64,000 bases of DNA. Origin: Hyperoplus lanceolatus. Its lineage: Eukaryota; Chordata; Actinopteri; Uranoscopiformes; Ammodytidae. Within the stretch, counting starts at the first letter, position 1. Each line of letters begins with the position of its first letter. Both the position numbers and the translations under genes were made by a program. The notes beneath the pieces were generated by a model, which did no database searches, was not told the origin of the DNA, and saw nothing but the letters and a program-made list of their open reading frames with translations. Below are positions 1-64,000 of the stretch, piece after piece. The DNA lies in the NCBI GenBank assembly GCA_026929865.2, contig CM049410.1:22845001-22909000 (forward strand), in the 5' to 3' direction.

Positions 1-1492
1 AAACACAAATCTTTTTTTAGTGAAGTAGTCCCACTGTTTGCCCCATTTAGATTTGTTTTAACATGCATACATTTTAGACAGTGATGATTATGGATAACAT
101 AATCGAATTAGCATTCTAAAGGTCTGGGACAGTACGTACTTGCTGCTTCACACAAATGGCATTTGTACTACTTTACAGCAACTTGCTTCTGAAACAAGAA
201 ATGACCACATAAAAACACATCCTCGCACAATACATTACACTCAGGAGTGTTGCTGCGTCAGCCCTGTTTGGTTGACAGTTCCAAAGACCATTTACTGGTG
301 TTGGGATTTACTCCTACTTTATGCTTCTGTTAAATTCCCCTTTGTTTAAACACTTAACATTGTTTTGTCCACTTCATACACTTTCTCTTTACAATGCTTG
401 AATCCATTCTGCATAGACACAGACAGAGCACTGTAGCCGCTACCCTGCTAACATTGCTGTGCAGACACACTGTTAGTCCCGAAAACTATTAAAGTAATGT
501 ACCAACATCTGTGTCCACTTGCAAACAATAGTGCAACGACCCAAAATCTAATAAACGAAATATAACAAAACCAAAAATGTCATAACTGATCAATAATGTA
601 ACAAAATGCTGAGCCCAAAACGTAATACATATTTTCCGATAATGTATCAACGTACTGTATTACACTATGGGTCAGTTAACACAGTATTGAGCTAGTGAAA
701 TATGTTTGTCCTAATAGTGAAATAATTGTATCACATTAAAGAGTGAATGAATCAATTATGGATTAAAGGCTAATTGCTTCAATGTAGAGTGTTGTAAAAA
801 TCATTTGTTTCATAGATATAATGTAATTCAAGGCTCATATTGTTACATACACAAATGCTGCCACTCTAGGCCTCATAACACTTTGTCCAAATATTCTAGT
901 TAGCAGACCACGTAGCCCAAGATACAGTTGTTTGAGGTTTTCAGTTGGAGAGGAAAGCGTGGTGAGGAGAAGTGACAGGCAAAAAAAAAATCCCTCAGTT
1001 CACTTCTGCTGTTATGGCATTTTTTTGTGACATGGGGAGGACATGTGTAGGTTATTCATTATAATTCATGTTATGAGCGATTTTTCAAAAGGACATCATT
1101 TTAGACAATTTTTGCACATCAGCTTTACAGTTGCATCACACATGTTCTAATTACCTTTTGTGAACATACAAGTCCCTCAAATGGAGGTCCAATCAACTGG
1201 GCCAGTGTGCTATTTAAGTTAAGTTTATATGTGACTATTAGCATTGCAGAACTGTTCTATTAGCTGCTCGACTTCTGACAAAGACCCAAATTCAACCCCA
1301 AATCAACCTCACGGACACTTCTAAATTTAAGATCTGAACTCGACCTGAAACCCAAAGCTTCTGTACATCTTATAAAAATCTAAATGTGCACATACACACA
1401 CTGTGAAAACAGGCTTTGTCAGCTGAATCGATTGAATTTTGAACAGCTGTTAAGAGTGTTTGACAGACGGACAGACAGCCCCGGCACTGACC

Positions 1493-1525
<33 letters not shown>

Positions 1526-2206
1526 CCAGTTCACAAATGCATTAGTAGTATAGGTCACTGCTCAAAGTCATTTCTCTGACTCTCAACTTATCTCACTGAA
1601 CACTGATGTGGACAGAGCAGGCCGACAGGAGGCACAGTGCAGATGGAGATGACGATAGCAAGCTGTCCATGTGTACAATGCTCCTTTGAATTACAATGAG
1701 TCAGTCCAGTACTTTGTACAATGTGTATTAATTCACATTTAGCTTTTAAATACTACATTGCTTGGTTGGCATTTGTAATTTTTCTGTAATGTAATATTAC
1801 AGATTCAAAGCTGGCATGATGGATACAATTCTTAGTAAATAGAAAATATTTCAGCTCAGGACAGCAGCTTCATTCAGCATATACTATTCCAGACTTGCTA
1901 GGACAAAAGTTAATATATTCGGTCAGATAAAGGCTAGTATGAAGCAGCTATAGGAAGTGATAGCCCATATATAACCTTGCAAGCTACAATACACCCTGCA
2001 GCTTGTGGGCATCCAAGCTAGAGAGCCTTTTTCAGCCTGTGCCCACTCAACTTCCCCCTCAATAGTCTGGCAAATGGATTGAAACACTGGTCCATCCTGG
2101 AAACATGGCTAGATTAACCCCAAGGGGACTCTGGGGCATACACCCTGTGGGGGGACCCAATACTGTCCTCGCTCATTGCTCCCACTGTCTGTCTATGTAT
2201 TCAGTC
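1..2206. other. AT-rich intergenic DNA
   Basis: I see no convincing exon, RNA gene or complete mobile element here. The only distinct feature is a short TG run at about 1493-1519. The open frames are short and lack splice-site support or recognisable domains. Confidence 0.5.
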
Positions 2207-2211
2207 AACGT

Positions 2212-2564
2212 TTAAAGGGATAGTTCAGTATTTTTGAAATGGGGTTGTATGAGGTACTCATGCCTAATTAGTCAGATACCTTTAATTTTTGCACTTTTGT
2301 CAAGCGTAGTTCGGCCATGTATTAGACTACTACACCAACTTGTGCCGGTGCACTGCAGCGTATCAGTCAGTAAAACAATCCTACATTTCATGTACAATTC
2401 AACGAATAGTTATTTTTTAGGTAAACATTTATATAGGTGGCAAAATAAAAGCTGTTTTTTGGCCGGACTTATTTTTTCAGTGCACACACACTACGGACAG
2501 GGAGCGGACTGTGAGTAGATTTTTTGTTGATTTGGACAAAAAGTGTTTTGGATTATGCCTTTAA
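2212..2564. mobile_element. Probable MITE with TTAAAGG ends
   Basis: The left edge reads TTAAAGGGATAGTTC and the right edge reads as its partial inverse (TTATGCCTTTAA), so about 7 to 9 bases form terminal inverted repeats. Start sequences like this are common in short non-autonomous fish DNA transposons. The interior has no coding capacity I recognise. Family assignment is inference, and the short terminal repeats make the exact ends uncertain. Confidence 0.45.
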
Positions 2565-3810
2565 CTAATGAGATCTCACTTCCTCTCACCATCTTTGTTT
2601 GGATAAGGAAAATGACTGGTTCTTTGTTTGTAAGTTTGTATTATTATTGTGTATTATTTGTTTTGGGATTTGTTTTCAGAAATAATTAAAAATCCAAATT
2701 GTCAGACTCAGGCTACTGTTCTTTATTTCAAGAAATCCTGGTAGAGTCGTTTTACCACCTGGATTACTAAACATTTTCCGCTCTGCAGTATAAAAAGTAT
2801 TTTTAAACAAGTTGTATTCCAAGTTGTGGCATTGTCTCTTTCTGAATAAGATGGCAGCCCGCCAGCTCACTGGAAATTGCAACTTGGGAACCTTTTTATC
2901 ATTCAGTTTATGAAACATCTGTTGGTTGTCTTTAAGGTTTCTGAAAATACATTAGGAGCCAGGATAGGCTACAGTAACCGTGTTTAACCCTCTTCTGGGT
3001 TTTTCAACCATTGCTGGTTAGGCTATGTTAAAGAATCTGATGGATACCTCTGTGACTGGCATGCATTGCTAGAACATGGTAGCCCAGAACTGGTTAATTG
3101 ATGCTATTTCTAACCATGTAGAATAGAAACAATGTGTTCTCTCATGCCAAATGAAACGACGCAATCATCCCTATAATTTGCCACGCTGTATTCCAGTAAA
3201 ACCGACAATACCTGAACGCAACACGTGCATCTAAATGCTCTGTATCAGCTTTGTTCAAACCTGGCCACTCATCGATAGGCTAATCATTTGTTTCCCTGTA
3301 CTAGATGTTGTCGTCAGGTCTGAGAATAACCGCGGTTGAGAGACGGCCCCTTAATCATGATGTTCCTGGAACGCAACACGGCATAGCCCGCAACTGTGGG
3401 ACAGGTTTCCATCGGGCCGATCGAGCTCGGATATATACATGGTTCTGTTTCACATTATTCGTGTAATGTTCAGGTAGGTTATAAGGACCATTACAGTCTA
3501 TTTGTCCGCTATCCCTCGTCTAATATTCATTGCAGCGTAGGCTACCGCTCAGCCTCCCCCTAACAGCATCCACCGCTGCTGCGCAACCAAAACATCCCAG
3601 CCTGACCCGCTTACTAACAGTCCAACCTCGTTTATCACCGGTAAAAACCAGGCTTTCAACGGACACAATCGTAGATACGGTCACATTTCAGCAGCGCATT
3701 TACAATAGGTAGTTTTATAATAATAAGACGGTGGAGCGCCGGTTTACTTACGTCTCTGTGGAAAAGCCATGATGGTGCTGATGAGGAGGGTCGACATGAC
3801 TGGCATCAGC

Positions 3811-3812
<2 letters not shown>
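2565..3812. other. Intergenic, locally CpG-containing
   Basis: No gene could be built. CpG dinucleotides become more frequent from about 3300 to 3770. At 3770-3752 on the minus strand a short ATG-led segment is followed by a good splice donor (GTAAGT), but no downstream exon could be linked to it (see findings). Confidence 0.4.

Positions 3813-3900
<88 letters not shown>
3813..3900. repeat. (TG)44 microsatellite
   Basis: An uninterrupted run of 44 TG units. Long perfect dinucleotide runs like this are usually length-polymorphic. Confidence 0.97.
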
Positions 3901-3903
<3 letters not shown>

Positions 3904-6900
3904 ACCTCCCCCCTTTTGACATAGCCTACAACCAGAAGACCACATGACTTATTTTTCTACTTACCGAATCTTTGTTTTTTTTCCTATACTTTATTGTAGG
4001 AGCAAAATTAAGTCATCATCTTAAAATGTTATCGTTCATATTTACAGCATCCTACGATATAGTTTTAGTGCAAAAATGATAATGAGCAAAAAGAAGAAAA
4101 CTATATACACATAAACACATAGACTAAACTGTATGGAAATATATACACAAGCATGTACATACATATAAACATAGGCTACACATATAGATGAAGAAAATAA
4201 TAAAATATATAAATTGAATAGTTGAATTAACCTTTGTTTTAAGGAGACATTCAGGTGAAGATAAATGTAAATTTTTGTATTTATTTTATTTAACTTTTAT
4301 TTATCCTCGAGAGACCAATTGAGGGGTGACCCTCATTTACAATGACGTCGAGATAATAATAAATAAATAATAAATAATAATAAAAGCTACAGCTAAGAGA
4401 TAGGTTTGATGGTTACAGATGATCCATCAATCAGAAGCTGAGTAACATCTAATGAATGATCAGCTCTCTAGAAGTCACCCAGATGTGTAAACAATTCCAC
4501 ATTTCATTTATTGACTAAAATCATTTTTTAGTTAAAACTATTTCAGATAGGCTGGACTATATATAGCTGCATGGAATTACCCAGCATTCTATAATTATAG
4601 TATATTATTATATAGGCTACTGTATATTATCCTTCATCTCTATAAGCATGGTCTCATCTCCCATCCCCATCTCCTTTGTTTGCCACATAGACAAAAACTT
4701 TTCAATCTGATCCCTCCATCTCAACTGGAATTAAAAAAAGATATATTCCATTTGGAGCAATTTTGTTTTCTAAAACTGCATTCTCTGTATCTCCTCTGTG
4801 AAAAGGAGATAGGAACTGGGCTCATATGATAATTCCCCTGCATCCTTTATCTTTTTTTTTTAAATTCTGATACAGACAGCGTTTAGCCTATACTGAAAGA
4901 TACATTTAATTATATTAAGAATGCAGTGTGATACAAGGTCAAAGCTTACTTACTTATTGGTGTAGCCTGTACAATTGACAATCAGTTGTACAGACAGTGC
5001 CATCTATAGGAATGGATATATATGGGTTGTTTGGATATGAGGGATCTGTTTTGTGATGCTGTCCAACTAGTGTTATTGGATGGACATTTAAAGCCACTAT
5101 GAGTAACATGGCACGTTGGCGTCCCCTTTGGACAAAAGCGGTAGTATTTTTACGACGCCCGCTGTCGCAAAGCTGTTTTCTAGCTTGTGCCAGGCGCGTG
5201 AGTGTGAACTGAGAAGGGAGCAATATAGTGCATGTCCGTGTGTTGAAAGTGTGAGGACTCTTTTCGGCTCAGTGAGAGTGGTTTTGACACTGCATGAACT
5301 AATGCCAGTCACTGCCACACGCACCTGATTGCAATGAGTTGATGCAGCAGTGTCACCTAACTACTCTCTCTCACGGAGCTGAAAGATTACGTGTCCGACT
5401 CCTCACAGAAAGCGAATGAACGATAGACGGCAGTTAGTATGGATCACGATGAGGTAATGTGTTTATGTTGTTGTAAATAATTACTATTTCAGATAATGGT
5501 TATCTGATTATGGTGTATCAGTCATTATGACGACAAATAACTGTATCAAACAAGGCTCCCGCTCCCCTTCCCTCACCTGGAGGGATAGGCTTCTCAATTC
5601 ACGTTGCTGCGCCAGACTGAAATCTGCAACCAATACGGATATGTGACCATAGAGCTTGCACAAGCGAACTTAAAATCGAACTGGGTGTGCGACCAGACCA
5701 AAAGCAGTAATAAAAACTATTTAAAAACGTCTTTCTTTGCACTGATGGTCTCGTTTGCTGTTAAAGGTAATTTATGATTATGAGAGGAAACATGAGGCTG
5801 TTTAAAAGATATTTAAATGTTACTCGTTGCTGCTTTAATGACATTTTATTTCGTTGCAAAAGTTGTTTACAAATTTACTCAGAGTACATTGTAACTTGCT
5901 TAATTTTTTTTACTTAAATAATTTTTTTCAAACAAGTTTTTAACTTCAGCTTGAGAATGATTTCTGATAATTTACTCAACTCGGTCCTTCACGCTTACAT
6001 TAAATTTGAAACTGATCCGATACTTAATCAAATGTAGACCCAGTTTTACTTAAGGGATTCCTGAGAACTGTTAGACTTGTGGTATTTAAGCCAAACTAAA
6101 ACATTATGATCAATTCATGCCACCGTTATGAAAAAATATTCATTTTACACTTTTTTTTTTTCAATTACACTTTTTTCTGTTCCTGTAAATGAGCATAAAT
6201 GACTGGGTAAATGCAGTGTATTCTGAGTACAGCCATGTCAGGGCTGATTAAATCCAGGCTTCTCAATACTGTCAACCTCCAGAAGAAAATGAATTGGCTA
6301 ATTGGGCACCATGAAGGAAGAAGCTTAGAAACGTAACAGGTGACAGTTTCGTTTTATTACAGCAGGAAAAAAAAAAAAAACACATATTGCTGAGAAGTTA
6401 TCACACATGTACTGTCAAGATGTCATTCCTATAAAAAAAAATTGTTAATAAAAATAACTGTTGAATTCCTATTGGTCCGTGGGGGTGTAACTCACAAAAA
6501 CAGTTCAGTGATCATAAAACCATCTCAGACACAGAGGCACACCTTGATATGCTGTCCAGGGATTAAGGTGTGCCTAAAACCTCTCTCTCTGATTTGAAGA
6601 TCTGACAAACAGAAAATGTTCCTGTCAGTGTGTATGTGTGTGTGTGTGTGTGTGCTCATAGCTTTGTGCGTGTGTGTGTGTCTGTGTGTGTGACCCTCAA
6701 CACGTACTGTCATTGTTCCATTCCGTGTGCCTGCATGTCTGTGACTATATCTCTTGTTTGATTACATCTGTATGTGCGTATTGTGGTGCCTTGTTGTGTG
6801 TGTGCATGATTCTTATCCATGTGTATGTGGGTGTCACTTGACATGTCCTTAGATTGAGTACTTGTCATTGTGGTGCATAATAATCGAGCAGCTGTGTCTG

Positions 6901-6937
6901 CATGGGTCCTGGACATAGTCATTATCTAAGCTACTGT
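3901..6937. other. Intergenic DNA between Ly6-like gene and TG repeat
   Basis: Mostly AT-rich with no supported gene. At 4288-4386 there is a short remnant resembling a retroelement 3' tail: a TTTATTTATCC-type block followed by simple TAA/AATAAA repeats. The 5100-5460 stretch is relatively GC-rich and ends in ATGGATCACGATGAG followed by GTAATG, which could mimic a first exon, but nothing downstream supports it. TG-rich runs lie at about 6626-6690. Confidence 0.4.
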
Positions 6938-9587
6938 CTAAGCTAGAACCTTGTGTGCTGTCAGGGCAGCGCTAAGCAGCAGGCCGCTGATACTAACACT
7001 CCACGGGGCTCCACACGTGATCGATGTGTTTTCACCTAACAAAGCTTCCTGGTCCGCAGGCAGGGTACACAGGTACCTGGACATACAGCCCCGCTGCACC
7101 ATCGTCGCCGATCTGAATGTAGCTACAGAAGAAAGGACCAGACAAAGAAGGAGAACGCTTTAGAAATAGAATGACTTCAGGAGTAGTTCAACATATTTCA
7201 ATGTCTTGCCTAACCAGTTGAAGTTTATCTTTTGACTGGCTACCAGTGTTTGAGCTAAGCTAACCTGGATGAATGACCTCTGCCCATTTGTACAACTGTA
7301 AGGGGCATGTTGACCTGTCGGACATAGGTGTTAAGTAACTACATCTAGAAAAATTCTAGATAAAAATGTAAACATTGTGTATGAAAAGTGTTTAATGATC
7401 CATAAAGTTTGCTGTTTAGACCTCTAGACCTTAAATAAAAATTCGGGGGGGGGGCCCGTGGTGTAGTAGTTAGAACGCCCCCAAAAAAAAAAATTTCTCT
7501 GCATGTCATTCCCCTCTCAGCCCCATTTCATCGCTGTCTCTCTGCACTGTCATTAAAGCACTTAAAAATAAAAATAAATAATATATTTAAAAAAAAAAGA
7601 TGCAGGAACTCACTTGTGCCGTCGAAGCAGCTGTTCTCGTTTCCATCACAGTTCACAGAGGATGTGCAGTTTCCCGCCAGGGCGTCAACTGAGCTCGAAC
7701 ACGCAGGACAAATCTTCCCATTCTGCTGAATATTGGGAACTGGACACAAGGATGGCAAGAAATAGAATGGTAAGACAGTCTTTAAAGCATGTATGAATGA
7801 ATCTTTAACAGCAATCCTCAAGCTGAACTCACTTGACTGAATTATTATCACTGGCACACTCATTAGCTAACTATTAGCATTGGCGCTGTCCCCACTGGTG
7901 ACTGAACAATTGGTCAAATAGCACCCATTTTTTCTCACTAAACAAGTAGCTTTGATGGAGTCTTCTAAAGAGAAACGTGAGAAGAAAAACACCGGAGACT
8001 GTAAGATGTTGCTGCCCTTTTATATTTCAGTTTTTGTGTGTTTACTAAAAGCAGTGGAAAACAGCAAGTCTGGGTCCGTTCAAGCCGTAAAGCATTTACT
8101 GATACCAAAAAGGAAGACAAAACACTTATTTGTAAATTCATTTGTTTTGTTTTTTTTATTATTGGAGTCAGGCTAACTGTTTTCAGTCTTCATGCTAACC
8201 TAGGCTAACCTCTTCCTGACTCCAGCTTCGTACTTGACACACAAACATCAAAGTAGCATCAATCAAATAAATAAAGAAATGTATTTCCCTACTCAACACT
8301 CACTACCTTAAAAACAAATAGTGAGAATTCAGATTTGACATGTGCAAAAGGCTTAACTGAGGGTAACAGACTGCTCTATGTTCCTATATAAAGGTAGTCG
8401 TGAATCTTACCGGCCAGGACCTGGAAGTTGCAATTGTCGGTAACGCAGCAAATCTGAGTGTGGGCTTCTCTGGTGAAGCCTCGGTTCACAGAAAATTCCG
8501 TCTCAATGGTCGCAGGAGTGAGGCAGGCCGACAGTGAAGAACAGTCCCTTTCCACCGTCACAACATTAAGGGATGTACCTGTCTGCCTCACTAGCAACAG
8601 GGAAGGAAAGGAATGGGTTAAATAATCGTGTTGCCTATAACATTAATTTTGTGGATGATTTAAAAGCATTGTATATGCTGGCACCAACCTATTGTGCCAG
8701 TTCTGCAGGCATTACTCGCAGTAGGACAAAGGACTGAGGTGGTGTTGGTACATGATGAGTCGGTACACACGTGGCAGCGAAGCGACTCAGCTGAAATTTG
8801 AAAGAAATAACAATCATAATTTACAGCATTCTATTATGTTACCTTACACACAGTGCACAAGAAGGAGGTCAGAGCACCAAAATAACATGTAGAACATTTG
8901 GGGCCAACAAGAGTGCCACATAGTCAAACAGTTCAAATGATGGCTCTCTCCACCAAAATCAATCAAATCAAAAACATTTGTATGTGTATTCATTCATTCC
9001 TTGTATGTATCAGGCGCATGACATGAAGGTACAAGGAGTTTGAGCTGGTTTTCTTCATGTGTAGCTACAATATATACTTCAACACTTTACATTGTCCACT
9101 GAGGATTGCCAAACCGTTTTATCTTACATTACATTTACTGTGTGTAATTTAGAATTGGTTCGATCCATACCCCAGGAATTTAACTGACTCATCTAATGGA
9201 ATACAGTTCACAACATGCTATTGGCCAGTGGGGAAGTTGAACAGCCAAAATGGTTCACATTAGCAATAGACCTGTGTCAATCCATCAATCATAAAAAAAA
9301 AAGAATTGGCCAACCCATTCCGAATTGTTTTCCTGGTCAACAAAAACACCCAGATATAATAATAACAATGGTAATAATAATATACATAAACAGATAACCA
9401 AAACAAATATGAATATTTGGCATAAATTGATATTTTAAGTATTTTGAATAAATACAGAACAATGTAACGTTTCTGTATCGGTGTATATGTTTGCATGTAA
9501 GTAGCAGACCTGTCTGATGCTGAGAGAAAGTAAGTTACCTGTGTTGAGGAGAGCGCAGGTTAGACAGACAATCAACAGCAGCTTCAT
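6938..9587 (-). CDS. Ly6/uPAR-domain secreted or GPI-anchored protein
   Basis: Five minus-strand exons join in frame: 9587-9539, 8790-8689, 8590-8411, 7739-7614 and 7122-6938. All introns are GT-AG and phase 1, typical of the Ly6/uPAR family, and the product is 213 residues. Residues 1-16 are a hydrophobic signal peptide (MKLLLIVCLTCALLNT). Residues about 18-108 form one complete three-finger domain: it opens with LRCHVC and closes with CCVTDNCN, the family's CCxxDxCN signature. Residues about 120-190 look like a second, divergent domain (CPACSSS, NCTSSVNC, RGCMSRYLC). It lacks the usual closing CCxxxxCN and instead reads SITCGAPW before a hydrophobic tail ending at residue 213, which may be a GPI-attachment signal. 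The architecture resembles fish uPAR-like and PLA2-inhibitor-gamma-like proteins. Ligand and function cannot be read from the sequence. The start is the first ATG after a TATA box and heads the signal peptide. Confidence 0.82.
7443..7590 (+). mobile_element. tRNA-derived SINE fragment
   Basis: A tRNA-like A-box segment (GGTGTAGTAGTTAGAACGC) is followed by GCATGTCATTCCCCTCTCAGCCCC and a C/T-rich body, ending in an AATAAA/A-rich tail. This layout is typical of a widespread fish SINE. The middle appears to be missing, since a C run joins directly to an A run. It sits in intron 4 of the Ly6-like gene, in the opposite orientation. Confidence 0.65.
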
Positions 9588-9640
9588 GTTGGATGTAGGT
9601 GGTGGCTGTTTGGCGTATGGATGCAGAATCACTGCAGTAC

Positions 9641-9647
9641 TTATATA
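9641..9647 (-). promoter_or_regulatory. TATA box of the Ly6-like gene
   Basis: Read on the minus strand, GCCTATATAAGTACTG contains TATATAA 54 to 60 bases upstream of the ATG. A start of transcription about 30 bases downstream would leave a short 5' leader of roughly 25 bases. This supports the chosen first exon. The transcription start itself is inferred. Confidence 0.6.
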
Positions 9648-9650
9648 GGC

Positions 9651-10519
9651 CTACGGTTCTCTCCTCTATGACAGGTGGACAAGACATCCCCTGAAAGGTC
9701 AAGAAGCAAAAAAATATCCTTATCGTTTCTTTCTTATCCACCAGGAAGTCAGAATGGTATATTCCCTTGGTGACAGGTTAACTCTGATGCTGACGTGAAC
9801 TCAGTCAGCTGTGGAACCAGTCTAACTGCTGTTTATCTGATCATTGGTTTCTACTACTCTTCTGTCTCTCGGGCCGATGAGCTATAGCCATTCTACATGT
9901 TAGTGAAGAGGCAGCAAGAGCAACAATAGTCATCTAGAAACAAGGTTTCTCTGAAAGAAAGTCAATGGACAAGCAAGGTGTTCCTTAACAATGTATACTT
10001 TTCTCCTTTTCTTTTTAGTTTCTGTATTATTAGTTCCACAACCTTTGAGAATTAGTGCACGATATATGAGATTTTGAGATCAACTGATGGACCTGTCTGA
10101 AGCAGATAGGATCTCGCAGCAGGGATGCCGTGCCCATGGTGTGCACATACCCATCACGCTTTTGGCTTTTATCTATTGATGCAGGTTCATATCCTCATAG
10201 TAAATTAGTTTCAGTCAGGATTCCTTGATAAGCTTTTTGTCTCAATGTTTTCAAACAGTGCAGGGGGTTCAAGGTCACATTCATAATTGTTCTGGTACAG
10301 AAGCTTACTAATTCCAGACTGACTCGGCACAGACATGTATTGCTTGCGCGTACCTGGTTAGCACACAATGCTTGTGGCTACAAAGCAGAATGCTAATGCC
10401 AATCCTCAATTGGGTCCTTTCAATTTGAAGCATCAATGGATTCCCCAAGCTACTCATCTGGTCCTGAACGTAGAAATGATCAAGAACACTGATGTAAACA
10501 TTTTACAATTATTATACAT
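9651..10519. other. Intergenic DNA upstream of the Ly6-like gene
   Basis: Contains the presumed upstream promoter of the minus-strand gene. I recognise no further exon, repeat or specific binding site here. Confidence 0.4.
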
Positions 10520-10995
10520 TTGAGCTTATACAATTGTACTCACTCATCTTTAATTATCCAGGCTTTTCCGAGCCACATTAACAAGCTCTGTCTGGGGGAT
10601 CCCAAAGTGTTCACAGGCCAGTGTGGAGATGCTCCCCAGGGCCTCCTTCCAGCTTTATGTTCCTGGTACACCTCTGTAGAGAGGGGCCCAGGAGGCAACC
10701 TTACCAGATGCCCGATCCACTTTAACAGGCTAATTTCAACGCAAAAGAGCAGCTGCTCTAGTCTCTCATGGATGATTGAGCTTCTCGCTATATCTCTAAG
10801 AGAGATGCCAGCGACCCTCCAGAAAGAAACCTATCTAGGCTGCTTGTACCTGAGATCTAGTTATTTCGGTCATTACCCAAACTTCATGTCCATAGGTCTG
10901 TCCCGAGTGTCCTACCACCCACTGACCCAACTCAGCACCAGAAGGATCACAGCTCTACCCCTCTCTTCACCCAAGTGTCCAAAACATGCTGCCTC
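10520..10995 (-). mobile_element. Decayed LINE fragment (RT-downstream region)
   Basis: The minus-strand translation contains LRDRARSSIIHERLEQ, WIGHLVRLPPGPLS and EVYQEHKAGRRPWG. These match the segment downstream of the reverse transcriptase in a very common fish non-LTR retrotransposon (the '..RWLGHLVRMPPGRLPGEV..' type). The reading frame is broken by shifts and stops. The open frame on the opposite strand is only its shadow. Confidence 0.75.
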
Positions 10996-11039
10996 AGATC
11001 AGATGATACAATGAAGACAACAAAGTCGATCTTCGGTCT

Positions 11040-11409
11040 AGGGCAGGGGTTATCAAAGTGTGAGAGAGTGAGACCCCCCCTCAGAGAACAAAAATTCAGA
11101 TTTTTTTCTAAATCCCTGTGTGTTTTGAAATATCTTTTAATTATTTTACAAATTTCAACATATTTTTGAAACATTCTAAAAATGTTGTGCGTTTTTAAAC
11201 ACATTTTTTAATACATTTTAACATCTTAATCCAGTGTTTTAATCCTGCTTCCTTTAAGCATGGATAGTAGTGACTGAGTGTGCAGCGGAGTGAGAAAGAT
11301 AGGCAGACAGACTTGCCCAAATTATTAGTTAAATGGGTTAGTGGGTCCGGGGGTATGCCCCCCCGGGAGATTTTTGTTCACCTTTTTAAAGTGAAATGCA
11401 TGAATCTGG
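11040..11409. repeat. Older dispersed repeat hosting the next element
   Basis: Starts with GGCAGGGGTTATCAAAGTGTGAG, resembling the CAGGGGTTCTCAAAGTG ends of fish hAT-type elements. It carries a segment (GGGTCCGGGGGTATGCCCC) that I associate with fish dispersed repeats. The sequence resumes after 11993, so the element at 11410 inserted into it. Confidence 0.4.
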
Positions 11410-11984
11410 TAGCCTGGCATTCCCAGACCTGCCACTAGGCGCTGGCAAATTAAATTTGCTGCGCGTGTTGGTCTGGACACGCTCCGTTGAAGCTTTATCA
11501 AGAAAACCAGAAATCTGGCTATGGTTTCAATTGGTTCTATCTAATATGGGCGCGCCAGAGCCCTTTATATGTTACTCTGGGGAGGACGTAACCGGATGAC
11601 GACAGTGACGTGCATGCGACGTCGAAGCCATGATAGTAAACAGAGATTGCTGCGGATATGTTGTGTGAGTTTGAGACTGCTTTGGCCTCGACCCTTAACG
11701 ATTTGGAAGACGGCACTCAAATCTTTCATTAGCAAGTAAGTGGAATGTTCTGTTTTGCCGACCGACAACGGCAAACGTTTAATTTAACAGTTTAACAGCT
11801 GTTCGCTAAACGAAAGGGGCTTACGTCACCTTGTGCATCGCTCTGATTGGTTGTAGTGCTATCCAACTGTGTCCAGTGGCATTTGAAATGCACGAGTAGG
11901 AGCTGCCCCTTGAGTTGGAAATTACTATTGATCGTGGCCAGACCCTCTATCGTTCAAGATATCAGGGTCTGGATTTCCAGACTA
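11410..11984. mobile_element. 575-bp DNA transposon with 9-bp target duplication
   Basis: The ends are imperfect inverted repeats: left TAGCCTGGCATTCCCAGACC, right (reverse complement) TAGTCTGGAAATCCAGACC. The element is bracketed by an exact 9-bp direct repeat, TGAATCTGG, at 11401-11409 and 11985-11993. Removing it restores continuous host repeat sequence. A 9-bp duplication suggests Mutator-like (MULE) insertion, but that assignment is inference because no transposase is present. A related 85-bp element lies at 14883. Confidence 0.7.
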
Positions 11985-12419
11985 TGAATCTGGTGCACTT
12001 TGAGAGGAAAATTAAGAGGCTAAATATGAGGAATTTTGTGTGAACAAATAATTTGGAGACACTGGTTCTGATGAATTAGAAGCTATTGAAGAAAGACACA
12101 TGGATTTTCCATACAAATATAAATTTAAAATAAAAAAATGTATGCAGGGTCCTCTGGGTTGAGACCTGTACGAGACCTATTTCTCTGTAATATAATGAAT
12201 GTATTTAAATGCAGTGAGAGGAACGAAGCAGAAGAACTCTTGCCGTGATCTTAATATAAAAAACACAAACTCAATTTATTTTTATTTTTTCACATATTCA
12301 TCCGCGCAGCCCCTGCTCTAGTACCACATACACTTCTGAGCATCCTTATGTCCGAACAAGCCATGACTAGCACAGAAGTCTTCATAACATACACCCACTC
12401 AGTTTTAGTTCAGGGGGTC

Positions 12420-12625
12420 AGTTCCTCCCAATCACACCCCTCCAGAAGTCTCCATCACCCGGGCAGGGTCTCACTTCCTCATCCTTGATGATCCATGTAG
12501 TGTTTTTTTTAACCAGTCTGTCCCATCAACTGAGACCATTTAGCCATGGGAGACCCTACCAGGTGCATCAAGTTCCAGACAATGCAGCCCTCAAGTTCAT
12601 AGGGACACACAAACCAGACATGTGT
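12420..12625 (+). mobile_element. LINE-derived fragment
   Basis: The stretch around CCATGGGAGACCCTACCAGG and GTTCCAGACAATGCAGC resembles a segment of a common fish non-LTR retrotransposon with a conserved 'CATGGGTGACCCTACCAGGAGC' core. The match is from memory of family sequence. No reading frame survives. Confidence 0.5.
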
Positions 12626-13415
12626 GTGGCAAATGCTTGTGACACTTGTGGGCAAGCAGAAAGTCAAATGCAGAGTAAAAGTTTAAGTTCAAGTCCTTTT
12701 AACTGAACTGAAAAAATTAAGCTAACTCATATTGTATATTTAAAGACAAGCTGATGGGGGATGAAGTGCAGGTTTGCAACAGGTAGCAGATGTGGATATT
12801 CAAGGGAGTGAGAGAAACAAGAGCAGGAATTGAAACGACAAGATATGTAAGTGTTTTCAAATAAAACAGGAAACACAACAAACCAAGATTAACGGGCTGC
12901 ATGCTTGATTTTCTCCCATGTAGAGTGTTATATCTGAGGACAACTGATGCAGTGTCTGAGATGCCTTACAACATTTTGATGAAATTTAGACTGTCAGATT
13001 GGTTTTCCTACACTACAGTCTGTGACGTTGACCATCAGGGTAGCCAGTCTGTTGTTTAACTAAAGGAGGAAACACTGGAGAGTCTAGATGAGCAGATCAC
13101 ACAAGATATGAATGAGTCAAAAGTTGAAATCACATTAATCATCTTGAACAAAAAAACAGTAGGAGACCTGGAGACAGAGTACAAACATACGTAACAGTAT
13201 CCCTTATCAAGAGAGTCAATGATAATGATAAGGCACAGCTGTGATGCAGCCAGCTGGTGAAACTGCATTCCATTCTGACATTCTGTCAAACCATCCATGT
13301 TCACATTTCTTACAAGTAAATATTTTCAATACTTTAAACATCAGAAGGAGAGTTGGGTGCTGAGGGAATTGAACTTACTTTCATTTCAGGCTGTGTGTTA
13401 GTTGTTTCAATTAAA

Positions 13416-13470
13416 AGGTGGCGTCAGCGATTCGGGAGAACGCTTGTGGTCGAAATATTGTTTTGGTCAA
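13416..13470. mobile_element. Solo end of the GTCAGCGATTC MITE family
   Basis: AAAAGGTGGCGTCAGCGATT followed by CGGGAGAACGCTTGTGGTC matches one terminal repeat of the elements at 17526, 22978 and 56053. No opposite end was found nearby, so this copy is truncated. Confidence 0.6.
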
Positions 13471-13569
13471 AATGGAAAAAGCTTAAGGAAAAAATCAAAA
13501 TCCGCTAATATTGTCCAATTTCTACTGAATACGTTCATGATCACTTTAAAAGATTAGCTGACAGGGATA

Positions 13570-13740
13570 CCCTTTTTATCAATGAGTTCCAAGAAGATAA
13601 ATGTGACAGACATACTGTATTTGACAGTGGTGTTTTAAATGCTTGTTTTACTTGACAAGAAATTAAGAAGGCTTTTAAAATGTTCTGGAAAAGCAGCAGG
13701 ATTAGATTATGTTGAAAAAAATATATTCAAAGCACTGCAC
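13570..13740 (+). mobile_element. L1-like LINE fragment (RT region)
   Basis: The frame includes LFINEFQEDKCD and EIKKAFKMFWKSS, followed by a stop. This resembles the region at the start of the reverse transcriptase in fish L1-type elements ('..EEIrkaIknLKnGKAAGiDgI..'), heavily decayed. It may belong to the same original insertion as 15309-15490. Confidence 0.5.
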
Positions 13741-14882
13741 ACATTTTTTTTCCTTATATAAAAAAAAGTCCCAGCACTAGCTATGCAGTCCACTCTGCAA
13801 AGACCACGCCAATGGGCCAGGGCCAGAAAGGAGCACACTACTTTCTATCAGCCCTGAGCACACCATCTCTCAATCAGCTTCTTACCCTATAACATGCAGT
13901 CCACACAGGTTGGTTCACCAGTGCCAAGCCACTCTCTCCTCCTAAACCTAGCGTGCATGAAGACAAACGTGACCCCACCCTTATTCTTATCCACGCCAGT
14001 ATTTATTTATTTATTTGCAGCTATTACTGCTGTATTTGCAATGGTAGCGTCACTGTGCCTCATTCCACACCTCCACCCACTGGTCATCTGACAGTGACCG
14101 CCTTGCTGCCTGTAGTGTCATCCTCTCAGCACAATATTGAAAAGAGATCCCTGTGATCTTGTACACTCCTTGTATGTCTTTTTTGTTTGAAGGTACACTA
14201 TGTAACATTTTAATGAAAAAAATCATAGTCACACCAAAATAATCCCTCTGTGATCACTTCTATGTAAAATATTGATCTCCAAGCAACAAGAAAAAAAATG
14301 TAGCACAAAAAAAAAAAATGACAGAGGCCTGAAAACCTTCTTTCAATCAACATTGAGATCAGCAGCATTGCACTGAAGACCCTGCTACCCTTCTCGACTT
14401 CATAATTGAGCCAGGCAGTTTTTTCTGCCATGACTGCCACTAATAAAATACTTAAAAACAGACTGGATGTGAGGAATATCAAATGTGTCTCTCATTGATG
14501 CATGATGTTCTTCTGGCTGCCAAGTAATCCCTTTTTTCTTTGTTTGATCATTTCCTGGAATTTGGATTGCATTGTTTTGGATTCATATCTGTTTTTTTGT
14601 GGAAACCCAGGAAGAACAGCTTATCTTGTGCACAGCCACATATATAGTAATAACAATCGAAAAAACTGGTTGCCTTCACATTCAAACAGTTTTGTTCATG
14701 TTGGTCTGGTATTTCATGTTCCTATATTTATAAAGCTCAGTCTCTAATTGTATATGTTTAGAAATGATTAGCTGAAGTTGATATTGTAGTTCTGAAAGTG
14801 AATGACTGTTGAAATTGTCTCTTCTTCTCATACAATAAGCTGTTGTTGTCGTCAACTTTTGGTGAGTGAAAACCATAGATAG

Positions 14883-14967
14883 TAGCCTGGTGCTACCAGA
14901 CCATCGTACTTCATTTCAGGGAAAATAAAATTTGGCCGGAAGTAGGCGGGCGGGCGGAGCCAGGCTA
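14883..14967. mobile_element. 85-bp mini-element, TAGCCTGG ends, 9-bp TSD
   Basis: Starts TAGCCTGGTGCTACCAGACC and ends GGAGCCAGGCTA, the inverse of its start. It is bracketed by an exact 9-bp direct repeat, CATAGATAG, at 14874-14882 and 14968-14976. It shares its terminal motif and target-duplication length with the element at 11410-11984, so it is probably an extreme internal deletion derivative of the same family. Confidence 0.65.
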
Positions 14968-15308
14968 CATAGATAGTATATAAAAGGTGAAAACACTGCG
15001 TTACAGTTGAAATGGGCTGGTATTTCACACATTTGCCATTACTGCCACCTGCTGGTCAGTGACTGTAAGTAGCTTTTGAATCATCAGGCAGTAAGTATGA
15101 GGAAAACTAAGGTCATGATCTTTCAAATACACCCCAGGTGTCAGGAGAAAAAACACCAATATAATGTACCAAAAAATAATCTTATCATTGAGCATAGCAT
15201 GAGTTATACCGTAGGTATGAAAAGGCACTAAAAGAAAAAAACTTGAAGCGCTCTAAATGCAATTAAGAGAAAATGTCATAATTTCCAAATTCCAATAAAA
15301 TTGTGACT

Positions 15309-15490
15309 TAAAATTTATGATAGTGTCTTCCAGCCCGTTGTGCTGTACGGTAGTGAAGTATGGGGTCCACTCAGTCATCAGAGCTATATACGTTGAGATA
15401 AACATCCAACATAATGTTTACATGCAGAATTCTGCAGGTATATTTTACAAGTACACAGAAACACACCAACAAATATTCTTTCATTTTGAA
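15309..15490 (+). mobile_element. L1-like LINE fragment (RT-downstream)
   Basis: The translation reads KIYDSVFQPVVLYGSEVWG, then FCRYILQVHRNTPTN with stops between. This matches the conserved '..QPilLYGSEVWG..' and '..FCKyiLgVhrnt..' blocks of fish L1-like ORF2. The order relative to 13570-13740 is correct for one element with its middle lost or replaced. Confidence 0.65.
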
Positions 15491-16111
15491 AAAAGTCCTA
15501 CCTCATTTATTAGACCAGATGAACAAGGTAGGTAAAGACTAGAGTTAAGTTGTGTGAATAATTGTTTTAGAGGGATTACAGGTATTGTTTGGAAGGGAAA
15601 GACAGATGTATGTAACCATATCATTTAAAAAAGATTTGTCTTTCAATTTAACCGCATGGGCAAGTCTGACAATTTCTTAATGCTAATTGTCAATTTATTT
15701 GTTAGAGAATTAAAGTTATCTTTATATAATTGTGTTTTTTCAGAGCTAATAATGCCTGGAATTCACTGGAAGTTCTTTAAAACTTCTGGAATGCAAGCTC
15801 CTTTAAAATTTGCATAATTTTTTTCAATGATGATTTTAAAACCTGATATTTCAGAGAACTCCCCTATGGATCTCCATTACCTTCTCTTGTTGTGCTCCCC
15901 GGAATTATGTTGGCTTCCATGACGCCCCTCCCTGGCACACTGACAGTTATGCAGGTTGTTTTTCAGACGGTGGGGAAAGTTATGTAAAAGACACGTTGTG
16001 ACTGACCGATCACGCACGCACACGTACGCCCTCTTGTTTACTATCTTCCATACAGTCCAAGGAAGAATTCCTGGAATCCCATTCGCTGACTGCTGCCCAC
16101 CGCGTTCTCCT

Positions 16112-16116
16112 ATTGG
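16112..16116 (-). promoter_or_regulatory. Inverted CCAAT box upstream of pdk2
   Basis: CTCCTATTGGCTGAGG contains ATTGG, 173 to 177 bases upstream of the pdk2 ATG, in a moderately GC-rich segment. This is a common NF-Y-type promoter context. The transcription start is not known, so its role is inferred. Confidence 0.35.
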
Positions 16117-16288
16117 CTGAGGCTGTCTCTTAAGTGGCTGCCAGCTGCAGACTGTATCCCTCTACATCTGCCTGTGCTACTCCACTGAACTTGTATCGCT
16201 ATTTACTGACTCCTGAACTCCTTTTCGCCATATGCCACCGCATACGTTCCTGTCTTTTGATTTTTAAATTGATTTTTGGTTAGTTAAA

Positions 16289-19200
16289 ATGAAGTTTGTC
16301 CGCTCTCTGATGAAGACTGCAGCGCTGGCCAACGTGCCTAAACACATCGACCACTTCGCCAAGTTCTCGCCTTCTCCTTTGTCGATGAAGCAGTTCTTGG
16401 ATTTCGGTGAGTTGTATTTTGTAGCCATATTTATCCTCTTTTTATTTATCATATGTAGGTGTAGGCTAAAGGTATGGCAGTCTGACTTATGGTAGAGCAG
16501 GGAAGCGTATTTATTTATTTAATTCAAGCCTCCCTTGTAATAGGCTATGACTAATAGTTCACTTAACAGGTACATCTAAAAGGCAACTTTCACCTGCAAC
16601 CCGAAGCCTGGTTTATAAAGGTGCACTTTGCTATGCTTGGCTACTTGAGTTAGTGGTGCTCATTATAGGGTAGCCTAAGCTTTAATCGGTGGCATACGAT
16701 TAATTAAGTTGTAGCCTACTAGTTTAATAGTTATATAATTTTGACATGTTGATGGGACGATGTTGCTGTGTTTTTGAGTCAAGAGGAAGAATCAAAATCC
16801 CCCTCAGTAATTACAGTATTAAATGAGGTCACTCTTTAACCTTGATCCACTAACATGTCCTTGTAAGGCTCTCGAACACATCCCGCAGGTTTTTATCAGT
16901 GAATAGAGTTAGCTGTTGAGGATAACAATTTTCTACAAAACAACCCCCTTTTCCCCTTTTAACTGCAATTCCCATAGCTGTATATCAAACTGAGCCACTT
17001 TTCAATTTGCTGATTGAGACCTTGATTGTAGTCATTTCATTTGTTTGGGAATTCTTCTCGTAACCTTTTCCATTCTGTTGTGTTGTCCAAGGTACCACCA
17101 ATGCCTGTGAACGCACCTCGTTTGGTTTCCTGCGTCAGGAGCTTCCTGTCCGTCTGTCTAACATCATGAAGGAGATCAACCTGCTGCCAGACAGACTGCT
17201 GGGCACGCCCTCCGTACGCCTCGTCCAGAGCTGGTAAGCTGCATTTCTATGCTATATACTGCAGCTGAACATAACAATAATATAGTTTGCATGTAGTAGG
17301 CACACAATTGGGACATACTTTTACTTATTTATTTCATCATAACATTGCGCCTTGATCTTGCCTCTTGCATATATATCCCTCTTGTCCCTGGTTGTTTTCA
17401 TACGGAGAGCTCCGTCGATGTGGCGTCACTTCCGGTGTGCACTGGATTGTGGGTCAGAATCGGCCAAATAGCATGCTGATTTCAACACCAAAACATTTTT
17501 TCCACCGGATGTAGTAGGCATCCAGGTAATCAGTGACTCTGGAGAACGCTTGTTGTCAAAATCCCTTATTTTTTTTCAAAATCAGTGAATATCTCCACAA
17601 TCAGTGAATATGACAAAGTCATTTTGGCAACAAGCATTCTCAAAATGCACTGTCTCCACCTTTTTAAAAGTGCCCTCATGTTTTGTTTTGGTCTACTGTG
17701 CTGAGTACAATATGTCCTCAAAGTCACATTCAAAGTAAAGGATATTTCCTCTCTGAGATGGTCCTGTTTTCTCTCCTAGCACAGCCTCCCACACTCCGCT
17801 GTTTGAGAGCATACAGTTATGTGACCCTTCACACGTTTGAAACACTACCAAAAACTTTCTTTCCGAGTTGTGCCCTCGTTTCAAAGAGTTGCAAAGATTG
17901 CTATGAATAGCAGGCTGACAATGTGGGCACGGGATATTATCAGAGATTACATTACAGAGCAGTAGGGAGAGAGGGAGGGAGGGAGAGAGGGAGGGAGGAA
18001 GGGAGGGAGGGAGGGAGGGAGGGGGGGGGACTGAACTTTGTCCCAGTTCCTCCACTTAGCCCTACCTTCCTCCTTCTGCCCGCGTGTTGTTGCAGCTGAA
18101 GTGGACAGCGTGTTCAAAACAACAGCCTGACTAACTGCTCATTGACACACTCATAAACACTTCCAAGTGTCATCTGAAACAATACACCAAGTATGAAAGA
18201 TACTGAAAGATTGACCTTTGACTTCATTGTCAGTGACTTGCCACATCAACTCACAGTATATCACTTGCTACTTGTTTAAAGAACATCAACGTACTGTATA
18301 TACAGTGGTTTTCTTTGCACTTGTTTTGGCCAGATTGCGTCTGTGTTTTGCAATCTCCTGACAGCACGCTGCAATTCTTTTCTCCAGGAACTTTCTAGGA
18401 ATTTGTCAAAGAAAATGTTTTTTGACCTTGGTGGTTAGGTTTGTTCCTCCTCTTCTTTTTTGGGGGAAAACATAACTACTAATATAGATTTTTAAAGGTG
18501 CACTTGGTAACTTTGGGTGTGTCGGAGAAGTGAACATTTTCTAAGGTATATTCTCATAACTGAATAAACCAACTTTCCACACAGGAAAATTGGATCCCTG
18601 GAATATTGTTTAAAGATAGAAAACGACCAGAAAAAGTTACTTTTTCACTGTTATTGTTTACAGCTGCAGGGCCCACAGTTTTGTCCACAAACAAATCTAA
18701 CATTTGATTCCATGTGCCTCAAAATTAATTACTTTTGATTTAAATTGATTGCTTGCTCAATACTTAGAATAACATGTAGAGAAAATATTTTTGTAAACTA
18801 ACTGCAGGCTCTGCAAATGGAAAAAAAAATCCCCCTCCCTTGAAACTGTATAGTGCACCTTTAATGTCATGGAGAATACTAGACGAGATTAGTAGGCTAA
18901 AGGACACTAGGATGGAAATGTGTGTATTTATGGAACACTTATGATGAAGTGTGTGGAGCCAAGTGTGGTATCCCTCTCTGAATCAGATGACCCTCAGGTC
19001 TGCTGACATGGCCCATCATCAAACAGGGAACTGATACAATGCAAACTCTATTTAACCTGGAGGATTCTTACTTTTAAGAACACATCAAATACATTACACA
19101 GTCAAATATGCATTGTATATTTATTTACACAATATCATCTTTTATTTCACCTCATCAAAGGGGGGCATCTCCATGTAATTAATACAAATACTGACTCAAA

Positions 19201-22200
19201 TCTGAACCTCCACACATTGACATCAACATAGAGATGGTTGTGATGTTTAGAATACAAAATATATATTGAGAATTGCCATTTACTTGGATGAGAAATGCTA
19301 TTTCATAGGAGACTATGAAACATTGGCAAGAAATACCAACATATTCCAATAGAACCAATACTAATATGTAACATGTTGGTAAGGAGATAAGTGTATGTCT
19401 TTGTTTGACCACCTTCTGGATGTTTGGAAAACGTACCAAGTCACATTCAAAGTAACTGATGTACATAGTAACACAAGTGCATGTGACTCTCCTTCTCTCT
19501 GAGATGGTCATGTTTTCAGTCCTAGCACAGCCTCCCACACTCCACTGTTTCAGAGCAGACAGTTGTGTGACCCTCCACACATTTGAAACACTACCAAAAA
19601 CTTTCTTTCCGAGTTGTGACCTCATTTCAAAGAAGTTGCAAAGATTGCAGGCTGACAATGTGGGCACTGGGCACGGGATATTATCAGAGATTACATTACA
19701 GAGCAGTAGGGTGGGAGAGAGGGAGGGGGTCTGAACTTTGTCCCAGTTGTTTGACCACCTTCTGGATGTTTGGAGGATCGGCAAGTTTATCATCAGCTGT
19801 GACTTGAATGTAATGGTAAATGATAGGCACAAACTCAGGCTAAATGTGTTAAGATTACATTATTTATAAAGCACAAACTTGAGATGGAGCCACCAAGTGT
19901 ATGGGTTACACTTAAGTGTTGTGACTGCTGTAATATGGTAAGCTCTGTCAATTTAGAGAGAATGAGCAGCATGCTGTTTGGCACATGCACGGGAGAACAC
20001 ATGTGATTTACAGAGCGAATCTGTAATACTACCTGAACATCACACAGTGTCTCTAATAAGAAACAGCAGCTCATCTCAGTCACATGCAAACCATATGAGT
20101 GGACTGATGGATGTGTGTACCCTCTCCTCCTCCTCCTCTTTCTCTCTCACTCTCTGTTTGTTTGTCTGGCTCGCCCAGTGAAATGGACGAATAATACAAC
20201 CAGGCTGCAGTCGGGTTACATTCGTGTGAAGTGTGTGTGTGTGTAGCTACCAATATCGCCTATGACACCTCCTGTGCGCGTGTGTGTGTGTGTTTCAGAA
20301 TCAGAAATACTTTATTGATTCCCCGGGGGAAATTTACTTTGTTACAGTTGCTCTAATTAAGAATAGAAACTCACATAGAAGACAATCGAGTGTAAAGTAA
20401 ATGTGCCACAATACAAATCTAACAATATAATCTAAGAATAAGAAGGACATAAGTATGTTAGTTAGTATGAACACAATTATACAATATGTACACAATGTAA
20501 GTGCTGGAAATCACTGGAGTATATTAAGTATTTAATATGTAGGCCTACAAATACTGAAATCAGAAATGTGTTATGTTTAAATATAAGCATCATATCAATA
20601 ATACTAAAACAGCGCTGTAATAATAAGTGATGTGATGTGTGTGTGTTCTCTCAGGTACAGCCAGAGCCTGATGGAGATCCTTGACTTTCTGGACAAGAAC
20701 CCGGACGACCACAGAGTCCTGCAGACGTGAGTGTAACACATCTGAAAGAGACCAATCAAACAAGAGCAGAACAGAACAGGTGTGCTCAGGATAGCGATAC
20801 TTTCACCTCCTTCTAACCCCCTCCCCCTCTCCCTCCCTCCATCTCCCTAGCTTTGTGGAGGTGTTGGAGTCCATAAGGAACCGTCACAATGACGTGGTGC
20901 CCACCATGGCCCAGGGAGTCACCGAGTACAAAGACGCCTACGGACAGCAGGACGCCGTCACCGACCACAACATCCAGTACTTCCTGGACCGCTTCTACAC
21001 CAGCCGCATCTCCATACGCATGCTCATCAACCAGCACAGTGAGCACACACACACACACAGACAGACAGACACACACTCACACTCACATACATACACACAC
21101 ACACGCACACGCACAAATCCAAACACAATATATATATAACACATATATATATACTGTATATGGTCATAAACTGTTTGTAGTCTAACAAAATACTACTATT
21201 ACTACCAGGGGTAGTTGAGTGAGTTATTAGCAGCAGCAGTAAGAGTAATAACAGATTTCTTCTCTCTATACAGCTCTGGTGTTCGACGGCAGTACAAACC
21301 CCGCCCACCCCTTCTCCATTGGCTGCATTGACTCCAGGTGTGAGGTGACAGAGGTCGTACGAGGTAAGGAGACATTTGGAGAGAGAAAGGCACATATGTA
21401 GAATAGTTTGATTATTCTGAAGGATGGATTGATCAACTAGGTGTTCTCTAGAGCCAATTTGCTCTTCTTATCCAAATATGGAATGTGATCCTCCAACTAT
21501 CTGTTGAGCCTTTCTTTAATTCATTTAAGGAGCACGGAGAATGGAAAAAGTCAGAAGCGTTCAAAACTCCACAAACGCTTGTAGCACAGAATTTGTCAAA
21601 CCTTTTCAGCTAGTGGCTCAGGGAATAGTGCAGTTTGGAAATGCCTTGAAGATGAAGTGCATCCAGAAAGTATTCATCAAGGCGTCATTTTCTCATTGCC
21701 ATTACTGCCATTATTTTCATGTAGGTAGATAACTGGGACAGCTAGCTGGCGGTGCTGCTAGCTCAGTTTGGGCCTGTTCCAGTGTTTTGAACAGAGTCAA
21801 CACACTGACTGTAGCAGCCGTAATGTTGACACTGATAGCCTGGTGTTCGTCACATCTGTTTATCTTTATGTCAGTTTTATCTGGTGCACACAGGTCACGT
21901 ACTGTTTGCTGTGTTCTCTGTCTAGATGCCTATGAGAGTGCCAAGATGCTGTGTGAGCAGTATTACATGGGAGCACCGGAGCTGGAGCTGAGGGAGATGA
22001 ATGGTGAGACACAAAAAAACACCACCACTGTGGGGAATCTTACCCGTGTCACTTTGTTCTAATCAAATATCGAAGCCCACTTACTCTTTCACTTTTCCTA
22101 AAAGTGTGTTGTGTTGCATTTATACCTCTAAACACCACATCGGGTACATTTTACCTGTACACAAGTTGCTAGGCAATGGCATTGTTTTTAGTGTGCGAAC

Positions 22201-25200
22201 TGACAACTATGTACAGTCATTCAGGAAGAAAAAAATTCTGACTCATACTGAAGGCCGATAAAAGTGATAAGTGTTCTTAAAGATACTTTGATTGTGAAAC
22301 AAGAGGACCTAAAACCCAGGTTAAAGAAACTTATTTTATGACTTGTTTTAAACCAGAAAAGTTGTGGCCAGGTGCACAGCTACATTTTTACCCGTTGGCA
22401 TTTCTAATTATATATTTTAGTAAATAGCGAAACCTGGCTGTTCTAGTGTAATATTGTCTTGTCGGTTTAGAGCGTTGACACTCATTTTTCATTTGTTCCC
22501 TTCCTTAGCCAACGACTTCAAAGAGCCCATCCATATCTCTTACATCCCATCTCACCTGTACCACATGCTCTTTGAACTCTTTAAGGTAATTAATAACAGT
22601 GCATCGTCTGCAGACAGAGATAATTGAAACTATATACAATAGTATAGGAGCCTCCTTGATAAGGTTAAAGGTTTGTAGACTATACTGAACCTCCTTCAAA
22701 TGTACATATAAACCTGAATCTGTGATATTTTGGTCCCAATAGCTCACACAGTTTACTGTTTTCTTTGTGTAGAACGCCATGAGAGCAACCATCGAGGAGC
22801 ACGAGGCCAGCAGGACCCTACCACCCATAGAAGTCATGGTCGCTCTGGGTGGAGAGGACCTGACAGTCAAGGTGAGACGCTTCTTTGACAAATACAGAAA
22901 TTACAACTATTTAATCATCACATCTTCAGTCAACATGAATGCAACGGCCCAGAATCCGTTGGTGACATTAACTTGATATTAGACGTGGTGTCAGCGATTC
23001 AGGAGAACGCTTGTTGTCAAAATCACTCTCGGTCAAATTCAGTGAATGTCTCCTCACAATCCGCTACCTGTTTGCACTGTGTGTGCGCGTTGTGAACAAA
23101 AATCGAGTGTTAAAAACAGCCTAGGCTCCGTGAACGAGTATGTAAACAAAGAGTATGTAAACAAATGACCCCCCCCCCTCCCCCAGTAGCAACATGCTGT
23201 TTACAGAGCCTAGGCTGTGTGGCTTAACACTGAATTTCTGTTTGTGCACACACAGTACATACAGGTAGTGGATCATGAGGAGATATTCAATGACTTTGAC
23301 AAAAAAAAAGTTTTTTGACAACAAGCCACCAGTTATTGTAACAGGGTTCACCGGATGCTTGCGCAACTTCAACAGATTCAATTTAGTATAGCGACAATAT
23401 TACCAGTGCGCCGCATTCGCTTCAATAACAAAAATGAAACATGCAAGAAGGGTCTTTTATGCCAAATATTTTACAACAGCAAATCCAACCAGCATATTAA
23501 GAAGAAGTGTAGTTGAGAGTTGGTACCCATATTATGCTTAGAAAGCGGCATCAACACTGAAAAACAGAATCACCTACTGCCCAAGTCCCAGCAATATAGG
23601 CTACAATGACCATAACAAACAAACAAAATGGTTTAAAACTCCACAAAATAACTTTATCTCTTCACAGATAGACACAGCCAAAAGTAACACTCACCCATCA
23701 CTTCCGTGATGTGCCATGTTCCTTCACAGGTTTAAAAAGCAGACACGCCAGCAACATACCGGAAACTTGTTCCGCTCGGTGCTAGCTGTTAGCCAGTCAT
23801 AGCATCCTAGTGAAGTGCCACAAAAAAACGTTGTCAGCCCATCCAGCTTAGGGGTAGTATTCCTGCTTTTGGGGCGATTGTGGCTCAGTTGGTAGAGCGG
23901 GTCGGCCGATGATCAAAGGGTTGGCGGTTCGATCCCCGCCCTGCCCTGTGTCATAGTTGTTGTGTCCTTGGGCAAGACACTTCACCCACGTTGCCTCGTG
24001 TGAATGTCGATAGTTAGCCTGCTATCGGTGTATGAATGTGTGTGTGAATGGTAACGTGTAAATGGGAACAGGTCTCCCTTGCAAAAGAGTCTTCGGACTC
24101 AATGGGATATACCTGTATAAATAAAGGTTAAAAAAAAAACTATATCTAAACTATGTTAAACGATCATTTAAATAACCACACTAGCTCGGCAACAGGATCA
24201 GTAGGTTGTGTGAAGGCGATGGCCATAGTAATTCACTAAAAATGCTAATAGCCCGCCGAACGTTCAAACTTCGCTGATGACATCACAGGGGGCTAGTGGT
24301 GAAATTTTGCTGAGCCTTGGGGGTGGGCTGTCACTACACATTAAAATCTGATTGGATGATGAGACACGTCAGTCAAAGTTATTATCCAATAGGAGACAAT
24401 GTTTCAATGAAAGGCTAGAAATACTTATACTGCAGGTCCCACTGCTCCACATAGCTGTGATGCGTTTAGATGACATATGCCTGTGAAATCCAGCTCAGCC
24501 TCACAAAAAATAACCATACTCCAAAAAAAAAAGAATTATTATTGTAACATAGGGGAAGGTGGGGTGATTTGTGCAACTTTTTACTCAAAGTGATTTTAAA
24601 GTGAGGCCTTGACAGTTATGTCTCCAACTCAAATATGTACATATATTTCAGGATGTTGTGCATCCCTGGCAATAAAAACTTTGGATCTGGAATAAACTGT
24701 TTAAGAAATATAGCTTTCGGAAAAAAGTTGTCTTGACGCACAAATCACCCCACTACGTGGGGTGATTTGTGCGTCATTGTGTCACAATGACAAAGTCACC
24801 ATCATCATCTTTCTGGCCATCTGAACTCTCATCAGTGGTGTCGTTAAGTGGAATTAAGATGTCACTCTCTTCTGAGCTACTGTAGACAATCACTTTCTTT
24901 TGGTGACCAGCGATACAGCCATGCCACTGGCACAACTCTCAGAAATGTACTTTGCACTAGTTGCTCCGTGCTTGTGGAACCAACTGCCACCTGACAAATG
25001 TGATTCCCCCTACATTTCTGCCTTTAAATCAAGGCTCAAAACCCATATGTACACCCTGGTGTTTCCTCCCCATTAACTATCTTACCTCTGCACTACTATC
25101 TGTGTTTATGTGGATGTATGGGCTTTACGTCTTTTATTTTGGTTATTGTTATTGTACCTTCATTGTTTACCTACTGAATGCACTATGTACAGCACTTTGG

Positions 25201-26177
25201 ACAGTGCAAACTGTCATAAATGTGCTTTTATAAATACATTTTACTTACTTACTTACTTATAACTCACCCAGGCCCTTGCGCACAAATCACCCCATCCCCA
25301 GAATTTTGGATAATTTTAGCAATTTAGGGTTGACATTGTGCTAACTATATAGACTCAAAGTGTAGCATACCAAAGCACTAAAACATGTGTCAAATGTTTT
25401 CAAACGTGTCTATAATTGTTCAGACACAATAATCAAAAAACCTTGATCATGGAAATTTTACTTTGAAAGGCAAAACACAGTTTTTTGAGCTTAAATGTGC
25501 TTATATCTTATTCCTTGTGTCTCCCTTCTTTACAGGATGAGTCAAATGGATGGCTCTTCTTAAATATGTGGTCACATTTCCAATTTCTTCCACGGTTTTC
25601 TAGAAACAAGGGGTTTTGCAACTTCCAAAATGCACAAATCACCCCACCTTCCCCTACTGACATTTTTTTATTAAATTCAGACACATTTAAAAAAAGTGAT
25701 TACTCCACTTTAAACTGAGCTTTCTAGCATGTCACAAGTTGAAATAACAAAGGAGGTTCTATCTGAATGCCCCTAAAATAGAAACAAGGTTGGCTAATCT
25801 AAAACCTTCTTTAATCCAAAGCTAATCCTCCCTGTACTAAAGCCTGACTATTTAAAAAAAGAGCTATGTAGAAGAAAAGAGTGCAGGAATGCTTACTGTT
25901 TGTTCCCATTCGGAAATGAGGCCTTTTCACCCTTTGCCCAGTTGTTCTAGTTCCCCCGTCTCACCTTGGTTCAGCTGCTTAACTAGGTTACATAAAGCTC
26001 TGATAATCATTAACGAGTCATCATCCGCCCAGATACACGACCCTTTCATTGACGTCATTGCAGCAGCGCCCTCTGTATTCAGACCTGATAGACTCTGTGT
26101 AATATTATTTGATAGCTGCCACCTTTGCACTCCAATGCCTGCCAACTGAATAGGGTTATTACGAATGAAGTTACACA

Positions 26178-26276
<99 letters not shown>

Positions 26277-27260
26277 TCCCAGGTCATCCTGCCAATGTTT
26301 TATGATACCGTGGTTACATAATTGAAGGTGTTCTCACCAAACTGAGACATCCACCTCTTCATAAAGATTAAAGACATTGCTCATGGCTGCTGATGTTAAT
26401 CTCTCCTACACATCTCTTCCCCCTCCCCCCCCCCAGATGAGTGACAGAGGTGGTGGTGTCCCCTTCAGGAAGACAGAGCGTCTGTTCAGCTACATGTACT
26501 CCACTGCTCCTAGTCCCAACATGGGAGACAAGCACAGAGCCCCACTGGTGAGCAACGGAGACACACACAAATATTCAAACACAATCTGTACGTTTACATG
26601 ACGTTAGAGAATATCGATTTATTGTGTTAGTACGACGGAAACCAAACTATTAAAATGCATGTAAACATCTTAGTCGGACTGATAATGTACTAAATGGATT
26701 TTCTCAAAGTAGCTCTTCTGTGTATGTAAACTTACTTCATATTAATACACGAGATGAGCTAATATGTCTGTGTCTGTGTCTGTGTGTGTGTATGTGCAGG
26801 CAGGGTTTGGCTATGGTCTGCCCATCTCTCGACTCTATGCTCGCTACTTCCAGGGAGACATCCATCTCTACTCTATGGAGGGTTACGGCACTGAAGCAGT
26901 CATACACCTGAAGGTAACATTTACACATATACACACACACACACACATGCAACAACTAGTACTAGATATATGATGACTGGGTTTAATAATAAAATCAGGG
27001 TTTCACTCTTAAAGGCAAGACATTGCAGGCAAAAAAATAGAGTTTTTTGTCTATTTTGCTTCCATTTGGAAAACAAACCCAATATCTACATTAATGTCTG
27101 TCATGTGCCTCTCTAGGCCTTGTCTACGGACTCTGTGGAGAGGCTGCCAGTTTTCAACAAGACGGCTCTGCGCCACTACAAACTGAGTTTAGAGGCAGAC
27201 GATTGGTGCGTTCCCTCCAAGGAGCCGCTGGACCTGGCCATATACCGCGCCGCCAAGTGA
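16289..27260 (+). CDS. pdk2: Pyruvate dehydrogenase kinase, PDK2-like
   Basis: A mitochondrial-matrix kinase that phosphorylates the E1-alpha subunit of the pyruvate dehydrogenase complex and so restrains pyruvate oxidation. Eleven exons join in frame: 16289-16406, 17092-17233, 20655-20726, 20851-21038, 21274-21363, 21926-22003, 22509-22585, 22773-22871, 26437-26547, 26800-26913 and 27117-27260. They encode 410 residues (human PDK2 has 407), and all introns are GT-AG. Family landmarks are intact: [15 protein letters not shown] (residues 26-40), [14 protein letters not shown] with His123, the N-box ELFKNAMRAT with Glu252 and Asn256, the G1 box DRGGGVP (Asp291), the G2 box GFGYGLP (327-333), and the C-terminal DW motif (Asp392-Trp393). 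Residues such as [27 protein letters not shown] and MVALGGEDL favour PDK2 over PDK1, 3 or 4. Two pdk2 paralogues may exist in teleosts and I cannot tell which this is. Introns 2 and 8 are long and rich in transposons. Confidence 0.95.
17289..17525 (-). mobile_element. Diverged copy of the 419-bp GGTTGCATTCC MITE
   Basis: Read in reverse, this stretch matches the element at 30946-31364 over landmarks such as CACAATCCAGTGTGCAC, GCAAGAGGCAAGATCAAGGC and the block around GTATGTCCCAAT. The terminal repeats are lost or too diverged to see. It lies in pdk2 intron 2 and abuts another MITE. Confidence 0.65.
17526..17665. mobile_element. Short MITE of the GTCAGCGATTC family
   Basis: The left end, TCAGTGACTCTGGAGAACGC followed by TTGTTGTCAAAATC, and the right end, TTGGCAACAAGCATTCTC...CTGTCTCCACC, are inverted relatives. 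The interior is very short (about 60 bases), so this is an internally deleted member of the family at 22978 and 56053. Confidence 0.65.
17700..18050. repeat. Copy A of a direct duplication in pdk2 intron 2
   Basis: Shares a core with copy B at 19429-19746 from GTCACATTCAAAGTAA through CTGAGATGGTC, CACAGCCTCCCACACTCC and ATATTATCAGAGATTACATT to CTGAACTTTGTCCCAGTT. I estimate high-80s percent identity by eye. It is in the same orientation, about 1.7 kb upstream of copy B. I recognise no coding or transposon motif. It ends in a GGGA-rich tract. Confidence 0.8.
17961..18028. repeat. (GGGA)n-rich purine tract
   Basis: GAGAGAGGGAGGGAGGG-type purine repeat ending in a G run, inside copy A. Copy B carries a much shorter version, so the tract expanded after the duplication or contracted in B. 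On the plus strand it could form G-quadruplex structure in the pdk2 pre-mRNA (inference). Confidence 0.85.
18492..18864. mobile_element. MITE with TTAAAGGTGCAC ends
   Basis: A perfect 12-bp terminal inverted repeat, TTAAAGGTGCAC at the left and GTGCACCTTTAA at the right, bounds about 370 bases with no coding potential. The TTAA-like outer bases could be part of a target duplication. Located in pdk2 intron 2. Confidence 0.6.
19429..19746. repeat. Copy B of the intron-2 duplication, flanked by 28-bp repeats
   Basis: Homologous to 17700-18050 in direct orientation. It is bracketed exactly by a perfect 28-bp direct repeat at 19401-19428 and 19747-19774, which includes GACCACCTTCTGGATG. Copy A has no such bracket, so copy B looks like the derived, inserted copy. 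See findings. Confidence 0.8.
20297..20640 (-). mobile_element. Non-LTR retrotransposon 3' fragment
   Basis: CAGAAATACTTTATTGATTC followed by CCCGGGGGAAATTTACTTTG is the reverse of a common fish LINE 3' end, and an AT-rich body follows. It lies immediately upstream of pdk2 exon 3. Only the start is recognisable; the far boundary is approximate. Confidence 0.55.
22978..23320. mobile_element. Truncated MITE of the GTCAGCGATTC family
   Basis: Begins GGTGTCAGCGATTCAGGAGA and shares an interior (GAGCCTAGGCTGTGTG, CAGGTAGTGGATC, GGAGATATTCA) with the copy at 56053. Its right end stops at TTTTGACAACAAGC, just short of the expected GTTCTCCAGAATCGC. There it meets the left arm of the inverted duplication, which therefore cut into it or joined at it. 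It lies in pdk2 intron 8. Confidence 0.7.
23868..24130 (+). mobile_element. tRNA-derived SINE
   Basis: The tRNA-like head carries an A box (TGGCTCAGTTGGTAGAGCG) and a B box (GGCGGTTCGATCCCCGCC). A typical fish SINE body follows (TGTCCTTGGGCAAGACACTT), ending ATAAAGGTTAAAAAAAAAAC. It is absent from the matching position of the right arm, which reads TTCCTGTCAACTATATC on the same strand. No target duplication is evident and two or three target bases are missing, which is unusual for standard SINE insertion. Confidence 0.88.
24735..24775. repeat. Perfect 19-bp palindrome inside the TIR transposon
   Basis: GACGCACAAATCACCCCAC, a 3-base spacer (TAC), then its exact reverse complement. The arms repeat the subterminal core GGGGTGATTTGTGC that also ends the element, and another copy lies at about 25280. 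These repeats may be transposase-binding sites (inference). Confidence 0.9.
24936..25262 (+). mobile_element. LINE 3' end nested in the TIR transposon
   Basis: The frame reads [17 protein letters not shown] and [14 protein letters not shown]. This is the 'LWNsLP...[10 protein letters not shown]' tail at the C-terminus of fish L2/CR1-like reverse transcriptase ORFs. Downstream are GCACTTTGGACAGTGC and a TTAC tandem tail ending at 25262, as expected for a 5'-truncated LINE copy. It lies wholly inside the 24552-25654 element. Confidence 0.75.
26181..26273. repeat. (CA)46 microsatellite in pdk2 intron 8
   Basis: Uninterrupted CA run 163 bases upstream of exon 9. CA repeats near acceptors can influence splicing through hnRNP L binding; that is family knowledge and is not shown here. 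Confidence 0.97.
27009..27060. mobile_element. Possible solo end of the TTAA element family
   Basis: TTAAAGGCAAGACATTGCAG followed by GCAAAAAAATAGAGTTTTTTG parallels the reversed right end of the element at 29781-30445 (TTAAGGTGAGACACTGCAGA...). It is diverged and lies in pdk2 intron 10. Confidence 0.4.
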
Positions 27261-28350
27261 TGTCAAACATGACTCCTGATACAAAGACTTGTAAAGGCTG
27301 ATAGTAAAATGCCTTTTTAAAGGTTAGGGGCCTTGCTGGTGGGGCCCTCGTGGGACCAGAAGTATTAGCTCCCGGAGGTGGACGGGAGAAGTGGTCAAGC
27401 CGAGCGCTGTCTTCCTAAAATGGTCTCAGAACTTCCTTGATTGGAGCGAGCTTCCTCTTCCCGTTATCTCCTCCTGCTTTCTTTACATGTGTTCTATAGA
27501 AGAAGAAGAACAAAGGGTGACTGATTCTGAATAGAATGCTATACAGTGGTAGAAATACAACATTCTCTTGAGCAATTATGGGATCGACAGAGAATTTTTT
27601 TCTACAGCTGCTTGAGCTAAACGTTAGCCTCACAGATAAGCTAACCCCAAATACAACGACATCCAGGTGCCTAACGTTAACAGTGGTCAAGATTGAAACA
27701 AAGATATAAATGACTTAATAGTTCAACTTTTAACAGCTGTTACGCAGTCAGCTGTCTTGTCATTTACACTCAAAAAGAACAAACGGCTCGCTAGCTGTAT
27801 GTACTTTGCCAAGTCTAGAACAAAGAACAGTGCATTTCACCCAGGTGTTAGTAAGCTAGTTTGCTAAGGATTTTCTTTCACCGTAGCTTCTTAGCCATTC
27901 AGGAGGTTTTTTCTCTTGAGAGCGTGTGAACATTGACTGAGATGTGCCTTTTTGCCCTTTTGCTACAAGAAACTCTCCCCCTCTTGAATTGCGGTTTTGT
28001 GGCCTGATTTAGGAACACACATAATGTTCTGCTGCTTGGTTACTGATAAAGAACAAGGATTAAGGACGGTTTGGTTAGCCATTATTAGAACAGCCTGTAA
28101 CACTGTCACAATGCAAGTGTGTCTTCTATGGACGAGTTGTCCATTAATTAGCTTTTGGTAAAGTTGTGGAACTCTATTTTTTTTTTTGAAAATGGTACAT
28201 GCGTGATATATACTGTATATTATGATTTACTGTGTTATGTCCTTTGATAGGTCTATATTACATTGTGTATTTGAAGTGAACATTTCATATTGGAGGACTT
28301 CTATTTTTATAAAGAAATTATTGGAAAATAAACTTTCCTGAAATTAATTT
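27261..28350 (+). other. pdk2: pdk2 3' untranslated region
   Basis: About 1.1 kb without coding potential follows the pdk2 stop. It ends at the first strong AATAAA (28327-28332), which sits in AT-rich sequence just before a long TG tract. The exact end is inferred. Confidence 0.6.
28327..28332 (+). terminator. pdk2: Polyadenylation signal of pdk2
   Basis: Canonical AATAAA in the context GGAAAATAAACTTTCCTG, about 1.07 kb past the stop. It is followed within 50 bases by a G/T-rich (TG)n tract that could act as the downstream element. Confidence 0.6.
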
Positions 28351-28376
28351 GATGTATGACCTCATTACTATTATTA

Positions 28377-29776
<1,400 letters not shown>

Positions 29777-29780
29777 TTAA

Positions 29781-30445
29781 GGTGAGACACTGGAGGTGAA
29801 TTGGGTACATTTCTAAGATATCATGAAACTTTGCCATTAAAAAAATGACTTTTTTGTATTGCCAATTTTTCTGAAATGTTTTAATAAATATGAAAATTTG
29901 GCAATATTTTACTCATTATGTGTAGATTTGCATCTCTAGATGTTGAATAAAGCCAGAATAAAAATCTTCATTTCATTTTGACAACAAAGTGTCCATAGTT
30001 TTTTCAGAAAAGATTTGGGATTCAGCCTTTTTTAATTATTTTATAAATCAAAAAATACTATGTACAGGCCTTCAAAATACATTTTAAGAACAAAATGTAT
30101 CATTAATCAAACTATTTACAACACATGAACAATTCATTCTGTAATAACCTTCAGAATAGTGCTAAGAATGATTATGGAAAATGCTTTAGAAGTTGAGAAT
30201 CTTGGTTCAGTGTATTGAAAAAAATGAATGTTTAGATAATGGCCGTGAAAGATGGTTGTATAGGAGGAACATGCAGACACAAACAGACAAGGTTTAGTCA
30301 AATAAACACCTTAATGTACATTTTTCACCTTTTAATTGTACAAGTATGAAAGACGACATGTTAGGGAAATAGATAAAATAGATAAAAAATCAGAAAATTG
30401 ACCCATGCTCGAGAAACACTATTTTTCTGTCTGCAGTGTCTCACC
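29781..30445. mobile_element. 665-bp MITE in a TTAA target
   Basis: Terminal inverted repeats GGTGAGACACTG (left) and CAGTGTCTCACC (right) are flanked by TTAA at 29777-29780 and 30446-30449. TTAA duplications mark the piggyBac and Kolobok superfamilies. No transposase frame remains, so the element is non-autonomous and the superfamily is undecided. Confidence 0.75.
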
Positions 30446-30756
30446 TTAATCATGCTCTCTTTTCAGTCCTATAGTTATTTGCTGAGCAGCGACCTCATGT
30501 GGTAAGGTTTACAAATTACAACTAGTACATGGGTATTATTAGTTCACACCTTTTACATAACTGCATTGATTGTATCCATTAAAATGCTTTTCAAGTGACA
30601 AAAAAAGCGAAAGAAATTACTATTTGTTTTTTTATTATTATTTGTAACCACCAATAATATTTGACTCTTTCTTTCGCTCTTATTGAACTATTGTGGTGGG
30701 CCGTCAAAAACAAAATAATAAATATATTTTTTAGTTTAAAATTAGATTAATTCGTG

Positions 30757-32173
30757 TTTAAATGTGTCTGAATTTAATAAAAAAATGTCAGTATGTTACA
30801 ATAATAATTAATTTTTTTTTGGAGTATGGTTATTTTTTGTGAGGCTGAGCTGGATTTCCCAGGCATATGTCATCTAAACGCATCACAGCTATGTGGAGCA
30901 GTGGGACCTGCAGTATAAGTATTGCTAGCCTTTCATTGAAACATTGGTTGCATTCCGAATCGCATACTTTCTAGTAGAAAGTTTCTACTATATAGTATGT
31001 AGAAAAAAGATTTAGGATGTCCCGATTCTTGTGGCCAGATTTAGGATGGTTAGAAGTACCCGGATGTCCTACTTCATGGGGCCAAGATTGTTAGTGTTGA
31101 AAAGTGCATCCTATTTGGGCGATTCTGACCCACAATCCAGTGTGCACGTGAAGTGACGTCACATCGACGAAGCTTCCATATGAAAACAAACGGGGATGCG
31201 ACGGATATAAAAGCAAGAGGCAAGATCAAGGCGCAATGTTATGACGAAATAAGAGAGTAAAGTATGTCCCAATAGTATGCCTACTGCATCCTAACTAGAT
31301 TCTTTTTATCATCGGATGTATGTAGAATAGAAAAAAGAAAGAGTATGCGATTCGGAATGCAACCATTGTCTCCTATTGGATAATAACTTTGACTGACGTG
31401 TCTCATCATCCAATCAGATTTTAATGTGTAGTGACAGCCCACCCCCAAGGCTCAGCAAAATTTCACCGCTAGCCCCCCGTGATGTCATCAGCGAAGTTTG
31501 AACGTTCGGCGGGCTATTAGCATTTTTAGTGAATTACTATGGCCATCGCCTTCACACAACCTACTCGATCCTGTTGCCGAGCTAGTGTGGCTATTTAAAT
31601 GATCGTTTAACATAGTTTAGATATAGTTGACAGGAATACTACCCCTAAGCTGGATGGGCTGACAACGTTTTTTTGTGGCACTTCACTAGGATGCTATGAC
31701 TGGCTAACAGCTAGCACCGAGCGGAACAAGTTACCGGTATGTTGCTAGCGTGTCTGCTTTTTAAACCTGTGAAGGAACATGGCACATCACGGAAGTGATG
31801 GGTGAGTGTTACTTTTGGCTTTGTCTATCTGTGAAGAGATAACGTTATTTTGTGGAGTTTTAAACCATTTTGTTTGTTTGTTATGGTCATTGTAGCCTAT
31901 ATTGCTGGGACTTGGGCAGTAGGTGATTCTGTTTTTCAGTGTTGATGCCGCTTTCTAAGCATAATATGGGTACCAACTCTCAACTACACTTCTTCTTAAT
32001 ATGCTGGTTGGATTTACTGTTGTAAAACTTGGCATAAAAGACCCTTCTTGCATGTTTAATTTTTGTTATTGAAGCGAATGCGGCGCACTGGTAATATTGT
32101 CGCTATACTAAATTGAATCTGTTGAAGTTGCGCAAGCATCCGGTGAACCCTGTTACAATAACTGGATGCTTGT
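30757..32173. repeat. Right arm of the ~1-kb inverted duplication
   Basis: Reverse-complement match of 23321-25691 after removing the 419-bp MITE. In this orientation it looks like the 5' end of a gene or an autonomous element: inverted and direct CCAAT motifs at about 31373 and 31410, a CRE-like GTGATGTCATCAGCG at about 31480, then ATGGCACATCACGGAAGTGA at 31779 ending at a consensus splice donor (GG|GTGAGT) at 31802. About 2.4 kb downstream of pdk2. Confidence 0.9.
30946..31364. mobile_element. 419-bp MITE with 23-bp TIRs and ATT target duplication
   Basis: Perfect 23-bp terminal repeats start GGTTGCATTCCGAATCGCAT. The flanks are ATT on both sides (30943-30945 and 31365-31367), and the left arm gives the empty site (GAAACATTGTCTCC in this orientation). 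A 3-bp duplication fits PIF/Harbinger-like insertion, though ATT is not the usual TWA, so this is inference. The interior contains a perfect CRE palindrome, TGACGTCA, at about 31154. Confidence 0.88.
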
Positions 32174-32548
32174 TTTGTATCGTGTTATGCGTTTACAAAC
32201 AGTTGTCTAGTGACATGAAATATCTGATGGTGATGGTGCAGCTATCTGGTGTGGGATAAACAACAGTGGTGTGCGCTGCTCTGTGGTTGTTGAAGATCAA
32301 CTGTCAAGCTCTTCATGTTATGCATTAGTGTGTATATACTGTGATTTTAGCCTATAATTTGTATGTGGCTGTGTTGGTTGTATCGTCACCTGACGTGTGC
32401 GTTTCTCAGTGTTTGGGGGGGGGGGGGGGGTCGTTGGTCTGAGTTTGCTACTGAAGGCCCTGACTGAAAGCCAGTACGCTACTGGATATGCGAAGAGCGA
32501 AATTTTGATGTAACTTCTGTAAATTGACAAATAAAGTAACTTAACTTA
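32174..32548 (+). other. Possible 3' end of the element carrying the right arm
   Basis: Directly downstream of the right arm. It includes a G run at about 32415 and ends CAAATAAAGTAACTTAACTT, resembling a retroelement or gene 3' terminus with AATAAA. It is not present beside the left arm. The link to the arm is inference. Confidence 0.3.
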
Positions 32549-33985
32549 AGAATCTGCAAAAACCACAAGAAAAGAAAATGACAAAAGACACAAATGGGAA
32601 ATTTTGGCATAAGCTTTTATTGTTTTTATTCATTTTTCAAGGTTTTCTCTTTAAACTGAATTGGTTTGCTTTTTCCCAGTAGGTTTGTATGTTTTGTATC
32701 TTTTTTTTAAATTATTATTATTATTATTCATCTGGATTGTATTTATCCTATCAGTAAAGGAGAAGAGTTGCTCAGGTAAATCAGCATTCACAGTCAAACC
32801 TTCATACTTTTTAACAACAGAACTATATATTTTTTTATATATATATAAGTCTCTTTTTCACAAATGCTGTTGAATTATTACAGTTTCACCTTTTTTTCCT
32901 TTGTTCTTTACATGTTTCAAAAATAGAAAATGTAAATAATAAACATTCCATTGAAATATAGTTTATACAGTTCTCGATTTCTTTTTTTTTTTTTTTTTTT
33001 TTCCTCTCTCCAAGTGTAGTGACAATAAAATGATTTCCAGTGTCAGTCTCTAGAGCATAAACCCCATTCACTTGTGGAGGGAAGCCTCTCTTCTTTTTAT
33101 AACTTTTTTTTACTCCACCTCTTTCCTTGGACACGTAACAACTATTTATCCCAGTTGTGGTACCGTCAGCCATATGAATGAATCATAATCAAAATCAAAG
33201 TGAGTTCGAGTGATTGGCTGCACCTGGACTTACAGCATGATATATTTGTCGAATTCAAAAAAAATGTGCAACCTCAGGAAAATGAATAAGAAAAAAGCCC
33301 AGCAAGCACAAAGTGTGAAAATATAACGGAAATGTTTAAAAAAAAAATATTGTGTAATTCTTGTGAATTTGACCTGTATAAACAGGTGGAGAGGCAGGCA
33401 GCTTGTCCTGAAGGGAAACAAGTTTTACGTAACGTCAGCATCCATGTTGCCGAATTAAAAAAAGAAGAAGAATATCCTTAATAAATGTGCTGAAATGGCG
33501 ACACAGTAGAACTGTATACTCCCCTTGATTAATGATGAAAAATAGGCCAGACTCTCAACACCGGTGTAGGGAAGCTCCTGTAAAAAAACATTATTTGGAC
33601 TTTGATGAAATTGAGCCCGTTTTAATGACACTCTGCCGCTGTGTGGCTACCAATGGAAAAATGTCCACACCTATGTAACAGTATAAAAGAAGCACAAGAA
33701 TGGAAAAAAGTGAACAAATAAAATTTTAAAAAATCAAAGATAAACTTTTGTTTGTGTCCTCCGCAGTATGTTTGAACCTGACAGGGAAAAGGGAAGATTT
33801 GCTTGTTTGTTTGTTTTTTGACAGAGGAAAGGCTTCCCTTCACGCCGCCATTCACGATTAAGTTAAAGTCATCGTTTTAAAGTTTCCCGTGCATGCATTT
33901 AGAATTCATCTCCAAAAAATAGGATATAAAAACACAAGAACAAAGGATGCAAACATTTGCTTCTTCCTCAAAATAAGTGGAGGAG

Positions 33986-33988
<3 letters not shown>

Positions 33989-34038
<50 letters not shown>
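33989..34038. repeat. (GA)25 microsatellite
   Basis: Perfect GA run preceded by GGA triplets. Confidence 0.95.
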
Positions 34039-34044
<6 letters not shown>

Positions 34045-35385
34045 CATGGGATGGAGAGCCTGCTGCAAGAAACGCAAACTTGAGTTTCACCGCCCAAAAT
34101 GCTAGCTAGCTAGCCACTAACGCGAACCAAACATTATCCAGGTTGTGCTGGAAAGTTTACTATTCACCTTTTAAAATAGTGTTTTGCCAATGGTTTTTAC
34201 CTCAACGTGTGCATACTAGGTTAACATTTTATTCATGTTTTTCAGCTAACTAATGTCATCTTTATCCGAATAAAGTAGGCTAGAAATGCTGTACCAAAAC
34301 TAGATTATCCAGGTACATTTCTATATTAAATATTAAAGTGAAACTGCACACTTAAACTTTTATTTTTTTTTAGCTTGAATCAAAATTATATTACTGTGCT
34401 GTAATGGTTAAATCACGCTCATATCCAAACACGTTATTATGGAGACACCTGTCATGTCAATCAGACTTAGCTTCCTGACAGCTAACCCTGCCTCCTTCGA
34501 CACCCCCCCTCTCCCCCCTCTCGGCCCCCTGCTCAATTCAAGCATTTTTCAAAATTGTGCAGTGTGTGGAGTTAACGCTCAGACCTGGGGGTGCAGTTAC
34601 TCTATCATGTCTAACCCTTTATCCTGACACTGTAGGCTAGAAAAGTTGGGCTAAAGCTAGCTTACCTATAAATAAACATAACTGAAGGTCCCCTAATTGC
34701 CTATAGATAGGGCTGTAAAATTAAATTTAATATTAAATTAAATATTTGGGGCAAAACTAGTTTTATCAAGTTTAGGCTTGTACAGCATGGTTAAAACTGA
34801 ATGTTCAATGCAAAGTATTATGTTAAACGTTAGCTTGTTTTTGCCTACCCTACACTGTCTGGATTAGCTAGTTAGCCTGCCTTGAATTATGTACTGCAAA
34901 GTCACTCATTAATAAACAACAATACATACAATTTTAAGTCTTAACTTAAGCTTAGCTGTGTTTTTGTCAAGTTTAAAAGCGAAATACACAGGGCAGTAAA
35001 CTGCTGCTCCGCATGGGTTTTGACTTTTCTGACCACACCCACATCTATGATGTCACAGCAGACGTTCTCTCTCCTGCTGTCAAAATAAAAACACGGTGAC
35101 TTCAAAGGTCTGGGTTGTGGATAGAGGTATGATATGCGTGAAACGTTTTAAACTCAAAGAGAGCTGTGCAGCAACCATTCACTGCCCATCAATCAGATTG
35201 CCCCTGGCTTTTTGAAAATGCATGTGTATATAGGCCTTTAAAAAATATTGGGGCAGGGACACTCCTCCGCATCTTGTCCTGATATGTTTGGTTGGCGGTT
35301 TGGATTTCAAGTAAAGTTGCTCTATAGGTTAGCTCAGCTGTCAGTTCTTCTCACAGGGGGATGGCTAAGCTCAGCATGGTTTCTC

Positions 35386-35390
<5 letters not shown>

Positions 35391-35457
<67 letters not shown>
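35391..35457. repeat. (CA)33 microsatellite
   Basis: Perfect CA run. Confidence 0.96.
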
Positions 35458-35461
<4 letters not shown>

Positions 35462-38014
35462 CTTATGACTCCCAACCTCATGGACCATCAATACATTAGT
35501 GGACTAGCCCATTAATACTACCTTACATTTGAGACCTTTCATTTACATTTGTTTTTGAAAAAAAACAATTTTGCAGGTAGCAATTCAAAGGACAACGTTA
35601 TGGGCAATTCTGATTGCTTTGTTGTCTACAATGTTGACCCTATCACATACTTTATTGCTAGACCCCTTGCATTCATTCATTCATTTAGCAGAGGGAAAGG
35701 TGTGTGACCAGGTTTGAGTCTGTAACATAAAGCTCTTCGTTTTGGTGGGTAACTATGACGGCCACTATCCGAGACACATGACCCATTGCTCTCACACCAC
35801 AATGACATGAAGCCTGTATCCCAACTGGTGCGTGCATAGGCTCTCTTTATGTACACTGCATGCTTGAAATACAAAAGCATTGTCATTATCTTCATGATCA
35901 TAATTCATCAAACTTGCATGTGTTGAAAAAATACAAAATATATATGACATGTAAAACAAAACAGTACAGTTTGAGCAAATCAAATGAAAAAGAATGCTGT
36001 GAGACAAAATTATTGACACTGAAAGAAGGTTCTGTTCACCTTGGTATAGCTACAGTACAGTACATGGATGGCTATTATTATTTTTGACACTTCTGAACCT
36101 GTACTTTATACCTTTATAGGAAGACAAGTGATATATCATATCAGAACCCATTCCTTATCTCATCACATACATGTACCACGTTAAAAATAGAACTCCCTGG
36201 AAGCAATGACCTAGTGCAGTGTGAAAGGACAATTAGACACAGTTTAGACCAAAAGGATGGGAAACAAATCTACTTACAGGATTCAAGTAGCATTGTAGGG
36301 ATCGAGATTTACTCATTAAAACTCATCATAATATTAACTCTTATTTGAAACTTCAAACTTTCCTGAAAATACATACTGCAGCATAATTACCTCTTGACAT
36401 TCCACCTCTCAGATTTTTTGATACAGTGTATTCCTGAGTTAGGCCCTGTTTTTAATTGATTTTGATTTTTGGCTCCCTGCGTTTTGTCAAGACTCCTCCA
36501 GAATTATACAGAGAAAAATTTGATATGTTTTTTTTTTAAATAAATCAATTAAAAAACACTGTAACCCTATATTTGTTCATATTTTTGTGTGTGTAGAGTG
36601 TGACAACATACAGTCCACTAATTGATACCAATTAGTGACCTTATTGGTCCCTTCTACAATGCAAAATGTAACGAAAACCAAACTTGTAAATCTCTAACCA
36701 GCCAGAGCATTCATTCTGTTTCTCCTGGGTTTTCTTTTAACCTCAAAATATTTTGTCTATATTGCACACTTGTAAACTTAAAGAGCCCATTCTCAAAAGG
36801 TCTCGGAGTGCCCTGGACTGCCCAAATGTAAATCTAATTAATCTGAGGATGCCTGTGTGTCACCCACAGGGCACCATTGTGATATAGCAACAGTTTGCCA
36901 GAAATACATCAAGTACAGCTGATGAACTTCTCTGGCTGGTGAGTCAATAGCAGTGACAGCAGGAGGCCGCAGATGTTTCCCCAAATACATTTTGTCAAAT
37001 ATTTGTTGTATGTCTTCTGATAGCATTTCATAATGATAAGATTGTTTAAATAGGAAACAAGATTTTAACAGGGAAAGATTTGATTTGTTGTTTGCCCTAC
37101 TGTATGTCAGCCAACAAAACTAAAAGCATACACACCTGGATGGATTATGAGACAAGGCCCCAGGGCCCCGGGCAAGACTCCTGGACTGAAAGAGACACAA
37201 AATGAAGGCAGACGTTTAAATATGTATTTGAGTAATTTTTTGTTTCTCTTTGGATCTCCTTGTAGTCATTTGGGCTCCTGGGCCTTTGCCATGTAGGCCT
37301 TTTAATATCCATCCATGTAATCCATCCAAGCACATATAGTTTCATAACTTTGACCCAGGTAGTGGCCACCATTCCTTTACCAATGAATACAGAGCAATTG
37401 AAATAAATAACATACAAATAGTAATAAACATATTGATGTTCACATGAGATGCATGAAAAATAAATAATAAAAAAGTCACACCACAATCCAAAACCAGATA
37501 TTATAAGAATTGACTGTTTTTTTGTAATAACACATGTCCAGTAGCTGCTAGCTCTCAATACACTCAAAAGGCATTCCCATCTTGCTGCATTATATACCCT
37601 CTGTAAATCTAGTTTTATTAAATATGTCCAAAGATTGTGAGGAAATACTTTTCCCCCAGAAGCTCTTTCTCCTCTGCTGTTCCTGATGCTAGCGGATAAC
37701 CCTGTTTGAACACATAGAGCCAAGATGGCTGCCTCTCACCATGATGGAACTGTCACCACACAGTTGCTGATAAACATTGATGCTGGTCTGACTAACGAGC
37801 TGTTCATCTTGTCTATGTTGTCTCACTAGGTTATAAACACAGCTTAATCCAATGTTTAAGCACCCTGTAATAGGATTTTGACAACAGTGTTGAAATGAAA
37901 CTTGGTTTGGAGTAATGTCCTTAATAAACAATTGCTTTCAAATGATTTATTTAAAGGACAAAAAAACAGAAAGCTTCCACTCTACAGATGGAACCTTTGG
38001 CCTTGGTCAGTGTT

Positions 38015-38115
38015 CACTCACTCACTCACTCACTCACTCACTCACACTCACTCACTCACTCACTCACTCACTCACTCACTCACTCACTCACTCACTCACT
38101 CACTCACTCACTCAC
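38015..38115. repeat. (CTCA)25 tetranucleotide microsatellite
   Basis: CTCA repeats with one two-base interruption near 38045, followed by a T tract. The HSLTHSLT-like frames it creates are artefacts of the repeat. Confidence 0.96.
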
Positions 38116-41100
38116 TTTTTTTTCTTTTATACAGGCTTATGGTATAGTTACTACATGTTTTAGCTGGGCAGATCATAACCAAGTAATAAATGTCATTATT
38201 TGACATGTCATCAGGATTTTTTTTATGTATATTCTAAAAAGTATACAATTATTCTTACGGAATTTGACATGTTATATTTTTCAATTATTTGAAGGGGATT
38301 TAGACATCATACAAACCCCTATCACTGGAGGAATTAGCTTGATTCTTGCGACGTGAATGATGTGTTCCAATTTAAGAGCTGAAAAGATGTGGCTTGATTT
38401 GTGATGTTTTGTCAATTGAGCTCACCAATGAATCTGCTATTATCAGCAAATAAGATTATAATATTGACATGACTTATTTCCCAACTTCATTAATTAAATA
38501 AATACAAAGCTACATTTTTATGGAACACCAGAGACACTATGAAGAAAGTGATTATTTTCCTGAGCTATTTTGAAAACAAAGGCATGAAAACTGAACCACC
38601 GGGAGCTTTTAATTGAGCGATATTGTGGCTACATTCGAGCTAACTCAAGTAGGGTCTTTAATCAATCTACCAATCAATTGCCCCCCCCCCTCCATTACCA
38701 CAAGAGAAGAAGAAATGATCCATTAATGGGATATCTTACATTATGGCATTGTGTGATTCTCTGACAAAGTCAGAGGGCAGATCTGGCAAAGCTACACCAT
38801 GGGAAAGCTACTGGGACAAACATTCGCGGACGACATCCTTTAGTTCATGTACGTCTGTGTTGAGGTTTCTGTGCGCCCCTGAATCTCCTAAAGGCCCATT
38901 CTGTGCGTTTGTCAGGGCCGTAGCTACCGTTGAGAACACAGAGGTCAAGTCGCCTGTATTAACATGAAATAAGACGTTTACACTCCACAATTTCCCACCT
39001 TGGGACCTTGAAGGTGGATTCTAATATTTTAGGCCACAAATTTGTGCACAAAATAAGGTCTAATTGACAGCTGTGATCAAAAACTGCATTGTCCATTGGT
39101 GGAACTCTCAGACCTTCATTAGACAGGGCAGAAATGTCATTTAATGAAGGGAGTTTACGTAATGGACAGTGTGCAGGATTCTTTGGTTTTCCCTTTTATA
39201 TTGTTTTTAGGCGTAAAACTAAATGCGTTCCGTTGAATTAGAAGAGTTGAAGTACTACATGAACTGGATTATAATGTAGGGAGATAACATATACACAGTA
39301 AAGCTCTTTTCTGAATGCTTGGAAAATCTTGCAGAATTTCTGGTGGCCTTCACATTTTTACATAGTGAGTGTTTGTGTTTGTTCCCTTCAGAGGTGCATC
39401 GTGCATGCATTAATAATTCTAACCCCATAACCCCTATTTTTCCTTGAAACATCAGGAATTCATTTTTACCCCAACCCTAACCAATAACACTGAAGGGAAA
39501 AATAAGCACATCGCTGCTCAGGCCAAAAGTAGGGACCAGTTCACATTCACGTCAGACATTAATCGTACCGTTGAAATAACAGCCCTGGATGATGAGGCAG
39601 CCATCTTTTCACCTGAGGAAGTAAACAGACCTTCCTGACTTCAGATGACCTTTCTAAGCTTGAAGGTGTAGGTGTTGCCTTGTACGTATTATCAAGGTCA
39701 CGGAAAAAGTTCCAAAAGAATGGGACAACAGACATTTTTTCAATCCAAATACGCGTGATCATCAATGACATCTCGGCGAGGACACCACAGTTCAGTTCAA
39801 CGTCAGTTTGATAGTTTCTGGGTCCAGATTGTGACACAGACACACACACAGCTGCCATTGGAGAGAGTTAGGTATATAAGAGTTCTGGTGAAAGGCTACA
39901 AGAGAAAGAAGAAAGAGAAGAAGAAGAGGAGGAAGAAGAAGCAGTAGCAGCCCAGTGAGAAGTAGAAGTAGTAGTAGTAGACAAACTTGTAGTAGCAGAA
40001 TAAATACTTGCAGACGTGGGGAGGATTCCTGGATTTTTAGAGAGGACAAGGGGGGGGGGTCTCCTTAGCTTTCCTTATGAAAACCAAACAGGGTGGATGT
40101 TGCAACCCTTTTTTTCTTTTAAATTTGATGCGTTTTGTCATAAAAAAAATTGGAGACACTCTTTTTTTTTCTTTTTTTTTACATTTGTTTTTCAGTGTGT
40201 TGCGTACAACAGAATCTTTGTTAAATTTTCATGTTTAAATTTCCTAGCCCTGCTTTTCGTGGGGGAGATCAGAATGGCTTGCAGAAGTCATGCAGAATTT
40301 TCATGCTGGTAAACAATGTCATAAAAATGCATTTCTAATTTTGCAAACGTTGCCATTTTTTTTCTTTTTTTTCTCGTCCCTGGAATAGTTTCTCAATGAC
40401 GTTGTCCCACTCCTGCTGAATACCTGCTTTCTTTAAAAAGCCTCTTTATTCTTGCCCGACATCCCCCCAGAGGTATAGAGTGTATGGTCTGCGCAATCTC
40501 CTTCCCCACTCCCTCTGTGAGGGGGAGGGAGCTCCTCCTCATCCATCAAGCCTTCTGAAAGGCCAGTTCGCTGCAGGGGGGTGCTTGTTTTGTTCACACA
40601 AGCAGCCAGTTTGGTGGTGTTCAAAAAGAAGCTCGAATGATGACGATAGTGGTGATGATTTTGCATTGACATTGCTTGGTGGAAAGAGAAGAAGTCTATG
40701 GAGTCTCCCCCCATTTCTCATTGGAGACTTCATTCCTCCTCTCGTGCCCCCCTCCCCCCCCCTTTTTTAATCCATCCATTGTGTCTGTTAGCGTCTTTCT
40801 TCGGATTTAAATTGGTTTCATTCATGCCATGCAGTTTTGCTAGAGGAGCAGCGGCGATGCTGAGATGCAGGGGAGGACGGGTCAAGATATCATAAAGACT
40901 TGATAAGGAAAGAGAAAGAGAAAGAAGTCAAATTACATCTTTAGTTTTCAGTGGCACCTCCTTTTTTTCTCTTTTTTTCTTTTATCAGAGGTTAGGGCTA
41001 GTGTTGTGTCTTTGAGGGGTTCTGTTCACCCAAATCCCCCCCCCCCCCCCAACTGCTAAGTCCATCTACCTTGTCTGTCTTTCGGGTAGATTCCATCACA

Positions 41101-43569
41101 GGATGGATCAACCTTGACACTTAAGAGATCTGAGCTTTTAAAAGGGTTCAGTTGTACTTGAAGTCCCAAGATATTAACTGTCAGCCGTAAGATTCTGGTG
41201 ATATCAAACACAAGGGATCATGTCCGATATACACGTGATATGACTGATGTTTTTTTCTGATATGTATGGGAAGGTTTCAGGCTGCCGGTAGAGATGCATT
41301 TTTAGGCAACCCAGACCGAACTGCCAGAAGCTGTTTAGACATCAGGATTGGACCGCTCCTCACCTTGCATAGTGCTTTGAGTGCCAAAACATCAGAGGAA
41401 CATCCACAGGAAAGCAACAGTTGGGAACACAGATTTCTAGAAATAAGAAGAGTGTGAGATAAGCGATGACACAGCTAAATCACAGACAGTTGTGGACAAA
41501 TGTGGAGGGGGGGGGGGCATCCTTGGATGGGCATGGTTTTTCCAAAATCCTCTTAAAAACCCTTTGGCTGCTACGCTGGGAAGATCCATGCTGGGTTTTT
41601 TGGCACTGGAAACCAGTCCAAATGAGTTGGAAAATGTTTTTTTTTCTCTCCCAAATGCGTAAAATGGCTTAATGCATCATGAGCATTTTTCTTCATTTGG
41701 GATAGTCGGCGAGGTTGCATATGAATGTGTCACATACGTGATGAAAAGGTTGTGGTCCGTGTCAGTGACGGTGATGGTGATCTTCTTTCTCTCTCTCTCT
41801 CCCTCCCGTGTTCTACAGTGAATCCCGTCGGGGGGTAGATGGAGGAGCAGTGGGTTTAAAGTCTATGCTTTTCCTCTTCTTGTAGGGAAAGTGGGCTTTA
41901 GAAACTCAGCACTGAAAGAAGAAGAAAAAGAGAGTTTGGTGAGGATTTGAATTGGCATAGGTCATGACTTTTGACCTTCAGACACCAGACCATGGCATAG
42001 AGTTGTCTATCCTGATGTAGGATGAGTTAAAAAGTTCAATAATTCAAAGGTTGTTGATATGAGTGAACACGTTATTTATAACATTTATAAGATATGCAAA
42101 AGGTGATTTAGATATTTTAGATATTTGATTTAACTTTGTAGCATTAGTTGTTTTTTTCAGATTCTATAACAGCCAGGTCTGGTGCTGATCATGGTCAAAG
42201 GATTTTTGCACAGTACAGTAAGTCAGTGGAATGGCACTGGTTGGTAAAATAATGTTCTTTTGATTTCAGACGAAGGGCAACCGCTCAGATACACGGCCCT
42301 GGAGTCATTTTGCAGCAGGTTGTTTTATTAGTTGAATTTTACATCAGTGTTTGGGTTGCACCACTCAAACTATTTCTGTAAACTTTGTAAAATAACACGT
42401 TAATCAATGCGTGAATACAATCTATGTAAACATTTTGCACCTAAAATGGTCATGTCGGGATGTTACGCAATAGTATGATGCTAAATTGCTGTTTACTGGA
42501 CAGTGTTACAGATGTTGCCCAATAACTGATTTACATTTTATTTAGGTATTTATAAGCTATAAGAAATGTCTTAAGTCCTAATGATTTAATAAACAATAAA
42601 TCCAGACCTGAGAAAAGACTTTACATTGAAACCTGACAAATGTATGAGTAGCTGGTGCATCCCAATCCTGATCATTTGGTATCGCCCAATGAGGTGGTCC
42701 GATAGAGATGCAGATTTTACAACTGATAGGGGAACAGTTTGAGATATGGGACTATGACCCATCAGGACATTTCTGACATTATTTTACCCACCATCACAGA
42801 AAAATAAGATTCCAGCTTTCGTCCAGTTGTTTTGATATTTTTCTGAGGTCCACTGTGGAGCCATCTTAGAACTAGGCCTGTTTCCCAAAAGCATCAAGAC
42901 AGGGTAAGGTTACGTGTTTGTTTGTACACGTATGACATTCCAGCCTTTTATGAAATAGAGGATACTATCTCTTTGTGAAGTTTGACAGAACAATCTTGAC
43001 TCAAAGTCTATTTAGTATCTTGTTCTGGAGCTTTTAAACACATATCATGTTTTCATAAGCAGGTGGAGACTTAAGTATGGAAACTAGAAGTAGCCTACTT
43101 ACTAACTAACTAACTTGTACATAACATTAATACACACAATGTTAATGACTGGTTTGTCTCTTTCTATAACATCAACAGTTGTATTCCCAAAGATGCTGTT
43201 GGCAAAGAAGCTGTGGGAGTTCCTGTCATGTTCTAAATTAGATCGATTGTGTTAGCCATTGTAGAAAACCTTCTCTACTTAACTGAAAGAACTTCTACAA
43301 TGGCAGACTTAGATTGTTCCTGAACTCATCTGTAGTTTCCAGTGGTGCTCAGTATAAAGTGTTTATTTTTTTGTACAAAATGGAAACTGCAGCAATATAA
43401 CTGTACTATACTGTACACCACGGCAAGGAAAAGACAGGCCAAACACACCAGTGAAGCAAAGGAAAGACACATCACTACAAAGCTCGCTCCAGCCTGGCTC
43501 ACATGCGAAGATCAGACAAGAACACACAGCTCCAGTGTGACAAAGACACACACTTCTGTCTCTGTAACT

Positions 43570-43571
<2 letters not shown>

Positions 43572-43645
<74 letters not shown>
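43572..43645. repeat. (CA)37 microsatellite
   Basis: Perfect CA run. Confidence 0.96.
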
Positions 43646-43647
<2 letters not shown>

Positions 43648-46253
43648 TACAGTCTGCAGAAGTCCACTGGGGGCTGCTCAGTCCTCTGATGTAACACATA
43701 TTTTGATGACCCAACAGACATTGAGGCCAGGAACTCAAAGTGAAAATCAAAAATATCTCATATTAGGTCAGAGTTAGAACCAGAGGACTGCAGCCCACCA
43801 GGATTTGGGACCAAAAAAATCCAGACAAAGAACTGAGAGCGGAACATCTCCCTTGGTATGTCCTGCACAGACCAGACCTCGGCCAAATAACAAGAAGATT
43901 TATTTTCTATCTTTTTGTTTCATCCCACTTCTGTCAGACGGGCAGGCAGCGTTTGCTGAATCAGGTCATTTATTTATCTAATTTATTTCACTTGGTTTGT
44001 GTTTGCACCTGTGTGGGATAAAAACAAGCCCAAGGTGTTATTTTTTGTGAAGAGTGCTGTTTGACCCAGGTGTGGTACACACAATAGCTACACCAAAGAA
44101 AAAAAAAGGTAGGAAGGAAATAGAGCGCGGCACAAAAAAACACAAGAACACACACAACATAAAACAAAATGTCACACCAAACACAGAGCCACACACAGGT
44201 GAGGGAACACAACACAAGGAGCAGAAGAAATAAAACAGTTCACAGGAAACAGTGAGGGACACATTCTTACATGTAGAAGCGACTCTGCTTCTTTTTCTTT
44301 CTTTCCTCCTCCTCCTCATCACCACACCTTTCTGTCGTCCCCCAAACTTTGACGCTGCTCGCTTGACAATCCACTCAGAACACATCATCATTTCACAGCA
44401 CATTTCTCCCCCGTCTACAATACATCACTCCAGTCTGTTTCATTCTTTTAGAAAAGTCCGTTCCTGTCTTCCTCCTCGGTGAAATCCAGTGTTTGGCCAA
44501 TGTTTTTTTTTTGTATTTTTTTCAGGTGCTAAGGTGCTCCAAATTTCACTCAAATCCTTTTTTTGGTTTTTGCTGTGAGAGACTCTGGGGGAGGGGGCAT
44601 GGATGGTGTGTTGGGGGGTGGGGGTTAAGTCCCGCAGAGAGAGGGACGGTTATTGAGAAATGGTGGAGAGACAAGGGGACTTCACAAGGTGAAGACAGGA
44701 AGCACACAGTTTGACGAGGAAAGCAAAACAGCATTTTTTCAATGAAGTAAAGGGCAAGGGCCACAAAACAGCACAGAAAAAGAGAGGAACAGCTCAACTT
44801 TGTTTTCTTGTCACTCCCTTTTTTATGTACACATTGCATCTTTGAGCACACATGGGTGAACAGGAACACGGGGGGGGGGCAAAGAAAATATTGAGATAAA
44901 GATACCTGAGTTGTGAATGGATGGAGAGGAGGAAAAGAGATGTTGGCAACATGGGGCAGAAGGCTAGCATTCATTTGGATTCAAGTGGTTGACTTCTGAG
45001 GAGTACCTCTGCAGTGAGGCATGGCAATGCAACTTCTTCAAAGATGTAATGGGGCAAAAATCTGACGGACACAGGAGCCTGCCATCCGTATAAATGGATT
45101 TGTAGAAACAAATGCATTTGAGCAGGTATAAATCCTGTTTCCTTTTCACACAACAAAATGTTTTCAAAAGCTGGCCCTAGACCTGTGTAGATTCTCCACT
45201 CATCATGGCCAAATTAGGGTGGTGTTAATGTGCTCATTAATTAGACCAACGCTGGGATACCAAAGTAGGTGACCGACCCAGGAGACACCAGAAGTTCAAC
45301 GGCCATTATTGTATGATGATTTGATTAAGTGCACATCTATTTGGTAATGCAAATACAATTGTGTTACATCCAATACACTCCAAAATTGTCATCATAATTT
45401 TGTTAAAGGAGGGATAGCTAAAGTTTTTTTATGGTTTGTTTGTAGCCTTAACGTTACTTGGCTAACAAGGTTCTTGCTATAAAGGGGCCCACAGCTCAGA
45501 TTTGTCCCTCAGTCCCCTGGCAGGTTTATCCGGCCCTGGTCCTTATCCTTTACTGGAGGTTGCATTGGACCATTTGCCTTCTCACAATGCAGAGGTATCC
45601 CTTCTTCTGGCCGCAGCACAGTTTAAAAGCAGTTATGAAGAATAGGACAGGACAGGAGTGTATGGAAGGTGATACGGACAAAGTCACAAAGAGAGACAAA
45701 TCAAAACCAATGGACGAGAACATTTTGGTAAGGAGGTACAGTATGTTTGGAGGGAGAAGGGGGGGGTGTCTCCTCTCTCTTGCGGAAGAGGAGTTGAGAC
45801 AATTATGGAAGAAGGTGGATTATTTTTTTGTCATGTCTTAGCATAAATTCACAGTTACTGCTTCTTTTTGCATATATCTGATAAGCGCGGGGCTCTCAGA
45901 ACAGTTCTCTGTGAAAAGAGAAGCAAAAGAAAGAAAGAAAGGAAATCATAAGCTACGATTGTTAATATGTTTTCTTTTTTCTCTTATATCTCTCAAGGTT
46001 GATAAGAAAGCAGCTATACAAGACCTACTACAAACGTAAACCCCTATCCCCTATATCCTGCAAAAATAAACTTTCCCACCCCCGCCCCAGCTCTGTTTAC
46101 AGTACCTAACTTGGTCTCTTCCGACCAATAGCATCGTAGCATTTTGGCATGCATAATGTCAGCCCGCCCCCACCTCTTTCGCATTCAAAGAGGTGAAGTT
46201 TTATTTTTTATTTTTTTGTCCTGCATGCTTTGATAGTGCATATGTATGCGTCT

Positions 46254-46284
<31 letters not shown>

Positions 46285-47061
46285 TCCGTACACACGTTTT
46301 AGTAGTCTACATGTTAAATACACATTCATTAAGCTGGAGACTAAAATCTTATCAAACCACCTCACGTTATTAGTCATATCAGTATCCTTATTGCTTGCGA
46401 TGGAAACCCCATGCAGATTCATCTACAACACAAACTTTACATATGTACATCGTCACAAACAAAGCCACCAATCAGCAGTGGCCTAGGGGAAAGTGACAGC
46501 AGACTATAAAACAAGTGGAGCAGAGGATGAAGTGGTGAGAAACGATAGACAGGATCAGTAGAGACCGGACTGTGTGTGTTTTTACATCTATGTGTGTGTG
46601 TCTGTGTGTGTGTGTGTGTAATTTTTCAAAATGCTGAACTCCCAGCCTCAAAATCATTCATTCAAACATTAATCTTTTGGGTATCTATTGAGAAAATAAA
46701 TGATTTCCTCACATGGATAAGGATGAGGGATTTCAACAGATATGAAACTTAACCAACAGAAACACCATTTCTCCCTACAAGCGATGAATAAGTATGGTGC
46801 TGAAATCAAATACATTTCTGTAACATCGGAAACGTCCAGTTTAAAAATAAAAAATAAAATAAAAAATTGTATTAAGGAGAAAAAGAAAACTAAATACACC
46901 CACTGGAAGAACGATGACATCACATAGTTCATTAGAAACCTCAAAACTCAACAGTGATGCTTATTTCTACCTTTTGTAGAAGAAGCAAAAAGGAAAGGAG
47001 AATTTATTTGACCAAATGACCCTTTTTGCATCTTAGTCCGGTGGTGAATGCAGTTCAGGGG

Positions 47062-47128
47062 CACACACACACAAACACACCCACACCACACACACACACA
47101 CACTCACACACACACACACACACACACA
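47062..47128. repeat. Imperfect CA repeat
   Basis: CA repeats interrupted by AAAC, CCAC and CTCA units. Confidence 0.85.
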
Positions 47129-48494
47129 AGAACATCCACGTGTACACTCATTTTATGTGTGCAGAAAACACACAGATCCAAACCAGTCCCATTTCTATCT
47201 ACATTGCATATTTCTAATGTTTGAATGCTGTCTCTGTTGCCATGTTTCTCTCTCTCTTCTTTTCCCCGTGCATGTGGTGCGTTTGCCCTCCAGATTTTCT
47301 TCTCCTTCTTCTCCTTCTACCACGGGCTGTCGCTCCAGTAGCCGTTGACAGTGCCTCCTACTGGGCAGCCGCAGCCCCAAAACAAGGAAGAGATGGACGG
47401 ATAGGAGAGGAGGGAGGGAGGGATGGGGGGAAGGAGGAGGGCAAAAACAGGGGAAAGAAAGAGAAGCCAAAAAGGGAGACAAACTAAAAATATTGCCATA
47501 GGTTGCTTGAGTCACACTGTGGAGTCAGGTGAGAGTAGTAACGCTGTTTGGTGGTGGGTGATGGCAATGGCAATGGTGATGGTTTGGTGGAATTAAGCTT
47601 CTCTCTCACTCATCAACGACAAAGCCATGGGGCCGGTTGGAAATTAGCTTTTTTCTCTATTCCGAGAACAATGCGACGGGAGTGCATATAAAGTGCAAAG
47701 CTGGAGTCTGGAAGCGGTTAGCTTAGCTTAGCTCAAAGACTGGAAGCAGGGGGAAACAGCTAGCCTGAATCTATACAAGTATAGAAACTAAAACTCACAA
47801 CTTCTAAAAAACACATTGTACCTCCATTTTTTTAATCGTAACACAATTACAAATGTAAAGAAAAAGGACTCTTTGTGGTTTCAGAGTGAGTGATTTGTTG
47901 AAGATGTAAAGCACAACGGACAACTCTTTTGATCCATTTGGCCTTATGCCGTACCTTTGGGTCGTCTGAATAAAAAAAAAGGTTGCTGAGCATGTTTGCT
48001 GTGAAAAGGGTAAGATGGTAGCAAACCTGGCAACCGTAATGTGACATCAGGAGCCCAGAAAGTGGGCCATAATGTCACTGCACCCAGCCGTTGTTCATTT
48101 GTAGCGTTAACACACCACCTAAAACCACAATTGTCCTTCGTCTGTACATTTCTTCTCCAGTTTCCATGACAGCGGCATCCACAATGGTGGCCTTGGTGAT
48201 TCTGGAAGTCAAAATCCAATATTTAAGTTCTCCTACAGTTTATTTTCTTATTATTTTTCCTTAATCTGCTTTTGTCTATTTTTTTTAAGAGATATTCCTG
48301 TACACAATTTTTGCAGCTCAGCCAATACCCACTCTGCTTTTATCCATTATCTGAAATGCCCCCTTTTAAAGGTGATTCCAAACATTTTCAGTTTGTGATT
48401 CATTAGAACCAACATATTATGGAAGATATGTAGAATCGAATAGGTCTCTCTCTCTCTTTCCTCTACCTGTAGTAAAAGGATGCACTGAGAACAC

Positions 48495-48496
<2 letters not shown>

Positions 48497-48564
<68 letters not shown>
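48497..48564. repeat. (TG)34 microsatellite
   Basis: Perfect TG run. Confidence 0.96.
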
Positions 48565-48566
<2 letters not shown>

Positions 48567-49327
48567 TTTTCACATGTGTGTAAGAGAGAGAGTCGTTTCA
48601 TTTAAATGTAACACAAAGAATGTGACATCTGCAGCCTACTGTTTTTTCTTCTTTTTTTAAAGGTGCAGAGGTGCTACAGTTTGGGCTGTGTCCTTTGTCA
48701 GAGATAGGCTTTTGACTTTAAGTGTTCAAAAATGTCTTCTTTTTTAATTGAAATCTACACATAGGTAGCTATAGTGTATATTCTTATTCTGGAGATTCTC
48801 ATGATTAAAAACACGCATGCTGCAGTAATATGTCAGTGACTATGTGTGTGTGAATGGTTGCATTCTGAGGCTTGATATTAGAAAAAGTCTCTTATTCATA
48901 GCTACTCCTAAGTATCAGTCTTAAAGCGTTGAAGTGCAAGTGCAGTCGAGATACAGGCAAGAATTAGCACGGGGAAAGCTAGAGGGGAACTAACTCAACT
49001 ATCCTATTGGTCTAAACTAGCCTAGACTCTATCCCTGTTAGTAAGGCAGGAGTGTTAGTGTGTGTTTGTGTATTCTAAAATACATTTGCCTAAGCGTCTA
49101 TCTCAGCTTAATCAGTAAGGTTTTAGCTAGTGTGTGGGTTTCTAAACAGTGTTTCTATCAAGAAGAACTCATGTGGGTAATGGTGATGAAAGAGCAGCAA
49201 GGATGAAGCAGATGTCCATGGACCACTCCTTTGCTTTTTGTCTCTTTCGCTCTGTTCCCCCAGATAAAAGAAAAAAAGAAAAGAAAAAACATTTGATATT
49301 TTTTGTTGATGCAGTTGTTGACACTTT

Positions 49328-49351
49328 GTTGTTGTTGTTGTTGTTGTTGTT
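49328..49351. repeat. (TTG)8 trinucleotide repeat
   Basis: Lies about 20 bases past the stop of the terminal exon, so it would be in its 3' untranslated region. Confidence 0.9.
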
Positions 49352-49371
49352 TGTGTTTCTCTGTGGCTATG

Positions 49372-49523
49372 CTACAAGATGGAGGGGATGGGGGAGTGGC
49401 ATCGCCTGAGGCCAGGCTGCTCAAAGGGCTCGAAGGTGGGGTGAGTGATGGGGGTGAGGCGCAGTGGGGCGCCCGTCAGCCCGGAGATATTATTGAGGCT
49501 GCGTGACTTCTCATAACCCGTGG
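49372..49523 (-). CDS. Terminal coding exon of an unidentified gene
   Basis: On the minus strand an acceptor (CATCTTCATGTAG) leads into 50 codons ending in TAG. The last 49 residues include [31 protein letters not shown] and the C-terminus [13 protein letters not shown]-rich third positions, dense Ser/Pro phospho-site-like composition and the clean acceptor make this the only convincing exon in the right half. The last residues (SIL) could be a PDZ-binding end. I recognise the style of a cytoplasmic tail or scaffold protein but not the gene. Upstream exons must lie at higher coordinates, inside or beyond the window, and I could not find them. The exon begins after the first base of a codon. 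Confidence 0.55.
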
Positions 49524-52232
49524 CTACATGAAGATGACAAGCACAGGTACAAGGGTCAAAGGTTAGAGTGGTCATGAAGGGGTCATTCACATTAGCAAAT
49601 CAAACAATAATCAGCAATAATGTATTTTTGTGACATGGTGAAGAAAGTTGAAAAATGTGTGTAATGTGTGTGTGCAATGGGATGGAAATGCAGAAAGTGA
49701 TGTGATGATATATTCATTTGTGTTATGTCATGACAGCATTGCACATTACAAAATAGCAAATATAAAACCATTTGTTACAGTTACAAGCATTTGTAAATGA
49801 AACAAAGTTAAAGAAAAAAAAGAAAGATAATTAAAATAAAAAAACAGCCCAAACCAGGTAATAATATTGAGAGGAGGAAGTTAGACAGACAGACAGACAG
49901 ATGGACGGAGGGACAAACAGATGGACAGACAGACAGAGACAGGACAAAACAGGAAGATTGGTTACGAAAAAATCAGCTACCAGTTGCCACAGTATCCCTT
50001 ACACACATACTGTAGGGGTGGCACTCAGCAGCACCTACATGAACCGTGTGTGGGGGAGGGGGGGGGGATGCACTAGTACAGTGGACGCACACAAACCACT
50101 TTTGATATGACTACATCCCATAACATTGCTGTGCTTGTACATCCACTGGACTACCTGCTCTGAGATTCCCAAAAGTCACATCATGGGTGTTCCTCTTTGT
50201 CCGGGAAGAAGAAATACAGCCAGACGTGGTGGTTTAGTGTTTTTTGGGAAACTCAGAGCATCTCAGGTGGGTCAAATCATCTGGAGCTGAGCTCAGGTAG
50301 AAATACACACAGTCCTCCATGCAAACACTCCAATAATAAAACAGCAACTATTCACTGGAGACATTTAGATTTCAGAGTCCAGGTGTTTTAGCTCCTGTCA
50401 GCCCCTGAGGACAATGGGCTTAACAGGGAGTCATTTAAACAGACATACACACAGACTTACTGACTGAAAAACAACACTTTCTCTAATGTCAGGGTCAATG
50501 GACAGTATGTGTTTCTAATTATTAAGAGGGTAAAAAGTGTAAATGTCCAAGCCATGCTAGCAGCTCTGTGAGGCTGTACTGTATATTATGGCTGCAGCGA
50601 TGCTTTGAGCAAAATGCTAACATCAGCATGCTAACAATGCTAACATGCTGATATTAAGCCGTTCTAATGCTTACCATGTTCATCATGTTTAGTGTTTTGG
50701 GCTTTTTGACAGGCAGGTTGAAATAGCAGGACGTGGCAAAGACTAGGTGACTGTGGGACAACTTGTTTGCTGAGTTGTATTCTTGAGGAATGTGGTTGAA
50801 CTTTACATACCGTATGTCAAGAACACCTGGATATTCATTGTTTATCATAGCCTGACATACCCCCATAGTATTTTTCATGGCATCTTTTCACAAAAACACA
50901 CACACACAATTATTTCAGATTATAAGGACTTACCACAAGCTACCCAAGTGTGAAACGATGGTATGCTACTGTAGATAACAGAAGTTTGCATGACAACAAC
51001 CTTGTTTTGATAAAAATATGTTTTATCTGCGATCTCGGGGAGAAGAAATATACACTACCCATGATCCTAGAGCCGAAACAGTTTGCTACAGTTGCCTAAG
51101 TCATATTGAGGGAAAGTGTAGTATCTCTTTTTAGTCCTATAGTGCAAAGAGCAAAAGTCTGAGGACTCAAATCATCATATTAGCTAAGTAGCATTACATT
51201 TATACATAACACTCAATTGTACATTTCAAAGGGTACATTTGGCACTATCTTATGATCATGGTAGAGGCACACTCAATAGAGCAGTTCAAATACTGATACA
51301 ACTGACTGCTTAAGCAATTTTGACATTGTGTGGTGCATGTCGGAACTAAGGTGTGTTGTAAGGTGTCGTTTAGAAACTAATTTGAACTGGAAGTTAAGTG
51401 CTAAGGGGCATCTTGACCTTGCACCCTCATCACAATTGCTACAACAATAAAGAACTACAAATCAATATCCACTTTACCCACCAACACATGATACATCAGA
51501 TTTGAATTACTCAGCAACACTTATGCGGAAGGATTTACCCTTGTGAGGTTAGTCTGGGATTAGTTTACACTCTGTGGAAACTAAAGTCGGCTGTTGCATT
51601 TTAAGGAAGTGAGGCACTTATCTAAGACCACATGCAAGGGCAAACTCAGTCAACAGTAGGCCTACCTTGCATAATTTTCTTCTGAGTGAGTTATTACCTT
51701 TTTCCTGAAGCTTAAAAGATAATGTATACCTATCTTTTGGGTATCAAAGCTCACCTATTGTAGGTCTGTTGGGGCTGAAGAATACACTTCAGTAACACTA
51801 GACTTACTGAACATGTAACCACTTGTAATACCTTAATAGCATTTAATCAAAACTATTATAAATTCCCCTTTAAATGTAGACAATAGGCACTAGTTGATTT
51901 CCTGTCACAGTGTCCAACCATGGTCTCCGTATATACCTTGGTGGTACCCTACAATATATTGTGTACTATAGTAAGCATTTTGTGGTGCTAGCTTTAGCTG
52001 AATTGGCCAAAAGGGATTTCTCTGTGAGATTTCCCTTAAACCCCAGGAGGCAGTCTGGCTGCTGGATATATCGGTGACAGATCTGGGTCACCATGTTCTA
52101 TGGACCTGGCCACTCAAGGCGACTGTACATGTGTTTGTGTGTGTGTGTAGCAAATGGGGGTTCAAATATTAAAGTATTTCACATTAGCCGTCATATCTGA
52201 GAACAGTTCCCATCAGTCAACAGTTTGTGAGT

Positions 52233-52270
<38 letters not shown>

Positions 52271-53084
52271 CGTTGCATGTTGACGGTGTAAAAGCACACA
52301 TTGTTCTCTGTTTAAATAGCTGTGTTTGCAACGTCAAGTCCTGTAACCACAGAAATAAATCAGCAGCACTGCGGCTCTTAGCTGATTGGGACACACACAC
52401 ACACACAGAGCAAGGCAGGGAGGTGGTGTGAGATTGATTGGAATCAATAAACTACAGCTTTGAACATACAGCAGGAGTTTAATGTGATTCGTGATCGGGA
52501 CTACTACCATCAGAGACCTCGTGAATATGATTCACATTATGATCAGAGATTTTCCCGACAAATATTTACAGCTAATAGAAAAACAGGAGCCAAACACATT
52601 ATTGATCAGCACTAGAATGTGTTGTTGCTTAAAAGATTCCAATGCAGCGTCTGCTTCTAGCGTGGCTCTCACTATACACAGTCACGTTGAAAGGTGCTTA
52701 TCATCTATATTGAGCGCCTCTCTGCAGTTTGCTCTGCAGCAGATTCAGCTCCAGCTCTGATCTGCTGCTTAATGCGCCTGCTGTCTGCCTTTGAACCTCG
52801 TCTTATATTATACTGCTGTTTTAATTGATACAACGTATGTTAGTAAATTAATAGAAGTGCAAATGGATCCACCGTCATGCGATCATAAGGAGTTTAATCG
52901 AGATAAACAGTAGGTGGCGCCAATGCTCAGGTGACGTTAAACCATTGCAGGAGAATAGGTCATTAGATTACGCAATTAAGTGAGCGCCAGTCAAAGCTGG
53001 CTAAATGATACTGTCCCCATCACACAACGTAAATCATATAATTTGGTCTACCATACATTTTTCATCTCTTCAGTAAAGGGTGGA
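49524..53084. other. Noncoding DNA, presumably intronic
   Basis: Would be intron if the exon at 49523-49372 is spliced to exons further right. No exon found. Contains TG runs at about 52231-52269 and a segment rich in the direct repeat TGCTAACATGCTAA near 50610-50655. Confidence 0.4.
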
Positions 53085-53555
53085 TTTGAGGTATTTTTTC
53101 TTCAAACTAGCATAAATGTCCACTCTAACTCAAGGATGAACTGGATACATTTTAGAGGTCAAAGGTGGTCACCAACTTCATATCTCAAGAACGCTTTGAG
53201 GGATCTTTTGTTCAATTTTGTGCAAACTCACACTTGGACTCGAGGAAGAACTGCTTAGATTTTGGGTTCAAGGTTATTGTGACCTTCAATATTGTGAGCG
53301 CATATCTCAAAAACACTTTGAGGGATTTTCTTCAAAGTTTGCACAAATGTCGACTCTGACTCGAGGAATAACTGATTAGATTTTGGAGGTCAACGGTCAA
53401 GGTCACTGTGACCTCATGTCACAGGAACACACTATCTCAAGAACGCTTTGAAGGTTTGTTGTCAAATTTGGAACAAACTCACACTCCGACTTTACTGGAG
53501 GCTAAACTGATCACATCTTGGAGGTCATTTTAGCTTCTTGGTAGCTTGACCTTCT
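53085..53555. repeat. ~125-bp tandem repeat, about 3.5 units
   Basis: The block CTCAAGAACGCTTTGAGGGA recurs at 53184, 53306 and 53436 (spacings 122 and 130). In each unit it is followed by TTCAAATTTGCACAAA-type sequence, an 'ACTCGAGGAAGAACTG' block and a TTAGATTTTGGAGGTCAA block. Such arrays are dispersed in fish genomes. One unit contains AGGTCACTGTGACCT (53400-53414), a perfect inverted AGGTCA repeat with 3-base spacing, the consensus estrogen response element. Confidence 0.85.
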
Positions 53556-56052
53556 TAAAAAATTGCCCGCCACCACTCTACTTTCACTGTTCCATTGCAC
53601 TTATTTACATTTTGCTTTTACCAATATAACAACTTCAGCACCTCAGTCGAGCACACTGATTATTTGGGGATATTTCAAGATTTTGTCAAAATATTTGTGT
53701 TGCCACTTTTTTACGGGCCAATTAAAAATAATTGGATGGAAACCTTTCTAAAGTGCCTTATAAAACTAGCTCGCTCATATAGTGTTTGACCCACATAGCT
53801 GGAAAAGTAAAGGGGGGAGAGGCAGAGTATAGAGAAATGCAGTTCTGCTTCACATCCCAATCCGTGCTACAGGTATTTCGCTGATGATGTCTGGTGGAAA
53901 TCCCTTGTTGTGTCATCAGTGATTCATTTGTAATTAAATGTATAACTTGCTCAACCCACAAACAGCATAACATGCTGATTCACTCATGTGAAATAGGTGT
54001 ATCCATTTGAATTCTGGATGGCCAATATTGGCTACGAGTTGCACCAATAGGAATTATTCTGTACTTCTTAACATAAAAAGTAAAAGTTCTCAATATACAT
54101 TGATTGCAGTATTGTATTAGTTAGAGAGAAGTGATGTGTTGAGTATCGTACTTTGACTCTATATTCTAGTTTTGACTATTTTGGAGCAGAAATATAATTC
54201 AGAATAAAGTCAAATAAACTTTTAAAAAAACAATCAAATGCCCATAGTTTGATTAGTTGAGTGGCACATGATTTAGAACATAAGCAATACAGACAAGCAA
54301 TTCCATAAAGCTGTGGTACTTTGAGAAACAGATTTTAGAAAAATTTGAATGGTTTCAAATCAAGGCTGTAGGGACTACGATATTCCAATTTGTCCGTCTC
54401 CAATTTGGGTCCAAAACTGCTAGACAACAATTCCCATAATGCAAAGTTATATCATGCCTTGCAAATGCAGGCAGAAAGAAATTGAAAACACTGTTTGTGT
54501 GTTCAACTAAGCGCAACCAAGCCATAATCGTACTTAGCTAGGGTAAGCGAGTTACAACAAACACAGCCTTTTAAAATGTATAGTTATCAAGATAAGATCT
54601 TGATTGAGGAAGATCATTTCTGGCCTCCATAAAAAAAATGTATCTTAAAAACAAAACTACTTTCATTTCTTATTGATTCTCTTTAAAGCCAAAGCAAGAA
54701 GCTAAGCGAGCGCTCACAGAATAGCAGCATATCCGTTAGCCTTGCTGTGCTAGTGACTTGTTGTACATACCTCCATTCAGTCAGACTTTAGTAACACAAC
54801 GCAGGGGGAGGGACTGAGGAGGATAGCCTGAGGATGGGATGGATACACCAGTGTTAGAATGGAATGGGGAGACAAGGAAGGAAGGAAGGGTAAGGGGAAA
54901 GAAGGGAATAGGAAGGAAGGAAATAAAGGAGAAAGAAGAGAGGAACAAGGGATGGTTGGAAAAGGCAGAGTAGGGAAAGAGGAAGTGGACGCACAGGAGT
55001 GATGGAGGAGAGTACATGGGATGGAATGAGCTGAAGAGAATCTTGTGTGAAACTTTCAAACACCAAACATCTCCAAGTACGAATGAGCTAATACAATATC
55101 TAAAAAATAAAACAGATTCATGTACCATCAGTTCAGAATGTAGAATGAAGAACTATGTAGGCCCTACTGTACTCACTGGATCACATTTATATTAACAGCA
55201 ATATGTATACATCTAACGACTGTATATGATACATTGAACCATAATGTGTTAAATGGTGAGGTTGGTGTTATTCTATATGACTAATGACAAATCCCATGAA
55301 AAGATCAAATCCAACTATGTGTTTCTCACACTTTATGCCATGTGGCTGTCAGCTCAATGACTTTGGGTTCCTTCTGTAAATCTTTAAAAAAAAAACTGGC
55401 TTATACAATGTAAGTTTTATACAATGTAAGTTTTATTTTGGTGATGGCTCATTCAGTTTCATTGTGAGCATTTTAGCATGATGATAACATTTTCATAACC
55501 CTGGTGTGCCTAATTATATAGCCTATATAGAAACAGATGGTCACTGTAGTTTTTTAATAGACGCTACTCAAACGAGATGAAATAGTGCATTTGTACAGGT
55601 CATTTTATTTTTTTATTTTTTTTACGTGATGCAGGACAAGGTCATTTTCGATGGCAGCTGATATGGTGCTGGAGTGAGTATTTGAGGCAGCAGGACAGTG
55701 TATGTGGGACCGGGTCAATATAGCTACAGTGTGTGTGTGTTATGTGTGATAAAGGAGCATGTCACCAGGTGCAACAATGGGGCTCACTGATGTGTTTTTA
55801 ATTCAGCACTAAGGTTCAGATGAAGAGGCGACCTCAGGTTTTGGATACACACATAATATGTTTGTGTATATATTCATATAGTTGGTTTGTTGTTTTTATG
55901 GAAACAAATACAGAATATCACCAGTCTTACTTTTAAATTCAACACTTACTCATGTTAACTCGTGACCTGCTGCTAGAAATTGTGAACCCATAAGGAAATT
56001 ATAGAATTCACTTTACAATACTTCCAAAAAAATGCTTAATATTGCTGTGATT
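53556..56052. other. Noncoding DNA
   Basis: No supported exon. A minus-strand segment at about 54827-54780 has a plausible acceptor and an in-frame stop after RCVTKV, then a GTATGT donor-like sequence, but nothing links it to other exons. A purine-rich GGAA tract covers 54860-54970. Confidence 0.35.
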
Positions 56053-56357
56053 AAAGGTGTTGTCAGCGAATCTGGAGAATTATTTTTGCCAAATCACTTT
56101 TTTGCCTTTATCAGTAAATATATACCCTCCAGTGTTAATACACAGCCTATAGACTCTGTAAACTAACATGCTGCTAACTACGGTGGGGTCCTTTACTTAA
56201 CATACCCTTAATTCAAACACAAGTTTCCAGAGCCTAGGCTGTGTGTGAACACTGTTTTTTTTTCAGCGCACACAGTACGGACAGGTAGCGGATCGAGGGG
56301 AGATATTCACTGATTATGACAACAAGCGTTCTCCAGAATCGCTGACTCCATCTTTTT
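56053..56357. mobile_element. Best-preserved MITE of the GTCAGCGATTC family
   Basis: The left end, AAAGGTGTTGTCAGCGAATC, and the right end, GACAACAAGCGTTCTCCAGA followed by ATCGCTGACTCC, are inverted. The interior shares AGAGCCTAGGCTGTGTG and ACAGGTAGCGGATCGAGGGG with 22978-23320. No coding capacity. Confidence 0.75.
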
Positions 56358-57398
56358 GAAGAAGAACAGTTGCCTGATTTTAAATCACAACTAGAATGTC
56401 TTGATTTTTCCGTGTGTTATACAGTATATGATCTGTAGTCATAATGAGGGATTAATGAAAATGATGTAGGGAGAGGGAGAAGTGAAGAAAGGATGGTGGT
56501 AGAAAGAGGATAATAGGGAGACCGAGGAAGGGGTTGGGACAGGGGAAGGCTTGAGGGCGAGGGAAATACACAGACAAGGACAACAAGGGCAAATATAACC
56601 CCAACAACAATCTGCATGCAATATACTGTATATATCAACATGTGTTTCAGTTTTTAGCCAAATTATGTTTAGCTATCAAGTAATAACAAAAGCTTCATAC
56701 ATATTAAACAGAATAAGGTAACTCACAGAAATACCTCAAATTTCACTTGAAACCACATGTGGATATGAGATTGTCAGGAGATAATATTTGCATCAAATAC
56801 ACACATATACAAATGCAATATGACATTACCAAGACACCGAACCATAGTATAGAAAAGTACATAACATGCATGTATGGGATATATGTGACATAGATCATTC
56901 ACAACTGAGATAAGAAGAGGAGAGAAAGACCAAGACGACACAAAAACACAGACACACGGGAGTAGAACATGGGAAAGAAAAGAAAATGTACAGTATGTGA
57001 GGAAGTCCCATTGCTATGTCACATAAAACACAGTGACACACACAAGATCACATTATGAACACACAGATGAATACACAAACAAATAGGGGAACACAATGAC
57101 TGTGCAGAGAGAGAGAGAGAGATGCAGAACTTTTACAAGGATGCGTCATGTAAATGATCTAATAATGAAGGTCCTGCTTACCCAAACAAATTAAATTGAG
57201 ACATAGGACAATATTTCCCTGAATTGCAATGTTATGACATTATTTAAATGTGGGGGAGGGGAAAGAGGACAGGGGGGGGTATAAAAGTATATTATGCCTA
57301 ATATTACATAAAGCCTTACCTTTTATGTACTTGTTTATTTTGTTTAATTTTACACATTGAATTTGCATATATATATTTATATATATATATATATATAT

Positions 57399-57445
<47 letters not shown>

Positions 57446-60179
57446 ATATTTGCATATATATAGCAGCCTGAGGGACCAACAGTTAATTACATTCGCCGGA
57501 CATAAGTTTGCTGTCAAAACCATTTGGAAATAAGCACGAAGATTGAAAAGAAAGCATCCAAAGTGTGATGTTATAGCATGGAATTAGAGTCTTATACTTA
57601 ATTTTGTTCTCCTCATATTATTATAAAACAAGTGTAGCTGCCTATAGGGACTAGTAAGTAGAGCAGATGTTGCCGGTGAGTTAGAATTTAGAGTATTTAG
57701 ACTCAGGGAAATAAAATGGACAGCCCATTGTTGTCTGGGGTCCTGTTGCCTGTTTTTTTTTAAATAGAGGAAATACCTGCGGGTGTGCACACACAAGAAA
57801 ATGAACTTCTTAGGAGGGTCAATACTTTATGGAAGACGGAGTAAGATGCTAAGAGCTTTGAAGCATTGACCTGTGTTGAGTTACCAAAGAAAATCCCTCA
57901 GACCACACAAAATGGAGGAGGGCTTGTAGTCCCTTCGTGATCAGATTCAGTCTTTCAGAACAGAAAATGAAAGACTCTATAGCAGGGCTCTGCCTCAGGA
58001 CTAACCAATGACGCTAGATGTGAGCAACCAGTATACCTCTCAAGAGAGCGTAAGTGTTCCAAATTTTAAAGTGCCTGTTTTAAATCATCCCTTAATACAG
58101 AAGAATGGATCGAAGATATTCAAACCTGCATAAGGGGCAGACTCATGTCTGACGTTGATAAAGCTTTGTTTGGATATGACCATTTGGACGGGGAAAAGCC
58201 TCACACAGAAATGTAATTCTGACCTATAGTTATGTTAAGAGTAGACACTAACCCTTCTTCGGCATACAATGTGATTTCTCTATTTCAATGTGGTCTACAC
58301 AAAAGAGCAATTGTGTCATATTTGTTGTTTGAGTAAAAGTATGGAGGTCTGGGTGGAGAAATGGTTTGAGGGTGTTGGGCTGTCATGCTTTACACCAGAG
58401 TTCACCTTACTCTACATGTTTACAGTTTATAGGCCACAATGACTATCTTTCTGTTACCTTCACCACAATGTAGATGCCATGCTTAGATAGTGTTAAAAAC
58501 TTTGTTACTGCACTTAATAAGTGGAATCGTCCAATATCAGCATTCTTATTTGCTGAAACCTGGTCCACACACAATAAAATATAGTGTTCTTAGCAAGACA
58601 TGTGACTTGTAATGATTTAAAATTCACAATTTCCGCTGTGTGCGCCCAATCCACATAATCGAAAAATGTACAGTATCCTTAGGCAACATGATACTCTTCC
58701 TGACTCGAGTAGGGCTCAACAGTTGTTTGTAGCATTCAGATAATAAAACAATGTGAGTGCACTACGATAGTCCTTAGGGGATTCTGACCACCAGTAATGA
58801 TTAAACAGTACTCCAAAGGCCAGCAACGCAAAAACGGTGCTGTGAGATAAATAGAATGAAATAGGATTTAAATAGAGCATATTTGAGTTGGTATGAAATT
58901 GCATGTTTGTGGTTGAACTCAAGGGAGATGGAGTGATAGATAGAGAGAGGGAGAGCTCTCCACTCTGTTATGGCGCATGCTCGAAGCATATCTTCTTACA
59001 TCAATGAGTCCCTAAGTAAGACTCAAGAGTCAGTTCAGGCCGATGGTATCTGTCCGTCAATGAAGTGAATCAATACTAGTTCTACTAAGAACAAGGAGGA
59101 GGCGGACAGGAAGAAAAAAAGACAAAAGAGAATTATGAGAAGAAAAAAAGACAAGGGGAGACAGGACGGCAGGCAGAGAGAGCTTGAAACACAAAGCAAG
59201 GGAGTGATTAATGCAACATTTCATTCTCGACCTCCACCCACTCACTGATTAAGTTTCCCAACCAAAGGGGGGCGGGGGGGAGGGGGTATAAAGACGTGTA
59301 CAGTATCATAATGCAGAGTGTGTCTGCTGCCTTTGAAACTAATGCAGTCAGGAGGGTGTAATGTGCAGTCTTGGCCTTTGGAGGCACTAGCACTGCACCA
59401 AGGTTCATTCCAGAGCTGCTTCTCTGCAGCTTTTTTTTCTGAGGGAACAAGCAGTGCTCTGCTCTATGCATCCTATAGCAGAAGGTGACTGATAATGTAT
59501 CCTGTTATGTTCTTTGGCAGAGAAAACACTGAACAAGGTGTCGCGTCACAGAAGGACACATTTGTGGTGTGATTGTTTCTTGGAACAGAGGGACGGTACT
59601 GTGACTATATTGAAGGTCTCAGTCCGATCATGTGTAGAGACAAAAAGGCTGCATACCTTTCCTAACCGGCCACACTCAAAGATCAACCCTACTTAAATAG
59701 AAAGATGTTGATATTGGACGATTCTGAAAAAACCCACATGTTTAATGAACATGTATTTTTCACATTCAATGTCAATTATTTACAAGTTTTGCTCTCCAAA
59801 GAAAGAGAGCAATCGTGGTTGAAGCAACTAAACTATTAGTCAAGATATGGTAAAGGGATAGGCAGCCCAAAACCTTGGCTAAGGTTTGGAAAAGTGTGTG
59901 TATCAAGTTGACATCAGAGCCTACCAAGACTCACTCTTAGTTTTTTTAACAAGACAATGTTTTTCTTAGCTTAATCTGTTACAGTTTTCATGTATTACAA
60001 TTTCAGCATTACAGAATATATTGTATCTTGTATAAAAGCCTCATGCCCCCTTGACATCATTCCCTCCAAGCTTCTCAGGCAGATACAGTAATTCCTGTTG
60101 TTAGCCCAGTCATCTTGCATCTTAATTATTCCCTGACCTCTAGCAAATTCCTAGGACATGTTTAAGCAAGTCATTGTCA
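56358..60179. other. Noncoding DNA
   Basis: No supported exon or RNA gene. It includes a TA-rich microsatellite (listed separately), and purine-rich tracts at 56460-56580 and 59100-59180. Confidence 0.4.
57367..57468. repeat. (TA)n microsatellite, palindromic
   Basis: TA repeats with few interruptions. The block is nearly self-complementary, framed by TTTGCATATATAT on the left and again near its right end, so it could form a cruciform. Confidence 0.9.
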
Positions 60180-60560
60180 TCACACTAAGAAACCTAATGT
60201 GGACCCTTTGTCAATTTGCAACTACATACTCATCTCCAAAAAACATATAATTTCATACCACTTCTACGCCGATGATACGCACTGATACATGGCCAAACAA
60301 TCCTCAGATCCCAACAGCCTAGCCAAACTCACAACTTTCCTGTCTGATATTATTGAATTTAAAATGGGCATTGCTTATTACTTGATTGTCTGTCTAGGTA
60401 GAGAACTACATGAATATTAAGATCTGTTGATAGAGCCCTGCTTGTTATCCCAAGGTTGCGGATGGGGAAAAAGGGTCAACGGGGAACTTTCTATAAGAGC
60501 GCCAACACTTTGGAACTCTCTGCCAACTCATTCAGACACACTACTTCCTGGTAAATTGCT
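60180..60560 (+). mobile_element. L2-like LINE fragment
   Basis: One frame reads ISYHFYADDTH, the YADD active-site motif of reverse transcriptase, then DPNSLAKLTTFLSDI, as in L2-clade elements. Further on, RAPTLWNSLP (about 60498-60527) matches the C-terminal block of the same ORF. Several hundred codons that should separate them are missing, so the copy is internally deleted and inactive. Confidence 0.75.
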
Positions 60561-61981
<1,421 letters not shown>

Positions 61982-62187
61982 CACAAACCCAATTCCACCC
62001 AAATCGGAGAAATGTGTGGAATGTATTACAAAAACAGAATATAATGATTTGCTAGACATTGAAACCCAATGTTTAGTTGAAAATAGCACCAAGACATTTT
62101 ATCAAAATGTTGAAACTGAGAAATTTCAATGTTGTCTGTTTTGACATTTTACACAACACCCCAATTTTTTAGGAATTGGCGTTGTAT
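61982..62187. mobile_element. ~200-bp MITE with ACAAnCCCAATTCC ends
   Basis: The left end, ACAAACCCAATTCC, pairs with the right end GGAATTGGCGTTGT. The interior (AAACAGAATATAATGATTTG, TGTTGAAACTGAGAAATTTC) matches a very common short fish DNA element that I associate with the phrase 'ACCCCAATTCCAAAAAAGTTGGGAC'. A TA target duplication is likely but not certain. Confidence 0.65.
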
Positions 62188-64000
62188 TATACTTTCATAT
62201 AATTCCATCTACAGTGTGATATTAACATCTATTCAATTTCCATGGAAATCAAGGGACGGTTGCTGACAAACTACCAAATAGAACCTTATAAAACCAAATG
62301 CTAACTGAACTTACAGAATGATTAAGTTCTATCTGTCGTTGGTCCATCGGATGATACTTTCTAAAAAATCCCAGGACTTTTAAGTTTTACATTCAAAGCA
62401 CCATGGGAGTGTCGATTTATATAAGGTTGAATTAGCCAACTGGGATCTCAGAACTTGGACGCCTTGTAACTAATAACTCCCCTCAACCCAGATAGAACCT
62501 TATAATACCAAGGTCACAACATGTGTGACTGAATACTTGAGATGTGCTTGATTTATCTTGCCAAGGATTAGCCACAAATGTGAGAAGACAATTTTAAGAA
62601 AAGATAAATAAAGCAAACTTTTTCCCCAGAGGTAGTCATGGTGTTTATAGTGGATTTGAAGAGAGAAAGCTAAATCCCAGTTCACACCAAAGAGACGCAA
62701 CGCAATGAAAAGACACTGCTTGAGAGTTGCAACCCGGGCTGCGACACCGAATCATGAACATAATTAAACGCAAAGCGATGGCTGTCATGGCGGGTGCCAT
62801 ACAAACCTGTCAAAACAAACATGGTTAGCGAAAGCGATCGCCTGGCAGTGTTTGCAGTAACTTTTATCAATAAACAGTGAAGACTCGAGCAAAGAAGTAG
62901 AGCATTTGGAGCTTCAAATAATTAAATAAGCTGATCCTTCCTCTCCTCCATTCAGAAATTAGCCATGGTTAGTATGTCCTACTCTGTGCTGTTTGCTGGT
63001 TGTCTATAGAGAAATTGCGGAAAACTGCACTTGCTGATTCACCTAGATAGATCTTTTGAGATTCCACACTACGGGTTCCAATGGCCTGCTGCAACGGGGT
63101 ATTTCAGACTGCAGCAACTCTTCTCTGCAATGTTCTACAAAGGTTGAGTTGCGGTTCTTTGGTGTGAACTGGATTAAAGAGGCCATTACATCACAGCAAA
63201 CAGTGCCACCACTATGCTAGTCACCACAGCCCTTCGAAGTTGTGTTGATACTTACCTAAATGTGTGCATGATGTGTGTGTCTTTTTGGGATTGGAGTTTT
63301 GTCTGCCTTTCTTTTTGCCTGCCTGTTCGCTATGCGGTTGTCCCTCAAAGATCCTGTTTGGGTCTCCTGTGTTTTTTACCTGTCTCGTTAGCTAACGTGG
63401 ACCTTCGAAGCACTGCAGTAGTCAGTGTTCCAGCCCAGCATGACAGAGAGTCAGACACATTTTTTGTCTTTGAATTGAAAGTGCAATGGGAACTTTTTAA
63501 AAAACCTTTTTGTGAATCAGTTGTATACCAAAAAGGATCGAATAAGCCCGAGTCCGTAATGCAATGGTAAAACTAAACAGTGCTCTCTGTGGGCTGTGCT
63601 GTAAAAACTGACTTGAGCTCAGTTCCAGAGAAGAGGACAGACGAAACCCACCAACCAACCTATCAGCAACCAAATCTCACTGGCCTGGCACCGCAGTCGC
63701 TTTCACTCTGGCACACGTTTAACTGAATCCCCATTTATCCATTTATTTTTCATTCTGCTTTTATTACATACTTATGAATTGGTTTGGATTCCAAATTATC
63801 TAATCATGTATTGATCTCAGTAAAGAACAATAGATCCTAAAAATCTGCAAATCAAGGCAATTGTATCATCAAGTGCACTTTGATGTTGAGCAGTGAATAA
63901 GTGGCGCCCCCTATCTGTAAGTACCAGAGTGAGAAGAGACCGGGTGAGAGGAGGAGAAGGAGGAGGATGAGGAAGAGCAGGAGGAGGGAAAGACAGCTAC
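62188..64000. other. Noncoding DNA to window edge
   Basis: No exon could be supported. The last 80 bases are purine-rich (GAGGAGGAGAAGGAGG-like) and could be part of an untranslated exon, but this cannot be judged at the edge. Confidence 0.35.

Follow-up and report, generated by a model that had tools for sequence, protein, structure and literature searches.

How did two nearly identical stretches of DNA come to lie in opposite orientation around the 3' end of pdk2 in Hyperoplus lanceolatus: by copying within the locus, or by two insertions of the same mobile element? The window analysed is the whole stretch of 64,000 nucleotides (GCA_026929865.2, CM049410.1, positions 22,845,001-22,909,000, forward strand), which contains no N and sits in a 30.6-Mb contig. 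The gene is identified as pdk2 by its best matches among solved structures, which are PDK2. Intron 8 spans ~22872-26436 (splice sites read by eye), and exons 9-11 follow at 26437-27260 on the + strand, with exon starts, also by eye, at ~26437, ~26800 and ~27117 and the stop codon at 27258-27260. These exons lie between the arms in normal orientation, where the initial annotation had placed them, as the PDK2 structure matches and splice sites show, and the assembled exon order of pdk2 is normal. The right arm had been put 2.4 kb beyond the gene; it does lie downstream, but its inner edge is ~3.5 kb past the stop codon, a distance counted from the stop and not from the 3' end of pdk2. A literature search found no title on this locus, although titles alone do not establish it as unpublished.

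The inverted repeat of ~1.0 kb at ~98% identity is real. It pairs 23320-25691 with 32174-30757, and 964 of 981 compared columns are identical. The left arm (+ strand) consists of three pieces, numbered here by a 1458-bp reference copy of the family described below (L009): part A at 23320-23865 (reference 322-899), an internal piece before which the 5' part of the element is absent; part B at 24138-24551 (reference ~903-1324); and a final 37 bp at 25655-25691 (reference 1323-1359), after which the 3' end of the element is absent. The right arm (30757-32174, - strand) is that portion of the right copy which is common to the left arm, so that the arms have reference positions 322-1359 in common. 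In inverted alignment, 23320-23865 matches 32174-31631 at 97.99% over 546 columns, 24138-24404 matches 31628-31361 at 98.1% over 268, and 24397-24551 matches 30946-30792 at 97.4% over 155. Beyond the 1.1-kb element of the left arm, the tail at 25655-25691 matches 30793-30757 exactly over its 37 bp. The E value of the longest block is 0.0, which excludes a chance origin of the similarity. The 17 differences (of 981 columns, in reference coordinates) are spread along the arms, with 0 to 5 in each sixth, and the longest exact run is 172 bp. Edge to edge, the arms are separated by ~5 kb. Most of the other inverted-repeat matches listed for the window are CA/TG microsatellites, at 26173-26273, 28379-28507, 3813-3902 and 43572-43656.

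Three insertions interrupt the arms, distributed as first annotated: a SINE-like insertion and a 1.1-kb element occur only in the left arm, and a MITE, which measures 417 bp, only in the right copy. The 1.1-kb element (24552-25654, + strand) has inverted ends and a TA duplication, and the MITE (30947-31363, - strand) has a CAATG duplication on both sides; each has a clean empty site in the opposite arm. The SINE-like insertion (23866-24137, + strand) is of tRNA type by eye. No clear target duplication is seen at its edges, and the right arm reads TCAA at the point that corresponds to both of them. The claim of exact empty sites therefore fails for the SINE, though it stands for the other two insertions. 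An Rfam search of the whole window gave no match at gathering score. The reference copy carries none of the three insertions, and in most of the family copies listed only a few bases separate the sequences that flank the SINE. These observations argue that all three insertions are later than the duplication, one of the two readings first proposed; the SINE is likely to be so, and for the MITE and the 1.1-kb element the support is good. The MITE itself belongs to a widespread, dispersed family (a genome search with 30942-31360 gave 934 candidates, of which the best 40 were scored), and a relative ~80% identical to it lies at 17244-17528.

The core of the arms had been taken for pdk2 intron 8 sequence. 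It is not specific to pdk2: each arm is a piece of a hAT-like transposon that is dispersed in the genome. A search of this species' genome, 806.7 Mb in 527 contigs, with left-arm sequence recovered both arms and places on many contigs. Among the best 40 of 2033 candidates, identity to the left arm is 83-90% for copies that span the 545-base part and 95-96% for two shorter ones; the figure of 2033 is not a copy number, since that query contained the SINE. Two SINE-free queries gave 133 and 151 candidate places, and with the 280-base one of these (best 40 of 151 scored) all other copies are at most 91% identical, against 98% between the arms. It had been stated beforehand that many near-identical copies elsewhere would point to two independent insertions. 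Many copies do exist, as that objection in spirit foresaw, but they are not near-identical.

The family element is ~1.46 kb long, and in copies taken with their flanks the alignment runs from CAGTAGCGTACC to CCCACCACTG. Perfect target duplications of 8 bp accompany 22 of the 23 both-ended copies, the exception being L010, in which 3 of 8 bases agree. The terminal inverted repeat is weak and imperfect, with agreement at 12 of the first 18 end positions. The core belongs to a non-autonomous hAT-like DNA transposon, assigned to the hAT superfamily from features typical of it. No hAT transposase was found in the one long copy scanned (L033). This copy, which occupies the same place as L028, is split at 1409-5973 by a 4.6-kb insert, probably a LINE, with a reverse transcriptase match below the Pfam cut-off. 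The scan found no transposase in the insert, and L033 was rejected as an autonomous parent.

Other readings of the core were also considered. An LTR or retroposed origin, suggested by an A run and by an 11-bp repeat close to each end, was set aside because the genome copies have hAT-type ends. On the - strand, 23700-24400 looks promoter-like by eye, with CCAAT boxes, a CRE-like site and an ATG exon with a GTGAGT donor, all inside the transposon. It was considered whether the core supplies the promoter and first exon of a gene further downstream; a Pfam search of the three + strand frames over 31.6-61.4 kb returned only two matches, both sub-cut-off (DUF3915, E 0.0074; ZrgA, E 0.0035). For this reason, and because the core lies within the transposon, that reading was rejected. 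A plasmid search was unproductive.

Membership of a dispersed family leaves the relationship between the arms to be established. The arms were compared with 58 other copies, picked as the best matches to them (60 rows, 1770 pairs). They share 14 substitutions found in no other copy, the highest count of any pair; the runner-up has 6. The count was 16 when 39 other copies were used, and wider sampling may lower it further. A further 35 states common to the arms occur elsewhere (18 in one or two other copies, 17 in three or more), so part of the likeness reflects a subfamily. The left arm also shares two exclusive states with L050 and two with L032 that are absent from the right arm. Both arms carry three deletions, of 22, 10 and 2 bp, that none of the 58 further copies shows, though the region is absent from some of these. 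A 221-base query spanning two of the deletions found their spacing only in the arms and in none of the other 38 among the best 40 of 133 places, several of which matched only in part. In a midpoint-rooted tree, built from the 55 rows that have 700 bases or more, the arms form a sister clade with support of 100/100, a stem of 0.047 and tips of 0.006 and 0.014, and L029 joins them next (92.6/96). Within the copies sampled, the arms share an exclusive common ancestry that follows insertion. The same tree pairs L045 and L066 (85.6/96), family copies ~29 kb apart on contig C15 between which only the element itself aligned.

The two copies differ in their ends. The right copy is a near-complete element on the - strand, at 30693-32484, with the MITE inside. 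It extends 311 bp beyond the outer boundary first annotated, to a 5' terminus at 32484, and inward to 30693, where it stops 2 bp short of the 3' terminus; no second target duplication was found in the 300 bp searched. The left copy holds only reference 322-1359 and falls short of the full element by 321 bp at one end and 99 bp at the other. The best matches to reference 1-321 and 1360-1458 within 18-30 kb have E values of 0.13 or worse, against 2e-120 and 1e-8 for the same two pieces on the right copy. The left arm does not show the two termini and target duplication of a hAT insertion of its own. Candidate separate duplications for each arm, of 7 and 9 bp, were rejected, as repeats at least this long occurred in 85 and 12 of 1000 random flank pairs. 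The 7-bp repeat lies inside the element. The 9-bp repeat in the left flanks is mostly an A run and could hint at an insertion, against local copying. Homology at the junctions is at most short and imperfect.

The exclusive shared substitutions and deletions, together with the lack of both ends on the left, favour local inverted copying: the left arm would have been copied later, in inverted form, from the interior of the right copy rather than being the product of a second insertion, a reading to which we give a probability of roughly 0.8. Of the local inverted duplication first proposed, the single copying event survives as the likelier reading, but what was copied would be part of a dispersed transposon and not pdk2 intron. 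The right copy, whose 5' terminus and family membership are seen directly, would be an old insertion of the non-autonomous hAT-like element downstream of pdk2 that went on to gather mutations of its own. That the arms have private mutations in common, and that the left one has neither transposon end, suggests that an internal slice, reference 322-1359, was then copied, inverted, across the ~5 kb between the facing edges into pdk2 intron 8. With no transposon end on the left, a transposase is unlikely to have moved the slice. It was probably copied by template switching during replication or as a patch in the repair of a break; copying from a nearby template would explain why the slice is internal, inverted and close by. 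The short, imperfect junction homology does not fix the mechanism. The MITE would later have entered the right copy, and the TA-flanked transposon and the SINE the left one; the empty sites speak for this order.

That a rare subfamily outside the sample inserted twice independently, close together by chance or through local hopping, and that the left copy afterwards lost both ends, is an unlikely alternative, though the family is dispersed and several of its copies are without an end. Independent copies can also be as alike as the arms: L061 and L062 are 99.6% alike, on different contigs, but they align over the whole element and have distinct target duplications. Only the best 40 of 133 to 2033 candidates were scored in the genome searches, so that a rare sister subfamily could be missed. 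However, the private deletions occur in no other copy scored or fetched, both left termini would have to be lost, and no 8-bp duplication was found for the left copy.

It is less probable still that two old insertions were homogenised by gene conversion. The arms are close and inverted, with exact runs of up to 172 bp, but conversion would have to span the whole overlap, deletions included, and the differences are scattered with no sharp change; the left ends would, moreover, remain missing. Inverted repeats can confuse assemblers, yet an assembly error is very improbable given 17 differences between the arms in 981 columns and the three different insertions that they bear, in a window without N inside a 30.6-Mb contig.

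Local inverted copying would leave the arms as an ordinary kind of genome scar. The argument that a dispersed element must mean two insertions can mislead, and private mutations and missing ends can expose local copying within a repeat family. The arms could in principle recombine with each other, and inversion of exons 9-11, gene conversion or, on read-through, double-stranded RNA would be the possible consequences first suggested; their effect on pdk2 is probably small. That they still exchange, with exons 9-11 inversion-polymorphic in the population and occasional conversion keeping the arms ~2% apart, seems highly doubtful.

CAGT..ACTG ends and 8-bp target duplications are features of non-autonomous hAT transposons of vertebrates. 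The present family shares both and has more than 100 candidate places, but the left arm has neither end and alone is unlike a transposition product, and no transposase was found in the long copy scanned. Local inverted templated insertions arise by template switching in replication or repair. The left arm resembles them as a nearby slice, inverted and with little junction homology; the event here is old, however, and its mechanism is read from one present-day sequence. Inverted low-copy repeats mediate inversions, and the arms, close, inverted, ~1 kb long and 98% identical, are similar in form, but the assembly shows no inversion and the longest exact run is 172 bp.
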